64,000 nt of DNA, taken from the NCBI RefSeq assembly GCF_000474215.1, contig NZ_BAUC01000020.1:98944-162943 (forward strand). The letters are read 5' to 3'. The position numbers and the translations under genes were made by a program. The notes under the pieces are model-generated. The model was not told the origin of the DNA and did no database searches. It saw nothing but the letters and a program-made list of their open reading frames with translations. This stretch comes from Edwardsiella hoshinae NBRC 105699 = ATCC 33379 (GTDB lineage: Bacteria; Pseudomonadota; Gammaproteobacteria; Enterobacterales; Enterobacteriaceae). Of the stretch, positions 1-64,000 are shown one piece after another; positions within the stretch are counted from its first letter, which is position 1, and every line of letters starts with the position of its first letter.

Positions 1-38
1 CCTGCCTGTCCGGGCGGCCACGCTGGCTGTCTGGCTTG

Positions 39-68
39 TTGACAGGCGTTTTGCATATTGACTATTTA
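39..68 (+). promoter_or_regulatory. Possible yebC promoter
   Basis: TTGACA at 39-44 is a perfect -35 hexamer, followed 18 bases later by TATTTA (63-68), a weak -10 with three of six consensus bases. It lies 30 bases upstream of yebC. In E. coli yebC is also transcribed with nudB, which would lie left of the window edge, so this may be only a secondary promoter. Confidence 0.3.
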
Positions 69-97
69 GGGCCTTTGCGCCTTTAGCGGAGATTTAT

Positions 98-844
98 ATG
101 GCAGGTCATAGTAAGTGGGCCAACACCAAACATCGTAAGGCTGCGCAGGATGCCAAGCGCGGTAAAATCTTTACCAAGATCATTCGCGAGCTGGTGACCG
201 CCGCCAAACTGGGCGGCGGCGATCCGGACGCTAACCCGCGTCTGCGTGCGGCCATCGATAAGGCCCTGTCCAACAACATGACCCGTGATACCCTGAATCG
301 CGCCATCGCCCGCGGCGTCGGCGGCGACGACGACGGTAACATGGAAACCATCATCTATGAAGGCTACGGCCCGGGCGGCACCGCCGTGATGGTCGAGTGC
401 CTGAGCGACAACCGTAACCGTACCGTTTCCGAAGTGCGTCATGCCTTCACCAAGTGTGGCGGTAACCTGGGCACCGACGGCTCCGTATCCTACCTGTTCA
501 CCAAGAAAGGGGTGATCTCTTACGCGCCGGGTCTGGATGAAGATGTGGTGATGGACGCCGCACTGGAAGCCGGTGCCGATGACGTGGTGACCTATGATGA
601 CGGCGCCATCGATGTCTACACCCCGTGGGAAACCTTCGGCCAGGTGAAAGATGCCCTGGATGCCGCTGGCCTGGTGGCCGAGTCGGCTGAAGTCTCCATG
701 ATCCCCTCAACCCAGGCGGATATGGATGCAGAGACTGCGCCGAAGCTGCTGCGCCTGATCGATATGCTGGAAGACTGCGACGATGTGCAGGAAGTGTATC
801 ACAACGGTGAAATCTCCGACGAGGTTGCGGCCACGCTGGAATGA
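98..844 (+). CDS. yebC: YebC/PmpR-family protein
   Basis: A 248-residue protein of the conserved YebC family, which covers transcriptional regulators and translation factors that act on stalled ribosomes. The N-terminus [20 protein letters not shown] is the family signature and the length is as expected (about 246). The ATG has a GGAG ribosome site seven bases upstream. The stop overlaps the ruvC start (ATGA at 841-844), so the two are translationally coupled. The conserved link to ruvC is seen across Gammaproteobacteria. Identity is secure; the exact biochemical role differs between published members of the family. Confidence 0.96.
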
Positions 845-1362
845 GTATCATCCTCGGGATTGACCCCGGCTCGCGTATCACCGGTTATGGCGTGATCCGT
901 CAGTGCGGGCGCCAGCTCGACTATCTCGGCAGCGGTTGCATTCGTACCGCTGTCGATGATCTGCCGACGCGCCTTAAGCTGGTCTATGCCGGTGTCAGCG
1001 AGATCATTACCCAGTTTAATCCCGACTACTTCGCCATCGAACAGGTGTTTATGGCGAAGAACGCCGACTCGGCGCTCAAACTGGGGCAGGCCCGCGGTGC
1101 CGCTATCGTGGCGGCAGTCAACCGTGATCTGCCGGTATTTGAGTATGCGGCGCGTCAGATCAAACAGACGGTGGTGGGCAATGGTGGGGCGGAGAAGGCC
1201 CAGGTGCAGCACATGGTGCGCTCGCTGCTCAAACTCCCCGCTAACCCGCAAGCCGACGCTGCCGACGCCTTGGCGGTGGCGATCACCCACTGCCATGTCA
1301 GCCAAAACGCGCTGCGTATCGGCGATGGGCGTCTTAATCTGGCGCGAGGCCGCCTACGCTGA
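841..1362 (+). CDS. ruvC: Holliday junction resolvase RuvC
   Basis: A 173-residue endonuclease that cuts Holliday junctions symmetrically after RuvAB branch migration. All four acidic catalytic residues are visible: Asp in GIDPGS near residue 8, Glu in FAIEQVF near 67, and two Asp in [12 protein letters not shown] near 139-142. Length equals the E. coli protein. It overlaps yebC by four bases. A LexA box and a hairpin with a T-run separate it from ruvA, so ruvC itself is probably outside the SOS unit, as in E. coli. The intervening yebB of E. coli is absent here. Confidence 0.98.
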
Positions 1363-1387
1363 GTGGGACAGAACGCGCTTTCTATCA

Positions 1388-1414
1388 GGCTGGATATTCA
1401 TCCAGCCTTTTTTA
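1388..1414 (+). terminator. Terminator hairpin overlapping the LexA box
   Basis: GGCTGGAT and ATCCAGCC form an eight-base-pair stem with a short loop, followed by TTTTTT. This is a standard Rho-independent terminator shape directly after ruvC. The stem contains the LexA operator of ruvAB. Confidence 0.6.
1390..1405 (+). promoter_or_regulatory. LexA box (SOS operator) of ruvAB
   Basis: CTGGATATTCATCCAG fits the CTG-N10-CAG LexA consensus. I recall a near-identical SOS box in front of E. coli ruvA. It sits 57 bases upstream of the ruvA start, with a TATAAG-like -10 just downstream near 1420. The same palindrome, extended by GG and CC, is followed by six T residues (1409-1414), so it can also form an intrinsic terminator hairpin at the end of ruvC. 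Confidence 0.85.
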
Positions 1415-1461
1415 TGGTATAAGCGGGGGAACTATTTGACTGAGACAGAGAGGAAGTGCGC

Positions 1462-2070
1462 GTGATTGGTCGCCTCAGAGGAGTGATTCTGGAAAAGCAG
1501 CCGCCGCAGGTATTGCTGGAGGTGTGCGGCGTGGGCTACGAAGTGCAGATGCCGATGACTTGCTTTTATGAGTTGCCGCAGCCCGGCAGCGAGGCGGTGA
1601 TTTTCACCCACTTCGTAGTGCGTGAGGATGCCCAACTGCTATATGGATTCAATAATAAGCAGGAGCGCGCGCTGTTCCGTGAGCTGATCAAGGTCAACGG
1701 CGTCGGGCCGAAGTTGGCGTTGGCGATCCTGTCGGGGATGTCGGCGCAGCAGTTCGTCACGGCGGTCGAACGTGAAGAAGTGGCTGCATTGGTCAAACTG
1801 CCTGGTGTCGGCAAGAAGACCGCCGAACGCCTAGTGGTCGAGATGAAAGATCGCTTCAAGGGGTTGAGCGGTGATCTGTTTAACCCCGCTGACGATATGC
1901 CACCGAGCGCCCAGCCACAGGTACAGGCCGATGCCGAGGGCGAGGCGGTGGCCGCGCTGATCGCCCTGGGCTATAAGCCGCAGGAGGCCAGTCGCCTGGT
2001 TAATCGGGTAGCCAGCGTTGGTGCGGACAGCGAAACCTTGATCCGCGACGCGTTGCGCGCGGCGCTATAA
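1462..2070 (+). CDS. ruvA: Holliday junction helicase subunit RuvA
   Basis: RuvA forms the tetramer that clamps the four-way junction and recruits RuvB rings. Visible parts: N-terminal OB domain (IGRLRG to about residue 60), helix-hairpin-helix motifs ([12 protein letters not shown] and [18 protein letters not shown]), and the C-terminal domain that touches RuvB ([18 protein letters not shown]). I chose the GTG at 1462 because it gives the family start (M/V)IGRLRG and a seven-base gap to AGGA; an in-frame GTG at 1456 would sit almost on the ribosome site. First gene of the LexA-controlled ruvAB unit. Confidence 0.97.
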
Positions 2071-2088
2071 CCCTCTGGAGAGCGTGGG

Positions 2089-3093
2089 ATGATAGAAGCC
2101 GATCGTCTGATTTCTGCCGGTAGCCAGAGCGAGGAGGAGTTCCTCGATCGCGCCATTCGGCCAAAGACCCTGGCTGATTATGTCGGCCAGCCGCAGGTAC
2201 GCGAGCAGATGGAGATCTTCATTAAGGCGGCCAAGCTGCGTGGCGATGCGCTGGATCACCTGTTGATCTTCGGTCCGCCGGGGCTGGGTAAAACCACCCT
2301 GGCGAACATTGTCGCCAACGAGATGGGGGTTAATCTGCGCACCACCTCAGGGCCGGTGCTGGAGAAAGCAGGTGACCTGGCGGCGATGCTGACCAACCTG
2401 GAGCCGCATGATGTGCTGTTTATCGACGAGATCCACCGTCTCTCGCCGGTCGTTGAGGAGGTGCTCTATCCGGCGATGGAGGACTATCAACTGGACATCA
2501 TGATCGGTGAAGGGCCGGCGGCGCGCTCCATCAAGATCGACCTGCCTCCCTTTACTTTAGTCGGCGCCACTACGCGCGCCGGCTCGCTAACTTCGCCGTT
2601 GCGCGATCGTTTCGGCATTGTGCAACGCCTGGAGTTCTATCAGGTGGCCGATCTGCAACATATCGTCGGGCGTAGCGCCCAGTGTCTGGGGCTGTCGTTG
2701 ACGGAGGAGGGCGCGTTAGAGGTGGCGCGCCGTTCGCGCGGTACGCCGCGTATCGCCAATCGCTTGTTGCGCCGGGTGCGCGACTTCGCCGAGGTGTGTG
2801 CGGATGGTCACATCGATGGTGCGGTGGCGGCGCAGGCGCTAAATATGTTGGATGTCGATGCTGCTGGCTTCGATTATATGGATCGCAAGCTGCTGCTGGC
2901 GGTGATCGACAAGTTTATGGGCGGTCCGGTCGGCTTGGATAACTTGGCCGCGGCCATCGGTGAGGAGCGTGAGACCATCGAGGACGTGCTAGAGCCTTAC
3001 CTGATTCAGCAGGGCTTCATTCAGCGTACTCCACGCGGACGCATCGCGACCGGCCATGCCTACCGTCACTTCGGTATCGAGCGCCAGACGTGA
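2089..3093 (+). CDS. ruvB: Holliday junction helicase ATPase RuvB
   Basis: A 334-residue AAA+ motor that pulls DNA through the RuvA-bound junction. Walker A is GPPGLGKTT near residue 60-70, Walker B FIDEIHRL near 112, the arginine-finger region [13 protein letters not shown] near 165-177, and a C-terminal winged helix ends [14 protein letters not shown]. It follows ruvA after an 18-base gap with a GGAG-type ribosome site. A strong bidirectional terminator follows. Confidence 0.98.
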
Positions 3094-3110
3094 TAGCCTC
3101 GGCGTCGGGT

Positions 3111-3145
3111 AAAAAAAATCCCACAGCGTGCTGTGGGATTTTTTT
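3111..3145. terminator. Bidirectional terminator between ruvB and znuB
   Basis: ATCCCACAG (3118-3126) and CTGTGGGAT (3131-3139) form a nine-base-pair perfect stem with a four-base loop. An A-run lies on the left and a T-run on the right, so it can stop transcription of the convergent ruvB and znuB from both sides. Confidence 0.9.
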
Positions 3146-3166
3146 ATCCGCATGACGGGGACGGGA

Positions 3167-3952
3167 TCAGGCAGCTTGACGCCGTCCCAGACTCAGCATA
3201 AATAGGACGGCGGCACACAGCACCACCGATGGTCCGGCCGGGGTATCATACCAGGCGGAGAAGGCCAGACCGCCGCTGATGGCCAGCCAACCGACCAGTA
3301 CCGCGCCGGCGGCCATCTGCTCGGGGGTGCGCGCGAAGCGGCGTGCCGTCGCCGCCGGAATGATCAGCAGCGAGGTAATGATCAGCGCGCCGACAAACTT
3401 CATCGCCAGCCCGATGGTCAGGGCGGTAGTCAGCATCAGGAGTAATTTGCTGCGCCCCAGGGGGACGCCATCGACATAAGCCAGCTCTGGGCTGATGGTC
3501 ATCGATAGCAGGGCGCGCCATTGCCACAGCAGTAACGTCAGCACCAACACCACGCCGCCAGCGATCAACGCCACATCCGGGTAGGTAACCGCCAGTAGAT
3601 CGCCGAACAAGTAAGCCATCAGGTCGACGCGCACGTTAGACATCAACGCGACCACCACCAAGCCGAGGGAGAGGGCGCTGTGCGCCATGATGCCCAGCAG
3701 CGTATCGATGCCGAGCTGGGGACGGCGCTCTAGCCATACCAGGGCGCAGGCCAGTATCAGCGTCACGGCGATCACCGCGTAGAAGGGGTTGACGTCGAGC
3801 AGCAGGCCGAAGGCGACGCCGAGCAGCGAGGCATGCGCCAGGGTGTCGCCAAAGTAGGACATCCGGCGCCAGACGACAAATGAGCCCAGCGGCCCGGCTG
3901 CCAACGCTAACAGCGCACCGGCCAGCCAACCGGGTAACAGCAGTTCAATCAT
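3167..3952 (-). CDS. znuB: Zinc ABC transporter permease ZnuB
   Basis: A 261-residue membrane permease of the ZnuABC high-affinity zinc importer. It is hydrophobic throughout, with about eight membrane segments, and belongs to the ABC-3 family ([25 protein letters not shown] at the N-terminus, [23 protein letters not shown] in the core). Its start overlaps the end of znuC by eight bases, so the two are made together. Expression should follow Zur control at the shared znuA/znuC promoter region. Confidence 0.97.
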
Positions 3953-4721
3953 CAGCTTCTCCGCGACGGGGGTTGAGGATCACCTTGCCGCACAGATCGT
4001 GGCGGTGGTTATGGTGGTGCTGGTAAAGCGCCAACTGTTGCGCGCCACGATTACCGAACAGGGCGATAAACTGGGGGTGATTGGCCACGGCCTGCGGCGT
4101 TCCGGAGCAGCAGATGTGCTGATTCAGACACAGCACATCGTCAGTCTTGGCCATCACCAGATGCAGATCGTGGGAAACCATCAGCACCGCGCAATTCAGC
4201 TCACGGCGTAGACGATCGATCAGATCGTACAACGCCAACTGGCCGTTGACGTCGACGCCGGCGGTCGGCTCATCCAGCACCAGTAGATCCGGGGTATTGA
4301 GTAGGGCGCGTGCCAGCAGGACACGCTGGTTCTCGCCGCCGGAGAGCTTCTGCATCGGCTGTTTCAGCAAATGGGCAGCCTGCACCCGCTGCAACGCCGG
4401 CAACACATCCTGGCGTTTGACGCCGGGACGCAAGCGCATAAAGCGCTCCACCGTCAGCGGCAGAGTCGCGTCCAGATGCAGTTTCTGCGGTACATAGCCG
4501 ATGGTGAGTCCAGGGCGAGCGAGGCGCTCACCACGTGTTGGGACGACCAATCCCAGTACGACGCGCACCAGGGTGGATTTGCCGGCGCCATTGGGGCCGA
4601 GCAGGGTCAGGATGCGCCCACGCCGTAGCGTCAGGGAGACATCGTCCAGCACATCGCGGTTGCCGAAGCGGACGGCGATATGCTGGAGGGTGACCAGGGG
4701 ATGATTATCGGGTTGTGACAT
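3945..4721 (-). CDS. znuC: Zinc ABC transporter ATPase ZnuC
   Basis: The ATPase of the zinc importer. Walker A is [12 protein letters not shown], the signature is [15 protein letters not shown], and Walker B is [12 protein letters not shown]. The start at 4721 ([10 protein letters not shown]) gives 258 residues, close to the usual 251; the reading frame stays open to 4808, but that would run through the Zur operator and into znuA. The C-terminus is His-rich ([14 protein letters not shown]), which may bind zinc. Divergent from znuA. Confidence 0.96.
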
Positions 4722-4746
4722 GGTTACGGCGTATTGCACTATAAAT

Positions 4747-4769
4747 GGAATGTTATAATATAACGTTTC
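4747..4769. promoter_or_regulatory. Zur operator between znuC and znuA
   Basis: A 23-base near-perfect palindrome with the core GTTATAATATAAC and flanks GAA/TTTC, matching the known Zur box of E. coli znuACB. It lies 25 bases upstream of znuC and 27 bases upstream of znuA, so zinc-loaded Zur would shut both divergent promoters. Confidence 0.92.
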
Positions 4770-4796
4770 TTCGTACGTTACCCAGGAAATTTTCTC

Positions 4797-5807
4797 ATGA
4801 TATCGCAAAACAATATAGTTAAACGCACCCTGATTGCTTCCGTGCTGTCGTTATGCGCGTGGGTTACTAGCGCGCAAGCCGATGTGGTTACTTCGATTCG
4901 TCCATTGGGCTTTATTGCCGCGGCGATCGCCGATGGGGTGATGCCGACCGAGGTGTTGCTGCCTGATGGCGCCTCTCCGCATGACTATGCGCTTAAACCA
5001 TCCGATATCAAACGATTGCGCGACGCCGACCTGGTGGTCTGGATAGGGCCAGAAATGGAGAGTTTTTTGGCAAAACCGACTCAACAGCTAGAAAATAACA
5101 AAAATCTTATTCTCAGTACGCTGCCGGGCGTGCGCAGTCAACTGATCGAGGGGGATGATGACGATGAGCATGATCATCATAGTAGTCAGAGTGAAAAGCA
5201 CGCGGAAAAGTCTGAATCTGTAGCGTCACATATTGTTACAAATGGCGTGCAGACTGGCTTAGCGGCCGATCATAATCATGATCATGGCCAATATAATATG
5301 CATATTTGGCTCTCTCCAGCCATAGCTAAACAGGTGGCTATCGCTATTCACGACCGATTAGTGCAACAAAGCCCACAAAATCGCGATAAACTGGATGTCA
5401 ACCTACGTAAATTCGAGCAACAACTCAAGCAGACGCAAACGAAAGTTGCTATGATGCTGCGGCCCGTGCAAGGTAAAGGTTATTTTGTCTTCCACGACGC
5501 CTATGGTTACTTCGAGAATGCTTTTGGCCTGACCCCGTTGGGGCATTTCACCGTCAATCCCGAGATCCAGCCTGGCGCACGGCGCTTACATCAAATTCGA
5601 ACACAGTTGGTTGAGCAAAAAGCGGTTTGCGTTTTTGCTGAGCCACAGTTCAGGCCAGCAGTCATCTCGGCGATTGCGCAGGGGACCCCTGTCCGGCAGG
5701 GTACACTTGATCCCCTGGGAAGCGCGATCCCACTGAGTGCGGACAGTTATCAGGTCTTCTTGACCACACTGGCGCATCAGTATTCTCGCTGCCTGAAGGG
5801 AGATTAA
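4797..5807 (+). CDS. znuA: Zinc-binding periplasmic protein ZnuA
   Basis: Periplasmic zinc receptor that hands Zn2+ to ZnuB. A signal peptide is clear ([20 protein letters not shown], cut before DVVTS). The metal-binding histidines expected for the family are in [17 protein letters not shown] and LGHFTVNPE. The charged His/Asp-rich loop (about residues 118-165, with DDDDEHDHH and DHNHDHG) is larger than in many relatives and more AT-rich in codon use than the rest of the gene; such loops vary between species. AGGAA lies ten bases before the ATG. The gene diverges from znuCB across the Zur box. Confidence 0.97.
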
Positions 5808-5819
5808 GAGGAAAACCGA

Positions 5820-7139
5820 GTGCAGCAGATAGCGCGTTCCATCGCTCAGGCATACAGTAATCTGCCCCGGCCCCACCGCGTCATGTTGGGGTCCCTGAGC
5901 GTCGTCACACTGGCTGTCGCCATCTGGCAGCCTTTTGTCTCGCATCCTCAATTGGCTGAAGGCGAGGTCGCAAAGCGTGTGCAGCTGGAGGTCCCGGCGC
6001 TCACGGCATTGACCCCTGAGGCCAGCGAGCCCCTCGATCAGCCGGCACCGGAAGACGACGTGCCCAAGGATGAGATCGATGACGGTAGCGACGACAGCAA
6101 CAGCCATGATTATGTCGTCTCCAGTGGCGACACCTTGGGTAGCATCTTGACCCAGTATGGGGTCGATATCGCCACCGTCTCGGCGCTGGCGAAGCAATAT
6201 CCGGCGTTACGTAACCTGAACGTCGGTCAGACGCTGACCTGGGAAATCAACGATGACGGCACACTACAGAAGCTGACCTGGGAGGTCTCGCGTCGTGAGA
6301 CGCGGGTCTACCAACTGAGCGATGGCCGCTATAAAGAGTCGGTAGAGAATCAGCAAGGGGAGTGGAAGAACCGGGTGATCACCGGCACGCTGAATGGCAG
6401 TTTCGTCACCAGCGCTCAAGCAGCCGGTTTGAATCGTAATGAAATCAATACGGTGATCAAGGCATTACAGTGGCAGATGGATTTCCGTAAGCTACAGAAA
6501 GGCGATCGTTTTGCGGTGCTGCTGTCACGCGAGATGTTGGATGGTAAGAGCGCCCAGAGCCAGATCCTTGGGGTGCGTCTGCGCAGTGGCGACAAAGACT
6601 ACTACGCCATTCGTGGCGATGATGGCAAATACTACGATCGGCAAGGGGCTGGCTTGGCCAAGGGATTTATGCGCTACCCGACCAGTAAGCACTTCCGCAT
6701 CAGCTCTAACTTTAACCCTCATCGACTTAATCCGGTGACGGGCCGCGTCGCTCCCCATAAGGGGGTCGATTTTGCCATGCCGGTCGGTACGCCGGTACTG
6801 GCAGTGGGGGACGGCGAGGTGGTGATCGCCAAGCGTAGCGGCGCCGCCGGTAACTACGTGGTGATCCGTCACGGTCGCCAATACACCACGCGCTTTATGC
6901 ACCTAAAAACCATCCTGGTGAAACCGGGGCAGAAGGTGAAACGGGGTGATCGCATCGCCTTGTCCGGTAACACAGGCCGTTCAACCGGCCCACATCTGCA
7001 TTACGAGTTCTGGGTCAACAACCAGGCGGTGAATCCGTTGACGGTGAAACTGCCGCGTTCCGATGCGTTGACCGGCAAAGAGCGACGAGCCTTCCTGGCG
7101 CAGGCGCGTGAAGTGGTGCCGCAGTTGCAACTGGACTGA
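5820..7139 (+). CDS. mepM: Murein DD-endopeptidase MepM
   Basis: Cleaves D-Ala-mDAP cross-links so new peptidoglycan strands can be inserted. A 439-residue protein with an N-terminal membrane anchor (about residues 20-40), an acidic linker (EDDVPKDEIDDGSDD), a LysM domain (HDYVVSSGDTLGSILTQYG), an OapA-like region, and a C-terminal M23 metallopeptidase domain with HKGVDFAMPVGTP (HxxxD) and HLHYEFWVN (HxH). GTG start with AGAGGA upstream. It follows znuA after 12 bases, as in E. coli, where the older name is yebA. Confidence 0.96.
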   Translation: MQQIARSIAQAYSNLPRPHRVMLGSLSVVTLAVAIWQPFVSHPQLAEGEVAKRVQLEVPALTALTPEASEPLDQPAPEDDVPKDEIDDGSDDSNSHDYVVSSGDTLGSILTQYGVDIATVSALAKQYPALRNLNVGQTLTWEINDDGTLQKLTWEVSRRETRVYQLSDGRYKESVENQQGEWKNRVITGTLNGSFVTSAQAAGLNRNEINTVIKALQWQMDFRKLQKGDRFAVLLSREMLDGKSAQSQILGVRLRSGDKDYYAIRGDDGKYYDRQGAGLAKGFMRYPTSKHFRISSNFNPHRLNPVTGRVAPHKGVDFAMPVGTPVLAVGDGEVVIAKRSGAAGNYVVIRHGRQYTTRFMHLKTILVKPGQKVKRGDRIALSGNTGRSTGPHLHYEFWVNNQAVNPLTVKLPRSDALTGKERRAFLAQAREVVPQLQLD

Positions 7140-7162
7140 GTGGTGCCGAGGCCCCGCGAGTC

Positions 7163-7187
7163 AAGCCCGCTTCGGCGGGCTTTTTGT
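7163..7187 (+). terminator. Terminator after mepM
   Basis: AAGCCCGC, TTCG loop, GCGGGCTT followed by a T-run. A UUCG-capped stem is a typical strong intrinsic terminator. Confidence 0.9.
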
Positions 7188-7331
7188 TGCGCGCCAACGC
7201 CGCGTTAGGCACAGGTCGGTGTGCACAGAGGATATCCCGGCAGACGGCAACAGTTTTTTTTTGCCGGCCAAATGATTACAATTTTCCGCCATCCGCCGCT
7301 TTACCGGCGCGCATCACAAAAGAGCCCATTG

Positions 7332-8294
7332 ATGGAAACAGAGACTAAATCGAGCGTTGAGTTTATCCCGCGTTTTCGCACCGCCTTCTTGCATCCCCGT
7401 TACTGGGGCGTCTGGCTAGGGATCGGCCTGATGGCCCTGATGGCCTACCTGCCGTTGCGCCTGCGCGACCGGATGATCGGCGCCGTCGGTCGGCTAGCCG
7501 GGCGTTTAGCCGCGGGCGCGCGGCGTCGGGCGCGCATCAATCTGATGCTCTGCTTTCCCCAGTGGAGTGAGCGCCAACGTGAGGCGACCATCGATACTAT
7601 GTTCGCTCGCGCCGGCCAGTCGATGTTGCTGATGGCCGAACTCACCCTGCGTGGCCCGCGTCGCCTGTTGCGTCATACCCATTGGCATGGCGTCGAGATT
7701 ATCGAGCGTGCCCATGAGCAAGGCGAGAATGTCATCTTCTTGGTGCCTCACGGTTGGGCGGTCGACTTGCCCGCGATGTTGTTGGCGGCGGGTGGCCAGC
7801 CGATGGCCGCCATGTTCCATAACCAGAAAAATCCCTTGGTCGATTACCTGTGGAACCGGGCTCGTCGTCGCTTCGGTGGCCGGCTGCACGCGCGCAATGA
7901 CGGTATTAAGCCGTTCATTAGCTCGGTGCGTAAGGGTTACTGGGGCTATTATCTGCCCGATCAAGACCACGGTGCCGAACACAGTGAGTTCGTCGATTTC
8001 TTCGCCACCTATAAGGCCACGCTGCCAGCTATCGGCCGGCTGATGAAGCTGTGCCGGGCGCGGATCATCCCGCTGTTTCCGGTGTATGATGGTGAGCGTA
8101 GCCGATTGGACATCTACTTGCGGCCGCCGATGGACGACATCGCAGGGCAAGATGATGCCTATATCGCCCGGCGAATGAATCAGGAGGTGGAGTTGCTGAT
8201 GGGGGAACACCCGGAGCAGTACACCTGGATCTTAAAACTGTTGAAGACCCGCCGGCCAGGGGAGATTGAACCTTACTGCCGTCAGGATCTGTAG
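7332..8294 (+). CDS. lpxM: Lipid A acyltransferase LpxM
   Basis: Adds the last secondary acyl chain (myristoyl in E. coli) to Kdo2-lipid A at the inner membrane. From the ATG at 7332 (METETKSSVEFIPRF) the protein has 320 residues, against 323 in E. coli. A membrane segment covers about residues 25-43 (YWGVWLGIGLMALMAYLPL) and the HxxxxD acyltransferase motif is HGWAVD. Upstream in-frame codons to 7221 read MHRGYPG and are not family-like. The neighbours mepM and pykA match the E. coli order. Confidence 0.95.
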   Translation: METETKSSVEFIPRFRTAFLHPRYWGVWLGIGLMALMAYLPLRLRDRMIGAVGRLAGRLAAGARRRARINLMLCFPQWSERQREATIDTMFARAGQSMLLMAELTLRGPRRLLRHTHWHGVEIIERAHEQGENVIFLVPHGWAVDLPAMLLAAGGQPMAAMFHNQKNPLVDYLWNRARRRFGGRLHARNDGIKPFISSVRKGYWGYYLPDQDHGAEHSEFVDFFATYKATLPAIGRLMKLCRARIIPLFPVYDGERSRLDIYLRPPMDDIAGQDDAYIARRMNQEVELLMGEHPEQYTWILKLLKTRRPGEIEPYCRQDL

Positions 8295-8357
8295 TCACGC
8301 CACGTCGGCATGTCCCAGGCGGCGCGTCCGACGAGCGTGAGAAGCGAAGGTAATCGG

Positions 8358-9158
8358 ATGAGTCTGGAGATTATTGCATTACTCTGCCTGTGTGGGGCGT
8401 TGACCAGCCTGCTTTCCGCGCTGTTCGGACTGGGGGGCGGCATCGTTTTGGTACCGGTGTTGCACGTGTTGTTTCCCGCGTGCGAGGTACAACTGCTCGC
8501 AGCCACCTCGTTGAGCGTGGTGATGCTGACGGCCTTGATCAATGTGTTGGCCTTTTGGCGCCAGCAGCTGCGGCCCGATCCACGGTTGTTGATCGGCTGG
8601 GCGTTAGCGGTGAGTGCGGGGATGCAACTGGGCGTACACATTAGCTTCCTGCTGCCGGGGCGGGCGATCCTCCTGATTTTTGCCGCCATCCTGTTATTGA
8701 TGGCCTGGCGCAACTTGCGCTGTGCTGCCCCCTCGGCGACGGCGGCGATGTCGCCGCCGCGTACCCGTAACTACGGTATTGCTCTGTGCCTGGCGGGAGG
8801 CACCGTCGCCGGTATCACCGGCTTGGGCGGCGGATCAGTATTAGCACCGTTATTGGCGTTACTGCCCTCGATCCCGCGCAAACGGATTGCGCTGTATTGC
8901 AACTGGTTGCTGCTGCTGGGTAGCGCGGTTACCGTCACCAGCTATCTGTTACGCACTCCACCGCTTGGTGCGGTCTTGCCAGGGGCCTGGCAGTTCGGTT
9001 ATGTCAACCTGAGTGTGGTGCTGCCGGTATTCGCCTGTGCGTTATTGACCCAGCCGTTGGCGATGCAATTGCGACGCCGGGTGAGCGAGACACATCAGCG
9101 CCAGGCATTCTCCGGGGTATTAGCGGGGATGGCGTTGTTTATTGTGGTGACGCTATAA
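8358..9158 (+). CDS. TauE/SafE-family membrane exporter
   Basis: A 266-residue integral membrane protein of the TSUP (TauE/SafE) family, which exports sulfite, organosulfonates or related anions. It carries the paired glycine-rich repeats FGLGGGIVLVPVL near the N-terminus and GLGGGSVLAPLLALLP in the second half, and about eight membrane segments. I use the ATG at 8358, which has AAGG upstream and gives a normal N-terminus. E. coli has no gene here between lpxM and pykA. The substrate cannot be told from sequence. Confidence 0.85.
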   Translation: MSLEIIALLCLCGALTSLLSALFGLGGGIVLVPVLHVLFPACEVQLLAATSLSVVMLTALINVLAFWRQQLRPDPRLLIGWALAVSAGMQLGVHISFLLPGRAILLIFAAILLLMAWRNLRCAAPSATAAMSPPRTRNYGIALCLAGGTVAGITGLGGGSVLAPLLALLPSIPRKRIALYCNWLLLLGSAVTVTSYLLRTPPLGAVLPGAWQFGYVNLSVVLPVFACALLTQPLAMQLRRRVSETHQRQAFSGVLAGMALFIVVTL

Positions 9159-9181
9159 GGTGTTAGCGCGGTTAGGGAGGC

Positions 9182-9214
9182 AAAAACGGGGACGCGGCGG
9201 CGTCCCCGTTGTGT
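9182..9214. terminator. Bidirectional terminator between the TauE-type gene and pykA
   Basis: AACGGGGACG (9185-9194), loop CGGCGG, CGTCCCCGTT (9201-9210) make a ten-base-pair perfect stem between two convergent genes, with A-rich and T-rich flanks. Confidence 0.85.
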
Positions 9215-9220
9215 TATTGC

Positions 9221-10663
9221 TTACTCGACACGCAGTGTACGGCAGGTATTGGTGCTGCCGATGGTGCCCATCTGATCGCCCTGGGTGACGATCACCAGAT
9301 CGCCAGAGACTAAGAAGCCCTTATCGCGCAGCAGGTTTGCTGCGGCTTGCGCGGCGGCGACGCCGTCGCACGGGCTATCGAAGTGAACCGGGGTTACGCC
9401 GCGATACAATGCGGTCAGGTTCAGGGTACGCTCATGACGCGACATGGCGAAGATCGGCAGGCCAGAGCTGATGCGGGACATGATCAGCGCGGTACGTCCG
9501 GATTCGGTCATCGCGATGATGGCGGCCACGCCTTTGAGGTGGTTGGCGGCATACATGGCGGACATCGCCACCGCCTCTTCCGTGTTGTCGAACTGGGCGT
9601 CTAGGCGATGCTTGGAGATGTTAATGCTGGGGATCTTCTCTGCGCCCAGGCAAACGCGTGCCATCGCCGCTACCGTTTCGGCCGGGTACTGGCCGGCGGC
9701 GGTTTCTGCGGAGAGCATCACCGCATCGGTGCCATCGAGCACGGCGTTGGCGACGTCCATCACCTCGGCGCGGGTCGGCATCGGGTTGGTGATCATCGAC
9801 TCCATCATCTGGGTCGCGGTGATCACCACACGGTTCAGCTTGCGCGCGCGGCGGATCAGGGTCTTTTGAATGCCGACCAACTCCGGATCGCCGATTTCGA
9901 CGCCCAGATCGCCACGGGCGACCATTACCACATCGGCGGCTAAGATGATGTCATCCATTGCCTCCTCGCTGGCTACCGTTTCGGCGCGCTCGACCTTGGC
10001 GACGATCTTCGCCTCGCAGCCAGCGTCGCGAGCCAGACGACGTGCGTAATTGAGATCCTCGCCACAACGCGGGAAAGAAACCGCCAGATAGTCGACGCCG
10101 ATCTGGGCGGCGGTCAGGATATCGGCCTTATCTTTTTCCGTCAGGGCATCGGCGGAAAGTCCCCCGCCCAGTTTGTTGATTCCCTTGTTGTTGGAGAGTG
10201 GCCCCCCGACGGTAACTTCGGTGAAGACCTTATTCTCCTGGACGGAGAGCACCTTCAGTTGTACCCGTCCATCGTCGAGCAGCAGAATGTCGCCCGGCAC
10301 CACATCTTCAGGTAAACGTTTATAGTCGATACCGACTTTCTCTTTATCGCCTTCGCCCTTATCTAGGGTGGCATCCAGTAGGAACTTATCCCCCACGTTG
10401 AGGAACACCTTGCCTTCCTTAAAGGTGGATACCCGGATCTTGGGACCTTGCAGATCCCCGAGAATGGCGACATGACGCCCGAGTTTGGCGGCGATTTCCC
10501 GAACTTTGTTCGCACGCAGCAGATGATCTTCTGCACTACCGTGTGAAAAGTTAAGACGCACCACATTCGCGCCGGCGGAGATAATCTTTTCCAGATTATT
10601 GTCGCGATCGGTGGCCGGGCCAAGCGTGGTAACGATTTTGGTTCTTCTAAGCCGTCTGGACAT
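9221..10663 (-). CDS. pykA: Pyruvate kinase II
   Basis: Converts phosphoenolpyruvate and ADP to pyruvate and ATP. A 480-residue protein from the [19 protein letters not shown] start, equal in length to E. coli PykA. The active-site patches [26 protein letters not shown] and the metal-site stretch [12 protein letters not shown] are intact, and the effector domain is complete. Upstream in-frame Met codons to 10717 are not conserved. It lies downstream of hexR on the same strand, 199 bases away, next to the pentose-phosphate and Entner-Doudoroff genes whose products feed it. Confidence 0.97.
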
Positions 10664-10862
10664 GCATAACTCCATTGACATGTGAAGCATTGGTGTTGCC
10701 AATACAACGGTGGGCAAAGCGGACGATCAACGCCGCCCAAGCTTGCCCGGGTAGTCCCACAGACGACGTACGCCTGCGGGGAGGAGGCCGATGTCGTCGA
10801 GCTCGACCGATCGGCACCCAGTATTCAGAGCCAGCCTGCTAACGGGAAGCCAGGCGATACCT

Positions 10863-11732
10863 TTACTCGACAGCAGAGGGAAAGGATAGCGCTTTATCAA
10901 AGCGCGATTCTTTCAAGGCTTCCTTGACCCGCTTCAAGTTATCCCGGAATTTCGCCCCACGGCGCAGGGTAAAGCCGGTAGCCAGAGCGTCGACCAGCGT
11001 CAACTGTGCCAAGCGTGACACCATAGGCATATAGACATCGGTATCCTCCGGCACATCCAGCAACAGGGCAAGATTGGCCTCCTGGGCCAGCGGGGTACCG
11101 TGCGAGGTAATAGCAATCACTGTCGCATCGTTTTCACGCGCCAAGTGGGCCATCTCCACTAGACTTTTAGTACGTCCAGTATGGGAGATCAGCACCACCA
11201 CATCACCCTCGTTGGAGTTCATGCAACTCATACGCTGCATGACGATATCGTCGAAGTAGACCACCGGGATGTTGAAGCGGAAAAATTTATTCATCGCATC
11301 GTGGGCGACGGCGGCGGAGGCCCCCAGCCCGAAGAAAGAAATTTTCTTCGCTTGGGTGAGCAGATCGACGGCACGATTGATGGTCGCCATATCCAGATGA
11401 TTCTTTGCCATCTCCAGTCCGGCCATCGCCGACTCGAAGATCTTACTGGTATAGGCGTCGACGCTATCGCTCTCTTCGACGTTACGGTTAACGTAGGGAG
11501 TGCCGTTGGCAAGGCTTTGTGCCAGATGCAATTTAAAATCTGGAAACCCTTTTGTTTCCAAGCGGCGGCAAAAGCGGTTTACCGTAGGCTCGCTGACATC
11601 GGCCATCTTCGCCAGGGTGGCAATGCTGGAATGGATCGCGGTCTGCGGGGCGGCCAGGATGACCTCGGCGACTTTGCGTTCGGATTTGCTCAGCTGATCC
11701 AGACTTGCCTGGATTTTTTCCAGCGTATTCAT
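10863..11732 (-). CDS. hexR: Regulator of hexose catabolism HexR
   Basis: RpiR-family repressor that senses 2-keto-3-deoxy-6-phosphogluconate and controls zwf, edd and eda. The N-terminal helix-turn-helix domain (SSIATLAKMADVSEPTVNRFCRRL) covers about residues 1-77 and the sugar-phosphate-binding SIS domain (FFGLGASAAVAHDA, VVVLISHTGRTKSLVE) about 120-260. Length 289, as in E. coli. It is divergent from zwf, with operator-like sites between the two. In-frame Met codons do not extend it upstream. Confidence 0.96.
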   Translation of the reverse strand: MNTLEKIQASLDQLSKSERKVAEVILAAPQTAIHSSIATLAKMADVSEPTVNRFCRRLETKGFPDFKLHLAQSLANGTPYVNRNVEESDSVDAYTSKIFESAMAGLEMAKNHLDMATINRAVDLLTQAKKISFFGLGASAAVAHDAMNKFFRFNIPVVYFDDIVMQRMSCMNSNEGDVVVLISHTGRTKSLVEMAHLARENDATVIAITSHGTPLAQEANLALLLDVPEDTDVYMPMVSRLAQLTLVDALATGFTLRRGAKFRDNLKRVKEALKESRFDKALSFPSAVE

Positions 11733-11890
11733 AGGAGAGGGCCACTCATTGGGTTAGGCGATTTCATATCAAAGCGAAATCTATCAACGTTTGTTGAAAA
11801 TATACAACGAGCGATAACCGCTTTGCAGTCTATCCGCCGCAGAGAACGGCCTTTTTTTGCAATGTATGACCTGTGTCTAACTTTCGTCAT

Positions 11891-11924
11891 GGTAATTTTT
11901 CTACAAATTTGGTAGAAAATTACA
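11891..11924. promoter_or_regulatory. Paired HexR-like sites near hexR
   Basis: GGTAATTTTTCTACA (11891-11905) and TGGTAGAAAATTACA (11910-11924) are arranged as a larger inverted repeat. The second matches 11 of 15 positions of the TGTAATTAAATTACA HexR consensus as I remember it. The position upstream of hexR suggests autoregulation; this is inference. Confidence 0.5.
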
Positions 11925-12045
11925 TAGAAAGTCGGTCGCATGGCTGAGCGAGGGGGCGCGCATGCTACTTTTCGTACTAACGGTGTAGCAAAGCACGCCT
12001 TGTCAGCCGCTTTTCTCGCTACAATCAGTATCATTAACCTGATTC

Positions 12046-12060
12046 TGTAAAAAAATTACA
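12046..12060. promoter_or_regulatory. HexR operator of zwf
   Basis: TGTAAAAAAATTACA keeps both conserved half sites TGTAA and TTACA with five-base spacing. It lies 25 bases before the zwf start, where bound HexR would block transcription of the zwf-pgl-edd-eda unit until ketodeoxyphosphogluconate accumulates. Confidence 0.75.
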
Positions 12061-12084
12061 AGTAACCTGCACGAGGAGAAAGAT

Positions 12085-13557
12085 ATGGCGGTAACGTCAA
12101 CGGCACAGGCTTGCGACCTGGTGATTTTTGGCGCTAAGGGTGACCTGGCGCGACGTAAACTGTTGCCCTCCCTGTACCAACTGGAGAAGGCGGGGCACAT
12201 CCATCCCGACACCCGTATCATCGGTGTCGGGCGCGCCGAGTGGGATGCCGAGGCTTACCGCGAGGTGGTTCGCGAGGCGTTGGCGACCTTTTTGAAAGAG
12301 CGCCTGGACGAGGCGCTGTGGCAACGGCTGAGTGCGCGCCTCGATTTTTGTAATCTGGATGTTAACGATACGGAACACTTCCAACGCCTGGCCGAGATGG
12401 TCGACCCGCAGCGGCGCGTCACCCTCAACTACTTCGCTATGCCACCCAGCACCTTCGGTGCCATCTGCCAAGGGCTGGGCCATGCCGGGATGAACCGCCA
12501 GCCGAGCCGCATCGTGATGGAGAAACCATTGGGTACCGATCTAGCCTCGTCGCGGGCGATCAACGACCAGGTGGCGCATTACTTCGACGAGAACCAGGTA
12601 TATCGCATCGACCATTACCTGGGCAAAGAGACGGTACTGAATCTGTTGGCGCTACGTTTCGCCAACGCGTTGTTCGCTAATAACTGGGACAACAGCATGA
12701 TCGACCACGTGCAGATCACCGTGGCGGAAGAAGTTGGTATCGAGGGGCGCTGGGGGTATTTCGATCAGGCCGGTCAGATGCGCGACATGGTGCAGAACCA
12801 TCTGTTGCAGATCCTGACGATGATCGCTATGGATCCGCCAGCGGATCTCTCTACCGATCGTATTCGCGACGAGAAGGTGAAGGTCTTGCGCTCCCTGCGG
12901 CGCATCGATCACAGCAACGTGCGTGAGACCACGGTGCGCGGCCAGTATACCGCGGGTTTCGTCCAGGGGCAGAAAGTACCGGGTTATCTGGAGGAGGAAG
13001 GGGCGAACAAGAGTAGCAACACCGAGACGTTCATCGCCATTCGCGCCGACATCGACAACTGGCGTTGGGCTGGGGTGCCGTTCTACCTGCGTACCGGCAA
13101 GCGTCTGCCGAATAAGTGTTCCGAGGTGGTGGTCTACTTTAAGAATCCGCCGCTCAACCTGTTTAGCGATTCTTATCAGGCATTGCCGCAGAACAAATTG
13201 ACCATTCGCCTGCAACCGGATGAGGGGGTACAGATCGATATTCTCAATAAGGTGCCGGGGCTGGAGCATAAGCACCGCTTGCAGACGACCAAACTGGATC
13301 TGAGCTTCTCTGACACCTTCCATCAGGAGCACCTGGCGGATGCCTATGAGCGCCTGTTGCTTGAGGCGATGCGTGGCATTCAAGCGCTGTTCGTGCGGCG
13401 CGATGAGGTAGAAGAGGCCTGGAAGTGGGTCGATGCCATTATGACCGCCTGGGCCGACGACAACGATGCGCCGAAGCCCTACCAGGCAGGCACCTTGGGG
13501 CCGGTCTCCTCCGTCGCCTTGATCACCCGTGATGGTCGCTGCTGGAACGAGTTCTAA
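12085..13557 (+). CDS. zwf: Glucose-6-phosphate 1-dehydrogenase
   Basis: Oxidises glucose-6-phosphate to 6-phosphogluconolactone with NADP+. 490 residues, one shorter than E. coli Zwf. The nucleotide fingerprint is FGAKGDLARRKLLP near residue 14 and the active-site peptide is RIDHYLGKE near 177-185. GAGGAG lies eight bases before the ATG. First gene of a cluster with pgl, edd and eda, so the whole route from glucose-6-phosphate to pyruvate and glyceraldehyde-3-phosphate is encoded in one run. Confidence 0.98.
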   Translation: MAVTSTAQACDLVIFGAKGDLARRKLLPSLYQLEKAGHIHPDTRIIGVGRAEWDAEAYREVVREALATFLKERLDEALWQRLSARLDFCNLDVNDTEHFQRLAEMVDPQRRVTLNYFAMPPSTFGAICQGLGHAGMNRQPSRIVMEKPLGTDLASSRAINDQVAHYFDENQVYRIDHYLGKETVLNLLALRFANALFANNWDNSMIDHVQITVAEEVGIEGRWGYFDQAGQMRDMVQNHLLQILTMIAMDPPADLSTDRIRDEKVKVLRSLRRIDHSNVRETTVRGQYTAGFVQGQKVPGYLEEEGANKSSNTETFIAIRADIDNWRWAGVPFYLRTGKRLPNKCSEVVVYFKNPPLNLFSDSYQALPQNKLTIRLQPDEGVQIDILNKVPGLEHKHRLQTTKLDLSFSDTFHQEHLADAYERLLLEAMRGIQALFVRRDEVEEAWKWVDAIMTAWADDNDAPKPYQAGTLGPVSSVALITRDGRCWNEF

Positions 13558-13604
13558 GCAGCCAGGGCGGGGCCTCGGCGTCCCGCGATGAGAGAGGAGC
13601 AGAG

Positions 13605-14300
13605 ATGGTAACCTTTAACGAATGGAATAGCGCGCAGGCGCTGAACGAACAACTGGCTGGCGACATCGCCGCACGCCTGCGTCACGGGATCGCCGTCCGT
13701 GGCCAAGCCAGTCTGGTGGTCTCCGGCGGACGCACGCCGTTGGGGCTGTTCGCCCATCTACGCGAACAGGCGCTCGATTGGTCGCGGGTGATCATCACCC
13801 TAGCCGACGAACGTTGGGTGGACGCGCAGGATGAGGCCAGCAATGAACGACTGGTGCGAGCGCATCTGTTGCAGGGCGCGGCTTCGGCGGCGCGCTTCAT
13901 CGGGCTGAAGAACGACGCCGCGACCCCCTTCGCCGGGGCGGCCGCCAGCGAGGCGGCGTTGGCGGCCATACCACGTCCTTTCGACGTGGTGATCCTGGGT
14001 ATGGGGGACGACGGCCATACCGCATCACTTTTCCCCGGGGCAGAGAATCTGTTCCCGGCTCTCGCGATGGAGTCTGGCCGCCTGTGCATGGGGATGACGC
14101 CCCTCACAGCGCCGCTCGATCGCATAACCCTCACACTCCCGGCTCTGCTAGACAGCCGGCATATTTACCTGCACCTGGTGGGCGACACCAAACGTCAGGT
14201 TTATATGCAGGCTCTCGGCGGCGCGGAGGTGAATGAGATGCCGATCCGCGCCGTGCTCCAGCAGAGCCGGACGCCGGTCGACGTCTACTGGACGGCATGA
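13605..14300 (+). CDS. pgl: 6-phosphogluconolactonase (DevB type)
   Basis: Hydrolyses 6-phosphogluconolactone to 6-phosphogluconate. A 231-residue protein of the DevB/SOL family, with [14 protein letters not shown] near the N-terminus and the signature [16 protein letters not shown] near residue 130. E. coli K-12 uses an unrelated beta-propeller lactonase encoded elsewhere, so this cluster differs from E. coli and resembles the arrangement in pseudomonads and some other enterics. It begins 47 bases after zwf and ends seven bases before edd. Confidence 0.94.
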
Positions 14301-14307
14301 GGCTGCA

Positions 14308-16128
14308 ATGAATCCAACCGTAGAACGTGTTACCCAACGCATTATTGAACGCTCACGCGCCGCACGTGCGGCCTACCTGGCCAAGATCGAACGCGCGCGC
14401 AGCAAGCGGGTACAGCGCGCCCAGTTGGCGTGCGGTAACCTGGCGCACGGCTTCGCTGCCTGCACCCAGCAGGACAAGGCCGCGCTGAAGAGCATGACCC
14501 AGAGCGATATCGCGATCATCACCGCCTATAACGATATGCTCTCCGCCCACCAACCCTACGAGAGCTACCCACAGCAGATCAAGGCGGCGTTGCATCAGGT
14601 GGGCGCGGTCGGCCAGGTGGCGGGCGGCGTACCGGCGATGTGCGACGGGGTGACTCAAGGGCAGGACGGCATGGAGCTGTCGTTGATGAGCCGTGAGGTG
14701 ATTGCCATGTCCGCCGCGGTCGGGCTATCACACAACATGTTCGACGGGGCGCTTTACTTGGGGGTCTGCGACAAGATCGTCCCAGGACTGTTCATGGCGG
14801 CGATGTCTTTCGGTCACCTACCGACGCTGTTTGTGCCGGCCGGGCCGATGGCCAGCGGTCTGCCGAATAAAGAGAAGGTGCGTATCCGTCAGTTGTTCGC
14901 CGAAGGCAAGGTTGGGCGTGAAGCGTTGCTGGAGTCCGAGGCGGCCTCCTACCACGCGCCGGGCACCTGCACCTTCTACGGCACCGCGAACTCGAACCAG
15001 ATGGTGATGGAAGTGATGGGGATGCATCTACCGGGCTCCTCCTTCGTCCAGCCGGATAGCGCGCTGCGCCACGCCTTGACCGATGCGGCGGCCCGTCAGG
15101 TGACGCGCATGACCGAGAACAGCGGCAACTACCTGCCGATCGGGCGCATGGTGGATGAGCGGGTGGTGGTCAATGGCATCGTGGCCTTGCTGGCGACCGG
15201 TGGCTCCACCAACTTGACCATGCATCTGGTAGCGATGGCGCGTGCCGCCGGCATCATCATCAACTGGGATGACTTCTCCGAACTCTCCGAGGTAGTGCCG
15301 CTGCTGTGCCGCATCTACCCGAACGGTCCGGCCGACATCAACCACTTCCAGGCGGCGGGCGGTGTCGCCGTGCTGGTGCGCGAACTGCTTAAGGGCGGAT
15401 TGCTGCATGAAGCGGTCGAGACCGTTGCGGGCCATGGCCTGAGCCGTTATACCCAGGAGCCGTTCCTGGAGAACGGTCAACTGGTCTATCGCCCCGGTGC
15501 CGAGCAGTCGTTCGATCGCGAGGTGATTGCCAGCATTGAGGCGCCTTTCGCTCATCACGGCGGTACCAAGGTGTTGGCCGGTAACTTAGGGCGCGCGGTA
15601 ATGAAAACCTCGGCGGTGCCGGAGGCGAACCAGATCATCGAGGCCCCGGCAGTGGTCTTTGAAAGCCAGCACGATGTACTACCCGCCTTCGAGGCCGGCA
15701 AGTTGGATCGCGACTGTGTGGTGGTGGTGCGCTACCAGGGACCGCGTGCCATCGGCATGCCGGAATTGCATAAGTTGATGCCACCGCTGGGCGTCCTGAT
15801 GGATCGCGGCTTGAAAGTGGCATTGGTGACGGATGGCCGCCTCTCTGGCGCCTCCGGTAAAGTCCCGTCCGCCATCCACGTGACGCCGGAGGCTTATGCC
15901 GGTGGTCTGCTGGCCAAGGTGCGTGACGGCGATAGAGTGCGTGTCGATGGGCGCAATGGGACACTGACCCTGCTGGTTGACGAGGCAGAGTTGGCGGCAC
16001 GTAGCGAGGCGCGTCCGGATCTTTCGGCGTTGCACGATGGCTCTGGGCGTGAGCTGTTCCAGCCGCTGCGCGAACAGTTGTCCGGTGCCGAAGAGGGCGC
16101 TAGCTGTATTCCCTTTTATCAGGTTTAA
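14308..16128 (+). CDS. edd: 6-phosphogluconate dehydratase
   Basis: First committed enzyme of the Entner-Doudoroff pathway; an iron-sulfur dehydratase that makes 2-keto-3-deoxy-6-phosphogluconate. From [12 protein letters not shown] it has 606 residues (603 in E. coli). Cluster cysteines lie in [26 protein letters not shown] and [15 protein letters not shown]; the family stretch [17 protein letters not shown] is present near the C-terminus. The frame is open upstream to 14233, inside pgl, but that segment is not family-like. Confidence 0.97.
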
Positions 16129-16134
16129 CCCGCA

Positions 16135-16154
16135 GGGGCGGTGCTGACCGCCCC
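16135..16154 (+). other. GC-rich hairpin between edd and eda
   Basis: GGGGCGGT, loop GCTG, ACCGCCCC is a perfect eight-base-pair stem seven bases after edd. There is no T-run, so it is more likely an mRNA 3-prime stabiliser or processing barrier than a terminator. Confidence 0.6.
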
Positions 16155-16254
16155 CGCTATGACCGATCCCCGTCTGTGTCTCGACGTCGTCGGCCGGCGT
16201 GCCGGTAAGGGATCACCGATTAATCCGCCGAAAGGCATCAGGAGAGAAGCGACA

Positions 16255-16896
16255 ATGAACAACTGGAAAGTGAGTGCGGAATCCATTCTGACCGCAGGCC
16301 CCGTCGTACCGGTCATCGTGATCAACAAGCTGGAGCAGGCGGTTCCTTTGGCGAAGGCGCTGGTCGCCGGCGGAGTGCGTGTGCTGGAGGTGACGCTGCG
16401 TACCGCCTGCGCATTGGAGGCGATCCGCCTGATCGCGCAGGAAGTGCCGGAGGCTATCGTCGGTGCGGGTACCGTGACCAACGCCGAGCAGCTGCGTCAG
16501 GTGACCGAGGCCGGGGCCCAGTTCGCCATCAGTCCGGGGCTGACCGAGGGCTTGTTACAGGCCGCCGTGGCGGGCTCTATCCCATTGATCCCGGGTATCA
16601 GCACGGTATCCGAGCTGATGCAGGGGATGGATTACGGCTTGAAAGAATTCAAATTCTTCCCGGCGGAAGCCAACGGTGGGGTGAAGGCGTTGCAGGCGAT
16701 CGCCGGGCCGTTCTCCCACATCCGTTTCTGCCCGACCGGCGGGATCTCACCGAGCAACTACCGTGATTACCTGGCGCTAAAGAGCGTGCTGTGCATCGGT
16801 GGTTCTTGGCTGATCCCGGCGGATGCGTTGGCGAGCGGTGACTACGCGCGCATTACCGAGCTGGCCAGCCAAGCTGTGATGGGCGCCAAGGATTAA
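16255..16896 (+). CDS. eda: KDPG aldolase
   Basis: Splits 2-keto-3-deoxy-6-phosphogluconate into pyruvate and glyceraldehyde-3-phosphate. 213 residues, as in E. coli. The class I aldolase residues are in place: Glu in VLEVTLRT, Arg in TLRTACAL, and the Schiff-base lysine in [13 protein letters not shown] lies ten bases before the ATG at 16255. It is 126 bases after edd, with a hairpin in the gap, so it may also have its own promoter. Confidence 0.97.
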
Positions 16897-16993
16897 CCTC
16901 CTGCTCCCTATTGCATGATTAACCAGCGGCGCGCGGGTGTTATTCACTCGTGTGTCGAGGGTGGCGAGACTAAGGTCTTGACGCTACAGAAGA

Positions 16994-17027
16994 ATAGGGC
17001 TATCCCCAGGGGATGGCCCTATTTTTT
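16994..17027 (+). terminator. Terminator after eda
   Basis: ATAGGGC-ATCCCC pairs with GGGGAT-GGCCCTAT in a long GC-rich stem, followed by a T-run from 17022. It ends the zwf-pgl-edd-eda unit. Confidence 0.85.
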
Positions 17028-17194
17028 AATTTGATAACTTATTTATTTTTTTCGGTTTTTCTGTAAAAAGATGGGAAAACGTGGTTTGCGTAAATAAATA
17101 GCCTATGCTACAACTAATATAACAACTACTCACCGGAGGACACTGCACAAACCGTACACCCAGATTCAGGTACGGGGGAAGAGGGTAAACCACT

Positions 17195-17293
17195 ATGAAA
17201 ACGCATAATCGTTTGATGATTAAAACCTCCGCATATCTATTATTCATTTCTTGCACTATCGCTAGCCAGTACCACTGGTGTAGCGAGCTCTAG
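17195..17293 (+). CDS. mdtU: Leader peptide upstream of mdtJI (mdtU-like)
   Basis: A 32-codon ORF: MKTHNRLMIKTSAYLLFISC followed by TIASQYHWCSEL. A GAGGG ribosome site lies about ten bases upstream. It sits 203 bases before mdtJ, the position of mdtU in E. coli. In E. coli, translation of that upstream ORF is known to be needed for spermidine-dependent expression of mdtJI. The basic N-terminus, hydrophobic centre and aromatic/Cys tail (QYHWC) look like a nascent chain selected for action in the ribosome rather than a stable protein. I could not align it to E. coli MdtU, so the symbol rests on position and form. Confidence 0.7.
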   Translation: MKTHNRLMIKTSAYLLFISCTIASQYHWCSEL

Positions 17294-17496
17294 CGTTATT
17301 CTCCAGCGTCAATCTGTCACGTGTGCAGCGCATCACGCCGAGTGGCAGCATGAGGCTATCGGTTATTTATCTTTTACATTCGCGGCGAAATCCGTGCATG
17401 ACGTGTTCTTCTATCATTTTATTTATAAAAATAATTTTTTAGAACATAAAGAAAAATATCAACCTGATAACTAAAACTAAATTAATGGAGAATATT
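17294..17496 (+). promoter_or_regulatory. mdtJI leader region
   Basis: A 203-base untranslated stretch between the leader peptide and mdtJ. Its first half is C-containing and without a strong hairpin; the second half is AT-rich. That fits a leader where stalled or continuing translation decides access for Rho, as proposed for E. coli mdtUJI. The mechanism here is inferred. Confidence 0.45.
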
Positions 17497-17880
17497 ATGA
17501 TTTATTGGATCTTCTTAGCCTGTGCCATCAGTGCCGAAATCATCGGCACACTGGCGATGAAGTGGGCCAGCGTCAACGGCAGCATCGGCGGCAATATCGT
17601 GATGTTACTGATGGTGGCGCTCTCTTATATTTTGTTGGCCTTCGCGGTTAAACGCGTGGCGCTGGGCGTCGCCTACGCCCTGTGGGAGGGCATCGGCATT
17701 CTGTTTATTACCCTGTTTAGCGTGCTGTGGTTCGGCGAGTCGCTCTCAGCGCTTAAGCTGGCGGGGTTGGCGTTGCTGGTGGGCGGTATCATCCTGCTGA
17801 AATCTGGCACGGTGAAACGTGGCTTGACCGGCTCGCAGGCACGCGCCGAGACGGCGGGGAGGACGCATGTCACCGTTTGA
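17497..17880 (+). CDS. mdtJ: Spermidine exporter subunit MdtJ
   Basis: Small multidrug resistance family protein of 127 residues with four membrane helices; it works with MdtI to export spermidine. Family features: the helix 1 Glu in [16 protein letters not shown] and the signature [22 protein letters not shown] start at ATG 17497 because GGAG (17487-17490) gives normal spacing; an upstream in-frame ATG at 17485 overlaps that ribosome site. The end overlaps mdtI by 14 bases. The C-terminal tail ([20 protein letters not shown]) is hydrophilic. Confidence 0.95.
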
Positions 17881-18196
17881 ATGGCTACATGCTGTTTGGC
17901 TGGGGGCGGCAGTGGTGCTGGAGATCGGCGCCAATATCCTGCTCAAGTGGTCCGATGGTTTCCGCCGCCCCTGGGTGGGCGTGCTCTCGCTGGGGGCGGT
18001 CTTAGCCGCGTTCGGCGCCTTGAGCCAAGCGGTAAAAGGGATCGAGTTGTCGGTCGCCTATGCCCTATGGGGTGGTTTTGGCATCATGGCGACTATGGCA
18101 GCGGGGTGGGTTCTGTTCGGTCAGCGTCTGAATCGGAAAGGATGGTGCGGATTGGTGCTGTTACTGGCCGGTATGGTGATGATTAAGCTGGCCTAA
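17867..18196 (+). CDS. mdtI: Spermidine exporter subunit MdtI
   Basis: Second SMR subunit, 109 residues as in E. coli. It shows the helix 1 Glu ([18 protein letters not shown]) and the SMR signature [21 protein letters not shown]. Overlap with mdtJ indicates translational coupling and a hetero-oligomeric pump. A GC-rich hairpin (GGCCGGC/GCCGGCC near 18210-18238) follows and could end the transcript. Confidence 0.96.
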
Positions 18197-18279
18197 TGGC
18201 TATCTCGCGACTGGCCGGCAGGGGGATTCCCGCCGGCCTCGGCGCGTGCGCCAGGAGGGCCCATTAGTGGGCCGTTCTA

Positions 18280-18624
18280 TCAGCGGGCAGCGACGATCTT
18301 GATTTCGACCCGATACTGCGGGTGCATCAGCTTGGCCTGCACGGTACAGCGTACCGGTGCCTTGCCCGCGACTACCCAGGCGTCCCAAGCGGCGTTCATA
18401 GCCTCGAAATCCGCGCTGTCGGCCAGGAAGATGGTGGCATCCAGAACGCGGGTCTTATCGCTGCCCAACTGGGCGAGCAGCATATCGATGGCCGCCAGTG
18501 CATTGGCGGTCTGCGCCGTGGCGTCGGCCTCCAGATTCTCCGGCACGCTGGTAAAATAGATGGTGTCGTTGAAAACGGTGGCGTCCGACCAGCGTTTTTC
18601 CGGATTAATACGTTCGATAGACAT
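18280..18624 (-). CDS. yoaB: RidA-family protein YoaB
   Basis: A 114-residue member of the RidA/YjgF/UK114 family. RidA proper deaminates reactive enamine/imine intermediates; the YoaB subgroup has no firmly assigned substrate. The sequence follows E. coli YoaB closely (RWSDATVFNDTIYFTSVPENLEAD, and the end APVRCTVQAKLMHPQYRVEI) and keeps the subgroup Arg-Cys-Thr near residue 95. It is divergent from yoaA, as in E. coli. Confidence 0.92.
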   Translation of the reverse strand: MSIERINPEKRWSDATVFNDTIYFTSVPENLEADATAQTANALAAIDMLLAQLGSDKTRVLDATIFLADSADFEAMNAAWDAWVVAGKAPVRCTVQAKLMHPQYRVEIKIVAAR

Positions 18625-18804
18625 GTGTCACCCTGCTTGTCGTGTTGTTGGTATGCCGCCAGTATACCTAAAATGGGCACCGGCGGGCGAGCCTCTGCCG
18701 CCGCTTTCCCCGCGGCGGCTAGACAATAAAACGGCTATGGCGATGGAGCTTGCGCCGCGGAGTTGGCATAATTCCCCCACTATATTCCCGAGATGAGAGA
18801 TGCC

Positions 18805-20742
18805 GTGGCCGACGATTTTGCCCCCGACGGGCTATTAACCCAGAAAATACCCGGGTTCACCCCCCGTGAGGCACAACGCCAGATGGCGCAGGCAGTTGAG
18901 GAGACGATCCGCGCCCAGGGGCAATTAGTGGTCGAGGCGGGCACGGGGACGGGCAAGACCTTCGCCTACTTGGTGCCCGCGTTGCGTTGTGGTCAGAAGG
19001 TGATCATCTCGACCGGCTCCAAGGCATTGCAGGATCAGCTGTATAACCGCGATCTGCCGTTGATGAAGACGGCGCTGGATTACCAGGGGGCGACCGCGCT
19101 GCTCAAGGGGCGCGCCAACTATCTGTGCAGCGAGCGTCTGGAGCAGCAGTCGTTGGCCGGAGGCGAGCTGGCACCGGCGCTGTTGGCTGAGTTGATGCAG
19201 GTGCGCAGCTGGTCAAGCCAGACCGAGGACGGCGACATCAGTCAGTGTCATGGCGTGGCCGAGGAGAGCGCGGTCTGGCCGTTGGTGACCAGCAATAATG
19301 ACAACTGCTTGGGCGGCGACTGTCCCCACTACAAGGTGTGTTTCGTGGTCAAGGCGCGCCGTCGGGCGATGGAGGCGCAGGTGGTGGTGGTCAATCATCA
19401 TCTGTTCCTGGCCGATTTGGTGGTCAAGGAAGGCGGCTTCGGCGAGTTGATCCCTGAAGCACAGGTGACCATCTTCGATGAAGCGCACCAGGTGCCGGAT
19501 ATCGCCAGCCAATATTTCGGTCAGCAACTCTCCAGCCGCCAGTTGGTGGATCTGGCGCGCGACATCATCATGGCCTATCGCACCGAGCTGCGTGATGTCG
19601 CTCAGTTGCAGAAGAGCGCCGATCTGCTGACGCAACGTAGTCTCGATCTGCGCATCGTCCTTGGCGATCCCGGTTTCCGCGGCAACCTGCGTGACATTCT
19701 GGCACAGAGCGAGGTGCGCCGCGCGCTGCTGCTGGTCGATGATGCGCTGGAGCTGTGCTACGACGTGATGAAAATGTCTCTTGGCCGTTCGGCGTTACTC
19801 GATGCCGCCTTCGAACGCGCGACCCTGTACCGTAATCGCCTGAAACGCCTTTCCGATGTGAATCAGCCCGGCTACAGCTATTGGTACGAGTGTACCCCGC
19901 GCCATTTCGTGCTGGCATTGACGCCGCTAACGGTGGCGGAGAAGTTCCGCGAGGTGATGCAGAGTAAGCCGGGGGCCTGGATCTTCACCTCCGCCACTCT
20001 GGCAGTAGAGGAGGAGGTGGCCTATTTCAGCGAGCGCTTAGGCTTGAGCGCGGCGCGTAGTCTGCTGCTGCCCAGCCCGTTCGACTATGCCCATCAGGCG
20101 TTGTTGTGCGTCCCACGTTTTCTGCCTGCGCCGAATCAGCCCGGTGCGGCCGTTCAGTTGGCGCGGATGCTCAGTCCGCTGATCGAGGCTAATAATGGGC
20201 GTTGTTTCTTTCTTTGTACCTCTCACGCCATGATGCGCGACTTGGCACAGGCGTTTCGTGCCAGCTTGACGCTACCGGTACTGGTGCAAGGGGAGAGCGG
20301 TAAGTCGCGTCTGTTAGCCGATTTTATCGCCGCGGGTAACGCCTTGTTGGTGGCGACGGGCAGCTTCTGGGAAGGGGTGGACGTACGCGGTGACGCATTG
20401 AGCTGTGTGATCATCGACAAGCTGCCCTTCACCGCGCCGGACGATCCGTTACTTAAGGCCCGCATGGAAGATTGCCGGTTGCGGGGTGGTGACCCCTTTA
20501 GCCAGGTGCAGTTGCCCGATGCGGTGATCACCCTTAAGCAAGGGGTTGGGCGCTTGATCCGTGATAGCCGCGACCGCGGGGTGATCGTCATTTGCGATAA
20601 TCGCCTGGTGATGCGTCCCTATGGCGAAGTATTCCTGCGCAGCTTACCGCCGGCACCGCGTACTCGCGATTTGGCACGGGCCATTGACTTCCTGCGTGCG
20701 GTAGCGGCAACGGCGGGCAGTGAGTGCGCGCCGGCGAATTGA
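18805..20742 (+). CDS. yoaA: DinG/XPD-family helicase YoaA
   Basis: Iron-sulfur superfamily 2 helicase linked in E. coli to replication fork repair with the HolC clamp-loader subunit. Walker A is EAGTGTGKTFAYL, the DEAH box is IFDEAHQ, and cluster cysteines appear in YLCSERL, NCLGGDC and HYKVCF. The C-terminal motif VI is QGVGRLIRD. I favour the GTG at 18805 (MADDFAPDG, matching E. coli) with GAGAGA just upstream; an ATG at 18793 is the alternative. 645 residues. Confidence 0.94.
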   Translation: MADDFAPDGLLTQKIPGFTPREAQRQMAQAVEETIRAQGQLVVEAGTGTGKTFAYLVPALRCGQKVIISTGSKALQDQLYNRDLPLMKTALDYQGATALLKGRANYLCSERLEQQSLAGGELAPALLAELMQVRSWSSQTEDGDISQCHGVAEESAVWPLVTSNNDNCLGGDCPHYKVCFVVKARRRAMEAQVVVVNHHLFLADLVVKEGGFGELIPEAQVTIFDEAHQVPDIASQYFGQQLSSRQLVDLARDIIMAYRTELRDVAQLQKSADLLTQRSLDLRIVLGDPGFRGNLRDILAQSEVRRALLLVDDALELCYDVMKMSLGRSALLDAAFERATLYRNRLKRLSDVNQPGYSYWYECTPRHFVLALTPLTVAEKFREVMQSKPGAWIFTSATLAVEEEVAYFSERLGLSAARSLLLPSPFDYAHQALLCVPRFLPAPNQPGAAVQLARMLSPLIEANNGRCFFLCTSHAMMRDLAQAFRASLTLPVLVQGESGKSRLLADFIAAGNALLVATGSFWEGVDVRGDALSCVIIDKLPFTAPDDPLLKARMEDCRLRGGDPFSQVQLPDAVITLKQGVGRLIRDSRDRGVIVICDNRLVMRPYGEVFLRSLPPAPRTRDLARAIDFLRAVAATAGSECAPAN

Positions 20743-20815
20743 GAAATACAGCGTTAGGGGGCTGTGTTATCATTCTCTAAATCAGTAACTCATTTATTTT
20801 CCTGCCGAGGTTGGC

Positions 20816-21517
20816 ATGTCCACGCGAATTTTAGCGATTGATACTGCAACGGAAGCCTGTTCCGTTGCCCTGTGGAATAACGGCGCAAGCCTGGCGCAGT
20901 TCGAACTCTGCCCACGCGAGCACACACAACGTATCCTGCCGATGGTACAGCAGATCCTGGCCGAAGCCGGTTTGACGCTGGCGCAATTGGATGCGCTGGC
21001 CTTCGGGCGCGGACCCGGGAGTTTCACCGGGGTCCGCATTGGTATCGGCATCGCACAAGGGCTGGCGCTGGGCGCGGATCTGCCGCTGCTGGGCATCTCT
21101 ACACTGGCGACCATGGCGCAAGGCGCTTGGCGTCTCACTGCGGCTAATCAGGTGTTGAGTGCCATTGATGCACGCATGGGCGAGGTCTATTGGGGCGAAT
21201 ACCGGCGTACCGCCGACGGCGTGTGGCAGGGGGAGGCCAGCGAGGCAGTGCTGAGTCCGCAGCAAGTGACTGAGCGGGTGACCGCCTTGCAGGGCGAGTG
21301 GGCCACAGTCGGCACGGGCTGGCAGACGTATCCGGCCATGGCGGCGGACAGTAGCCTGTTGTTGCGAGACGGGCAGATGTTGTTGCCGCACGCCGAGGAT
21401 ATGTTGCCACTGGCGTTGCATGCCTGGCAGACGGGAGCGGTACTGGCGGTCGAACAAGCGCAACCGGTCTACCTGCGCAACGAGGTAACCTGGAAAAAAC
21501 TGCCGGGACGCGGTTAA
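20816..21517 (+). CDS. tsaB: tRNA t6A biosynthesis protein TsaB
   Basis: A 233-residue ASKHA-fold scaffold that pairs with TsaD and TsaE to make threonylcarbamoyladenosine at A37 of ANN-decoding tRNAs; essential in E. coli. Starts [20 protein letters not shown] and carries the family stretch [23 protein letters not shown]. It lacks the catalytic metal site of TsaD, as normal for TsaB. GAGG lies about six bases before the ATG. Older name yeaZ. Confidence 0.96.
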
Positions 21518-21617
21518 GCCGCTATGCGGCGGGAACCCGCTCGCTGGACGCGAGTCTAATTAGCTGAAGTCATGAGATTTGCCCGGCACAGATCGACCGG
21601 GCTAACGGAGGGTGAGA

Positions 21618-22229
21618 ATGAGTCGGCGAAAAATAAGGGCTATCGCGGCGGCGAGCGTCGTCGGGTTGATGGGGCTGCTGGCCGGCTGCGTGAGCGTGCC
21701 GGAATCGGTGCGCGGCACCTCGGCGACGCCGCAGCAGAATTTTGTGGCGGTGCATAATGCGCCCGATCTGTACGTCGGTCAGGAGGCGCGTTTCGGCGGT
21801 ATGGTGGTCAACGTGACCAATAAGAAAACCGCCAGCTACCTGGAGATCGCCGTGATGCCGTTGGATGAGGGCGCGCGTCCGATCCTCGGTCAGGCGGCCC
21901 AGGGGCGTATCTTGGCCAAGAGCGTTAATTTCTTGGACCCGGTCAACTTTAATCACCAGTTAGTCACTGTGGTCGGCCCACTGACGGGCAGCGTCGCGGG
22001 TAAGATCGGTCAGACACCGTACACCTTCGTAACCATGGATATCGGCGGTTACCAGCGTTGGCAGGTCGATCAGCAGGTGATCATGCCGCCGCAGCCGTTA
22101 GGACTCACGCCCTGGGGCTATGATCCTTACTGGCGTGGCCCTTACTGGGGGCCGGGCTTCGGCCCCGGTTGGGGATGGAGTGCGCCGATGCCGGCCCGCA
22201 TCGAAAGCGTGGTAGTGCCGCAGGGTTAA
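21618..22229 (+). CDS. yeaY: Slp-family outer membrane lipoprotein YeaY
   Basis: A 203-residue lipoprotein of the Slp (starvation lipoprotein) family. Signal and lipobox are clear: basic MSRRKIRAIAAAS, hydrophobic core, LLAGC with the acylated Cys near residue 25. Residue +2 is Val, so transport to the outer membrane is expected. The C-terminus is rich in Trp, Gly and Pro (WGYDPYWRGPYWGPGFGPG). GGAGGG five bases before ATG 21618 decides the start over a GTG at 21612. Lies between tsaB and fadD as in E. coli. Confidence 0.92.
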   Translation: MSRRKIRAIAAASVVGLMGLLAGCVSVPESVRGTSATPQQNFVAVHNAPDLYVGQEARFGGMVVNVTNKKTASYLEIAVMPLDEGARPILGQAAQGRILAKSVNFLDPVNFNHQLVTVVGPLTGSVAGKIGQTPYTFVTMDIGGYQRWQVDQQVIMPPQPLGLTPWGYDPYWRGPYWGPGFGPGWGWSAPMPARIESVVVPQG

Positions 22230-22532
22230 CGGCGGCTCCGCTGCGCAAAGCGTGGCCAGTGCTGAATTAAAAGCGGGCGAACTGCCTCATAACAGGGAGA
22301 TTTAGGTGCCATCGCGCCGCTTCGGGTATAAAATGGCACGCTGCCGCGCAGGCGACCGGTTTGGAGTAGGCCGCGCGGCGCTTAACAAAGCAACCCCGCC
22401 CTGCGGGGTTATTTGTTTTTGATGCCAGGAGGGCATATTCACGACGGCGATCGCCAGTCGCGGCTCGGCGCTCCGCGTCATGCGCGGCGATCGTCATCCC
22501 CTCATACAGATAAGAAACAAGGGAGAAGCACC
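22230..22532 (+). other. yeaY-fadD gap and fadD leader
   Basis: A 303-base gap. TATAAAAT at 22327-22334 is a good -10 candidate, though no convincing -35 precedes it. An intrinsic terminator at 22392-22420 lies between this and the fadD start. I found no clear FadR operator. Confidence 0.5.
22392..22420 (+). terminator. Terminator hairpin in front of fadD
   Basis: AACCCCGC, short loop, GCGGGGTT followed by ATTTGTTTTT. If the promoter near 22330 drives fadD this would act as an attenuator; otherwise it ends yeaY transcription. Confidence 0.75.
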
Positions 22533-24212
22533 TTGGAAAAGGTTTGGCTTAAACGCTATCCGGAAGATGTACCAGCGGAAATCAATCCGGATCACTACGC
22601 GTCATTGGTGGAGATGTTTGAACACGCCGTCGCGCGTTATGCGGATCAGCCTGCGTTCATCAATATGGGGCAGGTGATGACCTTCCGCAAACTGGAGGAG
22701 CGCAGCCGCGCCTTTGCCGCCTATCTGCAAAATGGCCTCGGTTTGCACAAGGGGGAGCGCGTGGCGTTGATGATGCCCAACCTGTTGCAGTACCCCATCG
22801 CCTTATTTGGCATCCTGCGAGCCGGGATGGTGGCGGTCAACGTCAATCCGTTATATACCCCGCGCGAATTAGCGCATCAGTTGAACGATAGCGGCGCCAG
22901 CGCGATCGTCATCGTCTCTAACTTTGCCCACACCTTGGAGAAAGTGGTGTATTCGACCCAGGTGCGTCACGTCATCCTGACGCGTATGGGCGATCAGTTG
23001 CCAGCGGCCAAGGGGACGTTGGTCAACTTCGTGGTTAAGTACATCAAGCGTCTGGTGCCGAAGTATAACCTGCCGGATGCCATCTCTTTCCGCCGGGTAT
23101 TGCAGCGTGGACGGCGCATGCAGTACGTCAAGCCCGACATCGCCAACGACGATCTGGCTTTCTTGCAGTATACCGGCGGTACCACCGGTGTCGCCAAGGG
23201 AGCGATGCTCACGCACCGCAACATGCAAGCGAATCTGGAGCAGGCCAAGGCGGCCTATGGCCCGTTGCTGCAACGCGGCCATGAGATGGTGGTGACAGCC
23301 CTGCCGTTGTATCACGTCTTTGCCTTGACGGTGAATTGCTTGCTGTTTATCGAGATGGGCGGGCGTAACCTTCTGATCACCAACCCGCGCGACATTGCTG
23401 GCATGGTGCGTGAACTGAGTCGTTACCGTTTCACCGCGTTGACCGGGGTGAACACCCTGTTTAACGCCTTGTTACACAACGAAGATTTCCGTGAACTGGA
23501 CTTTTCGTCGCTGCGGCTGTCGGTCGGCGGTGGTATGCCGGTGCAGCAAGCGGTGGCCGAGCGTTGGGAAAAGCTGACCGGGCATCATTTGCTGGAAGGC
23601 TACGGCCTGACAGAGTGTTCGCCGCTGGTGGCGGGGAACCCTTATGATCTGAAACGCTACAGCGGTAGTATCGGTCTGCCGGTACCCTCGACCCTGGTGC
23701 GTCTGGTGGACGACGAGGGGCGCGAGGTGGCGTTGGGTGAAGCGGGAGAGTTGCAGGTGCGAGGGCCGCAAGTGATGCGCGGTTACTGGCAACGACCGGA
23801 GGCGACCGATGAGATCATGCGCGATGGTTGGCTGGCGACCGGTGACATCTGTACCATGGACGAACTCGGCTTCTTGCGTATCGTCGATCGGAAGAAAGAT
23901 ATGATCTTGGTCTCCGGTTTCAACGTCTACCCTAACGAGATCGAGGAGGTGGTCGCCATGCATCCTAAGGTGCTGGAATGTGCCGCCATCGGCGTACCGA
24001 GCGCAAGTTCGGGCGAGATGGTCAAGGTGTGCGTGGTCAAGCGCGATCCCAGCCTGACTCGCGATGAATTGGTGAGCCATTGTCGCCGTCATCTGACCGG
24101 CTATAAGGTGCCGAAACAGATCGTATTCTACAACGAGCTGCCGAAGAGCAACGTGGGTAAAATCCTGCGCCGGGTTCTACGCGAGGAGCAGACAGCGGGT
24201 GACAAGCCGTAG
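22533..24212 (+). CDS. fadD: Long-chain fatty acid CoA ligase FadD
   Basis: Activates exogenous fatty acids to acyl-CoA at the inner membrane, the entry step for beta-oxidation and the source of the FadR inducer. 559 residues (561 in E. coli). The AMP-binding motif is [18 protein letters not shown] and the fatty-acid signature [21 protein letters not shown] runs into [12 protein letters not shown] chose the TTG at 22533: it gives [20 protein letters not shown], matching the E. coli N-terminus (which also starts at TTG), with GGGAGAAG upstream. The open frame to 22413 runs through the terminator. Confidence 0.96.
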
Positions 24213-24347
24213 TCTCGGCGCGTACGCTGTCAGCGGTTTCTGTCTTGGGCGTCGGCATTCATGCCAGCGCACAGTTTTGGTGCCGGTACTGATACCGGGC
24301 CACTCGAGCGCGTCGGGCCGCGAGCCTGGCGCCGGAATGAGATTATT

Positions 24348-25466
24348 ATGTTGAAGTATCAGTTGATTACATCGAACGGCGCGCTACAGGATGTCTGCGA
24401 GCGCGCCAGCGCGTTTCCTTATGTCGCGCTGGATACGGAGTTTGTCCGTACCCGCACTTACTATCCGCAGCTGGGGCTGGTGCAGCTGTATGACGGTGAA
24501 ACCCTGTCACTGATCGATCCGCTGCCGATTTCCGACTGGCAGCCGTTTGTCGATCTGTTGCGTAATCCGCAGGTCGTCAAACTGCTGCACGCCGGTAGCG
24601 AGGATCTGGAGGTCTTCTTGCATGATTTCCAGACGCTGCCTCAGCCGATGATCGACACGCAGATCTTGGCGGCTTTCACCGGGCGCCCGCTCTCCAGTGG
24701 CTTTGCCGCCATGGTCAACGCCTACTTGGGTGTCGAGTTGGACAAGAGCGAGTCGCGTACCGACTGGCTGGCCCGTCCGCTTAGCGAGCGCCAATGCGAC
24801 TACGCGGCGGCGGACGTCTATTACCTGTTGCCGATGGCGCATAAATTGCTGGCAGAGGTGGAAGGCAGTGGGTGGTTACCGGCGGCGCAAGACGAGTGTC
24901 AGGCACTGTGCCGTCGACGTTCGGAGGTCGTCGACCCCAGCCAGGTCTACCGTGAGATGAGCAATGCTTGGCAACTGCGTCCGCGCCAGCTGGCGTGCTT
25001 GCAGCGGCTGGGGGCGTGGCGCCTGAATCTAGCCCGTAGCCGCGACATGGCGGTTAACTTCGTGGTACGTGAGGAGAGCCTATGGCAGATCGCGCGCTAC
25101 CTGCCCGGCTCCATGGGCGAGCTGAGCGAATTGGGTGTTAGCGGCCCAGAGATCCGTTATCACGGCAAAGCGATGCTGGAGATCGTCGCGCAGAGCGCGG
25201 CGTTGACCGACGATCAGTTGCCGCCTGCCGTTGAGCGGCTGATCGACCATGCCGGTTATAAGCAGGCGTTTAAACATCTCAAGGCATTGGTGCAGCAGGT
25301 GGCGGAGCAACAGGGGTTGACGGCGGAACTGATCGCCTCACGACGCCAGATCAACCAGTTACTCAGTGTACATTGGGGCTTGAAGGACGAGCAGCCGGAA
25401 CTGTTGAGCGCGTGGCGCGGCCAGTTATTGGCCGAGCGACTGCAAGCGCTGCTGCAAAAAATATAA
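24348..25466 (+). CDS. rnd: Ribonuclease D
   Basis: 3-prime exonuclease for tRNA and small RNA trimming. 372 residues. DEDDy motifs: LDTEFVRT near residue 25-30, GSEDLEVF near 85, and the Exo III motif YAAADVYYLLPMA near 150-160. Two HRDC-type domains follow (ATRQLACLQ-like PRQLACLQRLGAWR, and SRRQINQLL). Start at ATG 24348 to match the E. coli N-terminus. Gene order fadD-rnd is conserved; the following minEDC block is elsewhere in E. coli. Confidence 0.96.
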   Translation: MLKYQLITSNGALQDVCERASAFPYVALDTEFVRTRTYYPQLGLVQLYDGETLSLIDPLPISDWQPFVDLLRNPQVVKLLHAGSEDLEVFLHDFQTLPQPMIDTQILAAFTGRPLSSGFAAMVNAYLGVELDKSESRTDWLARPLSERQCDYAAADVYYLLPMAHKLLAEVEGSGWLPAAQDECQALCRRRSEVVDPSQVYREMSNAWQLRPRQLACLQRLGAWRLNLARSRDMAVNFVVREESLWQIARYLPGSMGELSELGVSGPEIRYHGKAMLEIVAQSAALTDDQLPPAVERLIDHAGYKQAFKHLKALVQQVAEQQGLTAELIASRRQINQLLSVHWGLKDEQPELLSAWRGQLLAERLQALLQKI

Positions 25467-25483
25467 TCGCGGATTAATAAATA

Positions 25484-25511
25484 ATAAAGGCAGCGTGACG
25501 CTGCCTTTATT
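25484..25511. terminator. Terminator after rnd
   Basis: ATAAAGGCAGCG (25484-25495), loop TGA, CGCTGCCTTTAT (25499-25510): a 12-base-pair perfect stem flanked by AT-rich sequence, suitable for termination in either direction. Confidence 0.88.
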
Positions 25512-25512
25512 G

Positions 25513-25552
25513 TCTGTAAGATAAAATTGATTTACTCATTTTATCTTACAGA
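25513..25552. repeat. 15-bp perfect inverted repeat between rnd and minE
   Basis: TCTGTAAGATAAAAT (25513-25527) and ATTTTATCTTACAGA (25538-25552) are exact inverted copies with a ten-base spacer. It begins two bases after the rnd terminator, between convergent rnd and minE. It could be a weak minEDC terminator or a protein site; it is AT-rich and lacks a T-run directly after either arm. Confidence 0.75.
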
Positions 25553-25681
25553 TAATGCCCACCACGCGATAATAATCAGATTATTCCCGCCAGGCGGCGC
25601 AATAATAAACCAGGAACGCACCGTTTATCTGTTTATTTATCCAGTTATTCTCCGCTTAAATAAGGGAACGACGGATAAAAA

Positions 25682-25951
25682 TCATTTGGCGGCTTCTTCG
25701 CTTTCCGGCAAGGTGACATTCAGCTCCAACACCGAAATATCATCCCCTTTTTGTTCCAATTGTACGCTAACCATTTCTGGATCAATCTGTACATACTTAC
25801 AGATCACCGCTAACAGATCGCGTTTTAACTGCGGCAAATAGTGCGGTTCACTGTCGCCCCGGCGCCGCTCCGCGACGATGATTTGTAGCCGTTCCTTGGC
25901 GATATTGGCTGTCGTCTTTTTACGCGACAGGAAGAAATCAAGTAATGCCAT
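25682..25951 (-). CDS. minE: Cell division topological specificity factor MinE
   Basis: 89-residue peptide that triggers MinD ATPase activity and drives Min oscillation so the septum forms at mid-cell. N-terminal MinD-binding stretch [22 protein letters not shown], followed by the dimerising topological domain. Ends the minCDE operon; minD ends three bases upstream of its start. Confidence 0.97.
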
Positions 25952-25954
25952 CTC

Positions 25955-26767
25955 TTATCCCCCGAACAGGCGCTTCAGGAAGCCCTTCTTCTCTTCTTCA
26001 ACAAAACGGAACTGGCGCTCTTCGCCCATCAGGCGCTCGACCGTATCACGGTAGGCCTGGCCCGCATCGGATTCATTATCCAAGATCACCGGTTCGCCCT
26101 GGTTAGAGGCGCGCAACACCGAGGGGCTCTCTGGGATCACCCCGACCAGCGGAATACGCAGGATTTCCAGCACATCCTCCATGCTCAACATGTCGCCGCG
26201 GCTAACGCGTCCCGGATTATAACGGGTGAGCAACAGATGTTCTTTGATCGGCTCGTCGCCATTCTCCGCCCGGCGAGACTTGGAGGAGAGAATGCCGAGG
26301 ATACGGTCGGAATCGCGTACCGAGGAGACCTCGGGGTTAGTGGTGATGATGGCCTCATCGGCGAAGTAGAGCGCCATCAGCGCGCCCGTTTCGATCCCCG
26401 CCGGCGAGTCGCAAATGATGAACTCAAAGTCCATCGCTTGCAGATCATTCAATACCTTCTCCACGCCTTCACGGGTTAGCGCATCTTTATCGCGCGTCTG
26501 CGAAGCGGGCAGGATGAACAAATTCTCGGTGCGCTTATCCTTGATCAGCGCCTGGTTCAGGGTCGCGTCTCCCTGGATGACGTTGACAAAGTCATAGACC
26601 ACGCGGCGTTCGCAGCCCATGATCAGATCGAGGTTACGTAGGCCAATGTCAAAGTCGATAACAACGGTTTTCTTGCCTTTCTGTGCCAGTCCGGTTGCGA
26701 TGGCCGCGCTCGATGTAGTCTTGCCAACGCCCCCTTTACCCGATGTAACAACAATAATGCGTGCCAT
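25955..26767 (-). CDS. minD: Septum site-determining ATPase MinD
   Basis: 270-residue deviant-Walker ATPase (GKGGVGKTTSSAAIATGLA) that binds the membrane when ATP-loaded and recruits MinC and MinE. The C-terminal amphipathic membrane-targeting helix is visible (EEKKGFLKRLFGG). Middle gene of minCDE, 26 bases after minC. Confidence 0.98.
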   Translation of the reverse strand: MARIIVVTSGKGGVGKTTSSAAIATGLAQKGKKTVVIDFDIGLRNLDLIMGCERRVVYDFVNVIQGDATLNQALIKDKRTENLFILPASQTRDKDALTREGVEKVLNDLQAMDFEFIICDSPAGIETGALMALYFADEAIITTNPEVSSVRDSDRILGILSSKSRRAENGDEPIKEHLLLTRYNPGRVSRGDMLSMEDVLEILRIPLVGVIPESPSVLRASNQGEPVILDNESDAGQAYRDTVERLMGEERQFRFVEEEKKGFLKRLFGG

Positions 26768-26793
26768 GAAAAATATCCTTTTTGGAGAAGGGC

Positions 26794-27468
26794 CTAGAAC
26801 AAAGATTGAATGGTAAGGGTGCCGTCGCTCAGCGAGAGCCGGGCGGCCTGCCCGTAATAGTTTTCTGGGATCTGCTCACTCAGCCAGTATTGTCCGGCGA
26901 TGGAAACCAGCTCGGCGGCCAGATGGCTGCAAAAGATTTGGCTGGTACTCTCGCCCCCCGCACCGGCGAGCGCCCGGCCCCGCATCATGCCATAGACATG
27001 AATGTTGCCGTCGGCGATCAGCTCGGCACCGGCGCTGACATGGCCGGTGACGATCAGATCGCCGTTGCGCGCATAGATCTGCTGCCCCGAACGGACCGGC
27101 GTAGTGATGATCTTGGTCTTCGCGATGACGGGTGCGCTGGGTGCCACGATCTTCGGTGCGTTCTTACCTTCGCTGAGCAGGGGAAGTCCCGCGTGCAACA
27201 CCGCCTGTTTTTGCGCCTCATCGCGACAACCGCTGACACCGATGACATGCAGACCGGCGGCGTTGAAAACGCGCAGCATTTCTCGCCATTCCACGCTGCC
27301 GTTTACATCAGTAATATTAATAACAACAGGCGCATTTTTCAAAAACGCGGGCGCTTGCTCGACCTTGGCGATTAATGCCGGACGAATTACCTCTGGTTGA
27401 GAATTATGCAAATGAACAACCGAGAGCGTAAAACTGCTGCCTTTCAGTTCTATTGGCGCTTGTGACAT
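26794..27468 (-). CDS. minC: Septum inhibitor MinC
   Basis: 224-residue inhibitor of FtsZ polymerisation. The N-terminal FtsZ-acting domain ([16 protein letters not shown]) is joined by an Ala/Pro-rich linker ([12 protein letters not shown]) to the C-terminal beta-helix that dimerises and binds MinD ([25 protein letters not shown]). First gene of the operon. Confidence 0.97.
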
Positions 27469-27605
27469 CTATCCTGACTCAGTTCAGCAACTTGGGAAAT
27501 CTCCGAAATAACCACGGGCTACGTGATATTCCGCTGTATCTAAGCATGTTATAGTCAGTGGTATATCTAGGCAAGTCGCCGTCAGAATTAAATAGAGTGG
27601 AAAAA

Positions 27606-27884
27606 ATGCTTTGTGTGATCTACCGAAGCTCCAAGCGTGAGCAAACTTATCTGTATGTGGAAAAGAAAGACGATTTTTCCCGTGTGCCTGAGGTGTTGTT
27701 GAAAAGCTTCGGCCAGCCGCAGTTAGCGATGGTGCTCAACTTGGCTACCCGTTCACGCCTGGCAGGGGCGGATATCGCGGCGGTGCGTACGGCGTTGGCC
27801 GAGCAGGGCTACTATCTGCAACTGCCGCCACCGCCAGAGGATCTCCTGAAGGCGCATCGTCTGACGCAGGGAGGCGCCGCCTGA
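27606..27884 (+). CDS. ycgL: YcgL-domain protein
   Basis: A 92-residue protein of the YcgL family, divergent from minC as in E. coli. Starts [20 protein letters not shown] and contains [15 protein letters not shown], both near-identical to E. coli YcgL. No established biochemical role. I use the ATG at 27606; the frame is open to 27558 but E. coli-like sequence begins here. Confidence 0.93.
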
Positions 27885-28028
27885 GGCGCAGCCGATGAGT
27901 CAGGGTGTGAAGGCCGTCACGCTACACTCGGTGGGAGGCTTCCGTCTCTGCTAGGACGCGATAGACTCAATCATCGAGGTAAATCGGCCGTGCGTGACGG
28001 CGGCTATCAGCGAGCATGGAGGTGAAGG

Positions 28029-28685
28029 ATGTATCAGCATCGTGATTGGCAGGGTGCCCTGCTGGAGTTGCCGGTCAGTAAGGTGGTCTGTGTCGGCAAT
28101 AACTACCGTGATCATATTCGTGAGATGGGCAGCCAGGTCGCACCGCAGCCGGTGCTGTTTATCAAACCGGAGAGCGCGTTGTGCGATCTGCGCCAGCCGA
28201 TCGCCATTCCCCATGGCCTGGGTGAGGTGCACCATGAGGTTGAATTGGCGGTCTTGATCGGTACCCCGCTGAGTCACGCCAGCGAAGATCGCGTGGCGCG
28301 GGCGATCGCCGGTTACGGGGTCGCGCTGGATCTCACCCTGCGTGACATCCAGCGTGAATGCAAGCAACAGGGTTATCCCTGGGAAAAGGCTAAGGCGTTT
28401 GATGGCGCCTGTCCGATCTCTGGTTTCATTCCCGAAAGCGAATTCGGCGATGCGCAGAATGCCAACCTGACACTGAGCGTCAATGGCGAGGTGCGTCAGG
28501 CCGGTAACACGCGCGACATGTTGACCCCTCTCTTGCCGTTAATCAGTTACATGAGTCGCTTCTTTACCCTGCGCGCCGGCGATGTCGTGCTGACCGGTAC
28601 GCCCGCCGGTGTCGGGCCGGTGTGCTCCGGCGACATGCTGAGCATCGGCCTTAACCAGCGTACCCTGACCACACGGGTGATCTAG
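28029..28685 (+). CDS. ycgM: Fumarylacetoacetate hydrolase-family protein YcgM
   Basis: A 218-residue enzyme of the FAH superfamily, which includes acylpyruvate hydrolases and oxaloacetate decarboxylases. Metal-binding acidic residues appear in EVHHEVELAVLIG and ALDLTLRDIQRECKQQG, with KAFDGACPI and the C-terminal GDVVLTGTPAGVGPV typical of the family. GGAGGTGA precedes the ATG. Order ycgL-ycgM-ycgN matches E. coli. The physiological substrate is not certain from sequence. Confidence 0.92.
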   Translation: MYQHRDWQGALLELPVSKVVCVGNNYRDHIREMGSQVAPQPVLFIKPESALCDLRQPIAIPHGLGEVHHEVELAVLIGTPLSHASEDRVARAIAGYGVALDLTLRDIQRECKQQGYPWEKAKAFDGACPISGFIPESEFGDAQNANLTLSVNGEVRQAGNTRDMLTPLLPLISYMSRFFTLRAGDVVLTGTPAGVGPVCSGDMLSIGLNQRTLTTRVI

Positions 28686-28787
28686 CCCTGCCGTGGGGCG
28701 ATGGTAGATGGCACAAGTCGCTTGCATCCATCGCCTAAAGCGTCTATACAGTCCGCCTTTAACAGTATTGTTGCGGGTAGAGCAAAG

Positions 28788-29249
28788 ATGAGTACGACGC
28801 CCTTTTGGCAGGAAAAGACGCTGGAACAGATGAGTGATGCCGAGTGGGAGGCGTTATGTGACGGTTGCGGCCAATGCTGCCTGCATAAGCTACAAGATGA
28901 AGACACCGATGAAATCTACTTCACGAATGTGGCCTGCAACCTTTTGAATATCAAGACCTGCCAGTGCCGCCACTATGAACGGCGTTTCGAGTATGAAGAG
29001 GATTGCATCAAGCTGACGCGGGACAACTTGCCGACTTTCGACTGGTTGCCGCCGACCTGCGCCTACCGCCTACTCAATGAAGGCGCATCCTTGCCCGTCT
29101 GGCATCCGCTGCGTACCGGCTCCAAGGCGGCGATGCATGCTGCGCGCATTTCAGTGCGTTATATCGCGGTGCGTGAGAGCGAGGTCAGTGACTGGGAAGA
29201 GCATATCCTGCGTCGGCCGTTGTGGCAGCAGGACGAGTCAACCGAATAG
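28788..29249 (+). CDS. ycgN: YcgN-family cysteine-cluster protein
   Basis: 153-residue protein with the conserved cysteine cluster [12 protein letters not shown] and later [10 protein letters not shown], of the UPF0260/YkgJ type, which suggests metal or iron-sulfur binding. Start at ATG 28788 gives [21 protein letters not shown], close to E. coli YcgN. Function is not established. Confidence 0.92.
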
Positions 29250-29389
29250 CCGTACGCCATGAGTGCGGTTAGCGCGGCGTATGACCGCGGGCGAAAGCGG
29301 TTGTCCTCGCTCCGCCAGCTTTGTATGATGATTTAATCCGTGTCGGCGGCCGCTGCGCGGCAATCATCACAACAGAGGAGAGGGGAGCG

Positions 29390-29821
29390 ATGTATCAGAA
29401 CATTTTACTGCCGCTGGATCTGGGGGAGGAAGCGCTGACAGCGCTAGCGTTGGAGCAGGTTAAGTCCGTGATCCGTAGCGAAGAAACCCGAGTTCGTCTG
29501 ATGTATGTAGTCGTCCAGATCCCCGACTTTATCCTCAATCGTTTCAATCCTCAGACCAACCAGTTCGACGACGTGATGAGCGAGGAGCTACAGCGACGTC
29601 TACAAGCGCTGGCCGAGCAACTGCCGTTAGCGGCGGAGAATATCAGCGTCGTGGTGCGCCAGGGAGCCATCTATGATGAGATCCTAAAAGAGGCGGCGTG
29701 CATTGATGCCGATCTGATCCTGATCGGCTCGCGTCGTCCCAGCATGAAGACCTACCTGCTCGGCTCCAACGCGGCGGCGATCGTACGCCATGCACAGACT
29801 TCGGTTCTGATCGCTCGCTGA
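29390..29821 (+). CDS. Universal stress protein, UspF/UspG type
   Basis: 143-residue Usp-domain protein starting MYQNILLPLDLGEEA. The ATP-binding motif G-x2-G-x9-G(S/T) is recognisable in GSRRPSMKTYLLGSNAAAIVRHAQ, and the C-terminal TSVLIAR is as in UspF/UspG. The middle of the protein differs from both E. coli paralogues, so I give no symbol. Ribosome site GAGGAGAGGGGAG. Ends before a strong bidirectional terminator. Confidence 0.88.
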   Translation: MYQNILLPLDLGEEALTALALEQVKSVIRSEETRVRLMYVVVQIPDFILNRFNPQTNQFDDVMSEELQRRLQALAEQLPLAAENISVVVRQGAIYDEILKEAACIDADLILIGSRRPSMKTYLLGSNAAAIVRHAQTSVLIAR

Positions 29822-29846
29822 AGGCGCGGGAGACCCGTCGGCGCAT

Positions 29847-29886
29847 AAAAAAACGCCAGGCCCTGATGGGGGCTGGCGTTTTTTTA
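29847..29886. terminator. Bidirectional terminator between the usp gene and dsbB
   Basis: AAAAAAACGCCAG pairs with CTGGCGTTTTTTT around a GC-rich interior; A-run left, T-run right, between convergent genes. Confidence 0.88.
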
Positions 29887-29896
29887 TGGGGATGTC

Positions 29897-30427
29897 TTAG
29901 CGACTGAACAGCGAGCGACGCTTAGTTTTGACGAACTGGGCGACTAAAACCAGCAGCGCGACCAGCAGATAGGCGGCGAAGATGCCCACCAGCCACTGTG
30001 GCATCTCCAGCGTCAAGAACTGCCATTGACGCTCGGCACAATCGCCATTGGCGAAAAAGATCGCCGGTAACCACTTATCCAACGGCAACCATGTCGGGAA
30101 AGAGACGAAGAAATCGCAGGTGGTGAAGGGAGAGGGGTGCAACTGGATCATGGTGTGCTGCCAAGCCAACTCCAGGCCGCGATACCCACTATACAGCCAC
30201 AATAACAGCGCGGCCCAACGCAGCGGGGTTTGCGGCGCGACGGCGCCCAACAGCCCGGCACCCAAGATGCCGAACAGTGCACAGCGCTCGTAGATACACA
30301 TGACGCAGGGCTTCAACAGCATCACGTGCTGAAAATAGAGCGCGGTCAGTTCCAGTAACAGCGCTGTTAACGCCATCAGCAGCCAAGCTCCGCGCCCCTG
30401 GGAGCAACGCTTCAAAAATTGCAACAT
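29897..30427 (-). CDS. dsbB: Disulfide bond formation protein DsbB
   Basis: Inner-membrane enzyme that reoxidises periplasmic DsbA and passes electrons to quinones. 176 residues, four membrane helices. Both redox pairs are present: CVMC in [11 protein letters not shown], and the periplasmic-loop cysteines in TTCDFF and GDCAERQW. Confidence 0.97.
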
Positions 30428-30524
30428 AACTACGCTTCCATGTCACAAAAAGGTGCAGTCAGTGTAAACCATTGACTGCACACTACCAGAAAAAAATCGC
30501 CGAAATGTGTTTCCTCGCGCGTGA

Positions 30525-32099
30525 TTATAAGCCGGTGGCGAGCACCTCTTGCGCTGGCGGCAGGGTTAACAGATGCCACTGGGAGAGGAGCTGCGTCGCC
30601 GGCTCTAGGGCGAAAGTGACACACAGCAACCCGACCAGGGTCATCACGACGGTGTAAGGCAGCGCCATCCAGACCATCCGGCCATAGGAGAGGCGGATCA
30701 ACGGTGCCAGCGCGGAGGTCAGCAGGAACAGGAAAGCCGCCTGGCCGTTAGGGGTCGCCACCGACGGCAAGTTGGTCCCAGTATTGATGGCGACGGCCAG
30801 CATCTCAAACTGTTTCAGCGAGATAGCTCCTGACTCCAATGCGGCTTTGGCTTCATGAATATAGACCGTACCGACGAACACGTTATCGGAGATCGACGAG
30901 AGCAGACCGTTGAACAGATAAAACAGCGTCAGTTGGCGATCGGGCGACGCCTGAAGCACAAACTGGATCACGGGGGTGAACAGATGTTGGTCGATAATCA
31001 CCGCGACCACCGAGAAGAACACGGTGAGTAGGGCGGTGAAAGGCAGCGATTCTTGGAACGCCTTGCCGATTAGATGCTCATCGGTGACCCCGCACAGCGA
31101 GGTGACCAACACGATCACACTCAGGCCGATCAAACCGACTTCAGCCAAATGAAAGGCCAGCGCCAGCACTAACCAAACCCCGACCAATGCCTGGATCAAC
31201 AGCCGCAGTTTATCTTGGCGCGTCCGGCTGTTGCTGCTCTCTTGGTCGAAGTTACGTAAAATCTGCCGCACACGATCCGGTAATTGCGCGCCGTAGCCGA
31301 ACAGTGAGAAGCGTTCCACCAGGTAGCAGGTCAGGATGCCGCAGAAGAAGACCGGTACGGTGACTGGCGCCATGCGTAGTAGGAAAGAAACAAAATGCCA
31401 GTCGGCGTTCTTGGCGATGATCAGGTTCTGCGGTTCGCCGACCATGGTCATCACGCCGCCGAGCGCCGTCCCCACCCCGGCGTGCATCAACAGGCTACGT
31501 AGGAAGGCGCGAAACTGATCCAGCGCCTCGCGCTTGGCGCTGTCGGTCAATTGGCTATCGTCGCTCAGGGCCACATTGCTCCCACCACCGGAGGCGACCT
31601 GATGATAAATACCGTAAAAACCGATGGCCACGCTGATCACCACCGCGATCACCGTCAAGGCATCGAGGAAGGCGGACAGGAACGCGGCCGCCAGGCAGAA
31701 GGCCAACGATAGCGCAATCTTGGAACGGATGTTGAGCAGTAGCTTAGTGAAGACGAACAGCAGCAACTGCTTCATAAAATAGATCCCGGCCACCATAAAG
31801 ATCAGCAGCAGCAAGACCTCCAGGTTGGCCGCTACCTCATGGGCGATCTTCTCTGGGCTGGTCATGCCGATAAACACGGCTTCCAGCGCCAGCAAGCCGC
31901 CGGGTTGCAGCGGGTAGCACTTGAGCGCCATCGCCAGGGTAAAGATGAACTCGACGACCAATAGCCAGCCGGCGCAGAACGGGCTGATAGCGAAGACCAG
32001 CGGATTGATAAGCAGGAATACCAGAATGGCCACCTTGTACCATCCCGGCGCATTACCGAGGAAGTTCTTGGCGAAGGCCTGGGTATATGTGATTGTCAT
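30525..32099 (-). CDS. nhaB: Na+/H+ antiporter NhaB
   Basis: 524-residue sodium/proton antiporter with about 12 membrane segments; matches E. coli NhaB along its length ([64 protein letters not shown]). As in E. coli it precedes fadR in divergent orientation, but here a 93-codon gene sits between them. Confidence 0.96.
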
Positions 32100-32703
32100 A
32101 ACGTCGTTAAACCTAATTTCTTATGAGATTTGCCGGTATCGGTCGCGCTCCCGGACAGCGCAATGGCGCATATCTTCGCGGAGAAATGATTAGACTATAC
32201 TCCTTTCACCCTAGGTAGCCAATCGCGCTTCCGATATAACCTGTTGTAAATCATTTAATTATTAGTGGATTACTGCAATCCCTTACCTGAAACACGGCAC
32301 CATCCCCGGCCGGCTCAGCGGGGCGCGGCGGCGCGCACCCAGCGATGAGGGCCAAGCTTGCCGATTTTAGCGCTCGCCTGCAATGGGTGCGGAGTGAAAT
32401 GGGTAAGGAAAGCGGTTAGAAACTTGAATCGCCAGATAAACGACCAGTATTAGTCGCTTTTTTGGCACGCCTCGTTACGGGGCAGGTATCCGCGTCGTGC
32501 GAATACTATGATATGTCACACTCGACGCAGGGACTGAGCCGCACTTGATGCCGATGCGGGGCGTAGCGGTGGGGCCGCCACGTTCAGTCCAGCGCGTGCA
32601 GGGGAAGCGCGCGCCGATGGCGCGAACCAGCACCCGCGGCCATATCCGGTTTAGGGGCTGTGCCTTACTCGCAGCTCGCCGATGCGAGAGCGTAACGGCG
32701 GCA
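32100..32703. other. Gene-poor gap between nhaB and the Fur-linked small gene
   Basis: 604 bases with no supported gene. The left third (to about 32280) is AT-rich and should hold the nhaB promoter; it includes the small palindrome GGATTGCAGTAATCC (read on the minus strand, ending near 32269). The rest is GC-rich with only arginine-rich shadow frames. CGAC/GTCG followed by CTTTTTT near 32440-32463 is a weak terminator shape on the plus strand. Confidence 0.5.
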
Positions 32704-32985
32704 TCAACGGAGATCGCCCAGCGCGATGCGCGGGGCAGGTAGCACGATATCGAGTTGACCGATGGGCGGTATGGCTGAGGGGGGCGGCGTCAAGGTGCCA
32801 AGGCGTGGCAGCGCCGCCTCGTCGGGTACGGTGAGGGGCCAGGACTGGCGATCGTAGCGCGGTTCGGCGCGCGGAGGACGCCGTTGCCAAAAGCGCGGTA
32901 GACCCGCATCGATAAACAGCGTGACCAGGAGAGCCGTCCCACTTACGGCGGCGGCGCCGGTAATGGCGATTCCCATCAGATCCAT
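32704..32985 (-). CDS. Small membrane protein behind a Fur box, unknown function
   Basis: A 93-residue protein that I do not recognise. One N-terminal membrane helix (GIAITGAAAVSGTALLVTLFID, about residues 5-26) is followed by a basic patch (RFWQRRPPRAEPR) and a Pro/Leu-rich soluble tail (TLTPPPSAIPPIGQLDIVLPAP). The positive residues after the helix put the tail in the cytoplasm by the positive-inside rule. Two starts are possible: ATG 32985 with GAGG nine bases upstream, or ATG 32976 with AAGGA ten bases upstream. A good promoter with an embedded Fur box lies just upstream, which argues that the frame is a real, iron-repressed gene. Confidence 0.6.
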   Translation of the reverse strand: MDLMGIAITGAAAVSGTALLVTLFIDAGLPRFWQRRPPRAEPRYDRQSWPLTVPDEAALPRLGTLTPPPSAIPPIGQLDIVLPAPRIALGDLR

Positions 32986-33013
32986 ATCCTTAATCCTCGC
33001 ACCATCATTAAAT

Positions 33014-33032
33014 GATAATTATTTTCATTATA
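33014..33032. promoter_or_regulatory. Fur box and promoter of the small membrane protein gene
   Basis: GATAATTATTTTCATTATA agrees with the GATAATGATAATCATTATC Fur consensus at most positions. On the minus strand a perfect TATAAT -10 (33027-33032) lies inside it, with TTGGCT 16 bases further upstream as -35. Bound Fe-Fur would cover the promoter. Confidence 0.75.
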
Positions 33033-33183
33033 CAGCCATTCTGCCTCCAGCCAAGTCAACATCGGTGTATTTTGCCGCCGCGATCACGCGTAAGGGGGGG
33101 AACGAGAGCGCAGCGATGCCCTGTGCTGTCGCTCACACTGTTTCGCGCTTTCCTGCCTCCTGGTGCTATATCCGTGGGAGGCC

Positions 33184-33200
33184 ATCTGGTATGATGAGCG
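33184..33200. promoter_or_regulatory. FadR operator overlapping the fadR promoter
   Basis: ATCTGGTATGATGAGCG has a perfect ATCTGGT left half and resembles the FadR site I recall for E. coli fadD (AGCTGGTATGATGAGTT). It contains TGGTATGAT, an extended -10. It lies 40 bases upstream of fadR, which suggests autoregulation. Confidence 0.6.
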
Positions 33201-33240
33201 CCATAGTTTTTGCTTATTGTCGTGACGGAACGTTAACAAC

Positions 33241-33960
33241 ATGGTTATTAAGGCGCAGAGTCCAGCTGGTTTTGCGGAAGAGTATCTTATTGAGAGTATT
33301 TGGAATAATCGCTTTCCTCCCGGCTCCATCCTCCCAGCAGAACGTGAATTATCTGAGCTGATCGGTGTCACCCGCACGACTCTGCGTGAAGTATTACAGC
33401 GTCTGGCGCGTGATGGCTGGCTGACGATCCAGCACGGCAAACCGACCAAGGTGAATAATTTTTGGGAAACCTCCGGGTTGAATATCCTGGAAACCTTGGC
33501 GCGTCTGGATCATGACAGTGTGCCGCAACTGATCGACAACGTATTGGCGGTGCGAACCAATATCGCAGCAATCTTCATTCGCACCGCGGTGCGCCAGCAT
33601 CCCGATAAGGTGCAGAGTATCGTGGCCGAGGCACCGACGGTGGAGGACAGCGCCGAGGCGTTCGCCGCCCTAGACTACCGTATCTTTCGCGCCCTGGCCT
33701 TCGCGTGCGGCAACCCGATCTACGGCCTGATCCTGAATGGTCTGAAGGGGCTGTATACCCGAGTCGGGCGTTACTATTTCTCTAATCCGCAGGCACGCCG
33801 TCTGGCGTTGGCCTTCTATGCCCGTCTCGGCGAGTTGGCCGCGGCCCATCAACACGAGCAGGTGATGGACTTCGTGCGTAACTACGGTAAAGAGAGTGGT
33901 GCTATCTGGCATAGCATGCAGAGCGGCATTCCCCGAGATTTGGCCGAGGGGCGTGGCTAA
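33241..33960 (+). CDS. fadR: Fatty acid metabolism regulator FadR
   Basis: GntR-family regulator that represses beta-oxidation genes and activates fabA/fabB until it binds long-chain acyl-CoA. 239 residues, as in E. coli. The winged-helix domain ([37 protein letters not shown]) is almost identical; the acyl-CoA-binding C-terminal domain ([24 protein letters not shown]) is complete. FadD, encoded at 22533-24212, makes its effector. Confidence 0.97.
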
Positions 33961-34023
33961 GCGTAGAGGCCGTGTTGGCATAGTGGAGTAGTGGCTTCAG
34001 GGGCGTCTCGGCGCCCCTGTGTG

Positions 34024-35559
34024 TTATAGGCCAGTGGGGTGTGGCGGGCAGCGCTCCAACAGCTCGACGCCGCCGTCCGGGTTGAGCTGCTCTAGATAGA
34101 CATCGAAGCCCCACAACCGTTGTAGATGCTTGAGTACCGCGCGACGGCTATTCCCCTCCAGCGGAATGCGATTGTGAGGAATATAGCGCAGGGTCAACGA
34201 ACGGTCACCGCGCAGCGCGACGTTCCACACCTGAATGTTTGGCTCCAGATTACTCAGATTATACTGGGCGGAAAGACGTTCGCGCAGGCGTCGGTAACCG
34301 TCCTCATTATGGATCGCCTCGATCTCCAGATAGTTGTTGCGATCGTCGTCTTGCACGCAGAATAGGCGAAACTCGCGCATCAGACGTGGCGAGAGAAACT
34401 GGCTGATAAAGCTCTCATCCTTGAAGTCGCGCATGGCGAAGTGCAATGTTTCCAGCCAATCGCGCCCGGCGATGTCGGGGAACCATTCACGATCTTCCGT
34501 CGTCGGTTGTTGGCAGATACGCTTAATATCTTGATACATGGCGAAACCCAGCGCATAGGGATTGATGCCGCTATAGTAGGGGCTGTTATAGGCGGGCTGG
34601 GCGATGACATTAGTATGACTATGCAGAAACTCCAGCATAAAGCGGTCGCTGACCTTCCCCTCGTCATATAAATGATTGAGAATGGTGTAGTGCCAGAAAG
34701 TGGCCCATCCCTCGTTCATGACTTGAGTCTGTTTTTGCGGATAAAAATACTGGCTGATCTTACGCACGATGCGCACGATCTCGCGCTGCCAGGGCTCCAA
34801 TAGCGGCGCGTTCTTCTCGATAAAATACAGAATGTTTTCTTGCGGTTCGCTGGGGAAGCGCGTCGCTTGGCGATCGGGGATGCCGACTTCACGGCGAGGC
34901 AGGGTTCGCCACAGATCGTTGACTTGGCTTTGCAGGTAGGCTTCGCGCGCCTGCTGGCGGGCACGCTCTTCGTCCAACGAGATCTTTTGTGGGCGTTTGT
35001 AGCGATCCACGCCATAGTTCATCAGGGCATGGCTGGAGTCGAGGATCTTCTCTACCTCTTCTACACCGTAACGCTCTTCGCACTGGCGGATGTAGTTACG
35101 GGCGAATAGCAGGTAGTCGATGATCGAGCCGGCGTCGGTCCAGGTACGGAACAGGTAGTTGTTCTTGAAAAACGAGTTGTGGCCATAACAGGCATGAGCC
35201 ATAACTAATGCCTGCAAGGTGATGGAATTCTCTTCCATCAGATAGGCGATGCAGGGATTAGCGTTGATCACGATCTCGTAGGCCAGCCCCTGTTGCCCTT
35301 GTTTATAGCGGCGTTCCGTCTCAATGAACTTCTTGCCGAAGGACCAGTGCGCATAGTTGATGGGCATGCCGATGCTGGAGTAGGCATCCATCATCTGCTC
35401 GGCGGTAATGATCTCGATCTGGTGTGGGTAGGTCGTCAGGCGATAGTGTTTGGCGACGCGATCGATCTCCGTCAGGTAGGTCTGCAATAACGGAAACGTC
35501 CAGTCCGGGCCATCACTCAGGCACCGGCTGCTGCGGGATCCCGCGGTTGATATGGCCAT
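34024..35559 (-). CDS. ycgB: SpoVR-family protein YcgB
   Basis: 511-residue protein, close to E. coli YcgB (LSDGPDWTF start region, MPINYAHWSFGKKFIETE, GYDRYKRPQK-like GVDRYKRPQKIS, ENILYFIEKNAPLLEPWQREI, QVMNEGWATFWHYTILN). The SpoVR family usually travels with the YeaG kinase and YeaH genes and is linked to stationary-phase stress and nitrogen starvation; no activity is established. The HExxH-like arrangement in NEGWATFWHYTI has been noted as metal-site-like, but that is speculation. Here yeaGH are 6.4 kb away on the same strand. Confidence 0.94.
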   Translation of the reverse strand: MAISTAGSRSSRCLSDGPDWTFPLLQTYLTEIDRVAKHYRLTTYPHQIEIITAEQMMDAYSSIGMPINYAHWSFGKKFIETERRYKQGQQGLAYEIVINANPCIAYLMEENSITLQALVMAHACYGHNSFFKNNYLFRTWTDAGSIIDYLLFARNYIRQCEERYGVEEVEKILDSSHALMNYGVDRYKRPQKISLDEERARQQAREAYLQSQVNDLWRTLPRREVGIPDRQATRFPSEPQENILYFIEKNAPLLEPWQREIVRIVRKISQYFYPQKQTQVMNEGWATFWHYTILNHLYDEGKVSDRFMLEFLHSHTNVIAQPAYNSPYYSGINPYALGFAMYQDIKRICQQPTTEDREWFPDIAGRDWLETLHFAMRDFKDESFISQFLSPRLMREFRLFCVQDDDRNNYLEIEAIHNEDGYRRLRERLSAQYNLSNLEPNIQVWNVALRGDRSLTLRYIPHNRIPLEGNSRRAVLKHLQRLWGFDVYLEQLNPDGGVELLERCPPHPTGL

Positions 35560-35791
35560 CGCACACCTCCCTTAAGTCGTTGTATGGACTGCGGCACGCC
35601 GTCCTGATACAAGCGTAGTCTACGGGAGTGAAACCTGCCGCCATCGAGATGTAACGTGCGAGCGCACCGGACGAGGGTCGAGCTAATGGGCGGACGGAAG
35701 GGGACGGGAAGGATGACGGAGAAAGGGTATACGGAACGTCCGGCGTCCTCATCCGGCACCGCAACGCGGGGGAGAGGACGCCGGTGGAAAA

Positions 35792-36007
35792 TCAGACGTC
35801 GCTGCGCGCGATGGTCTCGTCGCCCCAATAGAGTTGATCCTTGTCCGTCTTGGCGAAGGCCAAAGGCAGAACCTCATCGTTTCCTTCTTCCCAAATCTGT
35901 TGGGCCAGGGCTTCGTCATCGTGGGCGATTTCGAAGATGGCTTCGGCGATTTCTAAAGAGGTTTCACGCACGCGTGCCCATTCGGCAATGTGATGCGGCT
36001 TGGTCAT
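35792..36007 (-). CDS. yccJ: YccJ-family small acidic protein
   Basis: A 71-residue protein similar to E. coli Ycc[37 protein letters not shown] and [17 protein letters not shown]. The ribosome site AAGGAG is strong. YccJ has no known biochemical role; in E. coli it lies beside wrbA and agp, so its place beside the SpoVR gene is different here. Confidence 0.85.
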
Positions 36008-36198
36008 AAAAGGTCTCCTTGAAAATGATCGCGGTTACGGGGACGCGAACGATGCTCGTTACGCTGATCGGTTAACGCTACCCGTCCTGCTTTCACCATA
36101 ACGCAGCCTAAGCGGCGACGCCAGTACCTTATGTTGCCGTATGTTGCTAGGCTTGGACGCTAGCCAGACGCGGGAACCTAGCTGGCGCGATTGGCGTC

Positions 36199-36456
36199 TT
36201 AGGCGAGTTCGCCGCGAGCCGGCTGATCGCCCAGCAATCGATCCAATGCGCTGAGCAACAACGTCCGACGTTGTTGGCAGGATTCGTTGCGGGCCGTGCG
36301 TGCGATGGCATGAATCAAATCCCCATAAATGATGTCACCATCGCGTTCGATAAGCGCGCTGACGGTTTCACCGATCAGGCGAGATACTTCATGGTCGAAA
36401 TGCACGGTATCATGAAGGTGAATGCCGTGCTCGGGCAGTTCAGTGAGAGTACTCAT
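36199..36456 (-). CDS. YmgB/AriR-like small regulatory protein
   Basis: 85 residues from MSTLTELPEHGIHL, with GGGAAAG upstream; an in-frame ATG at 36480 lacks a ribosome site. The second half (EVSRLIGETVSALIERDGDI, then YGDLIHAIARTARNESC, then RRTLLLSALDRLLG) has the helical pattern of the YmgB/AriR family, which links biofilm formation and acid resistance in E. coli. The match is by eye and distant. Confidence 0.6.
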   Translation of the reverse strand: MSTLTELPEHGIHLHDTVHFDHEVSRLIGETVSALIERDGDIIYGDLIHAIARTARNESCQQRRTLLLSALDRLLGDQPARGELA

Positions 36457-37089
36457 GGTGTCTTTCCCTTGGTGTTGCAATAAATGACCCGGCGAGCGGT
36501 ATCGATTAACAAGCGAGTAAATAAGATGGCTGAATTAATTAGTCGACTATGTTTATAATTAATAACACTAGCATCTTTTGCCAATGATACCTATTTTGAC
36601 GGGCCGAGGATGTCATGTGTTGTGGCTTACTTCACAGTTAGTCGTTTTGTTTTACGCGAAGGCAGCGAAATTGGCCCATATCAGGGATGCTGTCGGAGCG
36701 GCGGCGCGTATTCGACGTCTACCGTAGCGGGATATCCTGTGCCGTTACCTCTGCTAATCATAAGTATGAGTTACCTTTTGTTCTGTATCTCGCGTGGTGT
36801 CGCCGCCATATCATGGAGGCCATTCTCCTTGCGGCATCTCGCTTGTTGATCACCCGTTATCGCCTTAGGCCTCGGCTGAGGGAGAGTTATCGGCGTGAAT
36901 TGCCATGAGCCTGGTCATTATTTTGCTAACACAGCGAGCGAGAAATAGTGATAAATATAACAATCGCATGGTTAAGTTAAAATATAACACTAAAATAAAT
37001 GATTTATTTGGTGATCTGTTTCAATAATCAGGCAAATCGCAGGTTATATTATTCCCGCTCCTAAAAATGGATATTCAAGGGGGGCGGCA
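36457..37089. other. AT-rich gene-poor gap before the M18 aminopeptidase
   Basis: 633 bases with no gene I can support. Parts (36520-36600 and 36920-37080) are strongly AT-rich against the GC-rich background. Two short overlapping frames at 36610-36849 and 36687-36908 have no clear ribosome site; the second ends in an Arg-rich helix. The 3-prime part should carry the promoter for the downstream operon. Confidence 0.5.
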
Positions 37090-38508
37090 ATGGATGACTA
37101 TTTATCTTCTGAATATATAGACCAGGTGGAATTATTTTGTAAGGGATATAAAGCCTTTCTCAATCGAGCTAAAACCGAGCGGGAGTGTATTCGCGTGATT
37201 CGCGATGAGGCGAACCGACAAGGGTTTACTCCTTTAGTGGCCACGGAGACGCTGGTGGCCGGGGGAAAATATTATTGTAGTAATCGCAATAAGAGCATGG
37301 CGTTGATCGTCATGGGGCGTGCGCCCTTAAGCCAGGGGGTGCGTATTATTGCCGCACACTGTGACGCGCCGCGTCTCGATCTGAAGCCGAACCCGCTCCA
37401 TGAGGCGCAGGGATTGGCGCTGATGCGTACCCATTATTACGGTGGGATCAAGAAGTACCAGTGGGGGGCCAGACCATTGGCGTTGCATGGCGTGGTCTTC
37501 ACCCGGCAACATGGGCGTATCGAGCTAGCCTTGGGGGAGCGGGACGACCAGCCGGTGTTCGCCATTCCCGATCTATTGCCGCATTTGGATGCGAAGATCC
37601 AGCGTAAGCGCCCGGGCGATGAGCTATTAAAGGGGGAAGAGTTGCAGATCCTGGTGGGAAGCCTCCCCTTAGCCGACTTGGCAGAAGAGACCAAGGCGCG
37701 GGTTAAGCACCAGATCTTGGCGTGTTTGCAGCGTGACTATGCGCTAGAAGAGGCCGACTTCCTGCGCGCCGAGCTGGCGCTGGTGCCAGCCGGCGACAGC
37801 CGCGATGTCGGCTTCGATGGCTCGCTGCTCGGCGGCTATGGTCAAGATGACCGAGTGTGTGTCTATACAGCATGGCAGGCATTGCTGGCCTGTGCGCAAC
37901 CGGAACAGACTCTACTTTGTCTGTTCTTGGATAAAGAGGAGACCGGATCGGCGGGGGCTACCGGGATGCAGTCCGATTTCTTCCCCTGGGTGATTGAGAT
38001 GTTGTTGCAGCGTACCCCCGGGGCGGCAGTTAGCCAATTGCGTCAGTGTCTCTGGCACTCTTACGCCCTGTCGGCGGATGTGGTGCCGGCGCTCGACCCG
38101 CTGTTTCCCGAGGTTCATGACGCCGATAACGCCGCTCGCTTAGGCGGGGGAATGGTGTTGAGTAAATACACCGGGGCGGGAGGGAAGAACTTGACCAACG
38201 ATGCCGATGCCGAATACCTTGCCCTGTTGCAACAGATGTTGGATCGTCACGCCTTACGCTGGCAGAACGGTTTGTTAGGTAAGGTCGATGAGGGTGGGGG
38301 AGGCACTATCGCCCGCTTCCTCGCCCAGCATGGCCCCTGCGTCGTCGACGCTGGCGTGCCCTTGCTCTCCATGCACTCGCCGTTTGAGATCAGCGCCAAG
38401 TCCGACATCTGGCAAGCCTTCCAAGGATATCGTCACTTTTTCGCCGCCACCTTTCCCTGTCCGTCACATCTGTACGATGAGGAGAGGATGCTGGGAGGTG
38501 CCTCATGA
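37090..38508 (+). CDS. M18-family aminopeptidase
   Basis: 472-residue zinc aminopeptidase of the M18 (aspartyl aminopeptidase/AMP1) family. Metal-binding and catalytic motifs are all visible: AAHCDAPRLDLKP near residues 93-105, LDKEETGSAGATG near 280-292, HSYALSADVVPALDP near 320, and the C-terminal PLLSMHSPFEISAKSDIW with the last metal His. It should remove N-terminal residues from short peptides in the cytoplasm; the exact residue preference cannot be read. GGGGCGG-type ribosome site. It overlaps the following transporter gene by four bases (ATGA), so uptake and hydrolysis are probably coupled. Confidence 0.9.
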   Translation: MDDYLSSEYIDQVELFCKGYKAFLNRAKTERECIRVIRDEANRQGFTPLVATETLVAGGKYYCSNRNKSMALIVMGRAPLSQGVRIIAAHCDAPRLDLKPNPLHEAQGLALMRTHYYGGIKKYQWGARPLALHGVVFTRQHGRIELALGERDDQPVFAIPDLLPHLDAKIQRKRPGDELLKGEELQILVGSLPLADLAEETKARVKHQILACLQRDYALEEADFLRAELALVPAGDSRDVGFDGSLLGGYGQDDRVCVYTAWQALLACAQPEQTLLCLFLDKEETGSAGATGMQSDFFPWVIEMLLQRTPGAAVSQLRQCLWHSYALSADVVPALDPLFPEVHDADNAARLGGGMVLSKYTGAGGKNLTNDADAEYLALLQQMLDRHALRWQNGLLGKVDEGGGGTIARFLAQHGPCVVDAGVPLLSMHSPFEISAKSDIWQAFQGYRHFFAATFPCPSHLYDEERMLGGAS

Positions 38509-39962
38509 TTCGGCGTTACCCCACGACGTTCTATATTCTGTGCGCTTGCCAGTTTTGGTGGGCGGTCTCCTTCTACAGTCTGTGGACCGTACTGCCGGTC
38601 TTTCTGCATGATGCGCTCCACCTCGACGAGAAAAGCGCCTTCAGCATCTTTGGTAGTTTCACGGCCATCGGCGCTTCATTATTGTTTGTCGGAGGCTGGC
38701 TGGCGGACAAGGTGTTAGGCGCCAAACGTACCCTGTGGTGGGGCTACGCCTTCCAAGGGGTGGGCTATGCGCTGATTACCTATGCCTCGCTCAGCGAGGT
38801 GACGCTGTGGCTTTTCGCCGGTCTAGGCTGCGTGATCGTTGGGCGTAGTATCGGCGGGGTGGCGGCCCCGGCGTTGGTCGCCGCAGCCTACAATCAGGGC
38901 GATCAACGCTTGGATAGCGCCTTCACCTTGTTTTACATGGTCAACAATATCGGCGCCTTCTTGACGACCATCGCGGCGGCGGAGGTCGCCGCCCGCCTCG
39001 GCTGGCAGGCGGCATTTATCCTCAGTACGGCGGGGATGGTGATCAACCTGTTGCTGTTGGCGCGTTACAAGCGCTATCTGGTGAATGCCAGCCCGGTAGA
39101 TAGCCGCAAGCCAGGGGGGCGTATCATGGCCGCTTACCTGGGCAGTGCGTTGCTGGTGGTGGGGATGAGCATGTTTCTGTTGCGCGAGCTGCTGATCACT
39201 CGGCTGCTGTTGCTGACCGTCGCCCTGATCATCTTGCTGTTGATCGTGCGTATCCTGCGCCGAGAGCCGCGGATCTCGCGTCTCAAGATGGTGGTGGGGG
39301 TGGTGCTGATGGGGCAAGCCTTAGTGTTCTTTATCCTCTACAACCAGATGCCGACCTCGCTGAACTTCTTCGCCATCAATAACGTGCGACCTTCTCTGCT
39401 GGGGATTGTTATCAATCCGGTCTCCTTCCAGGCACTGAATCCGATGTGGGTCATCGTACTCAGTCCCGGTTTGGCCTGGCTCTATACCTGGCTGGGAGAG
39501 CGCGGGCGAGATCCGTCTATGCCGGTTAAGTTCGCCGTGGGAATGCTGGCCTGTGCCGCCGCGTTTGCCTGCGCCGGTAGCGCCCGCTTCTTCGCGAATG
39601 ACCAGGGTATTGTCTCACCGTTCTGGATCATCGCGCCGCATCTGCTATTCGCCATCGGCGAGTTGCTGATCTCGGCGTTGGGGCAGTCGATGCTGGCTAA
39701 GTTGTTCCCGCGTGAGGTTCGCGGTTTTATCTATGGCGCCTGGGGGATGGTGCTGGCGTTGGCTTCGCTGGGCGCGGCCTGGCTGGCCGGTTTCTCCGCC
39801 AGCGACAACGACGCCGGGAGGGACGCGTTACATTCCCTGCAACAGTACGCTAGCTATTTCTATGCTTTAGCGCTGGCGACGGTGATTGTGGCGTTGATCT
39901 GCTGGTGGCTGGCGCCACGGCTGGATAGGTTGATCAATACGCCCGCGTCACCCACAGCGTAG
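38505..39962 (+). CDS. POT-family-like transporter lacking the proton-coupling motif
   Basis: 485-residue membrane protein with about 14 hydrophobic segments, plainly related to DtpA-type peptide transporters: GGWLADKVLGAKRT, LDSAFTLFYMVNNIGAF, LYNQMPTSLNFFAINNV, FQALNPMWVIVLSP, AIGELLISALGQSM. But helix 1 reads CQFWWAVSFYSLW where DtpA has IELWERFGYYGLQ, so both Glu and the Arg of ExxERFxYY are gone, and the conserved Lys of helix 4 is replaced (GRSIGGVAAPALV). The helix 10 Glu is kept. It is translationally coupled to an aminopeptidase, which supports a peptide or amino acid conjugate as substrate; coupling to protons may differ. Confidence 0.85.
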   Translation: MIRRYPTTFYILCACQFWWAVSFYSLWTVLPVFLHDALHLDEKSAFSIFGSFTAIGASLLFVGGWLADKVLGAKRTLWWGYAFQGVGYALITYASLSEVTLWLFAGLGCVIVGRSIGGVAAPALVAAAYNQGDQRLDSAFTLFYMVNNIGAFLTTIAAAEVAARLGWQAAFILSTAGMVINLLLLARYKRYLVNASPVDSRKPGGRIMAAYLGSALLVVGMSMFLLRELLITRLLLLTVALIILLLIVRILRREPRISRLKMVVGVVLMGQALVFFILYNQMPTSLNFFAINNVRPSLLGIVINPVSFQALNPMWVIVLSPGLAWLYTWLGERGRDPSMPVKFAVGMLACAAAFACAGSARFFANDQGIVSPFWIIAPHLLFAIGELLISALGQSMLAKLFPREVRGFIYGAWGMVLALASLGAAWLAGFSASDNDAGRDALHSLQQYASYFYALALATVIVALICWWLAPRLDRLINTPASPTA

Positions 39963-40043
39963 CGTGTATGAGCGGCGTTAACATCACGATTAAGGTGGCT
40001 GTGATGTAAGGCGGCCGGGGCGTGATGCCCCGGCCGTCGGCGT

Positions 40044-41816
40044 TTAATGTGCACCGAGTGGGGAGATCTCGACCTGTGCCGGCGCGAAGTCGGGTGCGGC
40101 GTCTTGGGAGGACGTTGTCTTGCTAAAGTGCCAGCGCAGGGTATGGAACGGCGCGACGCTGCTGCGATGCGCTACGCTGATCAGGGTCAGGCCCGGTAAC
40201 CACGCCTCCAGTAGGCGGTAGACATGCTGTTCGGTGTCTTCATCCAGGGCGCTGGTCGCCTCGTCCAGATACAGAATATCCGGTTGCAACGCCAGGGCAC
40301 GGGCGAAAGCGATGCGCTGCTGCTCGCCGGGTGAGAGCTGTTGCGACCAGTTGGCGCGTGTCGCCAGTTGATCACACAGGTGATTCAGGCGACAGGCGCG
40401 GAGGATCGTTTGCAGTTGCTCATCGCTGTGGGTCGTGGCGTTATAGGGGTAACAGATGGCATCGCGCAGGCTGCCTATCGGCAGATAGCTGCGCTGTGGC
40501 AGGAATAGGGTGCGCAGCGTCTCCTCGTCTGGGCGCAAGATTTCGCCGTGGCCATAAGGCCAGACGCCAGCGATGGCGCGCAACAGCGTCGACTTGCCAC
40601 AACCGGACGGCCCGGTGATCAGGATACGATCGCCGCGCTGTACCTGTAGACTAACCTCATTGAACAGCGTGCGCCCCTGGTGAATTTGCAGCGTCAGCCG
40701 GTTGATCATCAGCGCCTGATCGGCATCCTGGGTCCGGCCATGGCGAATATCGCCGGGATGCTGCGCCAGATCGGCCACGGCTTTATTGAACCCCGCCAGA
40801 CGGTTGACACAGGCTTTCCAGGCGGCCAGATCGTCGAACGCGTTGATAAACCAAGAGAGCGCCCCCTGTACCTGGCCGAAGGCCGAGGAGATCTGCATCA
40901 GGGTGCCGAGCTGAATGGCGTTGGCGAAATAACGTGGGGCGGCCACCAGGATCGGGAAGATGATGGCGAACTGACCATAGAAGTTACTGGCGAAATTCAG
41001 GCGCCGGGTCAGACGCATGATGCTCCACCAGTTACGGCGGATGTTCTGGAACTGGCCATCGAGCTGCTGGCGCTCCTGCGGCTCGCCATGATACAGGGCG
41101 ATGGGGTCGGCATTATGACGGATGCGGATCAGGCCAAAGCGGAAGTTGGCCTCGAAACGCTCCTGATCAAAGGAGAGATTGACCAACGGTCGGCCGACCA
41201 GCCAGATCATCAAGGAGCCCAGTCCGGCGTAGAGCAGGGCGAACCACACCATGTAACCGGGGATCTCCAGGGCATGGCCGGCGATCATCAGCGACAGCGA
41301 ACCAGAAACCGACCACAGGATGGCGACGAAAGAGAACAAGGTCACCAGGCTGGAGAGCAGTCCCAAGGTTAGGGAGAGGGTGCCGTTAGTCAACGCACTC
41401 AGATCCTGGGCAATACGCTGGTCGGGGTTATCGATCGATTGCTGCATCTCGGTATGGTAGTAAGCCTGGTGCTGTAGCCAGCGATCCATATAGCGCCGGG
41501 TCATCCACTGGCGCCACAGCATTTGCAGCCCTTGGGTCAGATAGATGCGGAAGATGGCGATGGCGATGTAGATAAACGCCAGATAGCTGAAACGGATTAA
41601 TTGCGCCTTAAACACCGCATAGTTGCGGTTTTGCAGAGCATCGTAGAATACGCGGTTCCACTCGTTAAACAGGACGTTCAGATACACCGCGGCCAGCGTC
41701 AGCACGATGATGGCGCACAGACGACTCCAGGCGCTGAATTTTTCGTCCGAGACCCAATAGGGTTTGATCAGGTGCCACACTTCTCGCCAGTGGGTGGCTT
41801 TTTGGCTGGAATGCAT
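40044..41816 (-). CDS. YddA/SbmA-type ABC transporter, fused permease-ATPase
   Basis: 590-residue half transporter with an N-terminal SbmA/BacA-like membrane domain (VLFNEWNRVFYDALQNRNY, then several helices to about residue 310) and a C-terminal ATPase: Walker A GPSGCGKSTLLRAIAG, signature LSPGEQQRIAFARAL, Walker B ILYLDEATSALDE. Close in organisation to E. coli YddA; relatives handle vitamin B12, bleomycin-like or peptide substrates. The substrate here is unknown. It is convergent with the POT-like gene, with 80 bases between, and sits alone on its strand. Confidence 0.88.
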   Translation of the reverse strand: MHSSQKATHWREVWHLIKPYWVSDEKFSAWSRLCAIIVLTLAAVYLNVLFNEWNRVFYDALQNRNYAVFKAQLIRFSYLAFIYIAIAIFRIYLTQGLQMLWRQWMTRRYMDRWLQHQAYYHTEMQQSIDNPDQRIAQDLSALTNGTLSLTLGLLSSLVTLFSFVAILWSVSGSLSLMIAGHALEIPGYMVWFALLYAGLGSLMIWLVGRPLVNLSFDQERFEANFRFGLIRIRHNADPIALYHGEPQERQQLDGQFQNIRRNWWSIMRLTRRLNFASNFYGQFAIIFPILVAAPRYFANAIQLGTLMQISSAFGQVQGALSWFINAFDDLAAWKACVNRLAGFNKAVADLAQHPGDIRHGRTQDADQALMINRLTLQIHQGRTLFNEVSLQVQRGDRILITGPSGCGKSTLLRAIAGVWPYGHGEILRPDEETLRTLFLPQRSYLPIGSLRDAICYPYNATTHSDEQLQTILRACRLNHLCDQLATRANWSQQLSPGEQQRIAFARALALQPDILYLDEATSALDEDTEQHVYRLLEAWLPGLTLISVAHRSSVAPFHTLRWHFSKTTSSQDAAPDFAPAQVEISPLGAH

Positions 41817-41970
41817 GCGATGACTTTCCTACAGCATGAAAATTAAAATTTAACTGTCCGTATTAGGCCACAAAATATGAAAAATGTTCTGCACCGCTTT
41901 GTAAAGTAATTTAATGATACGCGAAAAGTCAGCAGGTTATGCCGCCCAGCGGGCGGCAGGGGCGAGGGAT

Positions 41971-43242
41971 TCAATCGTTGATGAGCTGACGGGCGAACAA
42001 CTCACGGAATACCGGGTAGATGTCCTGCTGTTCGCGGATATGTTGCATGGCGAAGTTGTCGCAACTGCGGCTCAAGGCCTCATATTCACGCCACAGGGTC
42101 TGGTGAGCGCGACGGGTGATCTCGATGTAGCAGTAGTAGCGCACCAAGGGTAACAGGCGTTCGCTCAATAGCGTCTGACACAGCGGCGAGTCGTCGGCCC
42201 AGTTGTCGCCGTCGGAGGCCTGCGCGGCGTAGATATTCCACTGCGCCGGATCATAGCGCGCGCGCACGATTTCATCCATCAGCTTCAAGGCGCTGGAGAC
42301 GATGGTGCCGCCGGTCTCCTGGGAATAGAAAAACTCCTGTTCATCGACCTCCTTGGCTTGCGTATGGTGGCGAATGTAGACCACTTCGATATTCTTATAG
42401 TTACGGCTCAGAAACAGATACAGCAGAATATAGAAGCGTTTCGCCATCTCCTTGGTGGCTTGATCCATCGATCCGGAGACATCCATCAGGCAGAACATCA
42501 CCGCCTGGCTAGAAGGTTCGGGGCGCCGTTCATAATTCTTGTAGCGGAGATCGATGCTGTCGATGAACGGTACCCGGGCGATACGCTGGCGTAGCGCCTC
42601 GATCTCACGGCGTAGACGCAGGCTTTCTAGGGGCTGTGCTGGCTCACGCTGTTGTAGCGCATCGAGCTGCTCCTCCAACTGGCGTAACTCACGCCGTTTG
42701 GCGGCGCTCATCGCGGTACGCCGAGCCAAGGAGTTCTGTAGCGAACGCACCACACTGATGTTAGCCGGCACCCCGCTGGCGGTGTAGCCGGCGCGATGGC
42801 TCTTAAACTCGGTCAGCTGGCGGTAGTGGTTGTGGCGTAGGTTGGGCAGCGCCAGATCGTCGAACAGCAGATCCAAGTACTCCTCTTTGGAGAGCTGGAA
42901 GACGAAGTCATCCTCGCCGCCTTCTCCGTTACCTGCTTCGCCGCTGCCTGCGCCCGTGCCGCCGCCCTGCTGACGCTCGATGCGGTCATGCTGTATGAAG
43001 TGATCATTACCAGGATGAACCCGTTGGCGTTCCCCCCCCGTCCCCTGTTGAAACAGGGGTTCGCTGATGTCATCGTGCGAGATGGTGACCGATTCGCCGC
43101 TCTCAACATCGGAGACGGAGCGGCGATGGATGGCATCCGCTACGGATTTCTTGATCTGCGCGGTGTAGCGGCGCAGGAAGCGCTGGCGGTTTACCGCGCT
43201 CTTGTTCTTGCCGTTTAGGCGACGATCGATAAAGTAAGACAT
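41971..43242 (-). CDS. yeaH: YeaH (UPF0229) von Willebrand-type protein
   Basis: 423-residue protein of the UPF0229 family. It contains a MIDAS-like metal site, [12 protein letters not shown], near residue 250, typical of von Willebrand A folds, and a Gly-rich charged linker ([21 protein letters not shown]). It follows yeaG after 59 bases. YeaG, YeaH and SpoVR proteins form a conserved stress set; the action of YeaH is not known. Confidence 0.94.
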
Positions 43243-43301
43243 GGCGCCTCCCTATCTGCCAAGCGCTGGAAAAGGGCGGCTAAACGCCGCCCCGCACACC
43301 C

Positions 43302-45236
43302 TTATGATGATTTGCGCACGCGCAGATACCATTCGCACAACAGGCGTACCTGCTTGCGGGTATAGCCCTTCTCCATCATGCGGTGCACGAAGTCATCGTG
43401 CTTTTTCTGCTCTTCGCTGGAGGTCTTGGCATTGAACGAGATCACCGGCAGTAGCTCCTCGGTGTTGGAGAACATCTTCTTCTCGATCACCGTGCGTAAC
43501 TTCTCATAGCTGGTCCAGTTGGGGTTATGCCCATTGTTGTGGGCACGGGCGCGCAGCACGAAGTTGACGATTTCATTACGGAAATCTTTCGGGTTACTGA
43601 TCCCCGCCGGTTTCTCGATCTTCTCCAACTCGGCGTTGAGCGATTCGCGGTCGAACAGTTGGCCGGTGTCCGGATCGCGGTACTCTTGATCCTGGATCCA
43701 GAAATCGGCATAGGTGACGTAACGGTCGAAAATGTTCTGTCCATACTCCGAATAGGACTCTAGGTAGGCGGTCTGGATCTCCTTACCGATGAATTCGACA
43801 TATTTCGGGATCAGGTAGCCCTTCAGGTGTTCGAGATACTTTTCCGCCACCTCCTGCGGGAACTGTTCGCGCTCGATCTGCTGTTCCAATACATAGAACA
43901 GATGCACGGGGTTAGCCGCCACCTCGCCGTGGTCGAAGTTAAACACCTTGGAGAGGATCTTAAAGGCGAAGCGGGTCGACAGGCCGTTCATGCCTTCATC
44001 CACCCCGGCATAGTCGCGATACTCTTGATAAGATTTAGCCTTGGGATCGGTATCTTTCAGACTTTCGCCATCGTAGACGCGCATCTTGGAGTACAGACTG
44101 GAATTCTCCGGGCTCTTCAGGCGCGACAACACGCTGAAGCTGGCCAGGGTCTCCAGGGTTCCGGGAGCACAGGGCGCCAATGCCAATTCGCTGTTATGCA
44201 ACAGCTTGTCGTAGATCTTAATCTCCTCCGAGATACGCAGGCAGTAGGGTACTTTGACGATGTAGACACGGTCGAGGAAGGCTTCGTTGTTCTTGTTATT
44301 GCGGAACTGTACCCACTCCGATTCGTTGGAGTGTGCCAGAATGATGCCGCTAAAGGGCAGGGCGGAAATCCCCTCGGTACCGTTATAGTTACCCTCTTGG
44401 GTTGCGGTCAGCAACGGGTGTAACACCTTGATCGGCGCCTTAAACATCTCCACGAACTCCATGATCCCCTGATTGGCCCGACACAGCGCGCCGGAGTAAC
44501 CATAGGCATCGGGATCGTTTTGGGCGTAATGTTCTAGCTTACGGATATCCACTTTACCCACCAGGGCGGAGATATCCTGATTGTTTTCGTCACCCGGTTC
44601 GGTCTTGGCGATGGCGATCTGATGCAGGATCGATGGCCACACCTTGACTACCCGGAACTGGGTGATATCGCCGCCGAATTCGTGCAGCCGCTTGGCCGCC
44701 CAGGGCGACATGATGGTGCCCAGGTAGCGTGGCGGGATGCCATACTCTTGGCTCAGTAAGGCGCCATCCTGCTGGTGATGGAACAGACACAGCGGGTGGT
44801 CGTTGACCGGACTGCGTTCACCGTTGGCACTCAACACATAGATGGGGACGCATTGCATCAACGCCTTCAATCGTTCGGCCAGTGAGGATTTACCCCCGCC
44901 GACCGGCCCCAGCAGATAGAGGATCTGCTTCTTCTCTTCTAATCCCTGCGCGGCGTGGCGCAGGTAGGCGACAATCTGCTCGATAGCCTCTTCCATACCG
45001 TAGAACTCGGCGAAGGCGGGGTAGCGGGCGATGACGCGGTTCGAGAATAGGCGGGAAAGGCGGGGATCCTGCGCGGTGTCGATCATTTCTGGGGTGCCGA
45101 TGGCCTGTAACAGGCGCTCGGCGGCGTTGGCATAGGCGCTGCGATCCTGGCGGCAGAGGGTCAGAAAGGCTTGTAGCGTCAGCTCCTCATCCTTGGCCGA
45201 TTCATAACGCTGGCGATATTGTTCAAATATGTTCAT
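43302..45236 (-). CDS. yeaG: PrkA-family serine protein kinase YeaG
   Basis: 644-residue AAA-like protein kinase of the PrkA family. Walker A is LLGPVGGGKSSLAERLK near residue 103-118; the C-terminal kinase-like domain ends WYLRVRKSS. Nearly identical in pattern to E. coli YeaG, which is linked to nitrogen starvation and stationary phase. I start at MNIFEQYRQRYESAKDEE (45236), as in E. coli, rather than at 45248. First gene of yeaGH. Confidence 0.96.
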   Translation of the reverse strand: MNIFEQYRQRYESAKDEELTLQAFLTLCRQDRSAYANAAERLLQAIGTPEMIDTAQDPRLSRLFSNRVIARYPAFAEFYGMEEAIEQIVAYLRHAAQGLEEKKQILYLLGPVGGGKSSLAERLKALMQCVPIYVLSANGERSPVNDHPLCLFHHQQDGALLSQEYGIPPRYLGTIMSPWAAKRLHEFGGDITQFRVVKVWPSILHQIAIAKTEPGDENNQDISALVGKVDIRKLEHYAQNDPDAYGYSGALCRANQGIMEFVEMFKAPIKVLHPLLTATQEGNYNGTEGISALPFSGIILAHSNESEWVQFRNNKNNEAFLDRVYIVKVPYCLRISEEIKIYDKLLHNSELALAPCAPGTLETLASFSVLSRLKSPENSSLYSKMRVYDGESLKDTDPKAKSYQEYRDYAGVDEGMNGLSTRFAFKILSKVFNFDHGEVAANPVHLFYVLEQQIEREQFPQEVAEKYLEHLKGYLIPKYVEFIGKEIQTAYLESYSEYGQNIFDRYVTYADFWIQDQEYRDPDTGQLFDRESLNAELEKIEKPAGISNPKDFRNEIVNFVLRARAHNNGHNPNWTSYEKLRTVIEKKMFSNTEELLPVISFNAKTSSEEQKKHDDFVHRMMEKGYTRKQVRLLCEWYLRVRKSS

Positions 45237-45623
45237 AGCGATGCCCATCCTTTTGTCAGCACAAGTTAAGGAAGATGCCCCAACGGCACGATCGGCGGCG
45301 ACGCACCGCCGCCCTAAGGCATCCGCATCCGGCGGGCCGACCGCAGTCTCCCCCTGAGATCAAGCTTAGCGGACTCCCTCGAATGTGCGAGTGGGTTCCG
45401 TCTTTTTTTAAGCGATTTCAAGCACTCAGTTTAGGGTTTTTCCCGCGCGATGGCGGGGGAAAGAATGGGCAGCTACGCGTCAATCGGCCGTGGGATGGGG
45501 TGAGACGGAGAAGCGGATGAAAAGTGGCATGTTAACAATTTTTTAGATAAAAACTGATGCTATCAACCACTTAATGAGTATAATCATTCAACATATTTTT
45601 ATTTTTTATTGGATGATGTAAAG
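45237..45623. other. Divergent yeaG-mipA control region
   Basis: A 387-base gap. The right end is AT-rich with a perfect TATAAT at 45579-45584 for mipA; -35 is weak (TGATGC, 18 bases upstream). I looked for a sigma-54 (-24/-12) element before yeaG, expected from E. coli, and did not find a convincing one. No ORF with a ribosome site. Confidence 0.5.
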
Positions 45624-46367
45624 GTGAAAAAACGTACGCTCTGCGCGCTGGGTACTCTCTCCCTGCTGGTTAGCGCCGCCGCTCAGGCTGGCACCTGGTC
45701 TATCGGTGCTTCTGCTCTGGTTTCTCCGGATCCATACCGTGGGGAATCTGAGCGCGTTTATCCGGTGCCAATGGTGAACTATGATAGTGATGATTTCTAT
45801 TTTCATAGCCTGACCGCCGGTTATTACCTGTGGAAAGATCAGCAGGATCAGTTGAGCGCGACCGTCTTTTATTCACCCTGGCGTTACCGCGCCAGCGACA
45901 GCGACGACTGGCGTATGCAGCGTCTGGATAATCGTTACGCCACCGTCATGGCTGGTTTGAGTTATAGCCACCACGAGAGCTGGGGAACCTTGCGTGCCGC
46001 CTTCTCCGGCGACATCCTGGATAATAGCAACGGGTTTGTCGGTGATCTGGCCTACCTTTACACCTGGCGTCAGGGCGACTGGAGCTTCACGCCGGGAGTC
46101 GGGGTGACCTGGAACAGCGCTAACCAGAACAACTACTACTTCGGTGTCTCCAGCGATGAGTCCCGCCGCAGCACATTGGCACAGTACAGCGCGAAAAATA
46201 GCTGGTCGCCTTACCTGGAGCTGACCGCGCACTATCGTATCAGCGCCAAGTGGAACGCCTTCTTCGCCGGGCGTTATGTCTCGCTGAGCGACGAGATCAC
46301 CAACAGCCCGATGATCAGCAAGGATTACACCGGTATGTTGTGGTCAGGGGTAACCTACACCTTCTAA
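45624..46367 (+). CDS. mipA: MipA/OmpV-family outer membrane protein
   Basis: 247 residues, starting at GTG 45624 (MKKRTLCALGTLSLLVSAAAQA signal peptide, cut before GTWS). The mature part is rich in alternating beta strands and ends in the aromatic SGVTYTF expected of outer membrane barrels. MipA is described as a scaffold linking the transglycosylase MltA with PBP1B. The family stretch WSPYLELTAHYRIS is present. An in-frame TTG at 45609 is less likely. Order mipA-yeaG-yeaH matches E. coli. Confidence 0.93.
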   Translation: MKKRTLCALGTLSLLVSAAAQAGTWSIGASALVSPDPYRGESERVYPVPMVNYDSDDFYFHSLTAGYYLWKDQQDQLSATVFYSPWRYRASDSDDWRMQRLDNRYATVMAGLSYSHHESWGTLRAAFSGDILDNSNGFVGDLAYLYTWRQGDWSFTPGVGVTWNSANQNNYYFGVSSDESRRSTLAQYSAKNSWSPYLELTAHYRISAKWNAFFAGRYVSLSDEITNSPMISKDYTGMLWSGVTYTF

Positions 46368-46393
46368 GTGCGTGAGGTGAAGCGTTATAGAGT

Positions 46394-46424
46394 AACAGGG
46401 TCGCCTCGACGACCCTGTTTTTGT
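46394..46424. terminator. Terminator between mipA and the TonB receptor gene
   Basis: AACAGGGTCG (46394-46403) and CGACCCTGTT (46410-46419) form a ten-base-pair stem followed by a T-run, between convergent genes. Confidence 0.9.
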
Positions 46425-46466
46425 TGCCTGCCTCAAACGCTCACCTTGGACGTTGAAGCGGGGAGG

Positions 46467-48722
46467 TTAGAAGTAGAAGGAAATATCGGCGGCGAAGTTT
46501 CGCCCCGGTGCGGTGAAGCGTTGTAGGCCAACTCTATCGCGATCTATCTGATTGGTTGTACCGAATTCTGGCAGGCTGCGTAGCGTGTCCCAGGTGCTAT
46601 ATTTTCGATTCAACAGATTAAAGACGCCGGCGCGCAGTGAAATATTATCACTGATGTTATAGTAGGCTGTGGTATCAAACACCACATAGCTCGCGCTCAG
46701 GTAGGGCCAGGGGCGGCCATTATGGATGGCCTGGCTCGCTTTTTTCTTTGCCGCATAGGTCATAAAGAATTCTGCGCCATATTTTCCGGCGAGATCGCGA
46801 TAGGCGATAGAGGAGACCCATTTAAAGGGTTGGATCGAGAGTAATGCGTTGCCATCGGCATCTTTTCCTCGGGCGTAGCTCAAGTTGTTGCGTAGGCTAT
46901 AGTTATCTTGCCCGCCTAGCGCCTTACTGATATGAAATTCGTTGCTCAGCTCTAGCCCCCAAATGGCTGCCGAGGCGACATTGGCGTATTGTAGGTGATT
47001 CTGCGACAGTGTCGGCTTGTTCCAGCGTGACGGATTGCTTGGATCGTACCAAGGATTAGGGACTTGTTTCTCGGTCTGCTTGAGATCGATAAAGTCAGTA
47101 TATTTGGTGTAATAGGCGTTGATTTTATTCTGGAGCAGCTCACCATGATAACTGAGGGCAATTTCGTTACTGAGGCCGTGCTCCTGTCTTAAGTTGGGAT
47201 TCGGCTCGACACGGTTAGCCGCGATGCTATCGCCATAATCGAAATAGAGTTCTTGTGCCGTAGGAATACGGAAACCCTTACCGATTTTATACTGCAACGT
47301 ATAGTTGGGCGTCATTGCGTAGTTGGCGCTCAGCGCCCATGAGAGGGCGGAATAGCGGTTAGGTTGGGGATCGCTATCTTTCGCCAGGGATAACACTCCC
47401 GCATCGGGCTTGTGCGTAACATGATCATAGCGGGCGCCGACGATAACGCTGAGCTTCTCGTCGGGCAGTGTGATCTCATCGACGAGGGTGGCATTGATAT
47501 CGCGGCTAGAGACAGGACGGATGATTTTTTTATCATCCAGATAGGGCTGTTTAGGATTACCCAACCAGGTCGTATCCGCATTCACATTATCAAAACGCTT
47601 CGTGGCATATTGGCTGCGTAGGGTCATATGATGGCGTGTTGCAAATAATGAGCCGTGATTGAATGAAATCTCGTTATTCAGGTAACGGCCATATTGGGTC
47701 AGTCGGCGGCGTTTCTCTTCGAAAATATCGCTATAAGATCCCTGCGCAGCGTTTTCATAGATCGTGCTAAAAGCCGTTTGGTCGATTTTTTGCCAGTTAA
47801 ACTCGGTCTTGACGCTGTCGATGTAAGCACTAGGTAGCCAGGTGTCGGAGATGCTATAACGCCTTTTTTCCGCAATATCATCACCGGTGCGATAGTATTT
47901 AGAGAAGAGGTACCATGATTTCTCATCGGTGTAGGTTTTTTCTTTAGCATATTCGACGGTAGCGCTAAGGGTGTGCGTCTCGCCTAGCATGAGATTGAAT
48001 TTGGAGAGCAGCGACTGACGTGTCCTATCCTGTGGATCTGGCGTGCCACGCGCATGGCCAAAGACATCGTTTTCATGACGGAAGTTGTCGGTTTCATGGC
48101 CGTTACGGTAAGTGTAGAGCAGCATGGCTTCCAACTGATCGCCGCTAAATGCGCCGCCGAGAGTCTGCATCTTTTCATCATTTTTTGAGCTATAGGCCGT
48201 GCGGGAAACAAAACCGCTATTACCCGATTTGATCAGATCGCTGGGATCTTTGCTGACATATTGTACGCCACCGCCTAAGGCGCCGCTGCCCAAGAATAAT
48301 GAGTCGGCGCCCTTGGTGATCAGCACGCTTTTCAGTTGCTCGGTTTCCACGTTGTTAATGCTGCCGTTAAAATAGCCATACCCCTTGTAAATCAGGTTGT
48401 CGAACGTTTCACCCTGCGGTATGCCATCGACGGAGATGGCCACGCGATCTTTATCGACACCACGCATGCTATAGCCATTATTGCCAAAGCGCCCGTCGCT
48501 GGAGACGCCGACATCGGGCAGGTGACGGACAATATCCTGCATATCGAAGATCAGCTGATTTTCTATCTCATTCTGCGAGATGGTCGTCTCATTGATTTTT
48601 TCTTCCTTTTTCTCGATGACATAAACAATATCCTCGGCGTTTTTTTTCTCCGGCTCCGCCGCTTGTGCCGAGAGCAGAGAGCAACAGGGCAACAGTGTGC
48701 TGAAAACGAGCTTTTTTATCAT
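46467..48722 (-). CDS. TonB-dependent haemoglobin/haem-type receptor
   Basis: About 751 residues. Signal peptide MIKKLVFSTLLPCCSLLSAQA, a TonB-box-like DIVYVIE, a plug domain (DVGVSSDGRFGNNGYSMRGV, LFLGSGALGGGVQY), and a 22-stranded barrel ending in the aromatic FAADISFYF. The IGKGFRIPTAQELYF and NLRQEHGLSNEIALSYHG stretches and the C-terminal VFNLLNRKYSTWDTLRS are typical of the haemoglobin/transferrin/lactoferrin receptor group (HmbR/HgbA-like). I place the start at 48722 or 48728 because the likely -10 (48755-48760) would put the transcript start inside the longest frame (48752). The gene is AT-richer than both neighbours and replaces E. coli yeaE, which suggests acquisition. Confidence 0.85.
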   Translation of the reverse strand: MIKKLVFSTLLPCCSLLSAQAAEPEKKNAEDIVYVIEKKEEKINETTISQNEIENQLIFDMQDIVRHLPDVGVSSDGRFGNNGYSMRGVDKDRVAISVDGIPQGETFDNLIYKGYGYFNGSINNVETEQLKSVLITKGADSLFLGSGALGGGVQYVSKDPSDLIKSGNSGFVSRTAYSSKNDEKMQTLGGAFSGDQLEAMLLYTYRNGHETDNFRHENDVFGHARGTPDPQDRTRQSLLSKFNLMLGETHTLSATVEYAKEKTYTDEKSWYLFSKYYRTGDDIAEKRRYSISDTWLPSAYIDSVKTEFNWQKIDQTAFSTIYENAAQGSYSDIFEEKRRRLTQYGRYLNNEISFNHGSLFATRHHMTLRSQYATKRFDNVNADTTWLGNPKQPYLDDKKIIRPVSSRDINATLVDEITLPDEKLSVIVGARYDHVTHKPDAGVLSLAKDSDPQPNRYSALSWALSANYAMTPNYTLQYKIGKGFRIPTAQELYFDYGDSIAANRVEPNPNLRQEHGLSNEIALSYHGELLQNKINAYYTKYTDFIDLKQTEKQVPNPWYDPSNPSRWNKPTLSQNHLQYANVASAAIWGLELSNEFHISKALGGQDNYSLRNNLSYARGKDADGNALLSIQPFKWVSSIAYRDLAGKYGAEFFMTYAAKKKASQAIHNGRPWPYLSASYVVFDTTAYYNISDNISLRAGVFNLLNRKYSTWDTLRSLPEFGTTNQIDRDRVGLQRFTAPGRNFAADISFYF

Positions 48723-48763
48723 ATGCATAACCCAGAAGTATCTAAAGGTCATACATAATAATT

Positions 48764-48782
48764 AGTAATGATAATTATTTGC
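48764..48782. promoter_or_regulatory. Fur box of the TonB receptor gene
   Basis: The 19-base window includes TAATGATAATTATTTGC and matches most of the GATAATGATAATCATTATC consensus. On the minus strand it overlaps a TTGCAA -35 and lies next to a TATTAT -10 (48755-48760), so iron-loaded Fur would block the promoter. Confidence 0.75.
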
Positions 48783-49062
48783 AAGTGATAGCTAAGGCAT
48801 GAGATGAAGAGATGTACAAGGGGGCGTCTTACTATCTCCCGGTTAAGGTTGCGAGCGATCTGGCGGTGATCCAGCGCAACGCGATGGCGAGCCCGCAGTC
48901 CGCCGATTGCCGGAATGTGGCGTTAGGAGCAGCCATCAGGCGGCGAGCTGGTTTGGCGTGGCAAGAGGGAACGCAGGGATAGCGTGGTGAGATGATGGGA
49001 AAAGATGGTGGCGCCGCGTCACTAGCCCGCCCCCCACACCAGGCGGGAGGCGGTGAAAGGTC
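48783..49062. other. Gap between the receptor gene and yeaD
   Basis: 280 bases with no supported gene. A GC-rich hairpin, CCCGCC/GGCGGG near 49026-49043, lies just downstream of yeaD on its strand and may end that transcript, though without a T-run. Confidence 0.4.
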
Positions 49063-49959
49063 TTAGCGCTGCGGACGTAGGCGTAGCGTAGCGGCGAGGT
49101 GGGCCGGGTTGCCATCGCTGGCCCGCAGCGGTTGGCTAACGCGAGCGGTCTCCACACAGACCATCGTGTGGTAACCCTCGTTCGGCATGTCGGCCATCGC
49201 GGCGGCGATCTCACTCCACGGGTTCCAGGCGACCACATCGCTATGCTGATGGTGGTGGATCTCGATGCTACGCTGGAAACCGTCATCGTGGATCACACTA
49301 AAGGCGTCAGGTGCGGTATAGACCCGATCGGTGCGGGCGGAGAAGGTTAGCGCCCCTTGTTGTACGCCCGGCTTGCCACCGTTCACCTTGTCCAGGTAGC
49401 GGTCGCCCAGACCGGAGACAGAGACGCTTTGAATATCGGCGACGTTGAAATAGCTGTGTAAGGCGGCCTGGCACTGGTAGTCGCCATAGGCGTCCAGCTC
49501 CATAGCACAGTGCTGGCCCAGGCGATAACGGGCGATCAGACTAAAGTCGTGTGGCCAATACTTACGTGAAGCCTCGCTCGCCGTCAGGGTAAAGGTCAAG
49601 GTGACGCCCTGCGCGTCTTCGTCGTGCGCGTTAAAGGTCCAGGGGAGGTTGCGCGCAAAGCCGTGCGACGGATAGCCCTCTTGTTGCGCCGGACCAAACC
49701 AGGGCCAGCAGATAGGTACCCCACCCCGGATGGGCTCACCATGGCGAAAGGCGGAGGCTGGCGATAGCCACAGCGCCGGCTGCTCACCGCTCGGTTGCCA
49801 CAGCAGTAAATGCGCGCCTTGCAGGGCGACGGCAGCACGCACCAACGGGTGATTGACCACCACGATGGGTAATTCGTCCAACTGACGCAGGCTGATGTAG
49901 GGGGTCACCTGCTGTTCGACTGGCAAGGCAAAAATCTTCTCGGACATGCTCTGGGACAT
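49063..49959 (-). CDS. yeaD: D-hexose-6-phosphate mutarotase YeaD
   Basis: 298-residue aldose-1-epimerase-like protein that interconverts anomers of hexose-6-phosphates. Family stretches: LQGAHLLLWQPSGE, RGGVPICWPWFGPAQQEGYPSHGFARN, and the catalytic-type Glu region MVCVETARVSQPL. AAGGAG seven bases before ATG 49959 fixes the start. The same frame stays open to 50211 through an (Asp-Thr)n stretch coded by a tandem repeat; that part is unlikely to be translated. gapA lies upstream on the same strand. Confidence 0.93.
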   Translation of the reverse strand: MSQSMSEKIFALPVEQQVTPYISLRQLDELPIVVVNHPLVRAAVALQGAHLLLWQPSGEQPALWLSPASAFRHGEPIRGGVPICWPWFGPAQQEGYPSHGFARNLPWTFNAHDEDAQGVTLTFTLTASEASRKYWPHDFSLIARYRLGQHCAMELDAYGDYQCQAALHSYFNVADIQSVSVSGLGDRYLDKVNGGKPGVQQGALTFSARTDRVYTAPDAFSVIHDDGFQRSIEIHHHQHSDVVAWNPWSEIAAAMADMPNEGYHTMVCVETARVSQPLRASDGNPAHLAATLRLRPQR

Positions 49960-50069
49960 GGAACGGCTCCTTGATAAAAGCGGTGCAGTAGAGGGAAACG
50001 CGCCGATTATCCCACCTTCACTGTTGCGCCTCAATTGTGTTGCCTCTCTGACGCGAGCCTGCTCCCATC

Positions 50070-50149
50070 TGTCTGTGTCTGTGTCTGTGTCTGTGTCTGT
50101 GTCTGTGTCTGTGTCTGTGTCTGTGTCTGTGTCTGTGTCTGTGTCTGTG
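50070..50149. repeat. Tandem hexanucleotide repeat upstream of yeaD
   Basis: 80 bases of perfect period-6 sequence, unit GTCTGT on the plus strand (ACAGAC on the yeaD strand), about 13.3 copies with no mismatches. It lies 110 bases upstream of the yeaD start, between yeaD and the gapA terminator. Perfect copies imply recent or ongoing slippage. Confidence 0.98.
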
Positions 50150-50507
50150 CCGACGCTATCGCCGATCGCCAGGCTAGGTGTCAGGCGTACGCGGCTAGGT
50201 GCGTCCATCACCAGAGAGCGCCGACGACATGGCTCTCAATCAGGCTGAATTTATCTATGGAATAAAATTTTTACCGTTGTGCTGATATAACAAATCGGCG
50301 TATTCGACGCCGTCGGAGGAACGCAACGTCAGCGATCCGCACGCACATATGGAGGTAAGATACGAGATTGCCGTCGCGCTGTCGGCCTGCTCTCGGTGCG
50401 TGACGGGGGAAGGTAGTGCCTTTTCCTCGCCTGCGGCTGTCGCGTAGAACGGCGACCCTTTAGCAACAGCGTGTGGGTATCTCGTCAGGCAACGGGAGAT
50501 GGTCAGC
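50150..50507. other. Gap between the repeat and the gapA terminator
   Basis: 358 bases with no supported gene. It contains an AT-rich island near 50245-50280 that could hold a yeaD promoter on the minus strand. A frame on the minus strand (50255-50542) runs through the gapA terminator and is rejected. Confidence 0.45.
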
Positions 50508-50535
50508 ATAAAAAAGGGCGACTCGTGTCGCCCTT
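50508..50535 (-). terminator. Terminator of gapA
   Basis: On the minus strand, AAGGGCGA pairs with TCGCCCTT (arms 50528-50535 and 50514-50521), followed by a T-run. It lies 22 bases after the gapA stop. Confidence 0.9.
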
Positions 50536-50557
50536 CCGTCATTCCAGTCTCTGGCGC

Positions 50558-51913
<1,356 letters not shown>

Positions 51914-52324
51914 ATGGCTAAAGAGAACCACTCCTTGTCCCCACCTCAATTAACCGAGATGCAACGCTATGTGACGCATGAGCGTGGCACCGAACCGCCT
52001 TTCAGCGGCAAGCTGCTCTACAACCAGCAGGAAGGGATCTACCACTGCCTGTGTTGCAACAGCCCCTTATTCTATTCCGACAGTAAATATGAGTCGGGAT
52101 GCGGCTGGCCGAGCTTTTTTCGCCCCTACCAGCCCGATGCCATCCGCTACTTGGATGACCATTCACACCATATGCGGCGCACCGAGATCCGCTGCGCGCA
52201 TTGTGATGCGCACTTGGGCCATCTGTTTGCCGATGGCCCGGCACCGACGGGTGAGCGTTATTGCGTCAATTCCGCCGCGTTGCATTTCCACGCCGCCGCC
52301 GATGACAGTTGGACTGCGGGCTAG
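51914..52324 (+). CDS. msrB: Methionine-R-sulfoxide reductase MsrB
   Basis: 136-residue repair enzyme for the R form of oxidised methionine. The two zinc-binding CxxC pairs are CLCC and CAHC; the catalytic Cys is in [13 protein letters not shown] and the substrate-binding GCGWPSF is present. The resolving residue pattern is that of bacterial MsrB. Confidence 0.97.
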
Positions 52325-52393
52325 CACCGTGATATCTGCGACTGATAATACCAGGGTGAAGCGATTCAGCAAAGAAGATATTAGTGAGGAATT

Positions 52394-52675
52394 ATGGATA
52401 TTGAGCGTTTGCTCTCAATAATGAACGATGATGTCTATCAGCGTTTGCTGAGCGCGGTGGAGTTGGGGCGTTGGCCGGAAGGGCATCGTCTGAGCGAGCA
52501 GCAGCGTGCGCAGGCGATGCAAATCGTGATGCTTTACCAGTCTCGGCATAACCATCAGGCCGAGCATCTGACGGTGAACACCCGGGGCGAGATCGAGATG
52601 AAGAGTAAACAGGCGCTCAAGGCGCAATTCGTCTCGTCAGCGGCTCCCTTGACGGTGCGCCGCGTCGAGGAATAG
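52394..52675 (+). CDS. yeaC: DUF1315-family protein YeaC
   Basis: 93-residue protein similar to E. coli YeaC (DDVYQRLLSAVELGRWPEG, YQSRHNHQAEHLTVNT, MKSKQALK). Function unknown. It follows msrB after 69 bases on the same strand, as in E. coli. TGAGGA ribosome site. Confidence 0.92.
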   Translation: MDIERLLSIMNDDVYQRLLSAVELGRWPEGHRLSEQQRAQAMQIVMLYQSRHNHQAEHLTVNTRGEIEMKSKQALKAQFVSSAAPLTVRRVEE

Positions 52676-52740
52676 CAGGCGAGAAGGAAAGACGCCGCCT
52701 TGTCGTTGAGTGTCCGGTTCCGACACCAGGCGGCTAGGGA

Positions 52741-53376
52741 TCATGCCAGGCTGGGGATAGCGTCCAGGGTCGTCAGGGTGGCCCCGGCAGCCTGCATCTC
52801 CGTCAGAGCGCGATCGCTGTCGCCCTCCGTCAGGTCAACCCCACGGCATCCGTCTTGGATCACCGTGACGCGATACCCCAGACGCAGTGCGTCTAAAACC
52901 GAAAACTTTACGCAGTAGTCAGTTGCCAGTCCCAGTAACCACAGATGAGTGATGCCGTGCTGTTGCAGCCAGGCGTGTAATGCCGTGGCGGCGCGTTGGC
53001 CGTTGTCGAAGAAAGCGCTATAGCTGTCTACCGCCGCCTCACTGCCCTTGTGCACCACGAAGTCGAAGGCGGTATCACGCAACGCCGGGTGGAAGGCGGC
53101 GCCGATGGTATTCTGTACACAGTGATCCGGCCACCATACCTGGGGTAGACCGTTCAATTCTCCCTGGGCACCTACCTGGCCGCCGCTTTGCGTGGCGAAG
53201 CTGCCGTGATCGGCGGGGTGCCAGTCCTGGGTGGCGATCACTGGGATTCCGTCTCGGCGGGCCATCTCGACTGCCTGTAGGGCCACGGGGATGACCTCAT
53301 CGCCCCGTGGCACCGCCAGGGCGCCCTGGGGACAAAAATCATTCTGTAGATCGATCAGCAAAAGTGCGGCGGACAT
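52741..53376 (-). CDS. pncA: Nicotinamidase PncA
   Basis: Hydrolyses nicotinamide to nicotinate for NAD salvage. 211 residues from MSAALLLIDLQNDFCPQG. Catalytic triad: Asp in LIDLQNDF, Lys in VVHKGSEA and Cys in GLATDYCVKFSV; metal ligands in TQDWHPADHGSF. Start at 53376 has GGGAG upstream; the Met at 53391 is not conserved. It follows ansA on the same strand as in E. coli. Confidence 0.96.
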   Translation of the reverse strand: MSAALLLIDLQNDFCPQGALAVPRGDEVIPVALQAVEMARRDGIPVIATQDWHPADHGSFATQSGGQVGAQGELNGLPQVWWPDHCVQNTIGAAFHPALRDTAFDFVVHKGSEAAVDSYSAFFDNGQRAATALHAWLQQHGITHLWLLGLATDYCVKFSVLDALRLGYRVTVIQDGCRGVDLTEGDSDRALTEMQAAGATLTTLDAIPSLA

Positions 53377-53433
53377 CGGTCTTTCTCCCATGGTTGTGTG
53401 ACTAGAGCCGGCCTATTTCGTAATGGGGCCGTC

Positions 53434-54450
53434 CTAGGAATTCTCGCTCAGCTCGCCGCGCAGATCCTGTTGCATCAGATGGCGGATTGCATCGGTGGCG
53501 AGTGATTGGCTTAACAGATAATGCAGTTTAGTCAGTGCCGCCTCAACCGTCATGTCGAAACCGCTGATCACACCGGCATGTGCCAACGCATTGCCGGTGG
53601 CGTAACCCTCCATGTTTACGCGTCCGGAGAAGCATTGCGTCAGGTTGACCACGACGATGCCACGCTGGGCGGCTTGCTTCAGTTCGTCTAGCAGCTCCGG
53701 GTTTTGCGGTGCGTTACCTACGCCGTAGGAGCGCAAGATCAGCGCCCGCACCGGTTGACGCAGGAAGTTGCGTACCACATCGGCGGAGATACCGGGGTAG
53801 AGGGTGACTACCCCGATAGGCTGCGGCGTGATGGGATGAACCTGGAACGGAGCCTGATGCAGCGGGGTGACCAGGGGAGCGACACGGCGAATGTTGATCC
53901 CGGCCTCTAGCAGCATTGGGTAATTGGGCGAGGCGAAAGCATCGAAGCCGTCGGCGTGCGCCTTGGTAGTACGGTTGCCGCGAAACAGTTTGTTGTTGAA
54001 GAACAGCGACACCTCATTGATCGGGTAGTTGGCCGCCAGGTACAGGGCGTTCAGTAGGTTGGTCTGCCCGTCGGAGCGCAACTCGGCCAGCGGGATCTGC
54101 GAACCGGTGACGATCACCGGCTTAGCAAGGTGTTCAAACATGAACGACAACGCCGAGGCGGTAAACGCCATGGTGTCGGTGCCATGCAGAATGACGAAGC
54201 CGTCGTAGTGCGCGTAATTGGCCTGAATGTCGTCGGCGATATGCTGCCAGTCGGCGGGGGTGGTGTCTGACGAGTCGATCAGTGGCTGGTATTCGTGGAT
54301 GGTGAAATCCGGCATCTCTGGGCGGTGGAACTCCGGCATCTGCGCCAGTTGGCGCTGAAGGTGGCCAGAGACCGGAATATAGCCGTGTGCGGAACGTTGC
54401 ATGCCAATGGTGCCGCCAGTGTAGGCCACATAGATAGATTTTTTTTGCAT
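53434..54450 (-). CDS. ansA: Cytoplasmic L-asparaginase I
   Basis: 338-residue type I asparaginase, no signal peptide. Both catalytic threonines are seen: AYTGGTIGMQ near residue 14 and VILHGTDTMAFTAS near 90. SQIPLAELRSDGQTNL matches E. coli AnsA. Order sppA-ansA-pncA is the E. coli order. Confidence 0.97.
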   Translation of the reverse strand: MQKKSIYVAYTGGTIGMQRSAHGYIPVSGHLQRQLAQMPEFHRPEMPDFTIHEYQPLIDSSDTTPADWQHIADDIQANYAHYDGFVILHGTDTMAFTASALSFMFEHLAKPVIVTGSQIPLAELRSDGQTNLLNALYLAANYPINEVSLFFNNKLFRGNRTTKAHADGFDAFASPNYPMLLEAGINIRRVAPLVTPLHQAPFQVHPITPQPIGVVTLYPGISADVVRNFLRQPVRALILRSYGVGNAPQNPELLDELKQAAQRGIVVVNLTQCFSGRVNMEGYATGNALAHAGVISGFDMTVEAALTKLHYLLSQSLATDAIRHLMQQDLRGELSENS

Positions 54451-54693
54451 GACAGAAAATTCGCCGTTGCTGGGCGCAGATGCGCAACTATGCGTGGATT
54501 ATAGGGATAATACGGCAGAAAAAAAGCTGTGTTACCACCAAGGGGAGTGATTTAACCAAGATTTGAACGCGGACGTCGGTGCATGCGCGTATCGCTCATG
54601 GCGTGCTACTTGGCCAGATTAAGGGACATGGGCAAGGCGCATCCTGTGGGGAACCCATCGCGTTGCGCAGAGGGCTCCCCGTCAGGGGCGGGA

Positions 54694-56547
54694 TTAGCGG
54701 ATTTCGCTACAGGTCAGGCAGAGCGCATAACGTTGCTGCGGATCGTTAAGCGAGGCGACCCAGTCGCTCTGCGCCGCGATTTGGCGCGACAGCTGAAGCA
54801 GTGAAGCGGGCACCACGCCTTGCAACGCTTGCGGCAAGGATGCCTGCACCGAACCGGTTAGCTGGCTAAGTAGCATCTCGCCGAAGCTTGGTGTGTCGAC
54901 GTACCATTGCAGACGCGGCTGCTTGATCCCTGCCAGTTGCGCGGCCTTGCTGACGGCGTCGTCGAAGTCGCCTAACTGATCGACTAAGCCATTAGCCTTG
55001 GCATCGACACCGAGCCAGACCCGGCCTTGGGCGATCTGATCGACCTGTTCCGCCGTCTTATGGCGGGCGTCGGCCACCAGGTTGATGAAGCGCTGATAGC
55101 CATTGGCGATGGTTAGCTGCATCAGATCGCTGACGCTTTGCGGCAACGCCTTGGTCAGCGCGGTGTCGGCCAGCGACGAGGTGGCAACGCCATCGGTGTA
55201 GATCCCTAGCTTGTTCAGCGGCTTCTCGAAGGTATTGATCACCCCGAAGATGCCGATCGAGCCGGTGAGCGTGGTCGGACTGGCGACGATGTAGTTGGCC
55301 GGGGTCGAGATCCAGTAGCCACCGGAGGCAGCCAGTCCCCCCATGGAGACGACGACGGGCTTGCCGGCGCTACGGGCGGCGGCCAGTTCGCTGCGGATCT
55401 CTTCGGAGGCGGTCACGCTGCCGCCGGGGCTGTTGACACGCAGGATGATCGCCCGTATTGCCGGGTCGAGGCGCGCCTGGCGGATCTGGTCGGCGGTAGT
55501 GTCGCCGCCGACACTGCCCGGCGTTGCTTCGCCGTCGATGATCGGTCCGCTGGCGAAGATCACCGCGATCTGTCCCTTGCCGGATTGCGGCGTCCTCAGT
55601 GAGTAGTCATACAGACTGATGTGGCGATAGTTGCGCGCCTGGGCGTCCCAACCGAACTGTTTCGCCAGGAGCCCTTCCGCCTCGGTGCGTGACGCTAATC
55701 CATCGACCCAACGATGCAGCACGGCGTACTGCGCCAGGTCACCGCCGGTGGCCTGTAGCCCTTTGAGTAACTGCTCAGCACCGGGGAACAGTTGCTGCAC
55801 CGAGAGGTGGCGATTGGCGGCGACGGTGGTCAGGTAGTTATTCCACATGCCATGCAACCACTGGCTGTCGGCGCTGCGCGCCTGCGGCGACATCTGGTCG
55901 CGCATCAGCGGTTCGACCGCCGACTTATAGGTGCCTACGCGGAAGATGTGGGTGCTGACGTCCAACTTGTCCAGCAGGCTCTTATAGTAGAGGTTATTCG
56001 TCGCCATCCCTTGGAGGGCGACGCTACCTTGCGGCGAGAGGTAGATCTTGTCGGCGTAGCTGGCCAGGAAGTATTGCGCCTGGGTGTAGCTTTCGCCTAT
56101 CGCAATGATCGGCTTGCCGCTGGCGCGGAACTCACGTAAGGCCTTGCCGATGTAACGCAGCGATGGTTGATCGGCCCCGGCGAAGTTATTCAGGGACAAC
56201 ACCAGCCCGGTGATGTTGGCATCATCCTTGGCCTGACGCAGGGTCGCCACCAGGTCGAACAGCGAGTTTTCTTGTAGGGTATTGCCACGCATGCCCAACA
56301 ATTCACGCCCTAGCTGGCCGAACTTGTTGCTCAAGGTGGGGTTGTCGACCACCACACCGTTGAGATCGACCAGTAACGCGCCCTTGCTCATCGGGGCGGC
56401 CGGTTTGTCTTGTAGTTGCAGGTAAATGCCGACGCCAATTAGGATCAGCAGTAGAAGGAACAGGTTCAGGATGAATTCGCGGATAAAGTTCAGTATCCGC
56501 CAACACCCGCGAAACGTTCCGGCGATGTAGCGCCATAGCACGCGCAT
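54694..56547 (-). CDS. sppA: Signal peptide peptidase SppA (67 kDa type)
   Basis: 617-residue membrane-bound serine protease that degrades cleaved signal peptides. One N-terminal anchor (ILNLFLLLLILIGVGIYLQL), two S49 domains, general-base Lys in RVGTYKSAVEPL near 200 and nucleophile Ser in VSMGGLAASGGYWIS near 400. Complete relative to the E. coli protein of 618 residues. Confidence 0.96.
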   Translation of the reverse strand: MRVLWRYIAGTFRGCWRILNFIREFILNLFLLLLILIGVGIYLQLQDKPAAPMSKGALLVDLNGVVVDNPTLSNKFGQLGRELLGMRGNTLQENSLFDLVATLRQAKDDANITGLVLSLNNFAGADQPSLRYIGKALREFRASGKPIIAIGESYTQAQYFLASYADKIYLSPQGSVALQGMATNNLYYKSLLDKLDVSTHIFRVGTYKSAVEPLMRDQMSPQARSADSQWLHGMWNNYLTTVAANRHLSVQQLFPGAEQLLKGLQATGGDLAQYAVLHRWVDGLASRTEAEGLLAKQFGWDAQARNYRHISLYDYSLRTPQSGKGQIAVIFASGPIIDGEATPGSVGGDTTADQIRQARLDPAIRAIILRVNSPGGSVTASEEIRSELAAARSAGKPVVVSMGGLAASGGYWISTPANYIVASPTTLTGSIGIFGVINTFEKPLNKLGIYTDGVATSSLADTALTKALPQSVSDLMQLTIANGYQRFINLVADARHKTAEQVDQIAQGRVWLGVDAKANGLVDQLGDFDDAVSKAAQLAGIKQPRLQWYVDTPSFGEMLLSQLTGSVQASLPQALQGVVPASLLQLSRQIAAQSDWVASLNDPQQRYALCLTCSEIR

Positions 56548-56758
56548 GTAAGCTCCAGATAACGAGTTGTAGTCACGCTATCCTAACGGGGGAGGAGAAA
56601 AATGTCAGCGTTGAGATGGTGCGCGGCGCGAGGCTGTGCCGTTATGCGTACGCATTGCGCCGCGTGGGACTGGCATCTTGGCACGCTGCGGCGGATAATC
56701 GCCGCAACCTCGATTTAACCTCGTTGCTTGTTATCCGTTTTGTCCACAGGAGAGTGTT

Positions 56759-57307
56759 ATGGACGCCTTAACGTTACTGTTGCAACGCCGTTCCGCCTCG
56801 CGCCTGAGCGAGCCGGCTCCGGCGGGGCCGGTACTGGAAAATATCTTTCAAGCCGGGCTGCGAGCACCGGACCACAAGGGATTGCAGCCCTGGCGTTTCG
56901 TCACCGTACAGGGGGAAGGGCAGGAACGACTCAGCGCGTTGTTGCACGCTATTGCCGTCGAGGAGGGATTCGATGACAAGGGGATCGAGAAGGCGCGTAA
57001 GGCGCCATTCCGCGCGCCGCTGATCATCACGGTGATCGCCCATTGCGATGTCGAGAGTCGGGTGCCGCAGTGGGAGCAGGTGGCCTCGGCCAGTTGCGCG
57101 GTGATGGCGATGCAGATGGCCGCCCAGGCGCAAGGCTTTAACGGTATCTGGCGTAGCGGTCACTGGGTCACGCATCCGCGGGTGCGTGCGGCGTTCGGTT
57201 GCCGTCCTCAGGATACCATCGTTGGCTTTCTCTACCTGGGCACGCCGCAACTGAAGGCCGCCCGTTTACAACCGCTGGATAGCCGCGCCTTCGTGCGTGC
57301 ATTCTGA
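56759..57307 (+). CDS. ydjA: Nitroreductase-family protein YdjA
   Basis: 182-residue FMN-dependent oxidoreductase of the small nitroreductase type. Starts [21 protein letters not shown] (the RRS phosphate-binding motif) and has the family stretch [18 protein letters not shown]. Physiological substrate unknown. The order ydjA-selD-topB is that of E. coli, except for the added selU. Confidence 0.95.
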
Positions 57308-57500
57308 CGCCTGCTGTTCTCTGCGCCTCGTCGTTCGCGGTGCCGGGGGCGGCCGGGGCGGGCGACGGCGACCATTTACTGCGCGCGTAACCGTTTGCCT
57401 AACTATACTCGGCGGGGTTATTGATCCCGTTGCTTATCAATTTCCTGCGCTGGCGTTACCATAGCGCGATTTTATTTTTCTTGATGGAGAGGAGTAGGGT

Positions 57501-58547
57501 ATGACTGCGCCGGCCATTCGTTTGACACAGTACAGCCATGGGGCGGGATGTGGCTGCAAGATCTCGCCGAAAGTATTGGAGTCCATCCTGCACAGCGAGC
57601 AGGCTAAGTTTGTCGATCCCCACCTGCTGGTGGGCAATGAGACGCGCGACGACGCGGCGGTTTACGACATCGGCAACGGGGTTGGCATCATCAGCACCAC
57701 CGACTTCTTCATGCCGATCGTGGATGATCCGTATGATTTTGGCCGTATCGCGGCTACCAATGCCATCAGCGATATCTATGCTATGGGCGGGAAACCGATC
57801 ATGGCGATCGCCATCCTCGGTTGGCCGCTGGATAAGCTGGCGCCGGAGATCGCCCGTCAGGTGATCGAAGGCGGGCGTCAAGTCTGCCGGGAAGCGGGGA
57901 TTTCGCTGGCTGGCGGTCATTCCATCGACGCGCCGGAGCCGATCTTCGGCCTGGCGGTTACCGGGACGGTCAGCACCGAGCGCGTGAAGAAAAACAGCGC
58001 GGCGCAGGCCGGTTGCCGCCTCTACCTGACCAAGCCGCTGGGCATTGGGGTCTTGACCACCGCCGAGAAGCGCAGTTGCCTGCTGCCGGAGCACCAAGGG
58101 TTGGCGCGCGACACCATGTGTCAGTTGAACCGTCCTGGCGCCGATTTCGCCGACATCGCCGGGGTTACCGCTATGACCGATGTCACCGGCTTTGGTCTGT
58201 TAGGCCACTTGAGCGAAATTTGCCAGGGCTCTGATCTCCAGGCGACGTTGTGGTTCGATCAGATCCCGCGTCTGCCGGGTGTCGAAGCCTACATCGCGCA
58301 GGGTTGTGTACCGGGCGGTACCGGACGTAACTTTGACAGTTATGGCCACCTGGTCGGCCCGATGAGCGATCTTCAGCGTCAATTGTTGTGCGATCCGCAA
58401 ACCTCCGGCGGCCTGTTGTTGGCGGTGGCGCCGGACGCTGAAGCGGCGGTGCGTGAGATTGCGGCGCGTCATGGCCTGACCCTGAGCGCCATCGGCGAGC
58501 TACATGCGCCGCGCGCCGGCGAGCCGTTGATCGAGGTTCACGGATGA
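57501..58547 (+). CDS. selD: Selenide, water dikinase SelD
   Basis: Makes selenophosphate from selenide and ATP, the selenium donor for Sec-tRNA and selenouridine. 348 residues. The catalytic residue is Cys (SHGAGCGCK near 17-20), not selenocysteine; the partner Lys follows. [17 protein letters not shown] and DPQTSGGLL are intact. It overlaps selU by four bases. Confidence 0.97.
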
Positions 58548-59656
58548 TCGATGCGGCAGTAACCCGTCCGGATGGCACGGACTATCTCGCCATCCTGGCC
58601 GCCGACACGCCGCTGATCGACGTGCGCGCTCCAGTCGAGTTCCAGGCTGGAGCTTTCCCCAGCGCCTGTAATTTGCCGTTGATGTTGGACAGCGAACGTG
58701 AGGCGGTGGGCATCTGTTACAAGCAACAGGGCCAGGAAGCGGCCATCGCCTTGGGTAATCGTCTGGTATATGGCGAGGTACGCGCCGCGCGTATCGACGC
58801 TTGGCTGGCGCAGTGTCGGCGCCAGCCAAGTGGCTACCTCTATTGCTTCCGCGGTGGCCTGCGTTCGCATATCGTGCAGCAGTGGTTGCGCGAGGCGGGG
58901 GTGGATTATCCGCTGATCGAAGGCGGTTATAAGGCATTGCGCCAGGCGGTGATGCAGCACACTGAGCAGGCTGCCACGCTGCCGATGGTACTGATCGGCG
59001 GTAACACTGGCTGTGGCAAGACACGGATGCTGCGCGAGCTGCCGGGCGGCATCGATCTGGAGGGGGCGGCGCGTCATCGCGGCTCCTCCTTCGGGCGTGT
59101 CGTGGTGGCGCAGGGCAGCCAGGTCGACTTCGAGAACCAGCTGGGTATCGCGCTGCTAAAACAGCAGCGCGCCGGCATTCGGCGTTGGATACTGGAGGAT
59201 GAAGGGCGGGTGATCGGCTCCAACCATATTCCACTGTGCTTGTACAATGCGATGCAGCAGGCGCCGGTGGCGGTAGTTGAAGAGCCCTTCGAGGCACGCC
59301 TGGCGCGTCTGCAAGAGGAGTATATCGATCTGATGCGCGTGGAGTATGAGCGCACCTACGGGCGCGAGGCGGGCTGGCAGGCCTACGCCGAATATCTGCA
59401 CCATGGGCTGTTCGCCATCCGCCGCCGTCTGGGGCTGGAGCGCTATGCTGAGCTGGATGGTCATTTGACGCGGGCGTTGCAACGGCAACGGGACGGTGAC
59501 GGCAGCGAAGCACACCTGGCCTGGTTGGTACCGCTGTTGCAGGACTATTACGATCCGATGTACGGCTATCAGTTGGAGAAGAAGGCGGCGCGTATCGTCT
59601 TTCGCGGCGATTATGCCGCCGTACGGGACTATCTCCTTTCCCTCGGCCAGAATTAA
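58544..59656 (+). CDS. selU: tRNA 2-selenouridine synthase SelU
   Basis: Converts 2-thiouridine at the wobble position of some tRNAs to 2-selenouridine through a geranylated intermediate, using selenophosphate from SelD. 370 residues: an N-terminal rhodanese domain with the catalytic Cys in [11 protein letters not shown] near 100, then a P-loop domain [12 protein letters not shown] near 145. Also named mnmH or ybbB. In E. coli the gene lies elsewhere; here it is translationally coupled to selD (ATGA overlap). Confidence 0.96.
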
Positions 59657-59664
59657 GGTGACCG

Positions 59665-61596
59665 ATGCGGCTGTTTATTGCGGAAAAACCGAGTCTGGGG
59701 CGTGCCATCGCCGATGTACTGCCGAAGCCCCACCGGCGAGCGGATGGCTACATCCAATGCGGTCATGATGATGTCGTCACCTGGTGTGTCGGCCACTTGT
59801 TGGAGCAGGCTGAGCCGGACGCCTATGACGCCCGTTATGCCCGTTGGAATCTGGCCGATCTTCCCATCGTGCCGCAGAAGTGGCAGCTACGCCCTAAGGC
59901 ATCAAGCGCCAAGCAACTGAAAGTGATCGAACGCCTGCTGCGCGACGCGCAACAGGTGGTACATGCCGGTGACCCGGATCGCGAGGGGCAGTTGCTGGTG
60001 GATGAGGTGCTCGACTTCCTGGCTCTGGCACCGGAGCGGCGCCGTCAGGTGCAGCGCTGTCTGATCAATGATCTCAATCCCCAGGCTGTGGCGCGGGCGC
60101 TGGAACGGCTGCGCGACAACCATGAGTTCATGCCGTTGTGCGTCTCGGCGCTGGCGCGCGCGCGCGCCGACTGGCTGTATGGCATCAACATGACACGCGC
60201 CTATACCCTATTGGGGCGCAATGCCGGGTATAACGGTGTGCTTTCCGTCGGGCGGGTGCAGACGCCGGTGCTGGGACTGGTGGTACGGCGCGATGAGGAG
60301 ATCGCACACTTCGTGGCGAAGGATTACTACGAAGTACGGGCGCACATCGTGACCCCGGCGGGCGAACGCTTCTGGGCGCAGTGGCAGCCGAGCGAGGCCT
60401 GTGAGCCCTACCAGGACGAGGAGGGACGCCTGCTCAACCGGGCGCTGGCCGAGCACGTCATCGCACGCATCGCCGATCAACCGGCGCGGGTAACCGGTTA
60501 CCAGGATAAGCGCGAGTCGGAGGTGGCGCCGTTGCCGTTCTCCCTTTCGGCCTTGCAGATCGAGGCCGCTAAACGTTTCGCCCTGAGCGCCCAGCAGGTA
60601 CTCGATATCTGTCAGCGCCTGTATGAGACTCACAAGTTGCTCACCTACCCACGCTCCGACAGTCGCCATCTGCCGGAGGAGCACTTCGCCGGTCGTCATG
60701 CGGTTATGGCCGCCATCGCCAGCCATGCGCCGGAGTTGGCCGATCTGGCGGCGGTCGATGCCGAACGGCACAATCGTTGCTGGGATGACAGCAAGGTGGA
60801 CGCTCACCATGCCATCATTCCCACCGCGCGCGGCGGCAACGTTTCACTGTCGGCGGACGAGCGCAACATCTACCAACTGGTGGCGCGCCAGTATCTGATG
60901 CAATTTTGTCCCGACGCGCAATACCGCAAGTGTGTCATCGATCTGGCGATCGCCGGAGGAAAGTTCTGCGCCAAGGCGCGCTTCCTGGCGGCGCCCGGCT
61001 GGCGCGCCCTGCTCGGTGCTAAGGAGCGCGACGATGAGGACGAGGGGATGCCGCTGCCGGTGGTGGCGCGCGACGACGTGCTGCATTGCGAGCACGGCGA
61101 GTTGATGGCACGCCAGACCCAGCCGCCGCGTCCTTTCACCGATGCGACCTTATTGTCGGCGATGACCGGGATCGCCCGCTTCGTGCAGGATAAATCGCTA
61201 AAGAAAATCCTGCGAGCGACCGATGGTTTAGGGACCGAGGCCACGCGTGCCGGGATCATCGAGCTGTTGTTCCGCCGGGGATTCTTGGAGAAGAAGGGGC
61301 GTAACATCCACGCCAGTGAGGCGGGCAAGGCGTTGATCCACTGCCTGCCGGAGATGGCGGGACGTCCAGATATGACGGCCCATTGGGAGTCGACGCTGAC
61401 CAAGATCAGTGAGAAGGGATGCCGCTATCAGGACTTTATGCACCCGCTGGTGGAGACGCTACAACAGTTGATCCATCAGGCGCGTACCGCGGTGGATCCC
61501 CGTGCATTTCGCCATCTGCCGCCCGTTAAAGCAGGGACAGCGCGCCGCGCGCCGGGGCGAGCAACCGCAGCTAAAAAGAGGAAGAAAGAAACATGA
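59665..61596 (+). CDS. topB: DNA topoisomerase III
   Basis: 643-residue type IA topoisomerase that decatenates DNA during replication. Toprim residues: [13 protein letters not shown] and [15 protein letters not shown]; the active-site Tyr is in [16 protein letters not shown] near 328; the decatenation region and a Lys/Arg-rich C-terminal tail (KKRKKET) follow. Starts eight bases after selU, and its stop overlaps ynjH by four bases. Confidence 0.97.
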
Positions 61597-61931
61597 AACA
61601 GGCCGTAATCGTGGCGCTAGGCGCGCTGTTGTGGAGCGCCGCGCTTCAAGCAGAGGTAACGCTCTCGACCAATGGGGGGGCCGCTAACACCGTTCAGGCG
61701 GGGACGGCCGCCGTGGCCGCCGGTGGCGTTGATGTGGTGGTGCCGATGCCCGCTAACGGCGATAACAACGGGGGGGCGAGCATAACCTGTAGCCGCTGTT
61801 GCCTGTACCAGGATCGTTACTATTCGGAGGGCGCGGTGGTCGCTGTCGATGGCCTGTTGTTGCAATGCCAGGCGAATCCGCAGCTGCTGAGCACCAATAA
61901 TCTCCGTTGGGTGGTGTTGAAGAAGGGGTAA
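61593..61931 (+). CDS. ynjH: YnjH-like secreted protein (DUF1496)
   Basis: 112-residue protein with a signal peptide ([19 protein letters not shown]) and the DUF1496 core [27 protein letters not shown], shared with E. coli YnjH. The Cys-rich periplasmic core could form disulfides or bind metal; function unknown. The Gly/Ala/Asn-rich spacer (residues 28-65) is longer than in E. coli. It overlaps topB by four bases. Confidence 0.88.
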
Positions 61932-61964
61932 CTCCCGGGGAGGAGCCTACCCCGTGATTTGGCG

Positions 61965-62393
61965 TTAAGCGTCGCGCGCAAAGCGCGCCAACAGCGCCAG
62001 ATAAGCGTGCAGCAGCGGTACGTCCGCCGGCGCCAACGGATAGTCCAGCGCCTGTTGTGGACTGACCCAATGCAACGCGGCGTGCTCTCGCGCCTGGGGC
62101 TCGCCCGCATCGGGTTGTACCCGCCAGGCATGCAGATGGATGCGCCGGCCTGGCTGGAGTAGGGTGCTGCTGGCGACATAGTCGCTCACCTGGCAGGTTA
62201 GTCCCAACTCCTCCTCCAGTTCACGCTGCAACGCCTGAGGCTGGCTCTCCCCCACCTCGACCTTTCCGCCGGGAAACTCCCACAAGCCAGACTGATCCTG
62301 GCGGGCACCACGTTGCGCCAGCAGGATACGTCCCTGCCGTTCGATAATCGCCGCGACGACATGCAGGATCTTCTCCTCTCCCTGCGCCATCAT
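61965..62393 (-). CDS. nudG: NUDIX hydrolase NudG
   Basis: 142-residue pyrophosphohydrolase; the E. coli enzyme acts on CTP, 5-hydroxy-CTP and oxidised nucleotides. The NUDIX box runs from GGKVEVGES to RELEEELG with all key Glu residues. The start overlaps the xthA stop by four bases, so two oxidative-damage enzymes are co-expressed. Confidence 0.94.
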
Positions 62394-63199
62394 GATAACG
62401 CGAACTCGGCCCAGATCGGGGCATGGTCGGAGGGTTTCTCCATTGCCCGGATCTGATAGTCGATGCCGGTATCAACGCAGCGCTGTGCCAGCGGTTGGCT
62501 GGCGAGCAGCAGATCGATGCGCAGTCCACGGTTATCGTCGAAGCCCTTAGAGCGGTAGTCGAACCAGGAGAAACGATCGGCGCGCTCGGGATTGGCTTGA
62601 CGGTAAGTATCGACCAGTCCCCAGTTCAGCAGGCGCTCCATCCAGGCGTGCTCTTCCGGCAAGAAGGAGCATTTGCCGCTACGCAGCCAACGCCGGCGGT
62701 TCTCGTCGCCGATACCGATGTCGATGTCGGCCGGGCTGATGTTCATGTCGCCCATGATCAGCACCTGATCCTGCGGGGTCAGGCATTGTTGCAGATAATC
62801 CTGTAGATCGGCGTAGAACTTGCTCTTGGCCGGGAACTTCAGCGGATGGTCACGGCTTTCTCCCTGCGGGAAATAGCCGTTGATGACCGTGAGTATGCCC
62901 TGTTCCGTCGGAATATCGGCCATGATGATGCGCCGCTGCGCGTCGTCATCGTCGCCCGGGAAGCCTTTGCGTACCGCCAAGGGGGCCATGCGGGTCAGTA
63001 GGGCGACGCCATAATGCCCTTTCTGGCCATGGTAGTGCAGATGGTAGCCGAGCGGGGCCAGCTCCTGGAGCGGAAACATATCGTCATGTACCTTGGTCTC
63101 CTGAAGACCGATCACGTCCGGATTATGTTTCTCCACGATCGCCGCTAACTGATGGGGACGGGCGCGCAGTCCGTTGATGTTGAAAGAGATAAACTTCAT
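62390..63199 (-). CDS. xthA: Exonuclease III
   Basis: 269-residue AP endonuclease and 3-prime exonuclease of base excision repair. Starts [20 protein letters not shown]; active-site residues in [35 protein letters not shown] and [10 protein letters not shown]. One residue longer than the E. coli enzyme. Confidence 0.97.
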
Positions 63200-63287
63200 G
63201 GGTCTTGGCCGTTGAATAAGGGTGCCCGCATGGTAGCAGATGGCGGGCGTCAGCTGAACCTTGTGCTGTGTGGGGGTATTGCCCCCG

Positions 63288-63857
63288 TTACGCCCAGCGG
63301 TTTAGATGATGTGGCTGGTAGACATCGAAGGCGCGCAGTAGGCTGGCTGCGTCGTCATCGTGCAACAGCGTGGCGAGATAGGGGGGACGAATAAAGCCTT
63401 CGTCGGCGCTATAGCGCAAGAAATCGCGTAGACGGCTATAGTAATCGCCGACATCCAGCAGGCCGACTGGCTTGTCATGGCAGCCTATCTGTCCCCAGGT
63501 CCAGATTTCAAACAACTCCTCCAGGGTTCCGATACCGCCCGGCAGCGCGATGAAGCCGTCGGCGCGTGCCGCCATGCGCGCCTTGCGCGCGTGCATATCC
63601 GGGACGATCTCCAGTGAGGTCAGACCGTGGTGCGCGGTCTCGGCTTCAACCAGCCGCTGCGGGATCACGCCATGAACCTCGCCGCCGGCCGCCAGCGCGG
63701 CGTCTGCCACGACGCCCATTAACCCCTTACGGCCACCGCCGTAGACCAGCGTTCGTCCCTCCCGGGCCAAGGTTTGCCCTAATTGGCGGGCGCTGGCGAC
63801 ATACCGCTCAGCCACGCCGTCGCTGGCGCCGCAAAAGACACAAATCGCATTACGCAT
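63288..63857 (-). CDS. LOG-family nucleotide phosphoribohydrolase
   Basis: 189-residue protein of the LOG (lysine decarboxylase-like) family; relatives release the base from (cytokinin) nucleoside 5-prime monophosphates, and others act on AMP. The hallmark PGGIGTLEE (PGGxGTxxE) and the upstream MHARKARMA (R-K-x-x-M) motif are both present. The real bacterial substrate is not settled. It lies 88 bases upstream of xthA on the same strand. Confidence 0.9.
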
Positions 63858-64000
63858 CCACTTACTACCTTAATTTACCGACAAGTGGTGAGATATAACG
63901 AATGTGGCGCCGGATGGCAAGCCTGACGGTGTGAGGCGGCGTCAGATGCGTGGAAATACCGCGTACGCGTCGGATGTGGCTAACCTCGCCTCGCTCGACA

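Follow-up and report, generated by a model that had tools for sequence, protein, structure and literature searches.

Comparison of gene order and sequence across genomes supported the view that an M18 aminopeptidase and a POT-family carrier, the latter from a clade lacking the ExxER motif, make up a two-gene unit, one copy of which lies in the Edwardsiella hoshinae window (the whole 64,000-nucleotide stretch of DNA that was analyzed). A first-pass annotation had described an intact M18 gene overlapping a POT-like gene by ATGA, and both genes proved to be intact and joined in this way (Table 1). The window is on contig 91 of the 3.71 Mb source genome (G000), and in a profile scan the pair was flanked by genes for SpoVR (34024–35559, minus strand) and an SbmA/ABC-like transporter (40044–41816, minus strand). 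The source genome has five POT genes, namely those of DtpB, DtpA, DtpD, the window carrier, and one further POT without the motif.

Table 1. Positions in the window of the M18/POT gene pair, its leader, and the carrier codons discussed in the text
Feature	Position	Strand	Remarks
AT-rich leader region upstream of the M18/POT pair	36481..37089	.	44% GC
M18 aminopeptidase gene (ApeA/aminopeptidase-1 type)	37090..38508	+	472 aa, intact
GGGAGG, Shine-Dalgarno-like, 6 nt 5' of the POT start codon	38493..38498	+	read from sequence
ATGA stop/start overlap tying the M18 and POT genes	38505..38508	+	
POT/PTR2-fold carrier gene, QxxWA clade	38505..39962	+	485 aa, intact
TM1 residues 16–27, QFWWAVSFYSLW, replacing ExxERFxYY	38550..38585	+	Q16, W19, A20 and W27 invariant in 17 clade rows
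Arg114 codon (TM4), a new invariant base preceding the lost Lys by one helical turn	38844..38846	+	from alignment
Gly118 codon, site of the conserved TM4 Lys	38856..38858	+	Lys in 58/58 canonical and 0/17 clade rows
Asn147-Asn148 codons, TM5	38943..38948	+	Asn147 clade-specific (canonical Ile/Val); Asn148 common to all 75 rows
Glu386 codon, TM10	39660..39662	+	kept in 17/17 clade and 58/58 canonical rows; expected site for the peptide amino end

The carrier matched the Pfam family PTR2 (PF00854) with 159 bits against a cut-off of 27; this match begins at residue 75, past TM1, and hence is no test of ExxER. Its predicted structure has the 14-helix POT fold with the HA/HB linker helices, and is a confident model of a transporter fold. 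The likeness to DtpA that had been claimed by eye was borne out, the best solved relatives being DtpA (6gs1, 308 bits) and DtpB (8b17, 306 bits). The carrier nevertheless fell below the NCBIfam equivalog cut-offs for DtpA (368.5 of 728 bits) and DtpB (346.1 of 856 bits), and scored 88.8 of 623 bits against the DtpD profile, whereas the genome's own DtpB, DtpA and DtpD scored 1001.8 (cut-off 856), 978.9 (728) and 758.4 (623) bits, respectively. Among the best 120 of 224 matches from a protein search, the relatives of the carrier formed a group at 46–57% identity plus one Edwardsiella tarda cluster at 91% (the closest named homologue among the matches listed), apart from a DtpA/DtpB group at 33–40%, and in an unrooted tree the clade was split from ten canonical rows with an SH-aLRT value of 100. 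Profile, structure and literature searches turned up no already described non-proton POT clade that holds the carrier. In the open-licence literature searched we found no description of a motif-less bacterial POT clade or of its M18 pairing, and no transport, substrate or pH data on any clade member. A 2023 survey of bacterial POTs, cited here (like the other papers) from excerpts of its text, dropped sequences without ExxER before counting (PMC10215352) and would therefore have hidden such a clade.

According to excerpts of two papers, canonical POTs use the TM1 Glu and Arg residues and the TM4 Lys for protons and for the carboxylate of the substrate, whereas the peptide amino end is held by the TM10 Glu together with Asn residues (PMC4331665, PMC9309889). 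The first-pass annotation had the carrier losing ExxER from helix 1 and the Lys from helix 4 while keeping the helix 10 Glu, all of which held in the alignment: the carrier has QFWWAVSFY where DtpA/B have ELWERFGYY, and GRSIGG where they have GNGLFK, with GELLIS (including Glu386) retained. The residue counts come from 17 clade and 58 canonical rows (omitted from the clade rows were P0003, which equals P0001, P0020 with an odd start, the truncated P0021, and the short P0022 and P0023). The canonical E/E/R of TM1 was present in 58/58 canonical rows and replaced by Q/W/A (Q16, W19, A20) in 17/17 clade rows, accompanied by changes from Gly to Ser at position 22 (16/17) and from Gln to Trp at position 27. 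In TM4 the clade has Ser, Asn, Gly or Ala instead of Lys118, never Lys, and Arg at position 114 (17/17; canonical Asn in 57/58); position 147 changed from Ile/Val to Asn in 17/17, and position 271 in TM7, a Glu in 47/58 canonical rows, is Gln in 17/17. The Asn/Gln residues of TM5, TM7 and TM8 shared with canonical POTs stay in the clade. Using helix bounds from the predicted model, the membrane-helix acids invariant in the clade are Asp68, Asp137 and Glu386, of which only Glu386 appears to lie deep in a helix, with Asp68 and Asp137 near helix ends. As read from the alignment, the replaced residues are a fixed substitute set that marks a clade rather than random loss or decay, because Q16, W19, A20, R114 and N147 are invariant in 17/17 rows and the canonical E/E/R/K in 58/58.

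These replacements bear directly on whether the carrier could still be an ion-driven symporter, its coupling moved to Arg114 in TM4 and Glu386 in TM10, which would take up a type of peptide badly handled by DtpA/DtpB and leave M18 to digest the imports. Arg114, present in 17/17 clade rows, sits a single turn away from the lost Lys and so preserves charge near the pocket; among the matches listed, the proton-coupled DtpA/DtpB come closest to the clade; and DtpC transports despite a partly altered motif, as described in excerpts of PMC9309889. Against this, both TM1 carboxylate positions and position 271 are neutral in 17/17 clade rows, and mutating either motif Glu is reported to abolish uptake in studied POTs (excerpts of PMC9309889, and of PMC6288477 for several POTs/NPFs). 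We consider such a symporter unlikely, though worth keeping in mind. The TM1 motif of DtpC and DtpD is altered too (DtpC is described as QxxEY in the excerpts of PMC9309889). They differ from the window carrier in that DtpC keeps the second Glu, where the window carrier has W19, followed by A20 at the Arg/Tyr position, and in that the DtpD of the source genome (L003) still has WEY as well as a Lys in TM4 (FKSN).

The linkage of carrier and M18 was assessed in a genome-collection scan with the clade alignment, from which the best 80 of 156 confirmed places were kept, comprising 14 clade loci (12 Photobacterium records, Kistimonas asteriae, and one Oceanospirillales MAG) and 66 canonical loci. 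Within 6 kb at most to either side of the POT gene, M18 was present at 14/14 clade loci versus 0/66 canonical loci; after adding two Edwardsiella genomes and one Photobacterium replicon, M18 adjoined the clade POT in 17/17 readable loci. The TM1 pattern QF[WF]WA was found in all 17 clade loci, and the canonical pattern in 66/66 canonical loci. In the 16 loci measured the two genes were on one strand and spaced –4 to 92 nt apart, M18 coming first in Edwardsiella and Photobacterium and POT first at the two swapped loci, in Kistimonas and the MAG. Apart from an ABC-ATPase-like cluster described below, the outer neighbors differed among the Edwardsiella, Photobacterium, Kistimonas and MAG groups. 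The Photobacterium loci share neighbors and include many near-copies (L006 and L007 are almost identical) and thus are not independent; the independent weight of the linkage is about four neighborhoods in three lineages. Among the clade proteins, POT and M18 were on equal-sized contigs in three cases (P0013/P0136, P0014/P0139 and P0016/P0140). Speaking against the unit reading, eight others (P0009, P0010, P0012, P0015, P0017–P0019 and P0021) had no M18 on an equal-sized contig among the matches listed. A topology test on unrooted trees did not reject a grouping of 11 POT-linked M18 proteins apart from 9 others (p-AU 0.718), and the linked M18 proteins may thus be a single clade.

It had been asked whether homologs lacking ExxER always neighbor M18 genes. 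This holds for the QxxWA clade, as counted above, but does not extend to the other motif-less POT of the source genome (L005; contig 91, 75508–77007, outside the window), a QxxAT protein with QTFAT in TM1 and GSGLNVT in TM4. L005 was matched in 8/60 related genomes at an E-value of 1e-120, five of them Edwardsiella (of the eight, L152 failed to match the TM1 pattern applied), and M18 was not found in the stretches around L005-type POTs. Since L005 lacks the motif with no M18 found beside it, motif loss alone is no predictor of an M18 link.

The M18 partner scored 300.5 bits against PF02127 and 590 bits against NCBIfam NF002600 (cut-off 529). Its motifs AHCDAPRLD (residue 89), GQDDR (251), DKEETGS (281), SADV (328) and MHSPFE (428) carry the H.D.E.D.H metal set, which we placed on them by eye from the signature in the excerpts of PMC3472314. 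No signal peptide was seen by eye, and the enzyme is therefore taken to be cytosolic, as a prediction. Its best solved relatives were 1y7e (439.8 bits), 2glj (433.6) and 2glf (391.8), which we take to be those of Borrelia, Clostridium and Thermotoga, respectively. The window M18 aligns with 1y7e, one of the solved bacterial M18 proteins; its position equivalent to Lys374 of the P1 pocket is placed tentatively. The ApeA name and the same three genera are given for the solved bacterial M18 structures in excerpts of the human DNPEP paper, which also state that these structures lack the Lys marking aspartyl specificity (PMC3472314); because of this lack, the window M18 is, by analogy, probably not an aspartyl aminopeptidase. 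While it thus resembles the bacterial ApeA enzymes, being nearest to them among solved structures and passing the NF002600 cut-off, it differs from them in being tied to a carrier and in being rare in Gammaproteobacteria, where 57/369 genomes of the class had some M18 match and 1/369 passed the ApeA-type cut-off. ApeA-type M18 is also found in many bacteria outside the QxxWA clade (Fusobacterium and Clostridium names), a point against the favored reading set out next.

An aminopeptidase requires a free amino end on its substrate but no free carboxylate. Carrier and enzyme thus appear to make the same demand on a substrate, as the carrier keeps the amino-end site, has lost the carboxylate site, and is paired with an enzyme that needs a free amino end. 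The reading we favor, giving it close to an even chance, is that the carrier is a proton-uncoupled facilitator with net uptake driven by cytosolic M18 cutting of the peptide. Small peptides, or compounds resembling them, that have a free amino terminus would move inward down their own gradient, held by Glu386 and the Asn residues; the far end would probably be bound differently, or not be a plain carboxylate, because the clade has lost the Arg and Lys that bind the carboxylate elsewhere. Removal of the first amino acid by M18 would then keep the inside concentration low and make uptake one-way: a carrier without proton coupling would move solute only downhill, and a peptidase removing the substrate would keep the gradient pointing inward. 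The transport cycle may still need a charge pair between TM4 and TM10, in which Arg114 would stand in for the lost Lys. In its extended form, we speculate that this POT clade performs hydrolysis-driven uptake locked to its own aminopeptidase, with substrates that are free at the amino end and blocked at the carboxyl end (amidated peptides, aminoacyl conjugates), a proposal that is tentative and well short of probable.

Several points weigh against a facilitator. Glu386 and Arg114 are possible proton carriers, and in dilute media a facilitator would bring little benefit. Moreover, DtpC has lost the first Glu and the Arg and yet counts as a proton-coupled POT in the excerpts of PMC9309889, and the proton dependence of the motif-less plant NPF7 carriers is disputed according to those of PMC6288477. 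Peptide exchange is a serious rival to the facilitator. An exchanger would swap an incoming peptide for the M18 product, and an exporter would let out amino acids or small peptides; taken together we regard these as distinctly improbable. CPEPOT of Clostridium perfringens, the nearest case in the literature covered, is described in excerpts of PMC10215352 as a bacterial POT with a preference for exchange that needs no proton gradient, so that a POT fold is able to operate with no net transfer of protons. Among plant carriers, the motif-less NPF2a/NAXT members are said to act passively or in excretion (excerpts of PMC6288477), and in the window carrier the carboxylate clamp is gone. The kept Glu386 and Asn residues, which bind an amino end, suit peptides over the freed product alone, however; the M18 partner degrades peptides, and no peptide-making gene was recognized among the Edwardsiella neighbors scanned. 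None of these points tells against exchange itself. A difference from CPEPOT is that the excerpts give the latter neither the inter-domain hairpin nor gating salt bridges; the predicted model of the window carrier has both linker helices.

Uptake by facilitation, with hydrolysis as the pull, can also be set beside carriers outside the bacterial POTs. In plants, NPF7 and NPF2a/NAXT likewise have ExxER replaced by uncharged residues (QGLAT in NPF7), and passive transport or efflux is reported for the NPF groups that lack it; they differ in being nitrate, chloride or potassium carriers, and the excerpts mention no peptidase partner (PMC6288477). MFSD1, which lacks ExxERFxYY, is described as a dipeptide uniporter in excerpts of PMC10990142, and hydrolysis by cytosolic aminopeptidases is named as a driving force of its flux in those of PMC11252000. 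The lysosomal MFSD1-GLMP is thus similar in being a motif-less facilitator whose flux is pulled by cytosolic aminopeptidases, and on this analogy we infer that a hydrolysis-driven scheme for the window pair has a printed precedent; it differs in its low sequence similarity to POTs, in being without HA/HB, and in having the accessory subunit GLMP, and a dedicated peptidase as a genetic partner is unmentioned in the excerpts. At ~37% identity to DtpA/DtpB, the clade amounts to a natural experiment separating proton coupling from mere transport; its M18 partner offers a handle on both substrate and driving force, and a POT running on hydrolysis alone is directly testable.

The pair was intact in 2/5 Edwardsiella genomes, collinear with its flanks in the second of these (G004). 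A third genome (G001) has broken remnants at the same site (M18 residues 1–98, and POT residues 248–485 in three frames), and two had no tblastn hit for the pair at an E-value of 1e-3 and no hit at the site. Because intact, broken and absent states occur at the same site among five genomes, the pair was probably present there before the Edwardsiella species split and then lost in part of the genus. For the two intact copies dN/dS was 0.086 for POT and 0.091 for M18, versus 0.065 and 0.022 for two neighbor genes; the pair is therefore under purifying selection, constrained less than SpoVR. These values bear on whether the carrier might be a sensor (transceptor), or a decaying paralog without real transport, as could be imagined from the loss of all proton-coupling residues and from the one sister genome with only broken remnants. 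Against it stand the low dN/dS of the two genes, the invariance of the new residues, a pair conserved in three lineages and a confident predicted transporter fold, and we consider such a sensor or relic very unlikely.

The AT-rich gap upstream of the pair, which the first-pass annotation had taken as a sign of an inserted segment, is real in composition (the window has 58% GC overall), but its reading as an insertion is unsupported within Edwardsiella, as the two genes are of ordinary composition (57.6% and 59.7% GC); an inserted segment was rejected within the genus on the grounds of the collinear G004 and the same-site remnants in G001. A regulatory element in this leader likewise found no support: the leader had no Rfam match, the sole weak match (E-value 0.56) being at 40015–40035, and promoter and terminator scans of 36300–40100 gave no signal above shuffle level. 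On a larger scale, a QxxWA POT was found in 1/394 genomes sampled from the order, with up to three candidates scored per genome and the second Edwardsiella carrier falling outside the sample. Named M18 relatives outside Gammaproteobacteria among the matches listed were of Fusobacterium and Clostridium (~50% identity), and for the MAG's M18 the matches listed included an Ilyobacter protein (66%) and a Bacteroidetes MAG protein (68%). The rarity of the pair in the order and class, together with these distant M18 relatives, suggests a possible old lateral origin. Carriage on a mobile element was rejected: a plasmid scan gave 106 records with a POT, and the 10 listed included a single clade member, which again has M18 upstream and is carried by a Photobacterium replicon of 2.1 Mb. 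A loose cluster with ABC-ATPase homology was also seen in Edwardsiella, most Photobacterium, and Kistimonas loci, at differing distances from the pair.

The site occupied in the window by the M18 aminopeptidase gene and its overlapping POT carrier gene retains both genes only as fragments in the sister Edwardsiella genome G001 (locus L141), and two more Edwardsiella genomes gave no match to the pair. Between SpoVR and this site, L141 and its counterparts in other Edwardsiella genomes, L142 and L143, carry ~1.2 kb of DNA additional to that of the window.

The E. hoshinae genome (G000) encodes, at locus L005, a second POT-family carrier that lacks the charged TM1 motif, with QTFAT in its place, and whose TM4 reads GSGLNVT, without the conserved Lys; the TM1 pattern is similar to the QGLAT of plant NPF7 (PMC6288477). 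Among 60 related genomes, 8 gave a match to this carrier, and no M18 gene was found near carriers of this type in the flanking stretches examined.

All five Edwardsiella genomes carry the SbmA/BacA-like ABC ATPase gene, at a distance of a few kb from SpoVR. In the window, this transporter gene and the pair split the SpoVR, DUF444 and PrkA genes.

Features at the pair's site, elsewhere in the window and at L005
Feature	Position	Strand	Basis or remark
Broken M18 and POT remnants	L141:5004-5935 (G001)		same site as the window's pair
Point corresponding to the ~1.2 kb extra DNA	window, about 35640-35800		
Second POT-family carrier	L005:1249-2751; G000 contig 91, 75508-77007, outside the window	+	
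SpoVR, DUF444, PrkA genes	window, 34024-45248		
SbmA/BacA-like membrane part fused to ABC ATPase domain	window, 40044-41816	-	convergent downstream neighbour of the pair
TonB-dependent receptor, haemoglobin/transferrin/lactoferrin family	window, 46467-48752	-	TIGR01786, 483 bits (cut-off 324)
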